Positions 1 to 45,973 of a stretch of 45,973 nucleotides of DNA are shown here, in pieces. The notes below the pieces were generated by a model, which saw only the letters and a program-made list of their open reading frames with translations, did not search any database and was not told where the DNA came from. The stretch is from Deltaproteobacteria bacterium (GTDB lineage Bacteria > Desulfobacterota > DSM-4660 > Desulfatiglandales > Desulfatiglandaceae): NCBI GenBank assembly GCA_016927455.1, contig JAFGMQ010000022.1, positions 1 to 45,973 on the forward strand. Direction: 5' to 3'. Each line of letters begins with the position of its first letter. The stretch's first letter is position 1. The translations under genes and the position numbers were made by a program.

Positions 1-33
1 AAATATATAAAGTATCAAGAAAAAAGAGAGCGA

Positions 34-149
34 GAGTCAGAGACTCCAAAATACTAAACAAAACGGGGCAGCTCAACCTTGCCTCCTCAGGAGGCAAGGT
101 ATTTTACCCCTTTTAGGGGTTAATTCAAAGCCGGGCACTTTGTGCCCGG
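34..149. terminator. Cluster of short inverted repeats downstream of the inositol-phosphate synthase gene
   Basis: CCTTGCCTCC-TCA-GGAGGCAAGG (77-99), ACCCC-TTTTA-GGGGT (106-120), CCGGGCAC-TTT-GTGCCCGG (131-149), plus a weaker GAGTC-AGA-GACTC (34-46). Lies just past the minus-strand stop at 154. Confidence 0.55.
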
Positions 150-153
150 ATAT

Positions 154-1260
154 TTACTTCCTTCGATTTCCAGCGATAAAATCATCTGTCATCCGGCGGG
201 CTTCTTCATCTGTAAACTGCCTGGGCGGATGTTTCATGAAACAGGCGGAGGGGGAATATAAAACACCGCCTGTCCCGCGGTCAAGCGCCAGCTTGCAGCA
301 CCTTATTGCATCGATTACCACACCGCCTGAATTGGGGGAATCCTCTACTGAAAGCCTAAGTTCCAGTTCAACGGGGATATCTCCGAAGACGCTCCCTTTC
401 ATTCGGATAAAACAGACTTTGTTATCCTTCTGCCATGCCACCCAGTCACTCGGGCCGATGTGTATGTTTTCATCGCTCAATCGCTCAACACCAAGCTGTG
501 ACTGAACCGATTCAGTTTTGGATTTCTTTTTTGAGGCCAGCCGGTTTCTGTCAAGCATGTTAAGAAAATCCGTATTGCCGCCTGTGTTCAGCTGGTATGT
601 CCTGTGAAGTTTAACGCCTCTGTTTCTAAAGAGATTTGCCAGTACCCTGTGTACGATTGTGGCGACTAACTGGGATTTGATGTCATCGCCGATGACAGGC
701 AGTCTCCTGTCACTGAACCGCTTTTCCCAGACAGGGTCGCTGGCAATAAATGCGGGCATGTTATTTTCAAATCCGATGCCGGCCTCCAGGGCGCATTCCG
801 CATAGAACCTCGCTCCTTTTTCAGAACCTACAGGCAGGTAGTTCAAAAGCATATGAGATCCTGATCTCTTCAGTATATCAACAACCTGTTCCATGCCAGC
901 CTCCTTTTCAGAAGACAAAACGAATCTGTGTTTTTCATCATAATTCTTCATGTGTTCGGCAACGCTGTCCAAGATACGGCCCATATTCACTGTTACTCCT
1001 TTTTTCAGGATGTCCCCAAAAAGCAGCCTGGTACAATTCGGGGGGCAGAAAACAGCCTCTGATATGTCTTTCCCGACCTTTCTGCTGTCTATATCAAAGG
1101 CCGCAACAACATCGATATCGCCGGGTTTGTACCCGCCGATATCCCAGTGCATAAAACCCACAGCTTCATGTTCAGGTTTTTTCCTGTAATATTCTATTCC
1201 CTGAATCAGAGCGCTGGCGCAGTTACCTATGCCAACGATTCCTATCCTGATCTTGGCCAT
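154..1260 (-). CDS. ino1: Inositol-3-phosphate synthase family protein (myo-inositol-1-phosphate synthase)
   Basis: MAKIRIGIVGIGNCASALIQGIEYY Rossmann start and NTGGNTDFLNMLDRNRLASKKKSKTESV region typical of archaeal/actinobacterial-type MIPS. Start moved from 1290 to the ATG at 1260, which has a GGAGGGGAAA RBS. Confidence 0.88.
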   Translation of the reverse strand: MAKIRIGIVGIGNCASALIQGIEYYRKKPEHEAVGFMHWDIGGYKPGDIDVVAAFDIDSRKVGKDISEAVFCPPNCTRLLFGDILKKGVTVNMGRILDSVAEHMKNYDEKHRFVLSSEKEAGMEQVVDILKRSGSHMLLNYLPVGSEKGARFYAECALEAGIGFENNMPAFIASDPVWEKRFSDRRLPVIGDDIKSQLVATIVHRVLANLFRNRGVKLHRTYQLNTGGNTDFLNMLDRNRLASKKKSKTESVQSQLGVERLSDENIHIGPSDWVAWQKDNKVCFIRMKGSVFGDIPVELELRLSVEDSPNSGGVVIDAIRCCKLALDRGTGGVLYSPSACFMKHPPRQFTDEEARRMTDDFIAGNRRK

Positions 1261-1319
1261 TTTCCCCTCCACTGTTTTTCTATGCTGCACATCAGGTGAA
1301 AAGAAGATTTTTCAACTAC

Positions 1320-1348
1320 TTGACAAATGTGACAAAAGGAAATATTAA
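1320..1348 (+). promoter_or_regulatory. Candidate sigma70 promoter (TTGACA-17-TATTAA)
   Basis: TTGACA at 1320-1325, 17-nt spacer, TATTAA at 1343-1348, upstream of the HTH ORF at 1564. Confidence 0.4.
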
Positions 1349-1563
1349 TCTATTATAAATAAGGCTATATTTTTTAGTCTTATTGTTTCTGCCTGTTTGC
1401 TTCAAGATTATTATTCGATCGCTTATCACTATTTTTTTTAGAGCCATGTTTACTATCATCGAATGGGTACTCAACGACTGATTAAAATTGCACTTTTTTT
1501 AAACCGGATGGTGTCAAAGGCGGCAGTTTTTTGAAAATATAAACATAGTCATGAGAGGAAAAA

Positions 1564-1842
1564 ATGGTCAAGAAAAGGATTGATGATGCGGTAAGGAAAA
1601 AGGTCTGCAAGGCTCATGCGAGCGGGATCCCAATGAGAAAGATTGCCAGTGAATACGGCATAAGTCTTTCGAGTGTGAGCAGGGTAGTAAGTGAAGGCAG
1701 TTCAAAGAAAGGCAAAACGGGCGGCAAAAAGGCACCTGAATCAGATAGGCAGAAAAGGATTGAGGAGCTTGAAAGAAAAATAGCCGAACTGGAAAAAAGG
1801 GTCCTTGAATTTGAAGCCAAGAGAAAAAATCTGAAAAATTAG
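1564..1842 (+). CDS. Small HTH protein with C-terminal coiled coil
   Basis: N-terminal resolvase/Hin-like HTH (GIPMRKIASEYGISLSSVSRVVS), basic Lys/Gly linker, heptad-patterned tail IEELERKIAELEKRVLEF; AGAGG-type RBS upstream. Confidence 0.75.
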   Translation: MVKKRIDDAVRKKVCKAHASGIPMRKIASEYGISLSSVSRVVSEGSSKKGKTGGKKAPESDRQKRIEELERKIAELEKRVLEFEAKRKNLKN

Positions 1843-2178
1843 CGGGAACCTCCTGATATAGATTAATCGGACAGGGCCTTCAGACGGTTACCCTGCAACC
1901 CAATTCAGATGCTTCAGAAAAGATCAGACACTGGCTGTTTATGTGCAATTACAACCAGTGCCCTGATTCCTGCACATTATCCCTTTCCGGCGGAGTGACA
2001 GGATTTCAGTGCCCGTGAATAACAAGGTCGGGGCAGGCTTGAGTCTCAACCCGGAGGAAACAGGTGCCGGGTCTCGGAGTTCCTGTTTCGTAAAAGGAAA
2101 ATAAAGGAAATGAACTGCCACTTATCAGGGCCGCATACAGATCGTTTTTATTCATAAGAAATTATTAAAAAATAAGTT

Positions 2179-3081
2179 ATGGCAAAAAATATCGCCTCAC
2201 AAGGGACGTTAAGACAGGCCTCGACCGTAATACTTGCGCGAGAATGCCATAGCGAGTTCCAGGTCTATCTTCTGAGGCGCAGCCTCAACAGCGGATTTAT
2301 GTCCGGAATATATGTATTCCCAGGGGGGAATTTATCGCGGGAAGATCATGATCCTAAACTGTTTGAAGCCTGTTCGAGGATTAATTCCAAAGCAGTTTCC
2401 AGGCTTACCGGCAATGAACTCCCTTTTGAGAAAATCTTCCCTTTTGCAGTTGCAGCCATTCGTGAGACATTTGAAGAGGCCGGAGTTCTGATTTCCCTCC
2501 CAGGCGACAATACCGATGTCGATCTTACTGAAAGCCATCGAAGGCGCATTAATGATGACCTTGAAGAAGGGTGGTTTAATGACCTTGTTATTTCAAGGGG
2601 AATGATCCCGGAACTCATAAGTCTCGCAAGGTGGTCGCACTGGATTACTCCGGAACTCATGCCCATGAGATTCGATGCCCGCTTCTTTATTACTATTATG
2701 CCCGATGGTCAGGAATGCATGCCTGACTACAGAGAGACCATAGACGGGATCTGGGTGACACCGGAGGAGGGGCTTATGAGAAACTTCAACCGCGAGATTT
2801 CTTTAAGCCCACCGGCACTGATAACATTGCATGAACTTCTCAATTATTCCACGCTGGATGGGCTGGAAAAAGCGATCGAAATCCGCCAATGGGGCGATCC
2901 TCTGTTTCCACGCATGATTCCTTCACCTGATGGAGCCTTAATCCTTGAACCCTGGGATCCCATGAGATATCTCGAAACTGATATCGAAACTAAAGGACTG
3001 GAAAGCAGGATACTCCCTGTTGGACAGCCGTTTTCCAGGATATGGAACTGTAAAGGTGTCTGGCTGCCTGTCGGGATATGA
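2179..3081 (+). CDS. NUDIX hydrolase (NUDT19/RP2-like)
   Basis: YVFPGG ... AAIRETFEEAGVLI: NUDIX box with an insertion between the GG and REXXEE segments. Confidence 0.8.
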   Translation: MAKNIASQGTLRQASTVILARECHSEFQVYLLRRSLNSGFMSGIYVFPGGNLSREDHDPKLFEACSRINSKAVSRLTGNELPFEKIFPFAVAAIRETFEEAGVLISLPGDNTDVDLTESHRRRINDDLEEGWFNDLVISRGMIPELISLARWSHWITPELMPMRFDARFFITIMPDGQECMPDYRETIDGIWVTPEEGLMRNFNREISLSPPALITLHELLNYSTLDGLEKAIEIRQWGDPLFPRMIPSPDGALILEPWDPMRYLETDIETKGLESRILPVGQPFSRIWNCKGVWLPVGI

Positions 3082-3485
3082 AGGTTGCAATCTGTCTCTT
3101 TACGAATTTGACAAATATTGAAGGCTGAAACATCCAGAGGCAAAACCGGCATGAAACTGGACGCTCCCGCGCTGTTCCTGGATTTTGTAGAAAAAGAGGC
3201 CTGTTTTTTTAAATGTCGACCTGTCATTCCTGTGTCAGAGTCAAGACCTTCAACTTCGATTCCATGATCAATAATACATGCAGATTTCATTTTGTTCCCG
3301 GCTGCAGGGGGAACAATTTTTCCGGAAAGCTAGGGTTTTTAGATATCGCCTGTTGTTAAAAAGATGCAGGAGGCGGCTCCTGATTTTGACGATCCAGTTA
3401 AATTCGGAATGGTGCTCCATGTCTTTGCTGACTCTTTTTCACACCAGGTTTTTTCAGGCCTTTTGAGCAAGGTAAACGAAAAGCA

Positions 3486-4646
3486 TTAACATGCAGTGTC
3501 TTCCCAAAGACAATGAAGTCCCTGTCCATCAATAACGGATCTCAGGCAAAGGTTGTCGGAAAGGCATGCAGCCCTGGCTGTGTAACCGGACTTCCAGCGC
3601 AATATGAGGCGGGGCTCGCGTATCAGGGGACGGCACAGGGAAATGTAATCGGTTATTCCTTCCTCAACAAGGGCTTCAGCAACCTGAAATGAACGGATAC
3701 CGCCTACAAGCATCAGGGGAATCCCAACCTCCTGTTTGTATTTTGCCGCAGCAGATTTATAGTATGCTTCATCACCTGATTCTGTCCGGCCTTTTCTAAA
3801 GGCGCGGTATCTGCCGGAATAAGGTGTGCCGCCGCTTAATTCGATGGAATCCATACCGTTTTTTTCAAGCATACGGGCGACGTAAAGCATTTCTTCCTGT
3901 GAAAGACCTCCATCCACAAAATCCTCAGAATTTATCTTTATCATAAGCGGATAGTTTCTCCCCGCTGAGGCCCTTATGCGCTCAACTACTTCAAGAATGA
4001 TCCGGGATCTGTTTACAATATCTCCCCCGTATTTATCACCTCTCTTATTGTAAAAGGGCGAAAGAAACTGACTCAGCAGATACCCGTGAGCAGCATGTAT
4101 CTGAATTCCGTCAAACCCCGCTTTCCTTGCTCTGGCAGCGCCTTCTCCAAACATATCAACTGTTTCTTGGATATCCCTGATTGACATCTCCCTGCACAGC
4201 AGTCCATTTTCATCTTCCATCCTTGACGGTCCGGCAGCTTCTGACCCTGTCAGTGAATAAGGCGCATGACACCCTGCATGGGCAAGCTGCAGGACAACCC
4301 TGCCTCCGGCCTTATGCACGGCATCGGCCATTCCTGCAAGGCCCGTGAGCAGTTTTTCGCTGTAAATACCCAGCTGTCTTGGACCTGCCTGTCCTCTTTT
4401 GCTCACATAGGCATGACCGGTTATAATCAGTCCAACTTCACCGCGAGCGAGCTCAACCATCAAATCAATAAGCCTTTCTGTACATGATCCGTCATCCCCT
4501 GCCATGCCTTCCCATGTGGCTGAACGGACAAAGCGGTTTTCCAGAACCAAACCGTTAATCGATGTCGTGTCAAACAGACCGGCCTTCTTTCTTTCACCCA
4601 TAATTGCTTTTTCCTCCTGATTCATTTTTTCTATTGATGTTTTCAT
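3486..4646 (-). CDS. NADH:flavin oxidoreductase (Old Yellow Enzyme family)
   Basis: FDGIQIHAAHGYLLSQFLSPFYNKRGDKYGG and ELSGGTPYSG...LMLVGGIRS motifs of OYE-type TIM barrels. Confidence 0.9.
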   Translation of the reverse strand: MKTSIEKMNQEEKAIMGERKKAGLFDTTSINGLVLENRFVRSATWEGMAGDDGSCTERLIDLMVELARGEVGLIITGHAYVSKRGQAGPRQLGIYSEKLLTGLAGMADAVHKAGGRVVLQLAHAGCHAPYSLTGSEAAGPSRMEDENGLLCREMSIRDIQETVDMFGEGAARARKAGFDGIQIHAAHGYLLSQFLSPFYNKRGDKYGGDIVNRSRIILEVVERIRASAGRNYPLMIKINSEDFVDGGLSQEEMLYVARMLEKNGMDSIELSGGTPYSGRYRAFRKGRTESGDEAYYKSAAAKYKQEVGIPLMLVGGIRSFQVAEALVEEGITDYISLCRPLIREPRLILRWKSGYTARAACLSDNLCLRSVIDGQGLHCLWEDTAC

Positions 4647-4723
4647 AAAAAGTCAATCGCTGTGTCGTTAGAATCAGAATCTGCTTTATTCTGCTGCAGG
4701 CAGAGCATGGGGCATGTTCCTTA

Positions 4724-5767
4724 TTGTACCTTAAACCACATAGTGATATCCTTTCAATATGGCCAGGTCATTGTAAAGACCTGATCAATCTTGCGGCTTT
4801 TTACCCTGGGAGCTTGATTTTGAAAAGATATCGGGACCTTAACAACTATCTGAAAGAGATGTTCGGTGAACGTATTCAGAAGATTCCCCTGGATGCAGGG
4901 CTGTCCTGCCCCAACCGCGACGGGACCCTCTCCTTAAAGGGCTGTATCTTTTGTGACGGACGTGGCTCCGGAACAGGGGCCTTTTTAAAAAAAGGCCTTT
5001 CTATTGACGAGCAGATTTCCAATGCAAGGGGGTTTCTGGGAAGGCGCTACAAGGCAAAGAAATTCATAGCCTATTTTCAATCCTTTTCCAACACATATGC
5101 CCCTGTTTCCCGTCTTAAGAATCTTTACGATCAGGCCGTGTCCCATGACGATGTGGTGGGTCTATCCGTAGCTACAAGGCCTGACTGCGTAAGCGCTGAC
5201 ATATTCAGGCTTTTAACCTCATATAAGAAGGACAGACTTGTCTGGATTGAGCTTGGTCTTCAGTCCATACACGACAAAACCCTTGAGCTGATTAACCGTG
5301 GTCATGATGCAGAATGTTTCAGGCAAAGTGTACTTGCCGCCAGTAAATACGGGCTGGATGTATGTGCTCATGTAATTCTTGGACTGCCTGGAGAAGACCG
5401 CGAAATGATGCTGCAGACGGCGCGTTTTATCTCATGGCTTCCAATACAGGGGATAAAGATACATCTCCTTTATGTAGTGGAGGGTACGCCTCTTGCCGAT
5501 CTTTACAATGCAGGTGAATTCCGCTGTCTTGATCAGAAGGAATATGTGGAGACAGTATCGGACTTTCTGGAGCTTCTGCCCCCGGAGATGGTTATCCACA
5601 GATTGACAGGAGACCCTGTGAAAAAGGAACTTATTGCACCCGAATGGGCCAGGGAAAAAACCAGAACTCTGATCATGATAAATGAATTGCTGGAGAGAAA
5701 GAAGACATGGCAGGGTAGGTTATACAGCAAAACAGGCCATCTCTTGTCAGGTGAAGAAGAATCTTAA
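4724..5767 (+). CDS. TIGR01212 / YhcC-type radical SAM protein
   Basis: DAGLSCPNRDGTLSLKGCIFCDGRGSG with a CxxC pair, GLQSIHDKTLELINRGH, LGLPGED. The real start may be internal (TTG near 4814). Confidence 0.88.
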   Translation: MYLKPHSDILSIWPGHCKDLINLAAFYPGSLILKRYRDLNNYLKEMFGERIQKIPLDAGLSCPNRDGTLSLKGCIFCDGRGSGTGAFLKKGLSIDEQISNARGFLGRRYKAKKFIAYFQSFSNTYAPVSRLKNLYDQAVSHDDVVGLSVATRPDCVSADIFRLLTSYKKDRLVWIELGLQSIHDKTLELINRGHDAECFRQSVLAASKYGLDVCAHVILGLPGEDREMMLQTARFISWLPIQGIKIHLLYVVEGTPLADLYNAGEFRCLDQKEYVETVSDFLELLPPEMVIHRLTGDPVKKELIAPEWAREKTRTLIMINELLERKKTWQGRLYSKTGHLLSGEEES

Positions 5768-5811
5768 CGAGTATGATATTCAAAAAGTGTTTATAGACTC
5801 TCATTGGCCTG

Positions 5812-6756
5812 TCATGGCTTGATTCCTTCGAGAAAGGTCTGCAGGCTGTCAATGTCCTGAATACTGTATACTTTGGCCTGATTGTCTGCAGGAAGGGTCT
5901 TCTTTAACATCCCGGAAAGGACCTTGCCGGGGCCTATCTCAACAAAACAGTCCACACCGTCCCGGACCATCTTTTGAATGATATCATACCATCTGACAGA
6001 AGATACGAGTTGTTCAGCCATAATATCCTTTATCCTGTCAGGATTGTTTTCTTCTTCGGCTGAGGCATTAAAAAGTATGGAAGACGCAGGGCTTTTAAAG
6101 GGAATCTGCTCCATGAACTCCCTGAATTCATGTACAGCGCCTTCCATCAGCCTTGAATGCCAGGCGCCGCTTACCCTTAGGGGAACAGCCTTTCCCTTCT
6201 TTTCCTTTACAATCTGAACCGCACGGGATACCGCCGCATCTTCTCCTGTGATCACAATCTGTTCGGCAGTATTATGATTTGCAACAGAAAGAGCATGCCC
6301 ACTGGCTGCAGCAGCCACAATATCCATGACGGAGTCTATATCCATTCCTATCACGGCTGCCATCGATCCGGGATTACGGACAGCCTCTCTGTGCATCAGT
6401 TCCCCTCTTTTCTGGACAAGGCGCAGTGCATCATGGGTGCTGACTATGCCTGATGACACAAGAGCCCCATATTCGCCGAGGCTGTGCCCGCAAGAAACGT
6501 CCGGGAAAATACCTGATTCGGTTAATGCTGCAAGACAGGCCAGACTGACACTGGTGATAGCAGGCTGGAGATTTACGGTAAGAGTCAATTCACTCATAGG
6601 ACCTTCAAAACACAGTTCTGAGATGGGTCTTCCGCAGATCTGATCAACCTTTTCAAAAATTGACCTGATTTCACGGGACCGGTCTGCCAGGTCCCTGCCC
6701 ATTCCTATGAATTGCGAACCCTGACCCGGGAACAGAAATCCTGTCTTTTTATTCAT
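5812..6756 (-). CDS. fabD: Malonyl-CoA:ACP transacylase
   Basis: FPGQGSQFIGMG, GHSLGEYGAL active-site nucleophile motif, IGPGKVLSGM. Confidence 0.95.
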   Translation of the reverse strand: MNKKTGFLFPGQGSQFIGMGRDLADRSREIRSIFEKVDQICGRPISELCFEGPMSELTLTVNLQPAITSVSLACLAALTESGIFPDVSCGHSLGEYGALVSSGIVSTHDALRLVQKRGELMHREAVRNPGSMAAVIGMDIDSVMDIVAAAASGHALSVANHNTAEQIVITGEDAAVSRAVQIVKEKKGKAVPLRVSGAWHSRLMEGAVHEFREFMEQIPFKSPASSILFNASAEEENNPDRIKDIMAEQLVSSVRWYDIIQKMVRDGVDCFVEIGPGKVLSGMLKKTLPADNQAKVYSIQDIDSLQTFLEGIKP

Positions 6757-6781
6757 AATTCAATGTCTCCGCTATTCAGGT

Positions 6782-7339
6782 CTACTGTTTCTGGGGTTCG
6801 CCTATTTTCCTGCGGATCATCAGATCAAGTTCGATTTCATATTCCCTCGAACCAGGTACCAGTGATTTATTTCTGTCCAGTTGCGCCTTAACCTCTTCTT
6901 CCGCCCTGTCAAACTGAATTTCGACCTGGCTGAAAACCCCATTCACTGTACGGTATATTTCCAGGTCGGTACCATAAATATCGATCACATTAGGATCGTT
7001 GATAATGATTTCCATGATGTACTGGGTCATATAAAGAGAATATGGATTGGGGCGGCTTACAAGGTCGCGGATCGGGGCAACAAAATAATTATGATCAAAC
7101 TCTGAACTGTTCAGTGCCTTCTTAAGGCCCTTTAAGACGGCTTCGGAAACGGCGACAGGGTTTTCGCTTTCAATGATCTTTTCCATGAGAAGAGTCTGGG
7201 ACAATTTCCTGTGGATTTCAGGCAGCTTGAACCTTAAAAACCTTTCGCGCTGAAAGGCCTGCTGTTTCTCCAGCCTTTCGATCCTGTTAATGAGTTTGTT
7301 GTGGACTCTTCCTGTATCCCTGTGTTCCATATACCACAC
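6782..7339 (-). CDS. Conserved hypothetical protein
   Basis: Long ORF in the fabD-side minus-strand cluster; no motif recognised. Confidence 0.65.
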   Translation of the reverse strand: MWYMEHRDTGRVHNKLINRIERLEKQQAFQRERFLRFKLPEIHRKLSQTLLMEKIIESENPVAVSEAVLKGLKKALNSSEFDHNYFVAPIRDLVSRPNPYSLYMTQYIMEIIINDPNVIDIYGTDLEIYRTVNGVFSQVEIQFDRAEEEVKAQLDRNKSLVPGSREYEIELDLMIRRKIGEPQKQ

Positions 7340-7371
7340 TGATAATCAGAATAATGAATACCTGTTACTGT

Positions 7372-7686
7372 TTATTCCGCTGTGTCCGATGACGAATTAT
7401 TTTTGCCGGAACTGTCTGCCGAAGAACTGGCCTCGGCTTTAGGACTGTCCATTTTGCCTTTTGAGTTATCTTTTTTGTTTCCTCTGAAATTTGCAGAGGT
7501 CTTGGATGCATAATCAGTCACGTACCAGCCGGACCCCTTAAGGTGAAAGCTGTTCTGTGATATAAGTTTTCTGAGTCTGCCCCTGCATTCCCCGCATTCC
7601 GTAAGCGGTGGATCAGAAAATTTCTGTATGGCCTCGGTCTGATGACCGCATTCAGTGCATTCATATTCATAAATCGGCATATTCAT
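7372..7686 (-). CDS. FmdB-family zinc ribbon protein
   Basis: MPIYEYECTECGHQTEAIQKFSDPPLTECGECRGRLRKLIS: two CxxC pairs in the FmdB layout. ATG of MPIYEY is two codons into the ORF. Confidence 0.88.
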   Translation of the reverse strand: MNMPIYEYECTECGHQTEAIQKFSDPPLTECGECRGRLRKLISQNSFHLKGSGWYVTDYASKTSANFRGNKKDNSKGKMDSPKAEASSSADSSGKNNSSSDTAE

Positions 7687-7715
7687 TCACCTCCGTTCTA
7701 TTGCCGTAAAACAAT

Positions 7716-8246
7716 TCAGCTGACGACCATCTCACATACCCTGTGATCTTTGTATAAATCAAGGACATAATTCAACTCCGGAATCGAAATGTCTTCCAGT
7801 ATCTCATAAGTCATTGAATGTACAATCTTCTCTTCTTTGTCTCTTTCTTCTCCAGAGGCATCAAATCTCCGGAAAAAATTGCAGAATCTTACTATATGAA
7901 CCAGTTCATGGGTAAGTATGTAAACCAGAAGAGATAGCAACTTCAGTTTGTTGTCCCTTCTCAGGGCCTTGATTATCTGATGATCCTGCAGACAGATATA
8001 ATAAAAATCCCTCTTTTTTGTCCTGGATTCGAATGCTTCGCCTGCCCTTGTTCCCTTGTTCAGCATTGCAAAGGCATGCCTGCTGATCTCATCATCGGCA
8101 AGTGAATTAAGGGTCTTAACGTCATACTGATTTCTCTTCCACTGGCTGGAGGAGAACTTGAAAAAATTGCCTGTTGTGTCTTCTGCAATATCAAGGGCAT
8201 CACTAACAATAATAAGATCTTGACTTTTGAACGAACTGAGCGCCAT
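7716..8246 (-). CDS. HEXXH-containing putative metalloprotease-like protein
   Basis: YILTHELVHIVRF has the HEXXH zinc-binding signature; otherwise unrecognised. Confidence 0.65.
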   Translation of the reverse strand: MALSSFKSQDLIIVSDALDIAEDTTGNFFKFSSSQWKRNQYDVKTLNSLADDEISRHAFAMLNKGTRAGEAFESRTKKRDFYYICLQDHQIIKALRRDNKLKLLSLLVYILTHELVHIVRFCNFFRRFDASGEERDKEEKIVHSMTYEILEDISIPELNYVLDLYKDHRVCEMVVS

Positions 8247-8434
8247 CAGAAAACCTCAATACCCTTTTTGGATTCAGCCATGAAGATGATAAGACCTGTT
8301 ACAGAAATGTCAATACGGGGAAGCATCACCTGAAAGAAATTACCTGCTTAAAATCCTCACAAGAAAAACCGTTTTGTAATAAACGGTCTTCATTCGAATC
8401 CAAAATGTCAACTGAGGATATGAACTGCTCCTGC

Positions 8435-8511
8435 TGGTGGCGGTGACTGGATTTGAACCAGTGACTCTACGGATATGAGCCGTATGCTCTGACCAACTGA
8501 GCTACACCGCC
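8435..8511 (-). tRNA. tRNA-Met (anticodon CAU)
   Basis: Minus strand GGCGGTGTAGCTCAGTTGGTCAGAGCATACGGCTCATATCCGTAGAGTCACTGGTTCAAATCCAGTCACCGCCACCA. Acceptor stem GGCGGTG/CACCGCC, anticodon loop CTCATAT, T-loop GTTCAAATC, encoded CCA. Confidence 0.96.
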
Positions 8512-8899
8512 ACAGAATATTTGTGGTATAAATTATAAAATTCTCATATTTTGTCAATGAAATAATGCATTTTCAGAAATGTTTAATTACTTATTTTCAA
8601 AGGGGATTTTATTATAGAAAAAAGGGAGCAGCCGGCAACTGATAATCCCGGCAGGCAATTACAGCCATATATTGACAGCATGGATAATTGCATGTAAATA
8701 AAAGCACCTCAAGATTTTTTAAGGGCAGCATATCCTAAGCATGGAAAGCTCTCTTTATGGGTAAGACACGGAGTCCAATGCGGGGGTTACAAGTTTCATG
8801 GCACGGAGGCAGAGGCACCTTTTAAGCCTCAAGATCCCTTTTTCCAGTCAGGAGACGATGTAATGAAGATATACAGTATGTCAGGAGGTTAATATTAAG

Positions 8900-9562
8900 G
8901 TGGGAATAAATAAAGGAATACCGATTGCAGGAATTGTCACATCAAGGCAATGCCCTTCCTGCGGACATCATGAGGTGGGAATAATTGCTCATGACGGCTC
9001 TTTTTATCCCTTGAAACCCGGAGCACTCATCCAGTTCCTGGATGACGGACCTGCGATGCCAGACTTCAGAGAGGTCAGGCAGCAGTCAAAGGAAAGCACC
9101 CGGGAGGATGAGGAAGAAAGGCTGAGGCCGTGGGCACCCGACATAATAAAGGGGCACAGGATACTCAGGCTGAAATATGGCGTTATGGTCAGGGAGGATA
9201 TTGACACCGGCAAAATTGATGGAGGAATTTATCGTTCAGCCTTTCTGCAGAAGCTGCACAGTCTTATTGAGAGGGAGATAAATATTCCCCTTGCGGTCAT
9301 ATTGGACCGTTTTTTCAATACGCCTCATCTTGCCTCAGGACGCCCTGAAGAGATTGCCTCTGCGATGTGGCGGGAACTGGATGAAGTCAGAAAACCAGTT
9401 GAGCTTGTAAATGCGTGGATTGAAAATCAAGGGGGCGATCAGGTCAGCAGCCTTCTGAATCCTTATTCAATGGATGATATTGCCGGCGAACCTGTAAGTG
9501 ACGATGAGTTTAGTAAAGAGCTGGATCTGTTGTCTCTGGAACAATTCCTTAAACTTCTGTAG
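8900..9562 (+). CDS. Hypothetical protein with N-terminal CPSCGHH motif
   Basis: GTG start 11 nt after AGGAGG; ITSRQCPSCGHHEVGIIAHDGSFYPLKPG. Confidence 0.65.
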   Translation: MGINKGIPIAGIVTSRQCPSCGHHEVGIIAHDGSFYPLKPGALIQFLDDGPAMPDFREVRQQSKESTREDEEERLRPWAPDIIKGHRILRLKYGVMVREDIDTGKIDGGIYRSAFLQKLHSLIEREINIPLAVILDRFFNTPHLASGRPEEIASAMWRELDEVRKPVELVNAWIENQGGDQVSSLLNPYSMDDIAGEPVSDDEFSKELDLLSLEQFLKLL

Positions 9563-9619
9563 GAAAGCGCATTGAAACACACTGTGAGAACCGAGGTGTA
9601 TTAAGGGCACAAAAAAATA

Positions 9620-9661
9620 CGGGTTGCGTGCCCCTGTCAGGGCTTTAAAACGCGCAACCCG
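9620..9661 (-). terminator. Intrinsic terminator downstream of etfA
   Basis: CGGGTTGCG (9620-9628) pairs with CGCAACCCG (9653-9661); minus-strand T-run TATTTTTTT follows. Confidence 0.75.
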
Positions 9662-9701
9662 CTAAATAAAATCAAGAATACCTGATAAACGAACAGCCTT
9701 A

Positions 9702-10685
9702 TCAGGCAAACTTCTTTGCTTCCTCAGTAAGGGCAGGAACTAATTCAAAAAGATCTCCCACCACGCCGTAATCGGACTTCTGGAATATAGCTGCATCCGG
9801 ATCCTTGTTAATAGCCACAACGACCTTTGAAGTGCTCATGCCAGCCATGTGCTGAATTGCACCGGAAATACCGCAGGCAATATAAAGATTGGGGGAAACA
9901 ACCTTTCCTGTCTGTCCAACCTGGTCAGCATGACCTCTCCAGCCTTCATCAACAGCAGATCTGGAAGCACCTACGCTTGCCCCTATTGCATCAGCCAGAT
10001 CTTCCAAAACCTTGAAGCCTTCGGCGTTTTTTACTCCACGTCCGCCGGCTACGATTTTATCTGCCTCTGTCAGGTCAACCTTACCGGTCTCATCTTTAAT
10101 TACCTCAACTACCCTGGTCTTAATCTGGCTGTCGTCAAGGCTGAAAGATGCATCGATAACCTGAGCCGTCTTCGAGGTGTCCGGTGCATTCATAGTCATA
10201 ACATTGGGTCTTGCAGTGGCAATCTGCGGAAAGCTGTTTTCATAGGTCACTTTGGCATAGGCTTTTCCGGCATATATAGGTCTTATTGCTACAAGATTGC
10301 CGTTTTCAACTGAAAATGCCGTGCAGTCCTGCGCCATTGCGACATCAAGACTGGCCGACAGCCTTGCGGCTAAGTCCTTACCCTGAACCGATGCGCCAAG
10401 CAGTATTACGGCCGGCTGATCAGCCTTTGCCAGTTGGGAAATAACTGATACATATGCATCAGTAGTATAGGGTTCAAGCCTTGCATCATCTGCTACAATA
10501 ACCTTGTCAGCTCCGTAATGGCCGAACTCCGCCGCTTTTTCCTTGATATTAGAGCCGAGCAATACGACTGTCAGTTCCTGCCCCAGGGCATCAGCCAGAC
10601 GTCTTCCTTCACTGATGACCTCATAGGTAACTTTTCGGATTTCTCCCTCTCGTTGCTCAGCAATTGTCCATACTCCCTGTGCCAT
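9702..10685 (-). CDS. etfA: Electron transfer flavoprotein subunit alpha
   Basis: FAD domain SRSAVDEGWRGHADQVGQTGKVVSPNLYIACGISGAIQHMAGM...VAINKDPDAAIFQKSDYGVVGDLFE. Confidence 0.96.
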   Translation of the reverse strand: MAQGVWTIAEQREGEIRKVTYEVISEGRRLADALGQELTVVLLGSNIKEKAAEFGHYGADKVIVADDARLEPYTTDAYVSVISQLAKADQPAVILLGASVQGKDLAARLSASLDVAMAQDCTAFSVENGNLVAIRPIYAGKAYAKVTYENSFPQIATARPNVMTMNAPDTSKTAQVIDASFSLDDSQIKTRVVEVIKDETGKVDLTEADKIVAGGRGVKNAEGFKVLEDLADAIGASVGASRSAVDEGWRGHADQVGQTGKVVSPNLYIACGISGAIQHMAGMSTSKVVVAINKDPDAAIFQKSDYGVVGDLFELVPALTEEAKKFA

Positions 10686-10796
10686 TATCTATCTCCTCAT
10701 AAATTTTTTATGTTTTTAAAATGATAGTTATGTTCAACTGAGTTTAAATTAATTTCATAAAATCCGGAAACTCAATGAACAAAGGAAATAAGTCCG

Positions 10797-11591
10797 CTAA
10801 ATTGCCTTGGCCTCATCATGAAGCAGTCTGGCCAGCTCTGCGGCCTTTGCCTGAGGCGAATCTCCATCAATTATCTTTCCTGCAGCCCTTTCAGGAGGCG
10901 ATTTTAATTCAACCACTTTAAGTTTTCTGGCGCCCGCTCCGAATTCAGCAGGATTGAGCCCGAGAGCTGAAAGGTTCTTTTCCTCAAGAGGTTTTTTCTT
11001 TGCCTTCATTATCCCAGGGAGAGAAGCGTATCTTGGTTCATTCAACCCCTTCTGTGTGGTAATAAGAACCGGCAGTGCGGCTTCAATCACAAGTGTCTGG
11101 CCCTCAACAAGCCTGTTGGCTTTCACTGATTTTCCGTCAGCAGCAGCCTCAAGTTTTTCAACCAGGCAAATGCTTGGGATTCCCAGTAATTCGGCAACAC
11201 TTGATCCGACAACGCCCAGATCCTCATCCACACCACGCTGACCGGCAAAAATAATGTCGTATGGGATACCCTTTATTGCAGCGGCAAGGGCTTTTGCTAC
11301 CGCATTAGAATCACTTCCCTCTGCAGCATCGTCAACAATGAGTATGCCCTTGTCAGCACCCATGGCCAATGCAGTCCGGATCGAGTCAGTAACCCTTTTT
11401 GGGCCGAGTCCCACCACTGTCACCTCGCCTCCGAATTTTTCCTTCAGGCGAAGCGCCTCTTCCACACCATACTCATCATAGGGATTCATGATCCATTTGA
11501 TGTCACCCGCCATGATTGACTTTCCATCGGATGCAATCTTTATTTGGGCCTCTGTGTCTGGCACCTGTTTTAAACATACAATGATATTCAC
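10797..11591 (-). CDS. etfB: Electron transfer flavoprotein subunit beta
   Basis: MNIIVCLKQVPDTEAQIKI...MNPYDEYGVEEALRLKEKFGGEVTVVGLGP, FAGQRGVDEDLGVVGSSVAELLG. Confidence 0.96.
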   Translation of the reverse strand: MNIIVCLKQVPDTEAQIKIASDGKSIMAGDIKWIMNPYDEYGVEEALRLKEKFGGEVTVVGLGPKRVTDSIRTALAMGADKGILIVDDAAEGSDSNAVAKALAAAIKGIPYDIIFAGQRGVDEDLGVVGSSVAELLGIPSICLVEKLEAAADGKSVKANRLVEGQTLVIEAALPVLITTQKGLNEPRYASLPGIMKAKKKPLEEKNLSALGLNPAEFGAGARKLKVVELKSPPERAAGKIIDGDSPQAKAAELARLLHDEAKAI

Positions 11592-12009
11592 TTTACACTC
11601 CTTTCACCTGTTGATTTTGACAGCATGTAATACTGTGCTGTCATGTCCGGTATTTAAGTTAAACTTAATGCCTTATACCCTAAAAAACAAATATCATGCA
11701 AATTACACCATTTAAAATATATCCGAATTTTAATATCATACTTGATTATGTGTTGACAATACTAAAATTTTATATCCAATAACAGCCTGATAATATTTAA
11801 AAAGATATTAATCTCATAGCCGTTCAGACTGCCTGACAGAAAAACCAAATTCAGAGCTAAAATCAATCTCAACATTAAGAGGCGTATTATTCAAAATTTT
11901 TGCTATCATCGCATTCAGCCTGTGTCAAGATTTTTTCATAATAAAACAGCTTTTCCTCGATCTTATATTATTTATCCCGCCAAATATTTTGAAAGGCACT
12001 GTTTTGCCA

Positions 12010-12038
12010 TTGACAAGCAAGTAATGATTTCCTATAAA
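12010..12038 (+). promoter_or_regulatory. Near-consensus sigma70 promoter (TTGACA-17-TATAAA)
   Basis: TTGACA 12010-12015, 17-nt spacer, TATAAA 12033-12038, upstream of the receiver-domain gene. Confidence 0.55.
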
Positions 12039-12164
12039 ACATATAAAAATAATGTCTTTTCCAAAGGTATGCGGAAGCGCTTTTAACTTATCAATGACTT
12101 GTTTCCCTTTGACTGTTTAAAAACTCAAAGGGGCAGCCCCTGTATCGAATAAGGAGGACCAAAG

Positions 12165-12719
12165 ATGTCAGAAGAGAAATCCTATCTCAAGGGAATAAGA
12201 ATTTTGGCTGTTGATGATGAGCAAGATGTTCTCGATACTATCAAGGATGTTCTGGAAAATTCCATTGTTGAAGTGGCTGTTGATTATAAGGGAGCCTTAG
12301 AAAAGATAAGAGATCGTAAATACGATTTGGCCGTTCTCGATATAATGGGGGTTGACGGCCTTAAAATTCTGGAAAAGACCGTGGAAAAAGACATACCAAC
12401 CGTCATGCTTACTGCCCATGCCCTTAATCCGGAAACACTTCTTGCGTCTATCGCGAAGGGTGCCATTTCATTTCTTCCCAAGGAAAAACTTGCAGACCTT
12501 GATCAGATTTTAAATGATATTATAGGTGCACATCGCACTGGAAAAGCCACATGGAAACTGCTTTTTGATGAATTGGGCGAATTTTTTGATGAAAAATTCG
12601 GTCCGGGCTGGAAGGAGAAGGAGAAGGATTTCTGGTCCGAATTCAGCCGCACCTACTATGTGAGCAAGGGAATCCAGAGCAGGCTGCTTCATAATAAAAA
12701 AGTGATATCCGGCGTATAA
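12165..12719 (+). CDS. Response regulator receiver-domain protein with a short C-terminal extension and no recognised output domain
   Basis: VDDEQDVL acidic pair, LAVLDIMG phospho-Asp, VMLTAHA, FLPKEKL Lys; about 60-residue tail FDELGEFFDEKFGPGWKEKEKDFWSEF. Confidence 0.88.
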   Translation: MSEEKSYLKGIRILAVDDEQDVLDTIKDVLENSIVEVAVDYKGALEKIRDRKYDLAVLDIMGVDGLKILEKTVEKDIPTVMLTAHALNPETLLASIAKGAISFLPKEKLADLDQILNDIIGAHRTGKATWKLLFDELGEFFDEKFGPGWKEKEKDFWSEFSRTYYVSKGIQSRLLHNKKVISGV

Positions 12720-12769
12720 ATAAGGCTTATGCAGTAGAGAAAAATCCGGAAAAATATTCGCTAAAGTTC

Positions 12770-12799
12770 TTGACAAAAACCCTCATTTCTGGTTGCTAT
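12770..12799 (+). promoter_or_regulatory. Candidate promoter for the TRAP operon (TTGACA-18-TGCTAT)
   Basis: TTGACA 12770-12775; TGCTAT 12794-12799. Confidence 0.35.
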
Positions 12800-12917
12800 A
12801 AGGGCATAAGCATATCAACATTTATAATGGGAAAAAGAGCATTTTTTTAACTCTTTGTAATAGTAGAGGCAAAAGGACAACAGTTTTTTAACTCTAACAG
12901 AAAGAAAGGAGTATGAG

Positions 12918-14006
12918 ATGCGTATGAGAAAGATTAGTGTTTCCCTGGTAATGTGTTTGGTGGCGGTTTTTTTTGTATTCGGCATGGCATGGGCCCAGGG
13001 TCCTTCCCTGGATGCCTGGAAACCTGCCTTTGACCCTTCAACTGCGAAATATAAAGCTATCGTATCAAATGTCTCTCACCCGGTATTAAAAGGAACCTAT
13101 GCAGGCTTTGCAATTCGAGACGAGTTGTGGAAGCGGACCAACGGCCAGATATATGTCGACTTCAAGCCGTTCAGTATGCTCGGCGGAGAGGTCGAGGTGC
13201 TCAACCAGCTGCAGATGGGTGCTATACAGGGCATGCTCGTCAGCTCAGTTGCTGCAACAAATCTGGGCCCCAGGATCGGACTTGTCAACCTTCCCTTCCT
13301 GATCAACTCCTTTGAGAAGCTGGATAAATTTGTCACAAAAGGCGGCAAGCTTTTTGACCATTTCCTTATGGCAATGGACCATCAGGGTATAACCGGCCTT
13401 GATATCAACAGCTACGGCAATTACGGCTGGGCAACTACAGTCCCGGTCCAGAACATTGCAGACGCCAAAAAAGTAAAATTCCGCATTGCTGAGGCAGCGG
13501 TCAACAAACTGAGTTATAAGTCATGGGGACTCAATGCTGTGGTCATGCCGTGGCCTGACGTACCTGTGGCCCTGAAACAGGGTGTTATCACAGGCCTGGA
13601 TCATACGCTCACCGTGTGTAATGTCACCAAAAAATTTGAGGTCGCGAAATACTATACAAGACTCGATTACGCGATGGGCCTCTTTGTAAACATCTTTAAT
13701 ACCAAATGGCTGAACAGCCTCCCCGCCGACCTTCGAGAAACCTTTATACAGACCGTTAAAGACGTGAATATAATTCAGCGTCATGCTGATATAGGCCATG
13801 AACAGGAAAACATTAAACAAGCAGAAGAAAAATACGGTGTTACGTTCTACAAGCTGTCAGATGCTGATATTGATGCCATGAGAAACCTTTCAAACGAGGT
13901 TCATGACACATATAAAGCAGAGATTAACAGGCTGTACCCGGGTGATAAATACCGCCCAGCAGATTATCTTGCAGAAGTGTATGAATTCATGGGATACAAA
14001 CGTTAA
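12918..14006 (+). CDS. dctP: TRAP transporter substrate-binding protein (DctP family)
   Basis: Signal peptide MRMRKISVSLVMCLVAVFFVFGMAWAQ; FRIAEAAVNKLSYKSWGLNAVVMPWPDVPVALKQGVITGLDHT typical of DctP; followed by Q and M subunits. Confidence 0.92.
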   Translation: MRMRKISVSLVMCLVAVFFVFGMAWAQGPSLDAWKPAFDPSTAKYKAIVSNVSHPVLKGTYAGFAIRDELWKRTNGQIYVDFKPFSMLGGEVEVLNQLQMGAIQGMLVSSVAATNLGPRIGLVNLPFLINSFEKLDKFVTKGGKLFDHFLMAMDHQGITGLDINSYGNYGWATTVPVQNIADAKKVKFRIAEAAVNKLSYKSWGLNAVVMPWPDVPVALKQGVITGLDHTLTVCNVTKKFEVAKYYTRLDYAMGLFVNIFNTKWLNSLPADLRETFIQTVKDVNIIQRHADIGHEQENIKQAEEKYGVTFYKLSDADIDAMRNLSNEVHDTYKAEINRLYPGDKYRPADYLAEVYEFMGYKR

Positions 14007-14023
14007 AATCTAAATATGAATAA

Positions 14024-14068
14024 GCAGAGAGGGAAAAGTGCATAACAAAAATTCCTCTCTGCTTTTTT
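14024..14068 (+). terminator. Terminator-like hairpin between dctP and dctQ
   Basis: GCAGAGAGGGAA / TTCCTCTCTGC followed immediately by TTTTTT. Confidence 0.75.
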
Positions 14069-14086
14069 AATAAAAGAGAGGTGCCT

Positions 14087-14593
14087 ATGTTTTCCAAGGT
14101 ATTAGGAGTGATAGACAAGATACTAACCTTCATTGAGAACTGGTCGCTTTTTTTAGCGACCATGGCAGCGCTTCTTGCCCTGTTTGTAAATGTTATTATG
14201 AGATATGGCTTTCATTCAGGTCTTGCATGGTCTGAAGAGCTGGTAAGAGAGGTTGTTATATTAACCACATTTTTCGGCTGCAGCGCCGCAATAAAGGCCA
14301 GGTCCATGATAAAGATCGATGCGCTGGTCCAGCTTGTACCCAGGCTCAAAATCCCGCTTACATTTTTCAGCAACCTTGTTGTCTTAGTTTTTGCGGGGAT
14401 GATGATTCACTATGGGTGGAAAATGGCCGCCCTTCAGGTGGCAACCTATCAAAAGACCATAATAATGGAGATACCTCTTGTTTTCCTGTATGCCATATTG
14501 CCTGCAATGGGTATAATGATGGTTTTCAGGACCATTCATGTTATTTATGATGATATCCAGGAATTAAGAGCAAAATCCGGCGCTGCTTCTTAA
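14087..14593 (+). CDS. dctQ: TRAP transporter small permease subunit (DctQ)
   Basis: Four hydrophobic segments, NVIMRYGFHSGLAWSEELVREVVILTTFFGCSAAIK. Start taken as the ATG at 14087 rather than the GTG at 14081. Confidence 0.9.
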   Translation: MFSKVLGVIDKILTFIENWSLFLATMAALLALFVNVIMRYGFHSGLAWSEELVREVVILTTFFGCSAAIKARSMIKIDALVQLVPRLKIPLTFFSNLVVLVFAGMMIHYGWKMAALQVATYQKTIIMEIPLVFLYAILPAMGIMMVFRTIHVIYDDIQELRAKSGAAS

Positions 14594-14622
14594 GCACTTT
14601 TTTTCACCCATAGCTTATATAT

Positions 14623-15936
14623 GTGGAGGCAAAATACGAAATGGAACTCAGCCATCTTATTATTCTTCTGATCCTCTTAGGGTGCATGGCAACAATGGTG
14701 CCAGTGTTTATGTGCCTTTTTTTTACAGCAGTCGTCGGTTTTATGTTATACACCGATCTTCCACTGCTCCTTCTTGCTCAGTCACTTTTCCGGAGCATGG
14801 ACAATTTTGCCCTTGTGGTTGTGCTGTATTTCATACTTTGCGGTAACATAATGACCTCCGGAGTAATTGTTCAAAGACTGATGAAGGTCGCAAATGTTCT
14901 GGTAAGCTGGCTTCCCGGCGGGCTCGGCATGGCCGGTATTTTAGGGTGCGGCCTTTTCGGAGCTATCTCCGGATCGACAGTCGCCACGGTTGTTGCATTA
15001 GGCGGTTTTATGATACCGGCGCTTCTGCAGAACAAATACCACGAGGACTATTCAGTTGGTGTCATGACAGCGGCTCCGAATCTGGGCGTGATCATCCCGC
15101 CAAGTATCGGAATGATTCTCTATTCAATGATAAGCAACGTTTCTCTTGAAGGTCTTTTCCTGACGGGCTTCCTTCCAGGAATTCTCATGATAATAGGAAT
15201 GTGTTTCTATACGTGGGCTATTCACAGGAATAAGACCGATTTTGTACGCATGCCCGTTCCTTCTTTCAAAGATGTCCTTAAAGTACTGAAAGAGGGTTTC
15301 TGGTCACTTATGCTGCCGGTCATCATATTCGGCGGTATCTTTTCAGGAGCTTTTACGGCCAATGAGGCCGCTGTTGTGGCATGCGTGTATGCCCTTTTTG
15401 TTGAGCTTTTTATTCACAAGGGGATTAAATTCAAGGATGTTTTTAAGATTACAGTAAGCTCCGCGGTCACATCGGCAACGCTTCTGATTATAGTAGCAGG
15501 TGCCACCTGTTTTGGCCGTTATCTTACGCTTGAGGCAATACCGGCCAAGATCACAGAGGCCGTCCTTGCTTATATCAGTTCCCCATGGGTTTTCCTTCTG
15601 GCCATCAACCTTCTGCTTGTAGGCATAGGAATGCTTATGGACATAATCTCGGCCACGATGATATTAGGCCCGGTCTTTTTACCAATGCTCGGGGCATTCG
15701 GTATTGACCCCATGCACTTCGGCCTGATTCTGACGGTCAACCTTGCAATCGGATACTGCACGCCTCCCATGGGTGTGAGTCTGTATATAACCGGGGCTAT
15801 TGCAAACAAGAACCTTGTTTTTGTTTCAAGGGCTGTTCTGCCGTTTATTGCAATTCAGTATGCGGTGCTTGCTCTTATAACATATATACCCAAGGTAACA
15901 TTATGGCTGCCACGCGTAATGGGATTTTTAGATTAG
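14623..15936 (+). CDS. dctM: TRAP transporter large permease subunit (DctM)
   Basis: Polytopic; GLFGAISGSTVATVVALGGFMIP, LGVIIPPSIGMILYS, NLAIGYCTPPMGVSLYI. Probable start is the ATG at 14641. Confidence 0.94.
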   Translation: MEAKYEMELSHLIILLILLGCMATMVPVFMCLFFTAVVGFMLYTDLPLLLLAQSLFRSMDNFALVVVLYFILCGNIMTSGVIVQRLMKVANVLVSWLPGGLGMAGILGCGLFGAISGSTVATVVALGGFMIPALLQNKYHEDYSVGVMTAAPNLGVIIPPSIGMILYSMISNVSLEGLFLTGFLPGILMIIGMCFYTWAIHRNKTDFVRMPVPSFKDVLKVLKEGFWSLMLPVIIFGGIFSGAFTANEAAVVACVYALFVELFIHKGIKFKDVFKITVSSAVTSATLLIIVAGATCFGRYLTLEAIPAKITEAVLAYISSPWVFLLAINLLLVGIGMLMDIISATMILGPVFLPMLGAFGIDPMHFGLILTVNLAIGYCTPPMGVSLYITGAIANKNLVFVSRAVLPFIAIQYAVLALITYIPKVTLWLPRVMGFLD

Positions 15937-16023
15937 TATTTTATTTTCCTGTACGCGAAAAAATAGTGACTAGATTTTAAGTATTAGAATTATTATTAAT
16001 GAGATTAAGGAGGAGTTTTCTAG

Positions 16024-17604
16024 ATGAACTACGCCAATTATGCAAAAATTAATGCCAGGCATTTGCCTGACAAAACCTGTTTGATCGAAAGAAATCCTGC
16101 TCAGAATGAGAGAAGGACCCTGACATGGAAACAATTCAACGATGAGATAAACAAGGTTGCCAATTATCTTTCAAAGGATCTTGGAATTAAAGACGGCGAC
16201 TATGTGATGCATCTCCAGAACAATTCCCTTGAATGGCTCATCACCTATTATGCTATCATCAAGCTGGGAGCTATAATTGTTCCTCTGAATTTCAGGTTTG
16301 TAGGCCCTGACATACTCTATGCGGCTGAGGTATGCAACCCAAAGGCATTTATAATCGGCCCCGAGTTTATACCCGTGGTCCAGCCTGTTCAAAAAGACCT
16401 TAAAACGGTCAAGAAATATATATGCATTGGAGGCAATGTTCCTGCCGATATGGTGGATTATCAAACAATCGTTGCATCGGGAGATACATCAGAGGCGATC
16501 GTAGATGTGGACGATATGCATGATCTTGCCATGATGTTTACCTCGGGCACAACAGGCAAACCGAAACCGGTCATGCATACCCACTATTCATTGAACAATA
16601 CCGCCATAGGCAACGGCATGAGTTATTTTGTTCAGAAAAATGACAATTATCTCTTTTTCCTGCCTCTGTATCACAGCGGAACCATGTTTCTGTGGGCTCC
16701 GTTTTATGCGACCGGAGCTACCGGCACCATACTCAGAGACTTGAAGGATCCAAAATGGATAATTGAAGCTCTGTCTGAAGAGAAATGTACCGACGTGCTA
16801 TTTGTCGTGCCGATTGCCATAGGCATACTTAATGCCATTGAAAAGGGGCAGATCAAACTCTCGGACTATGACCTGTCCAACTGGAAGTCCATGGAGATCG
16901 GGGCTCAGCCGGTACCCTTTGATGTCATGAAAAAACTTGTGGAAATATTGCCGTGCAAGGTTTCGAATATCTATGGAATAACTGAAGGGGGAGGGGGAGG
17001 CACCTTTAACCTCTATCCTGAGGATGTCTTAAGAAAACCCGGTTCCATCGGCAAACCAACCTTTGGTGTGGAGGGTAAACTGGTTGATTTCGAGGGTAAG
17101 GAAGTAGGCCCCGGTGAAGTAGGCGAACTTATCTTCACCACAAAACGCATGATGAAGGGATATCATAATAATCCTGAAATGACCGCTTCTACCCTTAAAG
17201 ATGGTTGGCTCTATACCGGCGATCTGCTCCAGACAGACGAAGAAGGGTTTTTCTACATTGTTGACCGTAAAAAAGACATGATCACAAGCGGCGGTGAAAA
17301 TATCTTTCCTGTTGAGATCGAAGATGCCCTGATGGAATGCCCGAAGATAGATGATGTCGCATGCATAGGATATCCGGATGATCGCCTTGTTGAAATTGTC
17401 ATGGCTATTGTCCAGCTTAAAGAGGGACAAACCATGACCGAGGAGGAAGTTATTGAATTTGCAAAGACCAAGATAGCTACATATAAGCTGCCCCGGAAAG
17501 TAGTCTTTGACACGGTTATGAGAAACCCAACCGGCAAGCTTATGAAACCTCAGATGAGAGAAAAACATACCGGCCGTAAAGAGGCCTTTAAAAAGCTGGC
17601 GTAG
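16024..17604 (+). CDS. AMP-forming acyl-CoA ligase
   Basis: MFTSGTTGKPKPVMHTHYS, YGITEGGGGG, GWLYTGDLLQTDEEGFFYIVDRKKDMITSGGENIFPVEIE, C-terminal PTGKLMK; RBS AAGGAGGAG. Confidence 0.95.
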   Translation: MNYANYAKINARHLPDKTCLIERNPAQNERRTLTWKQFNDEINKVANYLSKDLGIKDGDYVMHLQNNSLEWLITYYAIIKLGAIIVPLNFRFVGPDILYAAEVCNPKAFIIGPEFIPVVQPVQKDLKTVKKYICIGGNVPADMVDYQTIVASGDTSEAIVDVDDMHDLAMMFTSGTTGKPKPVMHTHYSLNNTAIGNGMSYFVQKNDNYLFFLPLYHSGTMFLWAPFYATGATGTILRDLKDPKWIIEALSEEKCTDVLFVVPIAIGILNAIEKGQIKLSDYDLSNWKSMEIGAQPVPFDVMKKLVEILPCKVSNIYGITEGGGGGTFNLYPEDVLRKPGSIGKPTFGVEGKLVDFEGKEVGPGEVGELIFTTKRMMKGYHNNPEMTASTLKDGWLYTGDLLQTDEEGFFYIVDRKKDMITSGGENIFPVEIEDALMECPKIDDVACIGYPDDRLVEIVMAIVQLKEGQTMTEEEVIEFAKTKIATYKLPRKVVFDTVMRNPTGKLMKPQMREKHTGRKEAFKKLA

Positions 17605-17623
17605 TCGGATTATTGATTTTATG

Positions 17624-17655
17624 AAGGGGCGGAGGTTTTTCTCCGCCCCTTTTTT
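17624..17655. terminator. Bidirectional intrinsic terminator between convergent ligase genes
   Basis: AAGGGGCGGAG-GTTTTT-CTCCGCCCCTT followed by a T-run. Confidence 0.85.
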
Positions 17656-17662
17656 GCTGTGG

Positions 17663-18382
17663 TTATGCCAGCACTATAAGTGCATCAACCGCCACCGGCT
17701 TACTTCCTGAAATTATGACGGGATTAATGTCAATTTCGCTTATTCTCTCGTTTTCAAGACCGATTTGTCCCGTGTTAATAAGGAGTTGGGCCATCAAATC
17801 CAGATCAACAGCCTCCATCCCGCGGACTGATTCCAGAATTTTGCTGCCCTTTATCTCACGCATCATTTCCATTGCATCTCTTTTCTCAAGCGGGGCTAAT
17901 CTAAACGAAATGTCCTTCAGTATTTCGGTAAAAATCCCGCCAAGGCCGAACATAACACAGGGGCCGAACTGGGCATCTCTCGTCATTCCTGCAACAAGTT
18001 CCCTTTTTCCTTTAACCATTTCCTGAACCAGAACTGCATTGCCAGATCCATTCATCCTGGAATATATATCATCAAAAGCTGCCTTGGCTTCTTCATCATC
18101 TCTGATGTCCATTCTAATCAGTCCCTTTTCTGTCTTGTGAGCTATCTCAGGTGAGCAGCCTTTCAGGACAAGCGGATAGCCTATCTTCCTGGCAGCAATT
18201 AATAAATCTTCAATATTCTCAGTCAAAATCTCATTTACAACCGGTATATGGTAGGCTGAGAGTATCTGTTTTGACTCATATTCTGAAAGTGTATTTCTTC
18301 CCTTATTCAAAGCCTTTTGGATGATTTCCATTTCATATCCCCTTGGGGCTGTTTTATACAGCTTTTTATCTTTCAATTGCAT
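17663..18382 (-). CDS. ADP-forming acyl-CoA synthetase, beta (ATP-grasp) subunit
   Basis: LSEYESKQILSAYHIPVVNE, GYPLVLKGCSPEIAHKTEKGLI, VLVQEMVKGKRELVAGMTRDAQFGPCVMFGLGGIFTEI. Start set at the internal ATG at 18382, overlapping the alpha-subunit gene. Confidence 0.9.
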   Translation of the reverse strand: MQLKDKKLYKTAPRGYEMEIIQKALNKGRNTLSEYESKQILSAYHIPVVNEILTENIEDLLIAARKIGYPLVLKGCSPEIAHKTEKGLIRMDIRDDEEAKAAFDDIYSRMNGSGNAVLVQEMVKGKRELVAGMTRDAQFGPCVMFGLGGIFTEILKDISFRLAPLEKRDAMEMMREIKGSKILESVRGMEAVDLDLMAQLLINTGQIGLENERISEIDINPVIISGSKPVAVDALIVLA

Positions 18383-19763
18383 TTTTATATCTCCACAGTG
18401 ATGCCATTGCCCTTGCTGCTCGCTCAGGCGAAGGAAAATTAACGAGCGCTCCAGAAATTTCCAGGTGTTCCATCTCCCTGTCCCATATCCCTGGTGGAGC
18501 ATATATACAGGTAACAAGGGGCTTTTTCTGTTTCCAGTTCATGAGCAGGTGGCTGATTCCATTTACCACGCCCACGTTGGCTGATGCAAACATAATAAGT
18601 ATTAGAATACCATTGACGTTCTCATCATCCATAACTGCCTTTATTATCTCCCTGCTCGCAACTGCATCGTACCAGGCAGGCCCCATATCGACAGGATTTG
18701 ACCTCAGGGCAAGCGGGGGCAGGTTTTGATTTATACGACCCTGAGTATGATTCTGAAAATCTACTATTTTTAATCCATTTGCCTCGCAGACATCGCATGC
18801 AGCCATGCCAGGACCTGCCTGTCCGGATAAAATCGCCACGCCGTTCCCTTCCAATTCAGGGCAACCAGCCAGTGCCTTGGCTGAATCCAGAAGATTCTCG
18901 GTGTCATCTATCGCAAGTATGCCTGCCTGCCTGAATGCCCCCATATATATCTCATGCCTTCCTGCCATCGACCCGGTATGGGATTTGGAAGCCTGGTCAC
19001 CTTTCTCTGAGCTTCCTGTTTTATTAATGATAACAGGCTTTTTGCCCCTATGTTTTTTAAATATCTCCATCAATCGACCCGGATTGTCTATGCCTTCCAT
19101 ATAGAGCATCAGAACTTTTGTATCAGGATCATTATCCATCAAGTATTCTACTACCTCGGCAAAATCAATATTCAGGCGGTTTCCAAGACCTATGATCTTG
19201 CTGAAACCTACATCCGTCCTCATTGCCATAAACCCGAACAAATGAGAAATCCCGCCGCTCTGACTGACAAGTGCTATTGTCCCTTTCTTCACCCTGGAAA
19301 ATTCGGGCGTAAAAGATGCATTTAAAGAAGCATGGAAGTTTATCATGCCAAAGGTGTTGGGCCCGATAACACATATCCCTGCCTTATCTGCAATCTCGCC
19401 AATTGTATTGTGAAGCTCTATTCCGGATGAATCTTCAATCTCCTTGAATCCTGCTGTAATCAGCACAACCCCCTTGACACCCGAATCCGCACATTCTCGG
19501 AATACTTCGACAAGGAGTTTTGCCGGAACAGCCACTATAACCATATCTATCTGTTTTCCGTAATCTGAGATTGAACTGTAGGTCTTTAATCCCATAGTAG
19601 TATCAGAGTAGGGATTTACAGGTATAATTTCGCCTTTGAAGCCTCCTTTGATAAGGCTGTTCATAACATGGGAGCCCAGTTTTTCAGGCTTTTCAGATGC
19701 CCCGATTACCGCTACTGATCCTGGGTTGAATAAGACGTCCATTCCGATGACATTTTCAGACAT
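18366..19763 (-). CDS. ADP-forming acyl-CoA synthetase, alpha (CoA-binding) subunit
   Basis: LFNPGSVAVIGASEKPEKLG CoA-binding domain; GPNTFGMIN; ALVSQSGGISH; SHTGSMAG. Confidence 0.92.
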   Translation of the reverse strand: MSENVIGMDVLFNPGSVAVIGASEKPEKLGSHVMNSLIKGGFKGEIIPVNPYSDTTMGLKTYSSISDYGKQIDMVIVAVPAKLLVEVFRECADSGVKGVVLITAGFKEIEDSSGIELHNTIGEIADKAGICVIGPNTFGMINFHASLNASFTPEFSRVKKGTIALVSQSGGISHLFGFMAMRTDVGFSKIIGLGNRLNIDFAEVVEYLMDNDPDTKVLMLYMEGIDNPGRLMEIFKKHRGKKPVIINKTGSSEKGDQASKSHTGSMAGRHEIYMGAFRQAGILAIDDTENLLDSAKALAGCPELEGNGVAILSGQAGPGMAACDVCEANGLKIVDFQNHTQGRINQNLPPLALRSNPVDMGPAWYDAVASREIIKAVMDDENVNGILILIMFASANVGVVNGISHLLMNWKQKKPLVTCIYAPPGIWDREMEHLEISGALVNFPSPERAARAMASLWRYKNAIER

Positions 19764-19989
19764 TAGTATATTGGCTCCTTTACTGCTTTAATATTCCCTG
19801 CAGAAATTTTTGTACTGATTGATAATATAAAACTTATGAACTGATTTTAACAGGCTTTTTTAGCCAAATCCATTGTCCAATTCAAGCAGCAGTTGAAACT
19901 AAAAAAAGTTCACAGGCCTTTAGATCTTTTCAATCTTCAGGAGTTTTATTGGTCGGTTTTTTATTCCATAAGAAATTTTCTCGTAAAAT

Positions 19990-20802
19990 TTAATCGCCAA
20001 TTCGGATAGTATCTAAAAGCGAAAGAGAAGCGATGGCATGCCAGGTGGAATCGAGGAAGGCAGTGGCTCCATCGATACGCGCAAAGCCTCCATTTCCGGT
20101 CCTGCATGCAATTACAAAGGCCTGGCAGGCATAAGGGTTTTCAGGAGAAGCATCAAGCAGGCTGAGGGCACGCAGGCAGGTATGACAGTTTTCCACATAG
20201 GAAGTGCTGCCGGGAAGAAAGCCAAATCCTCCATCACAATTCTGGCAAGATTGAAGCCATGAGACGAAATCATTTTGTGGTGTAAATTTCAACACTCCTT
20301 GTACCATATTCATATGGTATAATATTATCCAGAGCTCGTACGCAACTCGCCATATCCATTCATTATACAGTCCATCAAATTCTGATAAATCGAGCATGTT
20401 TGCCACTCCAGGAATCTCCCTGGCAATTCTTTCGCAGTAGTAATACTCGTCAGTGTTCTGAGTTTCAGCAAGTCGCCTTTTTATAAATTTGACTGTCCTA
20501 TGGATATCAAAAGGAACCCCGGCTAACAGGCAAGAGGATAGTACCTGAAATTTCGTCCTTGCTCCTGTCCAGTCTGTCTTCTCCATGCGAAAAAGATAGT
20601 CCCTGAGGGCCTGGTCCTGGCGTAAGTCAAGGTCATCATTTATATCAATGGCTGAAAGAATACGCAGGGCATGATAGGTATCTTCCACAGTTGCCGGCAA
20701 CATAGGGGTAGCGCCATAACCGCTGCTTTCTTTTTTCCTTGCCTTAAGAAAGTCCAAGACTCGCGGTGTGAGTTTTTCTATAAGTTTACGATCTGGATTC
20801 AT
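19990..20802 (-). CDS. Prenyltransferase/squalene-oxidase-repeat (alpha/alpha toroid) protein, protein-prenyltransferase beta-like
   Basis: Repeats CQNCDGGFGFLPGSTSYVENCHTCLRALSLL and CRTGNGGFARIDGATAFLDSTWHAIASLSLLD match the GGF...PG...H/C..LR/S.LSLL prenyltransferase repeat pattern. Confidence 0.75.
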   Translation of the reverse strand: MNPDRKLIEKLTPRVLDFLKARKKESSGYGATPMLPATVEDTYHALRILSAIDINDDLDLRQDQALRDYLFRMEKTDWTGARTKFQVLSSCLLAGVPFDIHRTVKFIKRRLAETQNTDEYYYCERIAREIPGVANMLDLSEFDGLYNEWIWRVAYELWIILYHMNMVQGVLKFTPQNDFVSWLQSCQNCDGGFGFLPGSTSYVENCHTCLRALSLLDASPENPYACQAFVIACRTGNGGFARIDGATAFLDSTWHAIASLSLLDTIRIGD

Positions 20803-20917
20803 GGTATATGGAAAGTTCAGCCAGTTCCAAAGCAGATCCCAGCATAAAGATGATGGTGGATCTTGTTCAAAGGCTTAAGGTGGTCACAGGTTCTGCCGTT
20901 TGCATTAAATTTATCAT

Positions 20918-22588
20918 TTATATGCTGCCCAATTCAGATTCAATTTCCTCTAACAAAGAAAAGGCATTTTCAAGGTCTGAAAGACTGTTATCTGTTTGTG
21001 AGAGCAGATTTGCAATGGTGGTCAATTCGTCTTCCATAAATGATTTTGCCTGTTTGGATATATCTTCGATCGAGCGAAATATCGCTTCTGACCACTGTGC
21101 GGAGAGCCGGTAAAGATTTTTTTCTACTTCCCAGGGCAATAATTTCAAAAAATGACGGTTAATCAGGGGTCTGAAAATACACATTGGGATCAGGAACCAG
21201 ACAAATTCAAGATCCGTATCAAAAACATAACCAATACGGATATCGGGGGACTCGGGTCTTTCAATATGGGCATCAAATTCAGCTCCGGCGAAGGTAATAT
21301 GCAAAGCCTCTTTAATACGCTGGCTGAGCCGGTCCTGAAAAGCCCTTACAATCCGGGAAGAACTGCTCAGCGCTTCCGGCAGATATAGGGTTGCAAGCTG
21401 CTCCCCCTTTGTTGTCGATATGGCCTCCAAGTGGGATAAAAGGTCTTTTTCAATCCACTGCCTGAAATCGGCCGTGACTTTACCTATATGTCCCTTCCAG
21501 CAGGGTATCTGGGAATGGAATTCGGTCGTAATCTTTTCCAATATATCGGTATGTGATTCTTGGAATAGATTGGCTGCATCTGAGTGAAGATTGGCTCTGA
21601 GATTCTGATTCATGGTCCATATCTCGCTGCGAACAGTCGAAAGAATTCTGAACTCTTGTTGAATTTCCTCCTGTAATTGCAGGCGGGAGGTCTGTTCGGC
21701 TCCTGCCGCGGAAATAGCCAGAATTAGATATTTACTGCAGTTTTCAATGAGTGCTGACAGCTTATGGCGTATGATTTTATTGGTTTTTTCAGGTTTTACG
21801 GCGTTGAATGATTGCAGTAAACCACGTAATTTGTCCCTCATCGGTTCAAAACCAGGCTCCACGGAAAATGGCAGGATGCGGATGGGTTTTTCAAAGTGAT
21901 CCCTGGTTTGTCCATGAATGAAATTCAGCACAATGTTAAGCTCGTCCGGAGAAATTAAATCCGCTTTTGTAAGCAAAATGGTAATTTCCGTTGTAGCCTG
22001 CTGCAGCTCTTTTAAGAGACGGATGTCTTCTTCGGAAAGCGGGTGATCCGCACTTATGGCTAAAAAGGCTTCTCCAACCCTGGGCAGCCAGTCCATGGAA
22101 ATAAGGGTATTATGTTCAAAGACGCTGCCAAGACCTGGCGTGTCCACGAATATAATCTCAGGACAGAAATTAAGCTCCGGCACTTCTATATCAACCCTTT
22201 GAACTTGTTTCACATTATTTGGGTTATGCTGTTCGGCAACATAATCAGTTATGCAGTCAAAAGGAATTTCTTCTTCCCGGCCAGTCAAAAAACAAACGAC
22301 CGCACGGTCCTTGCGACCGTATTTTATCCTGGTGATAATGGCGGTAAGAGGTATTACTGCTACCGGGAGGACATTCCTGCCGATCATGCTGTTGAGAAGA
22401 GAACTTTTACCTGCCTTGAAACCGCCTAAAAGTGCCACATTGAAAATATCATCTTCAAGGAGCAACTCGCCTAAAACAGTTGTCTGCGGGACGAGAGAAT
22501 CAATACTGAATTGTTCACAAATGCCGATTATTTGTTCAAGGAAATGTCTATAATCATATTGAATTTTCTGATCCTGATCGTCTGTCAC
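20918..22588 (-). CDS. Bacterial dynamin-like GTPase
   Basis: G1 GGFKAGKSSLLN, G2 PLTAIITRI, G3 FVDTPGLGSV, G4 LLTKADLI; long helical C-terminal region; GTG start with GGAGGT RBS. Confidence 0.85.
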   Translation of the reverse strand: MTDDQDQKIQYDYRHFLEQIIGICEQFSIDSLVPQTTVLGELLLEDDIFNVALLGGFKAGKSSLLNSMIGRNVLPVAVIPLTAIITRIKYGRKDRAVVCFLTGREEEIPFDCITDYVAEQHNPNNVKQVQRVDIEVPELNFCPEIIFVDTPGLGSVFEHNTLISMDWLPRVGEAFLAISADHPLSEEDIRLLKELQQATTEITILLTKADLISPDELNIVLNFIHGQTRDHFEKPIRILPFSVEPGFEPMRDKLRGLLQSFNAVKPEKTNKIIRHKLSALIENCSKYLILAISAAGAEQTSRLQLQEEIQQEFRILSTVRSEIWTMNQNLRANLHSDAANLFQESHTDILEKITTEFHSQIPCWKGHIGKVTADFRQWIEKDLLSHLEAISTTKGEQLATLYLPEALSSSSRIVRAFQDRLSQRIKEALHITFAGAEFDAHIERPESPDIRIGYVFDTDLEFVWFLIPMCIFRPLINRHFLKLLPWEVEKNLYRLSAQWSEAIFRSIEDISKQAKSFMEDELTTIANLLSQTDNSLSDLENAFSLLEEIESELGSI

Positions 22589-22604
22589 TTAAATACCTCC
22601 AAAT

Positions 22605-22684
22605 AAAAAAACTCCCACCGGATTCTTAGCCGGCAGGAGTTATATTTACAAAAAAACTCCCGCCAGCCTTTGCTCAGCAGGAGT
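22605..22684 (-). repeat. Two tandem terminator-like hairpins (45-bp period) in the dynamin-like gene leader
   Basis: Minus strand: ACTCCTGC TG AGC AAAG GCT G GCGGGAGT TTTTTT and AACTCCTGCCGG CTAAGAAT CCGGTGGGAGTT TTTTT; each ends in a run of 7 T. Confidence 0.85.
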
Positions 22685-22934
22685 CATCAGCCCGAGAACA
22701 GGCATTTATCGAGGGACTCCATCCTCAATTTAATATCTCTAATTGCACAAAATCGAAAAAAAGACAAGAGAAATCAATGCGATTATAAAACAGAAAGCCG
22801 TGAGGGCCTTTATTTTCTGTGAAAAGACTTTACATTTATTCTTATTGCGGATTATAAGGCTTTTAAAATACTAATATGCCGAATATGGATAAATAAACTG
22901 TATTTAATGCCCTAACCTGAAAGGAGAAATATTA

Positions 22935-23930
22935 ATGTACAAAAACAAAAGGTCTTTTTTTGCTCTGCTAACTGTATCCATTCTGTTCTCTTTTGCTTTA
23001 CCTGCCCAGTCAGCAGAGAAAAAGGCTTCAGAAGAAAAAGTTGCTGCGGTTAACGGATCAGTAATTACAGTTAATGATTTTAATAGGGATTTTAATCTGG
23101 CTAAAGAACGGCTTTCGCAGATGGGAAGCTTTGTAAGCGAATCCCAGCTTCCTGAACTCAAGAAGAGAGTGCTTGATAACCTTATTGATCTCGAGGTTCT
23201 TTATCAGGAAAGTCAAAAGGCTGGAATAAAAGCTGACGAACAGGCAGTTGCCAAGCAATTCCAGTCATTTAAAAGTGGTTTTCCAGGTGATGCTGAAATA
23301 AATGAATGGTTCAAGAAGATGAATACCTCCGAGACAGACATAAAAGCGCAGATAACACGTCAGATGGCTATATACCAACTGATAGAGACTCAGGTAGTTG
23401 CAAATATCATTATATCGGATGAAGAAAGCATGGCCTACTATAACAGCCATCCGGAGATCTCAAAGCAATCTGAGCAGGTCCGCGCAAGTCACATTCTGAT
23501 CAAGATTGAGCCGGGGGCAGATGAGTCAAAAAAGGCTGAAGCCCGAAAAGAAATTGAAGAAATACAGAAAAAGGTGAAAAAAGGCGAAGATTTTGGTGCC
23601 CTCGCAAAAGAATCGTCAGCATGCCCCAGTGCTGCAAAGGAGGGCGACCTGGGCTATTTTACCAGAGGAAGGATGGTAAAGCCCTTTGAAGACGCTGTTT
23701 TTGCCTTAAAACCGGGCGAAGTGAGCGGAATTGTAGAAACACAGTTTGGCTATCATCTTATTAAATCCGTTGATAAAAAGGCAGAGATGACAATACCTTA
23801 TGAGGATGTTAAAAAAGACATTGAAACCATCCTGAAAAGGGAAAAGATTAATAAGGGAGCTGTTGTTTACATAGATAAGCTTAAGGAAAAAGCCAAAATA
23901 GAGACATTCCTTGCTGAAGACAAACTATAG
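22935..23930 (+). CDS. Exported PpiC/SurA-type peptidylprolyl isomerase
   Basis: Signal peptide MYKNKRSFFALLTVSILFSFALPAQSA; parvulin domain VRASHILIKIEPGADE...GGDLGYFTRGRMVKPFEDAVFALKPGEVSGIVETQFGYHLIK pattern. Confidence 0.93.
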   Translation: MYKNKRSFFALLTVSILFSFALPAQSAEKKASEEKVAAVNGSVITVNDFNRDFNLAKERLSQMGSFVSESQLPELKKRVLDNLIDLEVLYQESQKAGIKADEQAVAKQFQSFKSGFPGDAEINEWFKKMNTSETDIKAQITRQMAIYQLIETQVVANIIISDEESMAYYNSHPEISKQSEQVRASHILIKIEPGADESKKAEARKEIEEIQKKVKKGEDFGALAKESSACPSAAKEGDLGYFTRGRMVKPFEDAVFALKPGEVSGIVETQFGYHLIKSVDKKAEMTIPYEDVKKDIETILKREKINKGAVVYIDKLKEKAKIETFLAEDKL

Positions 23931-23981
23931 CTGACTCCGGGGCTTTCAGCTGTTGAGAAGAGGAAGCCCCTTCCCTCTGAA

Positions 23982-24473
23982 TCATAGAGCACAGTCTGAG
24001 GTATCTCCTCCTAATTTTGAAAGTGCGTGATTCAATGCAGGCAATACGACGGATAGATTTTCTCTTGCTCCACCGGGGCTTCCGGGCAGATTTATTATAA
24101 GGGATGAATTTCTGACACCGGCCATGGCACGTGACATCATGGCGTGGGGAGTCTTTTTCAGGCTGGCGTACCGCATAGCCTCCGCCATCCCGGGCACTTC
24201 ATAGTCAATAACTCTTTTCATTGCCTGAGGAGTAAGATCCCTGGGACTGAGTCCGGTTCCTCCGGATGTGATGATAAGAGAGAAATGTTCATTATCAACC
24301 CACGCCCTGATGGTTTCAGCGATCTTTTCTATGTCATCAGGGATGATCAGTTTCCTGATTACATTAAAACCGTGCTTTTCAAGCATGGCAACAACAATTT
24401 CCCCGCTCTCATCCTTTCTCAGGCCCTGAGACCCCTTGTCACTGATTGTTAAGACTCCTGCTCTGATTTCCAT
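23982..24473 (-). CDS. mog: MogA/MoaB-type molybdenum cofactor biosynthesis protein
   Basis: AGVLTISDKGSQG, LIITSGGTGLSPRDLTPQA, LIINLPGSPGGARENL. Confidence 0.92.
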   Translation of the reverse strand: MEIRAGVLTISDKGSQGLRKDESGEIVVAMLEKHGFNVIRKLIIPDDIEKIAETIRAWVDNEHFSLIITSGGTGLSPRDLTPQAMKRVIDYEVPGMAEAMRYASLKKTPHAMMSRAMAGVRNSSLIINLPGSPGGARENLSVVLPALNHALSKLGGDTSDCAL

Positions 24474-24490
24474 ATTTTAAGGCTTGATAT

Positions 24491-26572
24491 CTATTCTTTT
24501 TCCTGCTGGGATTCAGCAATAACCTTTTCAGCCAATTGAGCCGGGACTTCCTCATAATGGGAATGCTCCATCGTGAACGAACCGCGGCCTCCGGTCATGG
24601 AGTTGAGGTCAAGTGCATATTTCATTACCTCAGCCATCGGCACACTGGCCTTAATCACCTGATATTTTCCCTGGCTGTCCATACCAAGAACCCTTCCACG
24701 CCTGCTGTTGAGATCACCCATAACATCACCCATAACATCTTCCGGGACAGTAATCTCCATTTTCATAATCGGCTCAAGCAGGGTAGGCCTGGCCTCCTGA
24801 ATAGCCTTCTTGAGGCACATGCTTGCGGCTATCTTGAATGCCATTTCAGAAGAGTCAACTTCATGGGACTTTCCATCGAAAAAACGAACCTTCAAATCAA
24901 CAATCGGATATCCGGCAAGGGTTCCGCTTTTAAGCGCTTCATGAAGGCCCTTTTCAACTGCCGGGACAAAATTGCGTGGCACATTCATCCCTGTCAGGTC
25001 TTCAAAAAACTCAAAACCCGAGTCTTTTTCAAGAGGAAAGACGTCGAAATGGACTTCTGCAAACTGGCCCCGCCCTCCTGATTGTTTTTTATGTCTATAG
25101 ATAATCTTTTCAGCCTTCTTTGTTATGGTTTCTCTATAAGGCACCTTGACAGGCTTTAAATTTACCTCAACACCAAACTTCCTGTTGAGTTTTTCGCAGG
25201 TGGCCTCGAGATGTATCTGACCGGTGCCGGAAAGAATTACTTCCGAGGTAGTCTGATCCCTGTCAAGTCTCAGAGTAGGATCTTCCTCAAGAAGTTTGGA
25301 GATAGAACTAAAAAGCTTATCTTCACTGCCTTTGGCCTTTGCCTCAACCGCATAGGATATTACGGGAGGAAGAGCTTCAACACCCTTAAATACCACGGGT
25401 GCATTTTCTGAACACAGTGTATCTCCTGTTGCTGTTTCCTTAAGCTTAGCAATGGCAATTATATCGCCTGGACAAGCCATTTCTACCGGCTGCTGCTTTT
25501 TCCCTTCAATTATAAGCAGTTGTCCGAATTTTTCTCTGGTCTCCTTATTTGCATTATACAATGTTGAGTCCGATTCGACTGTGCCTGAAAATACCCTTAA
25601 CAGAGTAAGCTTTCCCGCAAAAGGATCGGCGATGGTTTTAAAAACCAGCCCTGAAAAAGACGTTTCAGCATCTGCCTTCAATTCAAACATTTCATCACTG
25701 CCCGGCCTTATACCCTGTTTCGGATCTCTCTCGAGAGGTGAAGGGAAACCCTGGACGATAATATCCATCAACTGAGGCGGTCCAATATTCAAAGTTGCAG
25801 AACCGCATAATATCGGAACAACTGCCCCGGATTTGACGCCGCGTATAAAAGTGTCGAATATCTCCTGGGAAGAGAGCTCTTCCCCTTCCAGATATTTTTC
25901 CATAAGTACGTCATCTACTTCAACAATGTTTTCGATAATTTTTTCACGCCATTCAGTTACAGCATCATCCATGTCAGACGGTATATCAGCAGTCTCAAAT
26001 TGTCCGCTTCCGTCCTTAGTGTAATTATATGCCTTCATATTTATCAGATCCACAAGCCCGGAGAAGGTTTCCTCAGAACCTATTGGCAGCAATACCGGAG
26101 TTATTTTTATCTCGAATGTCTTGGAGACCTCTTCAATGACCCTGTAAAAATCAGCCCTCTCCCTGTCCATTTTATTAATGAAGATCATCTTTGGAAGCTT
26201 CTGTTCCTCCGCGAAAGCCCAGACCTTTTCAGTCCCGACTTTTACGCCTGAAGTAGCATCAATGACAACAATTACACCGTCGGCTGCCTGAAGGGAAAAT
26301 TTAGTATCCGAAAGGAAGTTATCATCACCAGGGGTATCAATAATATTTATTATGTGTTTCTTCCAGGTGCAGTGGTTAAAAGAAGTGCTTATAGTTATGC
26401 CTCTCTTCACTTCCTCTGGTTCGAAGTCAAAATTGGAAGTTCCATCGTCCACTTTTCCAAATCTTGTGACACTTTTTCCCGTGAACAGCATGGCTTCTGC
26501 CAGGGAAGTTTTGCCCGAACCGCCGTGAGCAATCAGCGCCACATTTCTAAGATCTTCAGCTTTTCTTTGCAT
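24491..26572 (-). CDS. Elongation factor G-like translational GTPase (EF-G paralogue)
   Basis: G1 AHGGSGKTSLAEAML, RGITISTS, DTPGDDNF, NKMDRERADF; C-terminal EF-G domains (HKKQSGGRGQFAEVHFDVFPLE, LEPIMKMEITVPEDVMGDVMGDLNSRRG). Confidence 0.93.
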   Translation of the reverse strand: MQRKAEDLRNVALIAHGGSGKTSLAEAMLFTGKSVTRFGKVDDGTSNFDFEPEEVKRGITISTSFNHCTWKKHIINIIDTPGDDNFLSDTKFSLQAADGVIVVIDATSGVKVGTEKVWAFAEEQKLPKMIFINKMDRERADFYRVIEEVSKTFEIKITPVLLPIGSEETFSGLVDLINMKAYNYTKDGSGQFETADIPSDMDDAVTEWREKIIENIVEVDDVLMEKYLEGEELSSQEIFDTFIRGVKSGAVVPILCGSATLNIGPPQLMDIIVQGFPSPLERDPKQGIRPGSDEMFELKADAETSFSGLVFKTIADPFAGKLTLLRVFSGTVESDSTLYNANKETREKFGQLLIIEGKKQQPVEMACPGDIIAIAKLKETATGDTLCSENAPVVFKGVEALPPVISYAVEAKAKGSEDKLFSSISKLLEEDPTLRLDRDQTTSEVILSGTGQIHLEATCEKLNRKFGVEVNLKPVKVPYRETITKKAEKIIYRHKKQSGGRGQFAEVHFDVFPLEKDSGFEFFEDLTGMNVPRNFVPAVEKGLHEALKSGTLAGYPIVDLKVRFFDGKSHEVDSSEMAFKIAASMCLKKAIQEARPTLLEPIMKMEITVPEDVMGDVMGDLNSRRGRVLGMDSQGKYQVIKASVPMAEVMKYALDLNSMTGGRGSFTMEHSHYEEVPAQLAEKVIAESQQEKE

Positions 26573-26899
26573 ATTTAGGCCCTTTCCTGATCAATCAAAG
26601 TTCAGACGCTTACAAAAGCAGTCTCGCGTATAAATTAACTACCGAACGACTCTGTAAAAAACTGCAGGAATAATTGCCGCATACCAGAAACCGTCCTCCT
26701 TCATCTATTCTATATCCGGATTCAAGACGGCAGAAGGTAAAGCGAGATGCAGCAGCAGGTCTTTTCCCCATGCCGTCAGGTAAAATTAATAAAACCAGAT
26801 TTTACAAAAACATTTCAGATTTTTACATTTTCAGGTATAAAAAGACCATAAATAAATTCTGATGAAAACCGTCTTTATTCATTGTCTTTTTGAAAATAC

Positions 26900-26916
26900 A
26901 TATATCTCAGATATAT
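26900..26916. promoter_or_regulatory. Near-perfect palindrome, candidate operator
   Basis: ATATATCT-C-AGATATAT in the 633-bp divergent intergenic region. Confidence 0.35.
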
Positions 26917-27205
26917 TGATTTATATCCAATCTTGAAGTAGATACATCAACAGTCAAATTAAAGTCAAGCCAAGAATGTGTCATGTGAGGTAAATCAGGG
27001 TTATTTTGCTGAAATGCCCAATAATAGTTGATTTTTTCATTGATAATTTGCGGGAAAATGCTAAGTTATTTAATTTTGCATATTAAAGAGGTTGATTCGA
27101 TAAAGTCATGTCAGGCTGGACAGCGTTACAGGAAGATTAAAAAAGTCACTCTAAATACCGGACAGGAACATGTGATAAGGTTTCTGTAATTTTTTTCAAA
27201 GATAA

Positions 27206-28153
27206 TTGCGAAGGCATATCTTGTTGCTTGAAGATTTAATAAAGACTTTTATTGCCTCTTTGAAAATCCAAAAGGGGTATTCTATCCATACTGTAAGGAG
27301 CTATCAAAACGACCTTAACCAGTTTTTAAAGTTCCTTGGCAGTGAAATCGGGGAGTTGGAGGATAAAAAAGCCTCTTTAAAAGCGGATATGGTTGATCGC
27401 CTGGTGATAAGAAAATACCTGGGAAGTCTTTATGGCCATTTGACGCGTACCACAATTGCACGAAAGCTCTCAGCCATTCGTTCATTTTTCCTGTTTTTGG
27501 AAAAATCCGGGGTTATTGGAGTAAATCCTGCATCTGATATTCTGACTCCCAGGTTAGGAAAGTATATACCCAGCTATCTTTCCGTTGATGAGGTGTTCAG
27601 GCTCCTGGAAAGACCGGAAAAGCAAAAACCTCTTGGATTGAGGGATCTTGCCATTCTGGAGGTGCTTTATTCATGCGGACTGAGGGTAAGCGAACTTGAA
27701 TCAATGAATATCTCAAACATTGATTTTGAAGAACGCCTTGTAAAAATCATTGGAAAAGGGAACAAGGAAAGGATTGTGCCGATTGGAAGGCAGGCGCTTG
27801 ACGCTGTCATGGCGTATATGGATGCAACTCAAGGCCTCAGAAAAGATTCAGGAACTGAATCGCCGGATACACCTTTATTTATAAATTTTCGAGGAGGGCG
27901 GCTATCATCCCGGAGTATTGCAAGGATAATGAAAAGATATGCAAAGGAGAGTGGTTTGACTCCTGACATAAGCCCTCATTCAATGAGACACACATTCGCA
28001 ACCCATCTTCTTAATGGAGGTGCAGATCTCAGATCGGTCCAGGAATTTCTGGGACATGTGAGCCTTTCTACAACCCAGAAGTATACGCATGTCAGCCTTG
28101 ACAGACTTATGGAGGTCTATGACAGGGCACATCCGAGAAGCCGTCTGGAGTAA
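27206..28153 (+). CDS. xerC: Tyrosine recombinase XerC-like
   Basis: SAM-like N-terminus; catalytic CGLRVSEL, HSMRHTFATHLLNGGADLRSVQEFLGH, TQKYTHVS. TTG start at 27206 is uncertain. Confidence 0.92.
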   Translation: MRRHILLLEDLIKTFIASLKIQKGYSIHTVRSYQNDLNQFLKFLGSEIGELEDKKASLKADMVDRLVIRKYLGSLYGHLTRTTIARKLSAIRSFFLFLEKSGVIGVNPASDILTPRLGKYIPSYLSVDEVFRLLERPEKQKPLGLRDLAILEVLYSCGLRVSELESMNISNIDFEERLVKIIGKGNKERIVPIGRQALDAVMAYMDATQGLRKDSGTESPDTPLFINFRGGRLSSRSIARIMKRYAKESGLTPDISPHSMRHTFATHLLNGGADLRSVQEFLGHVSLSTTQKYTHVSLDRLMEVYDRAHPRSRLE

Positions 28154-28162
28154 TGGAGAAAA

Positions 28163-28726
28163 ATGATGACTCAAAACTTATTTCCAAAAACAAGATCTAC
28201 AACTATCCTTGCAGTAAGAAAAGGCAACAGGGCCGTTATGGCCGGAGACGGCCAGGTCAGTCTTGGCGAAACAGTTATGAAGCACCACGCATCAAAGGTT
28301 CGCTATATGTACAAGGATCAGATACTGGTGGGATTTGCAGGGGCATCAGCAGATGCGTTCAGCCTTTTTGACAGACTGGAGGCAAAGCTGGAGTCATACA
28401 GCGGAAGGCTGACCAGGGCGGCAGTGGAACTGGCAAAAGACTGGAGAACAGACAAGATCCTCAGAAAACTTGAGGCGATGCTGCTTACAATGGATAAAGA
28501 TCATATATTCATAATCTCCGGCACAGGAGATATAATTGAACCTGACGAATCAGTTGCAGCAATAGGATCAGGCGGGCCCTATGCGCTTGCAGCTGCGCGG
28601 GCCCTTCTGGAACATTCAGAACTGGATGCAAATGCAATAGCGATTGAAGCCATGAAAATTGCGGCTTCTATTTGTATTTATACCAATGAGCAGATAGAAT
28701 CAATCGAGCTCGAGTGTGATGAATAG
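28163..28726 (+). CDS. hslV: ATP-dependent protease peptidase subunit HslV
   Basis: [25 protein letters not shown] gives an N-terminal Thr after processing; [17 protein letters not shown]. Probable start ATG at 28163 or 28166. Confidence 0.96.
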
Positions 28727-28780
28727 ACAAGAGAAACATTGCATATTTGCTGCATAAAACACTGAAAGGATTTCTACAGA

Positions 28781-31079
<2,299 letters not shown>

Positions 31080-31159
31080 AAATTCATGCCGGATAATGGT
31101 TTCTGCAAATCGGCACATATTAATAATCATATAAATAGCTCACTCGGAGAAATTACAGG

Positions 31160-32362
31160 ATGACCAATTCACAAAACGAGACAACAAAGGACATGGCTGA
31201 CAGGTATATGTTTCAGACCTACAGCCGCCTTCCAGTGACGTTAGTTCGAGGAGACGGATGCCGGGTCTGGGATGAGGACGGCAGGGAATATCTGGACTTT
31301 ATAAGCGGCATTGCCGTATGTGCCCTGGGTCACAGTTCACCCCTTGTTACAGGAGTTCTTGAAGAACAGTCAAGAAAACTGATTCATGTTTCAAATCTCT
31401 TCTATACAAGACCTCAGGCAGAACTCTCACAGCTGCTGGTTGAGAATTCTTTTGCCGACAGGGTGTTTTTCTGTAACAGCGGTGCTGAAGCAAATGAAGC
31501 GGCTATTAAGCTTGCACGGCGTTATGCAAATGAGAAATATGAAAATCAAAGGCACGTCATTATTTCCATGGAAAATTCTTTCCACGGAAGGACTATGGCT
31601 ACTCTCTCAGCCACCGGTCAAAAAAAGATACAGGCTGGTTATGATCCGCTTCTGCAGGGGTTTAAATTTGTGCCGTTTAATGATATAGACCGTCTTGACG
31701 AGGCCATGGATGAGTCAGTATGCGCAGTCATAATGGAACCTTTACAGGGTGAAGGCGGCATAGTATGCCCTCAGTCAGGTTTCCTGAAAGATGTGAGAAG
31801 GCTATGTGCCGAACGGCATGCCCTTTTGATATTTGATGAAGTCCAGGTAGGAATGGGACGGACTGGCAGGCTATTCTGTCATGAACATTACGGGGTTACT
31901 CCCGACATCATGACACTGGCAAAGGCCCTTGGTAATGGTCTTCCTGTTGGTGCAATGCTGTCAACAGAAGATATAAGCCGGTCTTTCGGGCCGGGAAGCC
32001 ATGCGACGACCTTTGGCGGGACGCCACTTGTGACTGCAGTGTCGCTTGCAGTCCTTAAAAGTCTAATTCACGATGGATGGATTGAGCACTGCAGAGACGT
32101 GGGAGAATATTTTCAAGGCGGACTTCAGGATCTCAGGCGAAAGTACGGGTTTGTAAAGGATGTCAGGGGGCTGGGGTTGATCCTGGGCATGGAGCTTGAT
32201 CGCCCTGGAGCCCCGGTTGTTGCAGAATGTCTGGAAGAAGGTTTTCTTATTAACTGTGTGCAGGATAAAGTGCTGCGCTTTATACCCCCACTGATTATCA
32301 GCAAAAAGGAAATCGATCTTCTTCTGGATACCCTTGACAGGGTTTTGAATAATTTAAATTGA
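31160..32362 (+). CDS. argD: Acetylornithine aminotransferase
   Basis: FCNSGAEANEAAIKLARRY, FHGRTMATLSATGQKKIQAGYDPL, FDEVQVGMGRTG, LAKALGNGLPVGAML. Confidence 0.94.
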   Translation: MTNSQNETTKDMADRYMFQTYSRLPVTLVRGDGCRVWDEDGREYLDFISGIAVCALGHSSPLVTGVLEEQSRKLIHVSNLFYTRPQAELSQLLVENSFADRVFFCNSGAEANEAAIKLARRYANEKYENQRHVIISMENSFHGRTMATLSATGQKKIQAGYDPLLQGFKFVPFNDIDRLDEAMDESVCAVIMEPLQGEGGIVCPQSGFLKDVRRLCAERHALLIFDEVQVGMGRTGRLFCHEHYGVTPDIMTLAKALGNGLPVGAMLSTEDISRSFGPGSHATTFGGTPLVTAVSLAVLKSLIHDGWIEHCRDVGEYFQGGLQDLRRKYGFVKDVRGLGLILGMELDRPGAPVVAECLEEGFLINCVQDKVLRFIPPLIISKKEIDLLLDTLDRVLNNLN

Positions 32363-32378
32363 TTTAAGGAGATTATAG

Positions 32379-33596
32379 TTGACCGAAAAGATAAAAAAAA
32401 TAGTTCTGGCCTACTCAGGTGGCCTTGATACCTCCGTTATTCTTACATGGCTCAAGGAAACCTATGATTGCCCTGTGGTTGCCTATGTCGCTGATGTAGG
32501 GCAGGGCCAGGAACTTGACGGAATAAGGGAAAAAGCCCTGAAAACAGGCGCCGATGAAATAGTCATAGATGATCTGAAAGAAGAGTTTGTCAGAGACTTT
32601 GTCTGGCCCGCACTCAGGGCGAATGCCATATATGAATCAACCTATCTTTTGGGGACTTCTCTTGCGCGGCCTCCCATTGCAAGGGGACAGGTCGAAACGG
32701 CCAAGAGAGCAGGTGCCGATGCGGTATGTCATGGTTCCACAGGGAAGGGAAATGATCAGGTCAGGTTTGAGCTGGCATTTATGCGCCTGAATCCAGACCT
32801 GAAAATAATTGCCCCGTGGAGGATATGGCCGTTTAAAGGAAGAGAAGACCTTATGAATTATGCCGCTTCAAGGAAAATCCCTGTGCCAGTCAGCAAGGAC
32901 AAGCCTTATTCCAGCGATCGCAATCTGCTGCATATAAGCTTTGAGGGAGGGATACTTGAAGATACATGGAATGAACCTCCCGAAGATATGTTCCTGCTGT
33001 CTGTATCACCTGAAAAAGCGCCTGATAAACCTGAATATATTGAAATAGAATTCAGGAAAGGCGATCCGGTCTCTGTAAACGGAGAATCCATGCCCCCTCA
33101 TCAGCTTCTGGCTCATCTGAACGAACTCGGCGGAAGAAATGGAATCGGCAGGGTCGATATGGTGGAAAACAGGTATGTGGGAATGAAGTCAAGGGGCGTC
33201 TATGAAACTCCCGGGGGAACTATCCTGAGGGTGGCTCATATAGCAATGGAGTCAATTACTCTTGACAGGGAGGTCATGCATATCCGTGACAGCCTTGTGC
33301 CGAGATATACGGAAATGGTTTATTACGGCTTCTGGTTTTCTCCTGAACGCGAGATGCTCCAGGTGATGATCGACGAAAGTCAAAAAAATGTCAGCGGATT
33401 TGTAAAACTGAAACTGTATAAGGGTAATTGCATTGTGGTTGGAAGAAAATCCGAATCGTCCCTTTATGATGCCAGCCTGGCATCATTTGAAGGGGAGGAC
33501 ATATATAATCAGAAGGATTCTGAAGGCTTCATCAGATTGAGCGGTCTCAGGCTGAAGATGGCGAGACTGTTGGAGAAAAGAAAAGCCGGCATTTGA
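32379..33596 (+). CDS. argG: Argininosuccinate synthase
   Basis: [47 protein letters not shown] start. Confidence 0.97.
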
Positions 33597-33614
33597 TTTT
33601 CCAAGGAAAACCGT

Positions 33615-34994
33615 ATGACTGAAAAAGTTTGGGGCGGTCGCTTCCGGGAGGAAACCGATTCCCTTGTAAACAGATTTAATGCATCCATTGGCTTTGACCG
33701 CCGTCTTTATGCCCAGGATATAAAGGGCAGCATGGCCCATTGTAAAATGCTGGCAAGACAGGGAATAATCAGCGATGATGAGGCATCGAAAATTCTTGCC
33801 GCGCTTGGTGAAATAAACAGAGAAATTGAACGCGGGGATTTGCTGATTAGCGATGATTACGAAGATATACATGGACTTGTTGAAAAGACCCTTGTAGGCA
33901 AAACAGGCTCACTGGGTGAAAAACTTCATACCGGAAGAAGCCGAAATGATCAGGTTGCTCTGGATGTAAGGCTCTATGTCAGGGATGTGATTCATCATAT
34001 TACTGCCCTGATCAGGGAAACCCGGATTACCCTTGTTAAAATTGCTGAAGACAACCTTGATTTGATAATGCCGGGATACACTCATTTGCAGCGCGCTCAA
34101 CCGGTTTTGCTGTCTCATCATTTGCTCGCCTACAATGCTATGCTGAAAAGAGACGGAGAACGTTTCAATGACTCCCTTAAAAGGGTAAACATCCTTCCGT
34201 TGGGCAGTGCCGCTCTTGCAGGGTCCACGTTTAACCTGGACAGGGAGATGGTGGCTGATGAGCTGGGATTTGACGGCATTTCTGAAAACAGCATGGATGC
34301 GGTTAGTGACCGCGATTTTGTTCTTGAATTTCTTTTCAATGCCTCCGTATTGATGATGCACTTAAGCCGTCTGAGTGAAGAATTGATTCTTTGGTCAAGC
34401 CAGGAATTCTCTTTTATTTCAATATCAGACGCCTTCTGTACGGGGAGCAGCATAATGCCGCAGAAAAAAAACCCCGACCTGCCTGAGCTTATCAGAGGAA
34501 AAACCGGTCGCGTTTACGGCCACCTGATATCTCTTCTTACTGTTATGAAGGGACTGCCGCTGACATATAATAAAGATATGCAGGAAGACAAGGAGGGCCT
34601 TTTTGATTCGGCTGATACGGTTGAAATCTGTCTTGAGGTCATGACAAAGCTTATAGGAGAAATTTCATTTAACCGTGAAAGATTAAGGGCCGCTGCAGAA
34701 AAAGGATTCCTTGTTGCGACTGACCTTGCAGATTACCTCGTAGTGAAAGGTATGACCTTCAGGGAAGCCCATGAAATAGTCGGCAGGATAGTGCTTTATG
34801 CCCTTGATAAAGGAAAAGAGCTTAATGAGATTTCTCTTGATGAAATGAGGGGCTTCGCGAGGAAAATTGATCAGGATGTTTATGAGTGGCTTGATACTGA
34901 AATGTCTGTTAAGAGGAAAAAGATCCCCGGCGGAACCGGCCACGATGCTGTAAGAAAAAGCATCAAAAAAGAAAAAGAGGATCTCAGAATTTGA
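33615..34994 (+). CDS. argH: Argininosuccinate lyase
   Basis: WGGRFREETD, HTGRSRNDQVALDVRL, GSSIMPQKKNPD signature. Confidence 0.97.
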   Translation: MTEKVWGGRFREETDSLVNRFNASIGFDRRLYAQDIKGSMAHCKMLARQGIISDDEASKILAALGEINREIERGDLLISDDYEDIHGLVEKTLVGKTGSLGEKLHTGRSRNDQVALDVRLYVRDVIHHITALIRETRITLVKIAEDNLDLIMPGYTHLQRAQPVLLSHHLLAYNAMLKRDGERFNDSLKRVNILPLGSAALAGSTFNLDREMVADELGFDGISENSMDAVSDRDFVLEFLFNASVLMMHLSRLSEELILWSSQEFSFISISDAFCTGSSIMPQKKNPDLPELIRGKTGRVYGHLISLLTVMKGLPLTYNKDMQEDKEGLFDSADTVEICLEVMTKLIGEISFNRERLRAAAEKGFLVATDLADYLVVKGMTFREAHEIVGRIVLYALDKGKELNEISLDEMRGFARKIDQDVYEWLDTEMSVKRKKIPGGTGHDAVRKSIKKEKEDLRI

Positions 34995-35440
34995 AACTGG
35001 TCAACTTTCTACTGCCTGCCGCAGTTGCTCTGATTATTCTGTCTGTATTCGGATGCGGCAGAAAGGCTCCGCCGTTTCTGCCGGAAAAGGATTTTCCCTA
35101 TACCGTTATGCAGTTGCAGGTTGAAATAGAAACAGGGAACATTGCCCTGAAAGGGACTGTATCCTCCATTCATGGCCGGGGAACAGACAGGGCGGAAATT
35201 AAGGGCTGCCGTATTTATCATGCCTGGTATGCGCCTTATGATTTTCCATGTGAAGGCTGCCCTGTTAATTATTCTGTTTACCAGGATGTCGAAGGTGATG
35301 TTATCACTGAAGGCGGTTTCTACTGCCGTATTCCAATGGAGGTAAAAAAAGGCATTCATTTTTTTAAAGTCAGCCTGATCGGCCCGAACAGTGCTGTCGG
35401 TCCACCTTCTACCCAGGCCAGATTTGCGGTTGACGATTGA
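34991..35440 (+). CDS. Small lipoprotein, LptM/YifL-like N-terminus with a C-terminal extension
   Basis: Signal sequence ending VFGC, then GRKAPPFLPEKD (compare CGLKGPLY.P of YifL). TTG start overlapping argH; sits upstream of lysA/dapF. Confidence 0.7.
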   Translation: MKLVNFLLPAAVALIILSVFGCGRKAPPFLPEKDFPYTVMQLQVEIETGNIALKGTVSSIHGRGTDRAEIKGCRIYHAWYAPYDFPCEGCPVNYSVYQDVEGDVITEGGFYCRIPMEVKKGIHFFKVSLIGPNSAVGPPSTQARFAVDD

Positions 35441-35508
35441 AATTTTAACCTTTACGGGTATCCAGTTCGATCCGGATTAAAAGCCCTCAATAATTAATTC
35501 CAAGAGAT

Positions 35509-36765
35509 ATGCATCATTTCCATTACATAGACAACGATCTCTATTGTGAAGAGACATCTGTATCAGAAATTGCACAGAAAGTATGTACGCCTTTCTACCT
35601 CTATTCATATGCCACACTTCATCAACACTTCAGGGTATTTGACGATGCATTCGGTCATTTAAAACACCTGACGTGCTTTTCCATGAAATCAAACTCAAAC
35701 CTTGCTGTAGTGAGACTTTTTGCTCTTGAAGGAGGAGGGGTCGATATTGTGTCCGGCGGAGAGCTCTATAGGGCCCTCAAAGTCGGTGTCGATCCGAAAA
35801 AGATTGTGTACTCCGGGGTTGGAAAAAAGACGGAAGATATTGAATATGCCCTGACATCGGGCATCCTCATGTTTAACGCCGAATCTCCGCAGGAAATACT
35901 GAAGTTGAACGAGGTGGCAGGCAGGCTCGGTAAGAAGGCAAATCTGGCATTAAGAGTCAATCCCGATGTTGATCCAATAACACATCCCTATATTTCGACA
36001 GGTCTTAAGCAAAATAAGTTTGGGATTGATATAAATGAGGCGTTGGAACAATATATCATAGCTAAAAACCTGAAAAACCTTGATGTACGAGGAGTGGCAT
36101 GCCACATTGGATCCCAGCTGACACAGGTCAGTCCCTTTGTTGATACGATAGAGAAATTAAAAGGATTGATTAACAGTCTGGAAGGATCCGGAATCCGCAT
36201 TGATTATCTGGATCTGGGAGGCGGTCTCGGCATAACCTATGATACGGAGGCTCCTCCCCTCCCAAGGGAATATGCTGCGGCCGTTCATGACGTCCTCGGA
36301 GCAACTGATCTGACCCTGATACTCGAACCGGGCCGTGTGATAATGGGAAACGCGGGGATATTGGTCACAAGGGTTCTCTATACAAAGACAACAAATGACA
36401 GGACTTTTTTCATTGTGGATGCAGGAATGAATGATCTGATAAGGCCAAGCCTTTACAATTCATTTCACGCCATTCAGCCTGTAAGGCTTTCCGGACGGAG
36501 CAAAGTCACAGCGGATATTGTCGGGCCCATATGCGAATCAGGGGATTTCTTTGCAAGAGAAAGGGAGACAACTGTCTTTGAGCCTGGAGAGCTTCTGGCA
36601 GTTATGAGCGCCGGCGCCTATTGTTACAGCATGTCATCCAATTATAATTCAAGACCGAGGGCCTGCGAAGTCATGGCAAAGGGTAACCGTTATTATGTTA
36701 TAAGGGCCAGAGAGACCTATGAAGACCTTGTAAGAGGAGAATCAATTCCTGATTTCATGTTATAG
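35509..36765 (+). CDS. lysA: Diaminopimelate decarboxylase
   Basis: CFSMKSNSNLAVVRLFALEGGGVDIVSGGELYRAL, HIGSQLTQ, LDLGGGLGI, GPICESGDFFARER. Confidence 0.97.
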   Translation: MHHFHYIDNDLYCEETSVSEIAQKVCTPFYLYSYATLHQHFRVFDDAFGHLKHLTCFSMKSNSNLAVVRLFALEGGGVDIVSGGELYRALKVGVDPKKIVYSGVGKKTEDIEYALTSGILMFNAESPQEILKLNEVAGRLGKKANLALRVNPDVDPITHPYISTGLKQNKFGIDINEALEQYIIAKNLKNLDVRGVACHIGSQLTQVSPFVDTIEKLKGLINSLEGSGIRIDYLDLGGGLGITYDTEAPPLPREYAAAVHDVLGATDLTLILEPGRVIMGNAGILVTRVLYTKTTNDRTFFIVDAGMNDLIRPSLYNSFHAIQPVRLSGRSKVTADIVGPICESGDFFARERETTVFEPGELLAVMSAGAYCYSMSSNYNSRPRACEVMAKGNRYYVIRARETYEDLVRGESIPDFML

Positions 36766-36786
36766 ATCGGGAGGTTATGATAAGAG

Positions 36787-37617
36787 ATGGAAGGCATTGA
36801 ATTCTGGAAGATGAACGGTACCGGAAATGATTTTATAATTATTGACAACAGGCGCGGTCTTATACATGAAAATGACATGGGATACTTTGTAAAAAGGGCC
36901 TGTCGCCGAAGGGAATCAATAGGCGCGGATGGTGTTATTTTTGTTTTAAAATCAAGGGATTACGATTTTCGCTGGAGATACTTCAATGCAGACGGAGGAG
37001 AGGCTGAGATGTGCGGAAACGGTGGACGGTGCGTCTCACGTTTCGCCTTTTTGAAGGGCATTGCAGGATCGAAAATGGTATCCGAAACTATGGCAGGACA
37101 TATCCCGGCGGAAGTCAACGGCAGGATAGTGAAGATTCTTATGCCTCCGGCCAGGGGTTTCGCAAGAGATTTAAAAATTGAACATAAGAAGGGCTGGAAA
37201 AGCATTGATTTTATAAATACCGGAGTTCCGCATGCAGTAGTCCAGGTCGAAGAACTGGCGGATTACCCTGTAAAGGAGCATGGGAGTTTCATCAGGCACC
37301 ACAGCCTTCTTTCACCTCAGGGAGCAAACGCAAATTTTATGAAGATAAATGCGCCTGGTCAACTTGAGATAAGGACCTATGAAAGGGGTGTTGAAGATGA
37401 GACGCTGGCCTGTGGAACCGGGTCAATTGCATGCGCCCTTGTATCCTCTCTAAGGGGAATGACGGATTCACCTGTGAAAGTAAGGACCAGAAGCGGTGAA
37501 GACCTGACTATTTACTTCAAAAGAAATAAAGACTTTGAAGGAGGATTTGAGGAAATCTGGCTGGAGGGAAATACATCTTTTATCTACCAGGGTCAACTTA
37601 ACAGGGAGGCTTTATAG
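36787..37617 (+). CDS. dapF: Diaminopimelate epimerase
   Basis: FWKMNGTGNDFIIIDNR, EAEMCGNGGRCVSRF, ERGVEDETLACGTGSIACAL. Confidence 0.97.
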   Translation: MEGIEFWKMNGTGNDFIIIDNRRGLIHENDMGYFVKRACRRRESIGADGVIFVLKSRDYDFRWRYFNADGGEAEMCGNGGRCVSRFAFLKGIAGSKMVSETMAGHIPAEVNGRIVKILMPPARGFARDLKIEHKKGWKSIDFINTGVPHAVVQVEELADYPVKEHGSFIRHHSLLSPQGANANFMKINAPGQLEIRTYERGVEDETLACGTGSIACALVSSLRGMTDSPVKVRTRSGEDLTIYFKRNKDFEGGFEEIWLEGNTSFIYQGQLNREAL

Positions 37618-37629
37618 TTCTTAATTCTT

Positions 37630-37687
37630 CGCAGAAAGGTTATCCTTCTGCGGGGCCGGGCCAATAACCTGTAACGTATGCCCGGCC
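37630..37687. promoter_or_regulatory. Two successive hairpins between dapF and dapA
   Basis: CGCAGAAAGG-TTAT-CCTTCTGCG (37630-37652) and GGCCGGGC...GCCCGGCC (37654-37661/37680-37687). Confidence 0.5.
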
Positions 37688-37818
37688 TGTTGAACTTTTC
37701 AAAAAGAAGTGATCAATGGTAGTAATGAAAATGCTGGTTTGATTGTGAATCGTTCCGGTGTTATAAACTGACATCGACGGATTTTCAGGACAGCTTAATT
37801 AAAAAAAGGGGGCTGATT

Positions 37819-38691
37819 ATGTTTAAGGGATCCATTGTTGCCATAGTTACTCCATTTAAAGAAGGAGTATTTGATGAGGATGCGTACCGCGATCTGATAG
37901 AGTTTCAGATTGAAAACGGTACCAGTGCCATTGTTCCCTGCGGTACAACCGGCGAATCCGCTACCCTCAGCGTGGAGGAACACAACAAAGTCATCAGGGT
38001 TGCCATAGATGCGGTAAAAGGAAGGGCCCCAGTGATAGCCGGAACCGGAGGGAACAGCACCAGTGAAGCCATTGATCTGACAAAACATGCAAAAGAGGCC
38101 GGAGCGGATGCTACACTTCAGGTTACCCCTTATTACAACAAACCGACTCAGGAAGGCCTGTTCCAGCATTATAAGGCTATTGCTGAAGCCGTTGCGCTTC
38201 CACAGGTTCTGTATAATGTGCCTGGCAGAACAGGAGTCAATATGCTGCCGGAAACTGTTGCAAGGCTTGCAGAGTTCCCTGAAATCCATGCAATTAAAGA
38301 GGCATCCGGCAATCTTGAACAGATGGCGGAGATCATCAACCTCGCCGGGGATAAGATTACCCTGCTTTCAGGTGATGACAATATAACCCTGCCGGTTCTT
38401 TCCATAGGCGGAAAGGGGGTCGTGTCAGTAGTTGCCAATATTGTCCCGAGGGATGTGGCTGATATGGTGAATGCCTGGGAAAAAGGAGATATTGAAAAGA
38501 CAAGGGAAATCTACTATAAACTCCTTCCGCTGTGCAGGGCCATGTTTTACGAAACAAATCCCATACCTGTAAAGACTTCGGCTTCACTTATGGGGAAAAT
38601 CAGGCTTGAATTCAGGCTCCCCCTTGTACCTATGTCAAGCGCCAATCTCGAAAGACTGAAGAATGCCCTTGGAGACTATGGATTGATATAA
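37819..38691 (+). CDS. dapA: 4-hydroxy-tetrahydrodipicolinate synthase
   Basis: GSIVAIVTPFKEG, VPCGTTGESATLSVEEHNKVI, YNVPGRTGVNM, AIKEASGNL. Confidence 0.97.
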   Translation: MFKGSIVAIVTPFKEGVFDEDAYRDLIEFQIENGTSAIVPCGTTGESATLSVEEHNKVIRVAIDAVKGRAPVIAGTGGNSTSEAIDLTKHAKEAGADATLQVTPYYNKPTQEGLFQHYKAIAEAVALPQVLYNVPGRTGVNMLPETVARLAEFPEIHAIKEASGNLEQMAEIINLAGDKITLLSGDDNITLPVLSIGGKGVVSVVANIVPRDVADMVNAWEKGDIEKTREIYYKLLPLCRAMFYETNPIPVKTSASLMGKIRLEFRLPLVPMSSANLERLKNALGDYGLI

Positions 38692-38738
38692 TTCGTATTT
38701 TGATCTCAAATTCAACTCGTCGATGTGGAGAGACAACA

Positions 38739-39545
38739 ATGATCAGAGCTATTGTAGCCGGTGCTGCAGGCCGAATGGGGAAACGCATAATTCAGATGAT
38801 CAGCGATGATAATGAGGTATCCCTTGCCGGTGCCTTTGAGCGGCCGGACAGTACTGAAATTGACAGAGATGCAGGGGAAGTGGCCGGTGCCGGAAATATG
38901 GGTGTAGCAATATCAGGTTCCCTGAACGAGGTGGCTGATAAAGGAGATGTAATAATCGATTTTACGAATCCCCAAACAACATTGATCAATATGCGTTCGG
39001 CCGTTTCATGCGGGTTGGCCATGGTGATAGGCACAACCGGCATGAGCGGGGACATGCTCGAGGAGATAAAAGAACGTGCATCAGGGATAAGATGTGTTAT
39101 GGCCCCTAACATGAGCGTGGGTGTAAATGTTATGTTCAGGATAGCCCGTGAAATGGCATCAATCCTTGGCAGCGACTATGACATGGAGATCCTTGAGACC
39201 CATCACCGCCTTAAAAAAGATGCCCCTAGCGGAACAGCTCTCCGCCTGGCTGAGGTGCTTGCCCGGGCTGTCGGGCGTGATATTGAAAAAGTCGGGGTCT
39301 ATCAGAGAAAGGGGAATATCGGGGAAAGAACAGATGAAGAGATCGGAATACAATCCTGGCGTGCCGGAGACATTACAGGCGAACATACCGTAATGTTCGG
39401 AGGGATTGGTGAAAGGCTTGAACTGACGCATCGTGCACACAACAGGGACAATTTTGCAAGGGGCGCCGTAAGGGCTGCGAAGTGGTTAATGAGCCAGCCG
39501 AACGGGCTCTATGATATGCAGGATGTCTTGGGGTTAAGGCATTAG
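38739..39545 (+). CDS. dapB: 4-hydroxy-tetrahydrodipicolinate reductase
   Basis: IRAIVAGAAGRMGKRII, VIGTTGMSG, ETHHRLKKDAPSGTALRLAE. Start refined to the ATG at 38739. Confidence 0.97.
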   Translation: MIRAIVAGAAGRMGKRIIQMISDDNEVSLAGAFERPDSTEIDRDAGEVAGAGNMGVAISGSLNEVADKGDVIIDFTNPQTTLINMRSAVSCGLAMVIGTTGMSGDMLEEIKERASGIRCVMAPNMSVGVNVMFRIAREMASILGSDYDMEILETHHRLKKDAPSGTALRLAEVLARAVGRDIEKVGVYQRKGNIGERTDEEIGIQSWRAGDITGEHTVMFGGIGERLELTHRAHNRDNFARGAVRAAKWLMSQPNGLYDMQDVLGLRH

Positions 39546-39658
39546 AAAGTATTCCCCCTGGTAGGGATACTGAAGATTCAAATCTGGAGCGTTACAAGAA
39601 GACTGTTTAAGCGTCATGCGCGGGCTATCTTTAGAGATCATTATTTAATGAGGTTAAA

Positions 39659-40828
39659 ATGAATATATTTGAAAAATCAGAAAGATTAGGCAAGCTTCCC
39701 CCTTATCTTTTCAAGGAGATTGACAGAAAGAAGACTGAAGCCCTGTCGCGGGGAGTAGATATTATTGATCTGGGCGTTGGAGATCCTGATCTTCCCACGC
39801 CCTCGCATATTGTTGAAGCGATGAAAAATGCGCTTAATGATCCGGCAAGCCATGGTTACCCTTTATATTCAGGAATGGCCAGCTTCAAGGAAGCTGTGGC
39901 CGCATGGTACAGGAAGAGATTCGGTGTGGATATTGATCCTGAGGAAGAAGTATGCTGTCTGATTGGAAGTAAAGAGGGTATTGCTCACTATCCGTTAGCC
40001 TTTATTAACCCGGGAGACATTGCCCTGATCCCGTCACCCGCCTATCCAGTGTATAACATTGCCACAATCTTCGCAGGCGGAGAATCATTTTTCATGCCGC
40101 TTCTGAGTAAAAACAGGTTCCTGCCTGATCTGGATGCCATCCCGGAGGGAATAGCTGAAAAGGCCCGGATCATGTTTATCAATTATCCCAATAATCCGAC
40201 CTCCGCTGTAGCTGACCTGGCATTTTTCAGCCGGGTCGTGGAATTTGCACATAAGCATCGGATTGCCGTATGCCACGATGCCGCCTATACTGAGATGGCT
40301 TTTGATGGTTACCAGCCCCCAGGCTTTTTGCAGGTTCAGGGGGCCAAGGATGTGGGTCTGGAATTTCATTCTCTTTCCAAGACATACAGCATGAGTGGCT
40401 GGCGGATAGGCTTTGCCGTGGGCAACAGGGAAGCCATACAAGGTCTGGGCGCAATCAAGAGCAATATCGACTCCGGCGTCTTCAAGGCCATACAGTCAGC
40501 TGCAGTTGCCGCCCTTAAGGGAGATCAATCCAGTGTGACAGATATGGGGGATGTATACTGCACGCGACGGGATATAGTGGTTAAAGGCCTTAAAGACTTG
40601 GGTTTTGAAGTTGAATCCCCTAAGGCAACATTTTATCTCTGGGTCAAAACCCCTGAAGGCTATGCCTCAGCCCGGTTTGCGTCACGTTTGCTTGAAGAAT
40701 CAGGTCTTGTGGTAACACCGGGAAACGGTTTTGGAGAGCCAGGGGAGGGCTTTTTTCGTATTGCGCTTACACAGGGCGTTGAAAGGCTTTCAGAGGCAAT
40801 AAGTAGGCTGGGCAAAATGAAATTTTAG
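39659..40828 (+). CDS. dapL: LL-diaminopimelate aminotransferase (DapL-type)
   Basis: LGVGDPDLPTPSHIVEAMKNA, INYPNNPTSAVADLAFF, HSLSKTYSMSGWRIGFAVGN; adjacent to dapAB. Confidence 0.9.
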   Translation: MNIFEKSERLGKLPPYLFKEIDRKKTEALSRGVDIIDLGVGDPDLPTPSHIVEAMKNALNDPASHGYPLYSGMASFKEAVAAWYRKRFGVDIDPEEEVCCLIGSKEGIAHYPLAFINPGDIALIPSPAYPVYNIATIFAGGESFFMPLLSKNRFLPDLDAIPEGIAEKARIMFINYPNNPTSAVADLAFFSRVVEFAHKHRIAVCHDAAYTEMAFDGYQPPGFLQVQGAKDVGLEFHSLSKTYSMSGWRIGFAVGNREAIQGLGAIKSNIDSGVFKAIQSAAVAALKGDQSSVTDMGDVYCTRRDIVVKGLKDLGFEVESPKATFYLWVKTPEGYASARFASRLLEESGLVVTPGNGFGEPGEGFFRIALTQGVERLSEAISRLGKMKF

Positions 40829-40848
40829 GTTGCCGACGAGCCCCTGTA

Positions 40849-41346
40849 ATGATAAAAACCGCTTATATAAGCATCGGCTCAAATCTTGGGGACAAGCTGG
40901 GGAACTGCACAAAAGCAGCTGACCTTATTGACCGGATTCCCTGCTGCAAAGTCATGGCAAAATCAGATTTTTACAGAACTGAGCCAGTGGAAATGGAATC
41001 CTCTGAATGGTTTGTAAATGTGGTCATATCTTTGTCGGTTCAACTTTCCGCCCATGATCTGTTAAAAAGCCTTCTGCAGATTGAGACTGCTTTGGGAAGA
41101 GAAAGGGGTAAGATTTGCGCTCCACGAACTATTGATCTGGATATTCTGATCTTTGGACAGGATATTATTGATGAAAGGGGATTGACTGTTCCTCATCCTC
41201 TTATGCACTTGAGAAGGTTTGTCCTCATACCAATTGCTCAACTGGACCCTGATTTAAATCACCCCGTCATTGGTGAGACCATGGCCGAATTGCTGGAAAA
41301 AGTCCCCGAAAACGGTCAGGCGGTAATTCCGCTTCGGGAGAGATAG
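40849..41346 (+). CDS. folK: HPPK (2-amino-4-hydroxy-6-hydroxymethyldihydropteridine pyrophosphokinase)
   Basis: YISIGSNLGDKLGN, DFYRTEPVE, ALGRERGKICAPRTIDLDILIFG. Confidence 0.95.
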   Translation: MIKTAYISIGSNLGDKLGNCTKAADLIDRIPCCKVMAKSDFYRTEPVEMESSEWFVNVVISLSVQLSAHDLLKSLLQIETALGRERGKICAPRTIDLDILIFGQDIIDERGLTVPHPLMHLRRFVLIPIAQLDPDLNHPVIGETMAELLEKVPENGQAVIPLRER

Positions 41347-41595
41347 ATGTTGAAATTATTAATTATATTTCTGATTGCCTTTTTGCTCTATCGAGTAATA
41401 AGGACCTTCTATGATGCAAACAAAAGTGTCAGAGAACACAGGAAAGATGGCAAGGTAAATGAGATGGTTCAGGATCCGTACTGTAAAGTCTATCTCCCCT
41501 TAAGAGATGCGCATAGAAGAATTATTGGTGAAAAGGAGTATTTTTTCTGCAGCGAAGAATGCGGGGACAAATTTGAGAGAGATATGTTGAGATAA
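41347..41595 (+). CDS. Small membrane-anchored YHS/TRASH-like protein
   Basis: N-terminal hydrophobic LLIIFLIAFLLYRVIRTF, then DPYCKVYLP...YFFCSEECGDKFERD. Start immediately follows the folK stop. Confidence 0.65.
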   Translation: MLKLLIIFLIAFLLYRVIRTFYDANKSVREHRKDGKVNEMVQDPYCKVYLPLRDAHRRIIGEKEYFFCSEECGDKFERDMLR

Positions 41596-41679
41596 CGTTT
41601 TGTTTTATAGAAGACGTTGAGAAGTTCCGGATAACAGGAGATTTTTAACAGTCTATTTCAGCATCAGCTGGGGGGAATT

Positions 41680-42321
41680 ATGAAGTTCTTTATTGATACG
41701 GCAAATATCGAAGAAATAAAAACGGCTAATGAACTTGGAATGGTTGACGGGGTTACTACCAATCCGTCACTGGTTTCAAAGGAGGGCAGGGAATTCAAGG
41801 GACTTATAAAGGAAATATGTGAAATTGTTGATGGACCTGTCAGCGCCGAGGTGTTGAGTGTGGATTCCCAGGGAATGATTCGTGAAGCAAGGGAGCTGGC
41901 CAAACTGGCAGACAATATTGTGGTAAAGATTCCTTTGATAGAAGAAGGATTGAAGGCTGTAAGGATACTCTCCGGGGAGGGCATCAAGGTAAATGTTACC
42001 CTCTGTTTTTCTCCTGTTCAGGCCCTGCTGGCAGCGAAGGCCGGGGCTAGATATATCAGCCCCTTTGTGGGAAGGCTGGACGATATAAGCCACACCGGCA
42101 TGGACCTTGTGGAACAGATAATTGCAATATATGACAATTATGATTTTGAAACCGAAATAATTGTGGCAAGCATCCGAAATCCTGTTCATGTACTTGAGGC
42201 CGGACTTATGGGGGCTGATATAGCAACAATCCCTTTTAATGTCATTCGCCAGCTCATTAAGCATCCTCTTACTGACATAGGTCTTGAGAGATTTCTTGCG
42301 GACTGGAAAAAGCTGGGATAA
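41680..42321 (+). CDS. fsa: Fructose-6-phosphate aldolase / small transaldolase
   Basis: [76 protein letters not shown]. Confidence 0.94.
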
Positions 42322-42323
42322 AA

Positions 42324-42917
42324 ATGCCTTCAGTGAAAAAAAGCACCTTCACCGCACTCATATGGCTTGTTTGTTTTATTTTTTGCTGCCCCTGTTCATT
42401 TGCGGATATATACAGTTATGTTGATGAAAACGGAGTACGCCATTTCACTAATATCAAGACTGATGCAAGATACAGAATCTACATGCGAACATCCAGAAAG
42501 CCTCCTTCGGTTTTCATTGAGGAATATGATTACCTGATCAGACAGGCATCGAATCGTTTCGGAGTTGACCCGCTGCTTATAAAGGCTGTGATCAAGGCTG
42601 AATCCGCATTTGACTATAATGCCGTATCAAAGAAGGGTGCACAGGGACTCATGCAGCTTATGCCTGGAACTGCCGGAGATATGCTTGTTGAAAATCCCTT
42701 TGATCCTGAAGAAAATATTTTTGGCGGTACGCGCTACCTCAGTATCCTTTTAAAGCGATTCAACGAAGATAAGAATCTGGCCCTTGCAGCCTATAATGCC
42801 GGGCCTGAAAAAGTTGATTTATACAAAGGGGTACCACCCTTTCCGGAGACGGAGACATTTGTAAAAAGGGTGCTGGGTTATTATCAGACATTCAACAATA
42901 AAAACTATATGAACTAA
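42324..42917 (+). CDS. Exported lytic transglycosylase with DUF4124-like N-terminus
   Basis: Signal peptide; [18 protein letters not shown] motifs [33 protein letters not shown]...[12 protein letters not shown]. Confidence 0.93.
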
Positions 42918-42924
42918 TCTCAAA

Positions 42925-43473
42925 ATGCTGAATTTGCCAAATATAATTACATTCATAAGGCTGATATGCATCCCCCTTGTACTTGTATTCCTGAATTTCC
43001 ATGGAAGATGGGAGGGTTTTCTGGCAGCTCTTTTTTTTGGGCTGGCCTCTATAACTGATATCCTTGATGGTTATTTAGCAAGGAAACTGGGAGCGGTAAC
43101 TGTTCTGGGCAAATTTCTTGATCCTCTGGCAGATAAGCTCCTGATCTCCATGACCATGATAATGCTTATTCCCCTTGGCAGGATACCGGTCTGGGTGGTG
43201 ATTGTGATTATCGGCCGGGAAATGGCTGTGACAGGATTGAGAGGAATTGCGGTAAGCGAAGGCATCGTAATACAGGCAAATTCCCTTGGCAAGTATAAGA
43301 CCATTTTTCAATCAGTTGCTCTGCTGGGCCTCTGCCTACATTATGAATATTTAAGTGTCAATTTCCATGTTGTCGGTATGTTCTTTTTATGGGTGGCACT
43401 GGGTTTGACCTTATGGTCAGGCTGGGATTATTTCTGGCAGTTCAAAAGAGTTTTTTCAGTCCACAAAAAGTAG
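42925..43473 (+). CDS. pgsA: CDP-diacylglycerol-glycerol-3-phosphate 3-phosphatidyltransferase
   Basis: CDP-alcohol phosphotransferase motif DILDGYLARKLGAVTVLGKFLDPLADK. Confidence 0.95.
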   Translation: MLNLPNIITFIRLICIPLVLVFLNFHGRWEGFLAALFFGLASITDILDGYLARKLGAVTVLGKFLDPLADKLLISMTMIMLIPLGRIPVWVVIVIIGREMAVTGLRGIAVSEGIVIQANSLGKYKTIFQSVALLGLCLHYEYLSVNFHVVGMFFLWVALGLTLWSGWDYFWQFKRVFSVHKK

Positions 43474-43552
43474 AACAGTACTGAAAAAATCTGATCCGGC
43501 TTTACCTGCTGTGCTTAAGGTCAGCAGATCTCCACTAAACCATTTATGTAAC

Positions 43553-43774
43553 ATGATGCTCTCGGGTTCCATTGGTGGCGAAGTTTTAATGGTGCGCTTT
43601 CGGATCATCAACGATGTGTAATTTATTTTTTGCCTGGCCTTCCTGTTTTTCCCGCTGACCCTTTACGCCATCCACCCGCCTCGAATGAACAAATTTATTT
43701 CTCTGGGGGCATTCTGCGCCGGAATAGGGGCACTTGCCTTTTTCTTCAATGGCTCCGTTCTTCCTCTGTACTGA
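43553..43774 (+). pseudogene. Possible two-TM membrane protein frame interrupted by one in-frame TAA
   Basis: Manual translation: MMLSGSIGGEVLMVRFRIINDV*FIFCLAFLFFPLTLYAIHPPRMNKFISLGAFCAGIGALAFFFNGSVLPLY*. Confidence 0.3.
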
Positions 43775-43860
43775 AAAGGACATCAAGACGGATGGCCGGC
43801 AACTGCCTAAATCCACTTTCTATTTGTTAAAAACAAAATATGCCCTGGAATAAAAAACCA

Positions 43861-43900
43861 TTGACAAAAGGTATTTCTATATTACTATTTGGCAATATAG
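43861..43900 (+). promoter_or_regulatory. Candidate ars promoter with an inverted-repeat operator
   Basis: TTGACA 43861-43866, TACTAT 43883-43888 (16-nt spacer), CTATATT-N10-AATATAG (43877-43900) overlapping the -10. Confidence 0.45.
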
Positions 43901-44077
43901 CTGGCTTCTGCGGATACTTCATGGTGTTATCCGGAGGGTGCAGAACGGGTCTATTGCGAATTTATTTGACCATGGGAAAAGTTCCCTCAACGAACTGAAC
44001 ATGAGATGAAGCCCGGCTCCTTTTTGGCATCATGTATTTGAAGATATTTCTGACCATAATTGAGAGGCAGGCAATAA

Positions 44078-44515
44078 ATGGATAATAGGCTGAAGATATT
44101 ATTCCTTTGTACCGGTAATTCATGCCGGAGCCAGATGGCCGAGGCATGGACGAACACCTTGAAAGGTGATCAATTCAAGGCATTCTCAGCGGGCGTGGAA
44201 CCCAAAAAGATTGATCTGAGGGCGGTCAGGGCAATGGCCGAGTCGGGAATTGATATCTCCATGCAGCAGGCCAAAGATATGAATGCCTTTGGCGATAGTG
44301 AATTTGATTACGTGGTCACACTTTGCGACAACGCAAAAGACTCATGCCCTTTTTTCCCTGCCAGAATAAAACTCCTGCACAGGAGCTTTGATGATCCTCC
44401 ATCCCTTGCCGAGGGTATAACAGATGATCAAAAGGCGATGGCGTATTACAGGCGCGTCAGGGATGAAATAAGGTCTTTTGTTGAGAAAATGCCTGAGGTA
44501 TTGGCTGAAGAATAG
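44078..44515 (+). CDS. arsC: LMW-PTP-type arsenate reductase
   Basis: ILFLCTGNSCRSQMAEAW P-loop; VVTLCDNAKDSCPFFP second/third Cys; RSFDDPPS; next to ACR3. Confidence 0.94.
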   Translation: MDNRLKILFLCTGNSCRSQMAEAWTNTLKGDQFKAFSAGVEPKKIDLRAVRAMAESGIDISMQQAKDMNAFGDSEFDYVVTLCDNAKDSCPFFPARIKLLHRSFDDPPSLAEGITDDQKAMAYYRRVRDEIRSFVEKMPEVLAEE

Positions 44516-44580
44516 CAACATGGGTTTTATTCATTTAATCAGAACTTTAGCTCTTCATAGTATACAGGAGGGATAATATC

Positions 44581-45765
44581 ATGACAGATAGAGCAGATGC
44601 TGCCAGCCAAAGGAAGATGACGAACGTATTCGAACGTTACCTGACAGTTTGGGTTGCACTGTGCATTATCGGAGGGATTGTACTCGGGAAAATTGCTCCG
44701 GGCTTTGCCCATTACCTTGACGGTCTGGCCATCTACGTCGGAGAAGCGCCCGTGGTTTCCATCCCTATTGCCATCTGCCTGTTCTTCATGATGTACCCGA
44801 TTATGGTCAAGATCGACTTCGGAGAGGTTATCAAGGCGGGGAAAAGCGGCAAACCGGTCTTTCTAACCCTTTTTGTCAACTGGGCAATAAAGCCCTTTAC
44901 CATGTATGCTATAGCGGTATTCTTTCTTGGCAGTCTTTTCTACAGTCTCATAGGCCCTGACGCTGTTGACTATGTGAAGATGCCCTTCGGCCTGAATCTG
45001 CCCGTGGGAACGACTCACGGAGCCGGCACCATCGTCATGCATGAGGGAGTCCGGATGCTCCAGATCCCACTCTGGCGGAGTTATCTGGCCGGCTGCATTC
45101 TGCTGGGAATTGCCCCGTGTACTGCCATGGTCCTGGTCTGGGGCTATCTGGCCCGGGGAAACGATGGCCTTACCCTGGTGATGGTTGCGATAAATTCTCT
45201 GACAATGCTGGTGCTCTACGGGGTGCTTGGAGGTTTCCTGCTCGGCGTTGGAAGACTGCCCGTTCCCTGGCAGGCCCTGGTCCTCTCCATCGGGATCTAT
45301 GTCGCCCTGCCCCTGGTAGCAGGTTATCTATCCCGGAAGTGGATTATTTCCGTCAGAGGAGTCACCTGGTTTCAGGAAAAATTCCTTCACGTTCTGACGC
45401 CTGTAACTGTAATCGCCCTTCTTGTTACGCTGGTGCTTCTTTTCTCTTTCAAGGGTGATGTGATACTGTCTAATCCCCTGACAATACTGTGGATAGCCAT
45501 TCCCCTGTTTATCCAGACGAACCTTATCTTCTGGGTAGGTTACGGACTGGCAAGACTCTTGAATCTGAGTTATGACGATGCTGCCCCGGCCGCCATGATC
45601 GGCGCCTCTAACCACTTTGAGGTCGCCATAGCGACTGCAACCATGCTTTTCGGGCTTTCTTCAGGAGCGGCTCTGGCCACTGTTGTCGGGGTTCTCATTG
45701 AGGTCCCCGTGATGCTGATGCTGGTGAGGATCTGCCTGAAAACCGGCCACTGGTTCCAAGCGTAA
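44581..45765 (+). CDS. acr3: ACR3-family arsenite efflux transporter
   Basis: [72 protein letters not shown]. Confidence 0.95.
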
Positions 45766-45973
45766 TCAGATGATTGCCAGGGTTTAGGATTACAACACGG
45801 GGTTTTGAAGGCTTTTCTGCAGAACCTCAAGCAGTAAAAAAATATTGAGAAGGTGTAATATGTCACAGGATAAAAATGATGACGACACCCTGTACCGCGA
45901 GAAGGGATGAGCAGGGGGGTTCTGAGTACCCCCAAAGCCGACAGTTAGTTGGCATAAGCTGAAATTTATCGAT

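Follow-up and report, generated by a model that had tools for sequence, protein, structure and literature searches.

The dynamin-like GTPase gene examined here is preceded by a fluoride riboswitch, and throughout the phylum Desulfobacterota this arrangement is the rule for the gene family rather than an oddity. The gene lies in a contig of 45,973 nucleotides (JAFGMQ010000022.1, hereafter the window) from a deltaproteobacterial metagenome-assembled genome (MAG), directly upstream of a gene for a prenyltransferase-type toroid protein. The two genes and their products are called DLP and PT below. The presence of the switch, its place before DLP and its conserved, predicted control of the DLP family are strongly supported by comparison of sequences. 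On balance, we favour reading the locus as a fluoride-inducible operon for membrane maintenance, composed of the switch, a DLP that would act on the membrane and an accessory PT.

Organisation of the locus and its leader RNA

The original prediction described a minus-strand open reading frame with all four GTPase motifs, a second one with prenyltransferase-type repeats 115 bp downstream on the same strand, and an acyl-CoA synthetase and a PPIase gene as flanks. These genes and flanks were all recovered (Table 1). Its further proposal, a self-contained two-gene unit, stood only in part. The DLP/PT pair does recur elsewhere, but the riboswitch and its terminators had been overlooked, and the acyl-CoA synthetase gene, which has the orientation of PT, begins 226 bp past it without a terminator being predicted in the interval. 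The full unit is the riboswitch, DLP and PT. The acyl-CoA synthetase gene was not seen as a conserved neighbour of this unit; read-through into it from the fluoride switch might occur. Scanning the coding strand of the gap between DLP and PT returned no terminator-like site, and the two genes are presumably co-transcribed.

Table 1. Features of the DLP/PT locus, in positions of the window
Feature	Position	Strand	Description
Acyl-CoA synthetase gene (CoA-binding / Succ_CoA_lig)	18366-19763	minus, as PT	downstream flank
PT gene	19990-20802	minus	prenyltransferase-type alpha/alpha-toroid protein, 270 aa
Intergenic DLP-PT gap	20803-20917	minus	115 bp, coding strand without predicted terminator
DLP gene	20918-22588	minus	dynamin-like GTPase, 556 aa, GTG start
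Shine-Dalgarno GGAGG	22596-22600	minus	serves the DLP GTG start; read from the sequence
Second intrinsic terminator, tandem	22606-22641	minus	12-bp stem and U run, -18.8 kcal/mol, z -4.4
First intrinsic terminator	22651-22684	minus	-17.1 kcal/mol, z -3.7, U run behind; overlaps the aptamer
Fluoride riboswitch aptamer (RF01734, crcB motif)	22671-22735	minus	model positions 1-64, full length
PPIC-type PPIase gene	from 22935	opposite strand, divergent from DLP	upstream flank

The aptamer was identified with the RF01734 covariance model (44.1 bits against a gathering score of 34, E 1.1e-9; 22735-22671). It sits inside the DLP-PPIase intergenic region (22588-22935), on the strand of DLP and 82 bp 5' of its start codon, and RF01734 had no second match anywhere in the genome, a MAG of about 84% completeness. 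Both strands of the aptamer pseudoknot, GGAGU (22720-22716) and ACUCC (22684-22680), are present. The ACUCC strand can alternatively pair with GGGAGU (22661-22656), which yields the first terminator. Because pseudoknot and terminator need the same ACUCC, the two structures are mutually exclusive. This arrangement of terminator and aptamer matches the classic architecture of fluoride ON switches, which Weinberg et al. 2010 (PMC2864571) set out for the crcB motif. A simple sigma-70 scan 5' of the riboswitch returned no promoter-like site.

Linkage of the riboswitch to the DLP family

The DLP family was traced with a profile through 297 genomes from the phylum, and the matches were compared with the positions of RF01734 in the same genomes. 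The riboswitch stood 46-314 bp upstream on the same strand in at least 44 of the 56 strong DLP-family matches, of which 43 were obtained by position comparison under strict filters and one (G116) was found in its locus. This count is a lower bound, owing to the strict filters and to the use of the riboswitch matches listed. Within the window's own order, the DLP genes of three further genomes (G019, G047 and G082) were also preceded by RF01734. As a control, 22 weaker matches of the profile, representing other dynamins or GTPases, were inspected, and none had a riboswitch within 1 kb. Among the 150 riboswitch matches listed, 43 lay directly before DLP and 15 before crcB, a roughly threefold difference.

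RF01734 was present in 52 of 54 genomes having DLP versus 65 of 243 without it (Fisher p 1e-22), and CrcB in 12 of 54 versus 119 of 243 (p 4e-4); these p-values from genome counts, like those given below, are descriptive and ignore shared descent, and the DLP matches span dozens of family codes. The window's genome yielded no CrcB exporter, which may reflect an assembly gap given the incompleteness of the MAG. Since CrcB was rarer in genomes with DLP and none was found in that of the window, the sequences hint that DLP is of greatest importance in genomes lacking CrcB. In the 297-genome sample, 34 of the 117 riboswitch-bearing genomes encoded neither CrcB nor DLP.

Pairing of DLP with PT

DLP was the commonest neighbour of the PT family, occurring within 4 kb at 18 of 77 PT loci. 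Seventeen of the 19 DLP copies near PT at these loci were on the same strand and 16 were upstream of it. Such adjacency is far above chance. A first collection search had returned PT homologues without DLP; pairs surfaced in searches of the order, the phylum and further classes. In the window's order, the pair was also present in G028 and G019, with PT identities of 36-39%, and the complete DLP of G019 was about 25% identical to that of the window. In G070 a contig end splits the PT gene, beside a contig end bearing DLP. The pairing occurs in two separate PT subfamilies and in many families of the phylum. Adjacency beyond close relatives, which the original prediction had put forward for checking, was therefore seen at low protein identity and was not confined to near-identical genomes.

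The majority of PT loci had no DLP, and the majority of DLP loci had no PT. Co-occurrence of the two genes among the 297 genomes was weak (p 0.017). In the trees of both proteins the pairing label changed at least 7-10 times, yet it was more clustered than shuffled labels. Having been gained or lost repeatedly, the pairing is not obligatory, and the repeated changes point to two fluoride genes that were brought together again and again, not to one inherited machine. An obligate two-component machine of DLP and PT was ruled out by the mostly unpaired loci, the weak co-occurrence and the number of label changes.

The riboswitch was found at 17 of the 18 loci with both genes, including the window; the remaining one (L028) breaks off within the DLP gene. 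It was also found at 16 of 42 scanned PT loci scored as DLP-less, two of which (L114 and L124) have a more distant DLP. Genomes with PT were enriched in RF01734 (31 of 43 versus 86 of 254 without PT, p 3e-6).

Genomic neighbourhood

According to their Pfam identities, the recurrent neighbours of PT and DLP were a Na+/H+ exchanger, Usp, enolase, CrcB, DUF190, MFS, HIT, H+-pyrophosphatase and TauE-like proteins. A formate-THF ligase, assigned by eye, also recurred. According to PMC11139923, fluoride riboswitches are reported most frequently with exporters, Na+/H+ antiporters, pyrophosphatase and enolase. Since recurrent neighbours such as enolase, the Na+/H+ antiporter and CrcB are known fluoride-riboswitch genes, we regard the neighbourhood of PT and DLP as a fluoride regulon. 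The locus resembles the known regulon of the crcB motif (RF01734) in having the aptamer before the operon, overlapped by a terminator, and the family keeps the same genomic company (enolase, Na+/H+ antiporter, UspA, pyrophosphatase and CrcB). It differs in the genes controlled, a dynamin-like GTPase and a toroid.

One class repeatedly showed the gene order DLP - enolase - AAA/STAND-like ATPase - DUF6062 - PT; to our knowledge, neither the ATPase nor DUF6062 has been linked to fluoride. The order DLP - enolase - (ATPase - DUF6062) - PT stood behind a fluoride riboswitch at L113, L117, L118, L120 and L126, with HIT, antiporter or Usp variants. At L081, L093, L094, L101 and L104, which represent several genera, PT adjoined CrcB and DUF190, and this ties PT to fluoride independently of DLP. 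Contig C47 of G026 carries a fluoride riboswitch followed by what is left of a PT gene, interrupted by three stops (25885-26448). An M-box magnesium riboswitch (L106, 6417-6595) was located near a fluoride locus of the order PT - HEAT - MFS, and a zinc-ribbon-like and HEAT-repeat protein recurrently adjoined PT (L101, L106, L134 and L138).

Features of the DLP and PT proteins

The GTPase assignment was confirmed by a match of DLP to Dynamin_N (E 8.7e-20, 71.8 bits, cut-off 27) and by the presence of all G motifs: G1 (G55-x-F57-K58-x-G60-K61-S62), G2 (T82), G3 (D149-T-P-G152) and G4 (K208-x-D210). At each of these positions, at least 90% of 41 relatives have the identical residue. The solved relatives recovered with phmmer were 5owv (C. 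jejuni DLP), 2j68 (Nostoc BDLP) and 6j72 (IniA), all significant over the GTPase domain only. DLP has Dynamin_N, the complete set of G motifs and a similar size in common with C. jejuni DLP1/2, Nostoc BDLP and mycobacterial IniA. It belongs to another subfamily, the likeness being confined to the GTPase domain, and is set apart by its fluoride riboswitch control. Residues 462-476 form a hydrophobic stretch, FVWFLIPMCIFRPLI, and the DLP of L107 has LLWFLIPMFIFRGIF in the equivalent position. By analogy with other bacterial dynamins, FVWFLIPMCIFRPLI could be a candidate membrane-contact tip. A single-sequence structure model had a pLDDT of 37, too low for placing the stalk or the tip. For DLP, an action on the membrane remains the most plausible reading.

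The prenyltransferase-type repeats of PT were likewise borne out (Prenyltrans, PF00432, E 3.1e-14) and form an alpha/alpha-toroid with the signature DGGFG..PG..S. Its best profile relatives among solved proteins were RabGGTase beta (1e-12) and FTase beta, followed by squalene-cyclase proteins (SQHop_cyclase_C, 1e-8). The toroid repeats and the signature are common to PT, the beta subunits of protein prenyltransferases (RabGGTase, FTase) and squalene-hopene cyclases; PT is shorter (270 aa versus about 330-630), has no zinc triad but charged residues of its own, and sits in fluoride loci. When counted by hand on the alignment, the zinc ligands D238, C240 and H290 of RabGGTase beta aligned with Tyr202, Glu204 and Ser252 of PT. 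These columns held Tyr/Phe, Glu204 and Ser/Ala, and no zinc triad Asp-Cys-His was seen in them across the family alignment either. PT as a zinc-dependent protein prenyltransferase was rejected on the replacement of all three ligands.

Among 32 diverse members of the PT family, D41, T42, G192 and R242 were invariant, and R22, E204 and an acid at position 251 were common. The conserved charged set comprises R22, E40-D41-T42, E204, R242 and D251. Present instead of a zinc triad, these residues suggest a charged pocket with a ligand of its own. The first repeat reads [TS]-[VI]-E-D-T-Y; the second subfamily is without the E. The predicted model of PT was all-helical and of moderate confidence (pLDDT 67), and a fold search with it gave no significant match, the best being a diterpene cyclase (weak, E 0.18).

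Proposed function and alternatives

In the absence of fluoride, the leader would fold into the intrinsic terminators and transcription would halt before DLP and PT. Fluoride bound with Mg2+ in the aptamer would stabilise a pseudoknot that captures the ACUCC needed by the first terminator, and transcription would enter both genes. DLP would most likely bind the cytoplasmic membrane via its hydrophobic tip and use GTP for remodelling or sealing. PT would be an accessory toroid whose conserved charged pocket probably holds a lipid-like or partner ligand. HF passes through membranes, brings down the cytoplasmic pH and diminishes the proton gradient, and fluoride is reported to alter membrane structure and integrity (PMC11139923). 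In view of these effects, sealing or remodelling of the membrane seems the most economical role for DLP: it would keep the barrier and the proton gradient while HF enters and acidifies the cell. DLP is probably an unrecognised part of fluoride survival in the phylum.

The main rival of this membrane-repair reading is compensation, in which DLP is itself a target of fluoride and its production is raised upon exposure, as proposed for enolase, its basic job being unrelated to fluoride. Complexes of magnesium or aluminium with fluoride mimic the gamma-phosphate, and GDP with AlF4- traps dynamin GTPases. The fluoride-inhibited enzymes enolase and pyrophosphatase also stand beside DLP in the regulon. 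Against this, the other GTPases matched by the DLP profile were without the riboswitch (0/22), and DLP was absent from 243 of the 297 genomes, whereas the riboswitch was almost always there where DLP was present. A distribution that is patchy but linked to the riboswitch is more what one would expect of a dedicated fluoride gene than of a housekeeping enzyme, and we consider compensation unlikely, at perhaps one chance in a handful. A defence or general envelope-stress dynamin with an incidental riboswitch is far less probable still. Some bacterial dynamins do function in defence, and PADLOC gave a weak LeoA match to DLP. Such matches spanned only about 25 residues of the P-loop, and a riboswitch before at least 44 of 56 family members is hard to regard as incidental. 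The LeoABC anti-phage dynamin system was ruled out, there being no whole-protein match to the Leo models (P-loop only, 22 bits).

Other alternatives concern PT. It might be an enzyme, similar to class II terpene cyclases or isoprenoid-binding, that alters an isoprenoid lipid and so lowers HF permeability, with DLP distributing or organising that lipid. The homology to toroid enzymes (RabGGTase beta and SQHop_cyclase_C) speaks for this, as does the first-repeat motif with its invariant D41 and T42, which to our eyes recalls the DxDD-T motif of squalene-hopene cyclases; the best structural match, a weak one, was also to a cyclase. PT is, however, a single toroid without the second domain that forms the cavity of class II cyclases, the fold search was not significant and the E of the motif is replaced in the second subfamily, so that we think this improbable, and more so than compensation. 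The original prediction had the toroid modify a partner or bind a lipid or isoprenoid ligand. A module in which PT would prenylate DLP or a partner has the Prenyltrans match and the adjacency of the genes in its favour. It did not survive the comparison: the zinc ligands of RabGGTase beta are replaced in PT, PT mostly occurs without DLP, and the tail of DLP (...EIESELGSI) has no C-terminal cysteine. We give prenylation hardly any credence.

Beyond the membrane-maintenance reading of the locus, a broader proposal can be made tentatively, at somewhat less than even confidence. Fluoride-riboswitch dynamins would form a dedicated family and a main arm of fluoride resistance in the phylum, active at the membrane where CrcB is often missing, and the zinc-less toroid would be an interchangeable accessory.

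Novelty and implications

A search of the open-access literature for a fluoride riboswitch with a dynamin or a prenyltransferase found none, the gene list of Baker et al. 2012 lying outside this comparison. None of the open papers naming both a riboswitch and dynamin-like proteins had a title or abstract about fluoride. The consulted parts of Weinberg 2010 (PMC2864571) and PMC11139923 do not include a dynamin-like GTPase or the toroid among the genes they name. The fluoride riboswitch and bacterial dynamins are each known; their systematic linkage is new as far as could be checked, and the list of Baker et al. (Science 335:233) may name it generically.

With this linkage, the orphan PT family gains its first physiological context. 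Bacterial dynamin-like proteins are widespread, and their triggers are mostly unknown. In the case of DLP, the sequence itself gives the predicted trigger, fluoride, which makes its function testable by one added salt and an RNA reporter. The locus suggests that, in addition to export and metabolic compensation, fluoride resistance has a membrane arm in genomes that are often without CrcB. If this is true, the remodelling of membranes by dynamins would be a new way of resisting a toxic ion.
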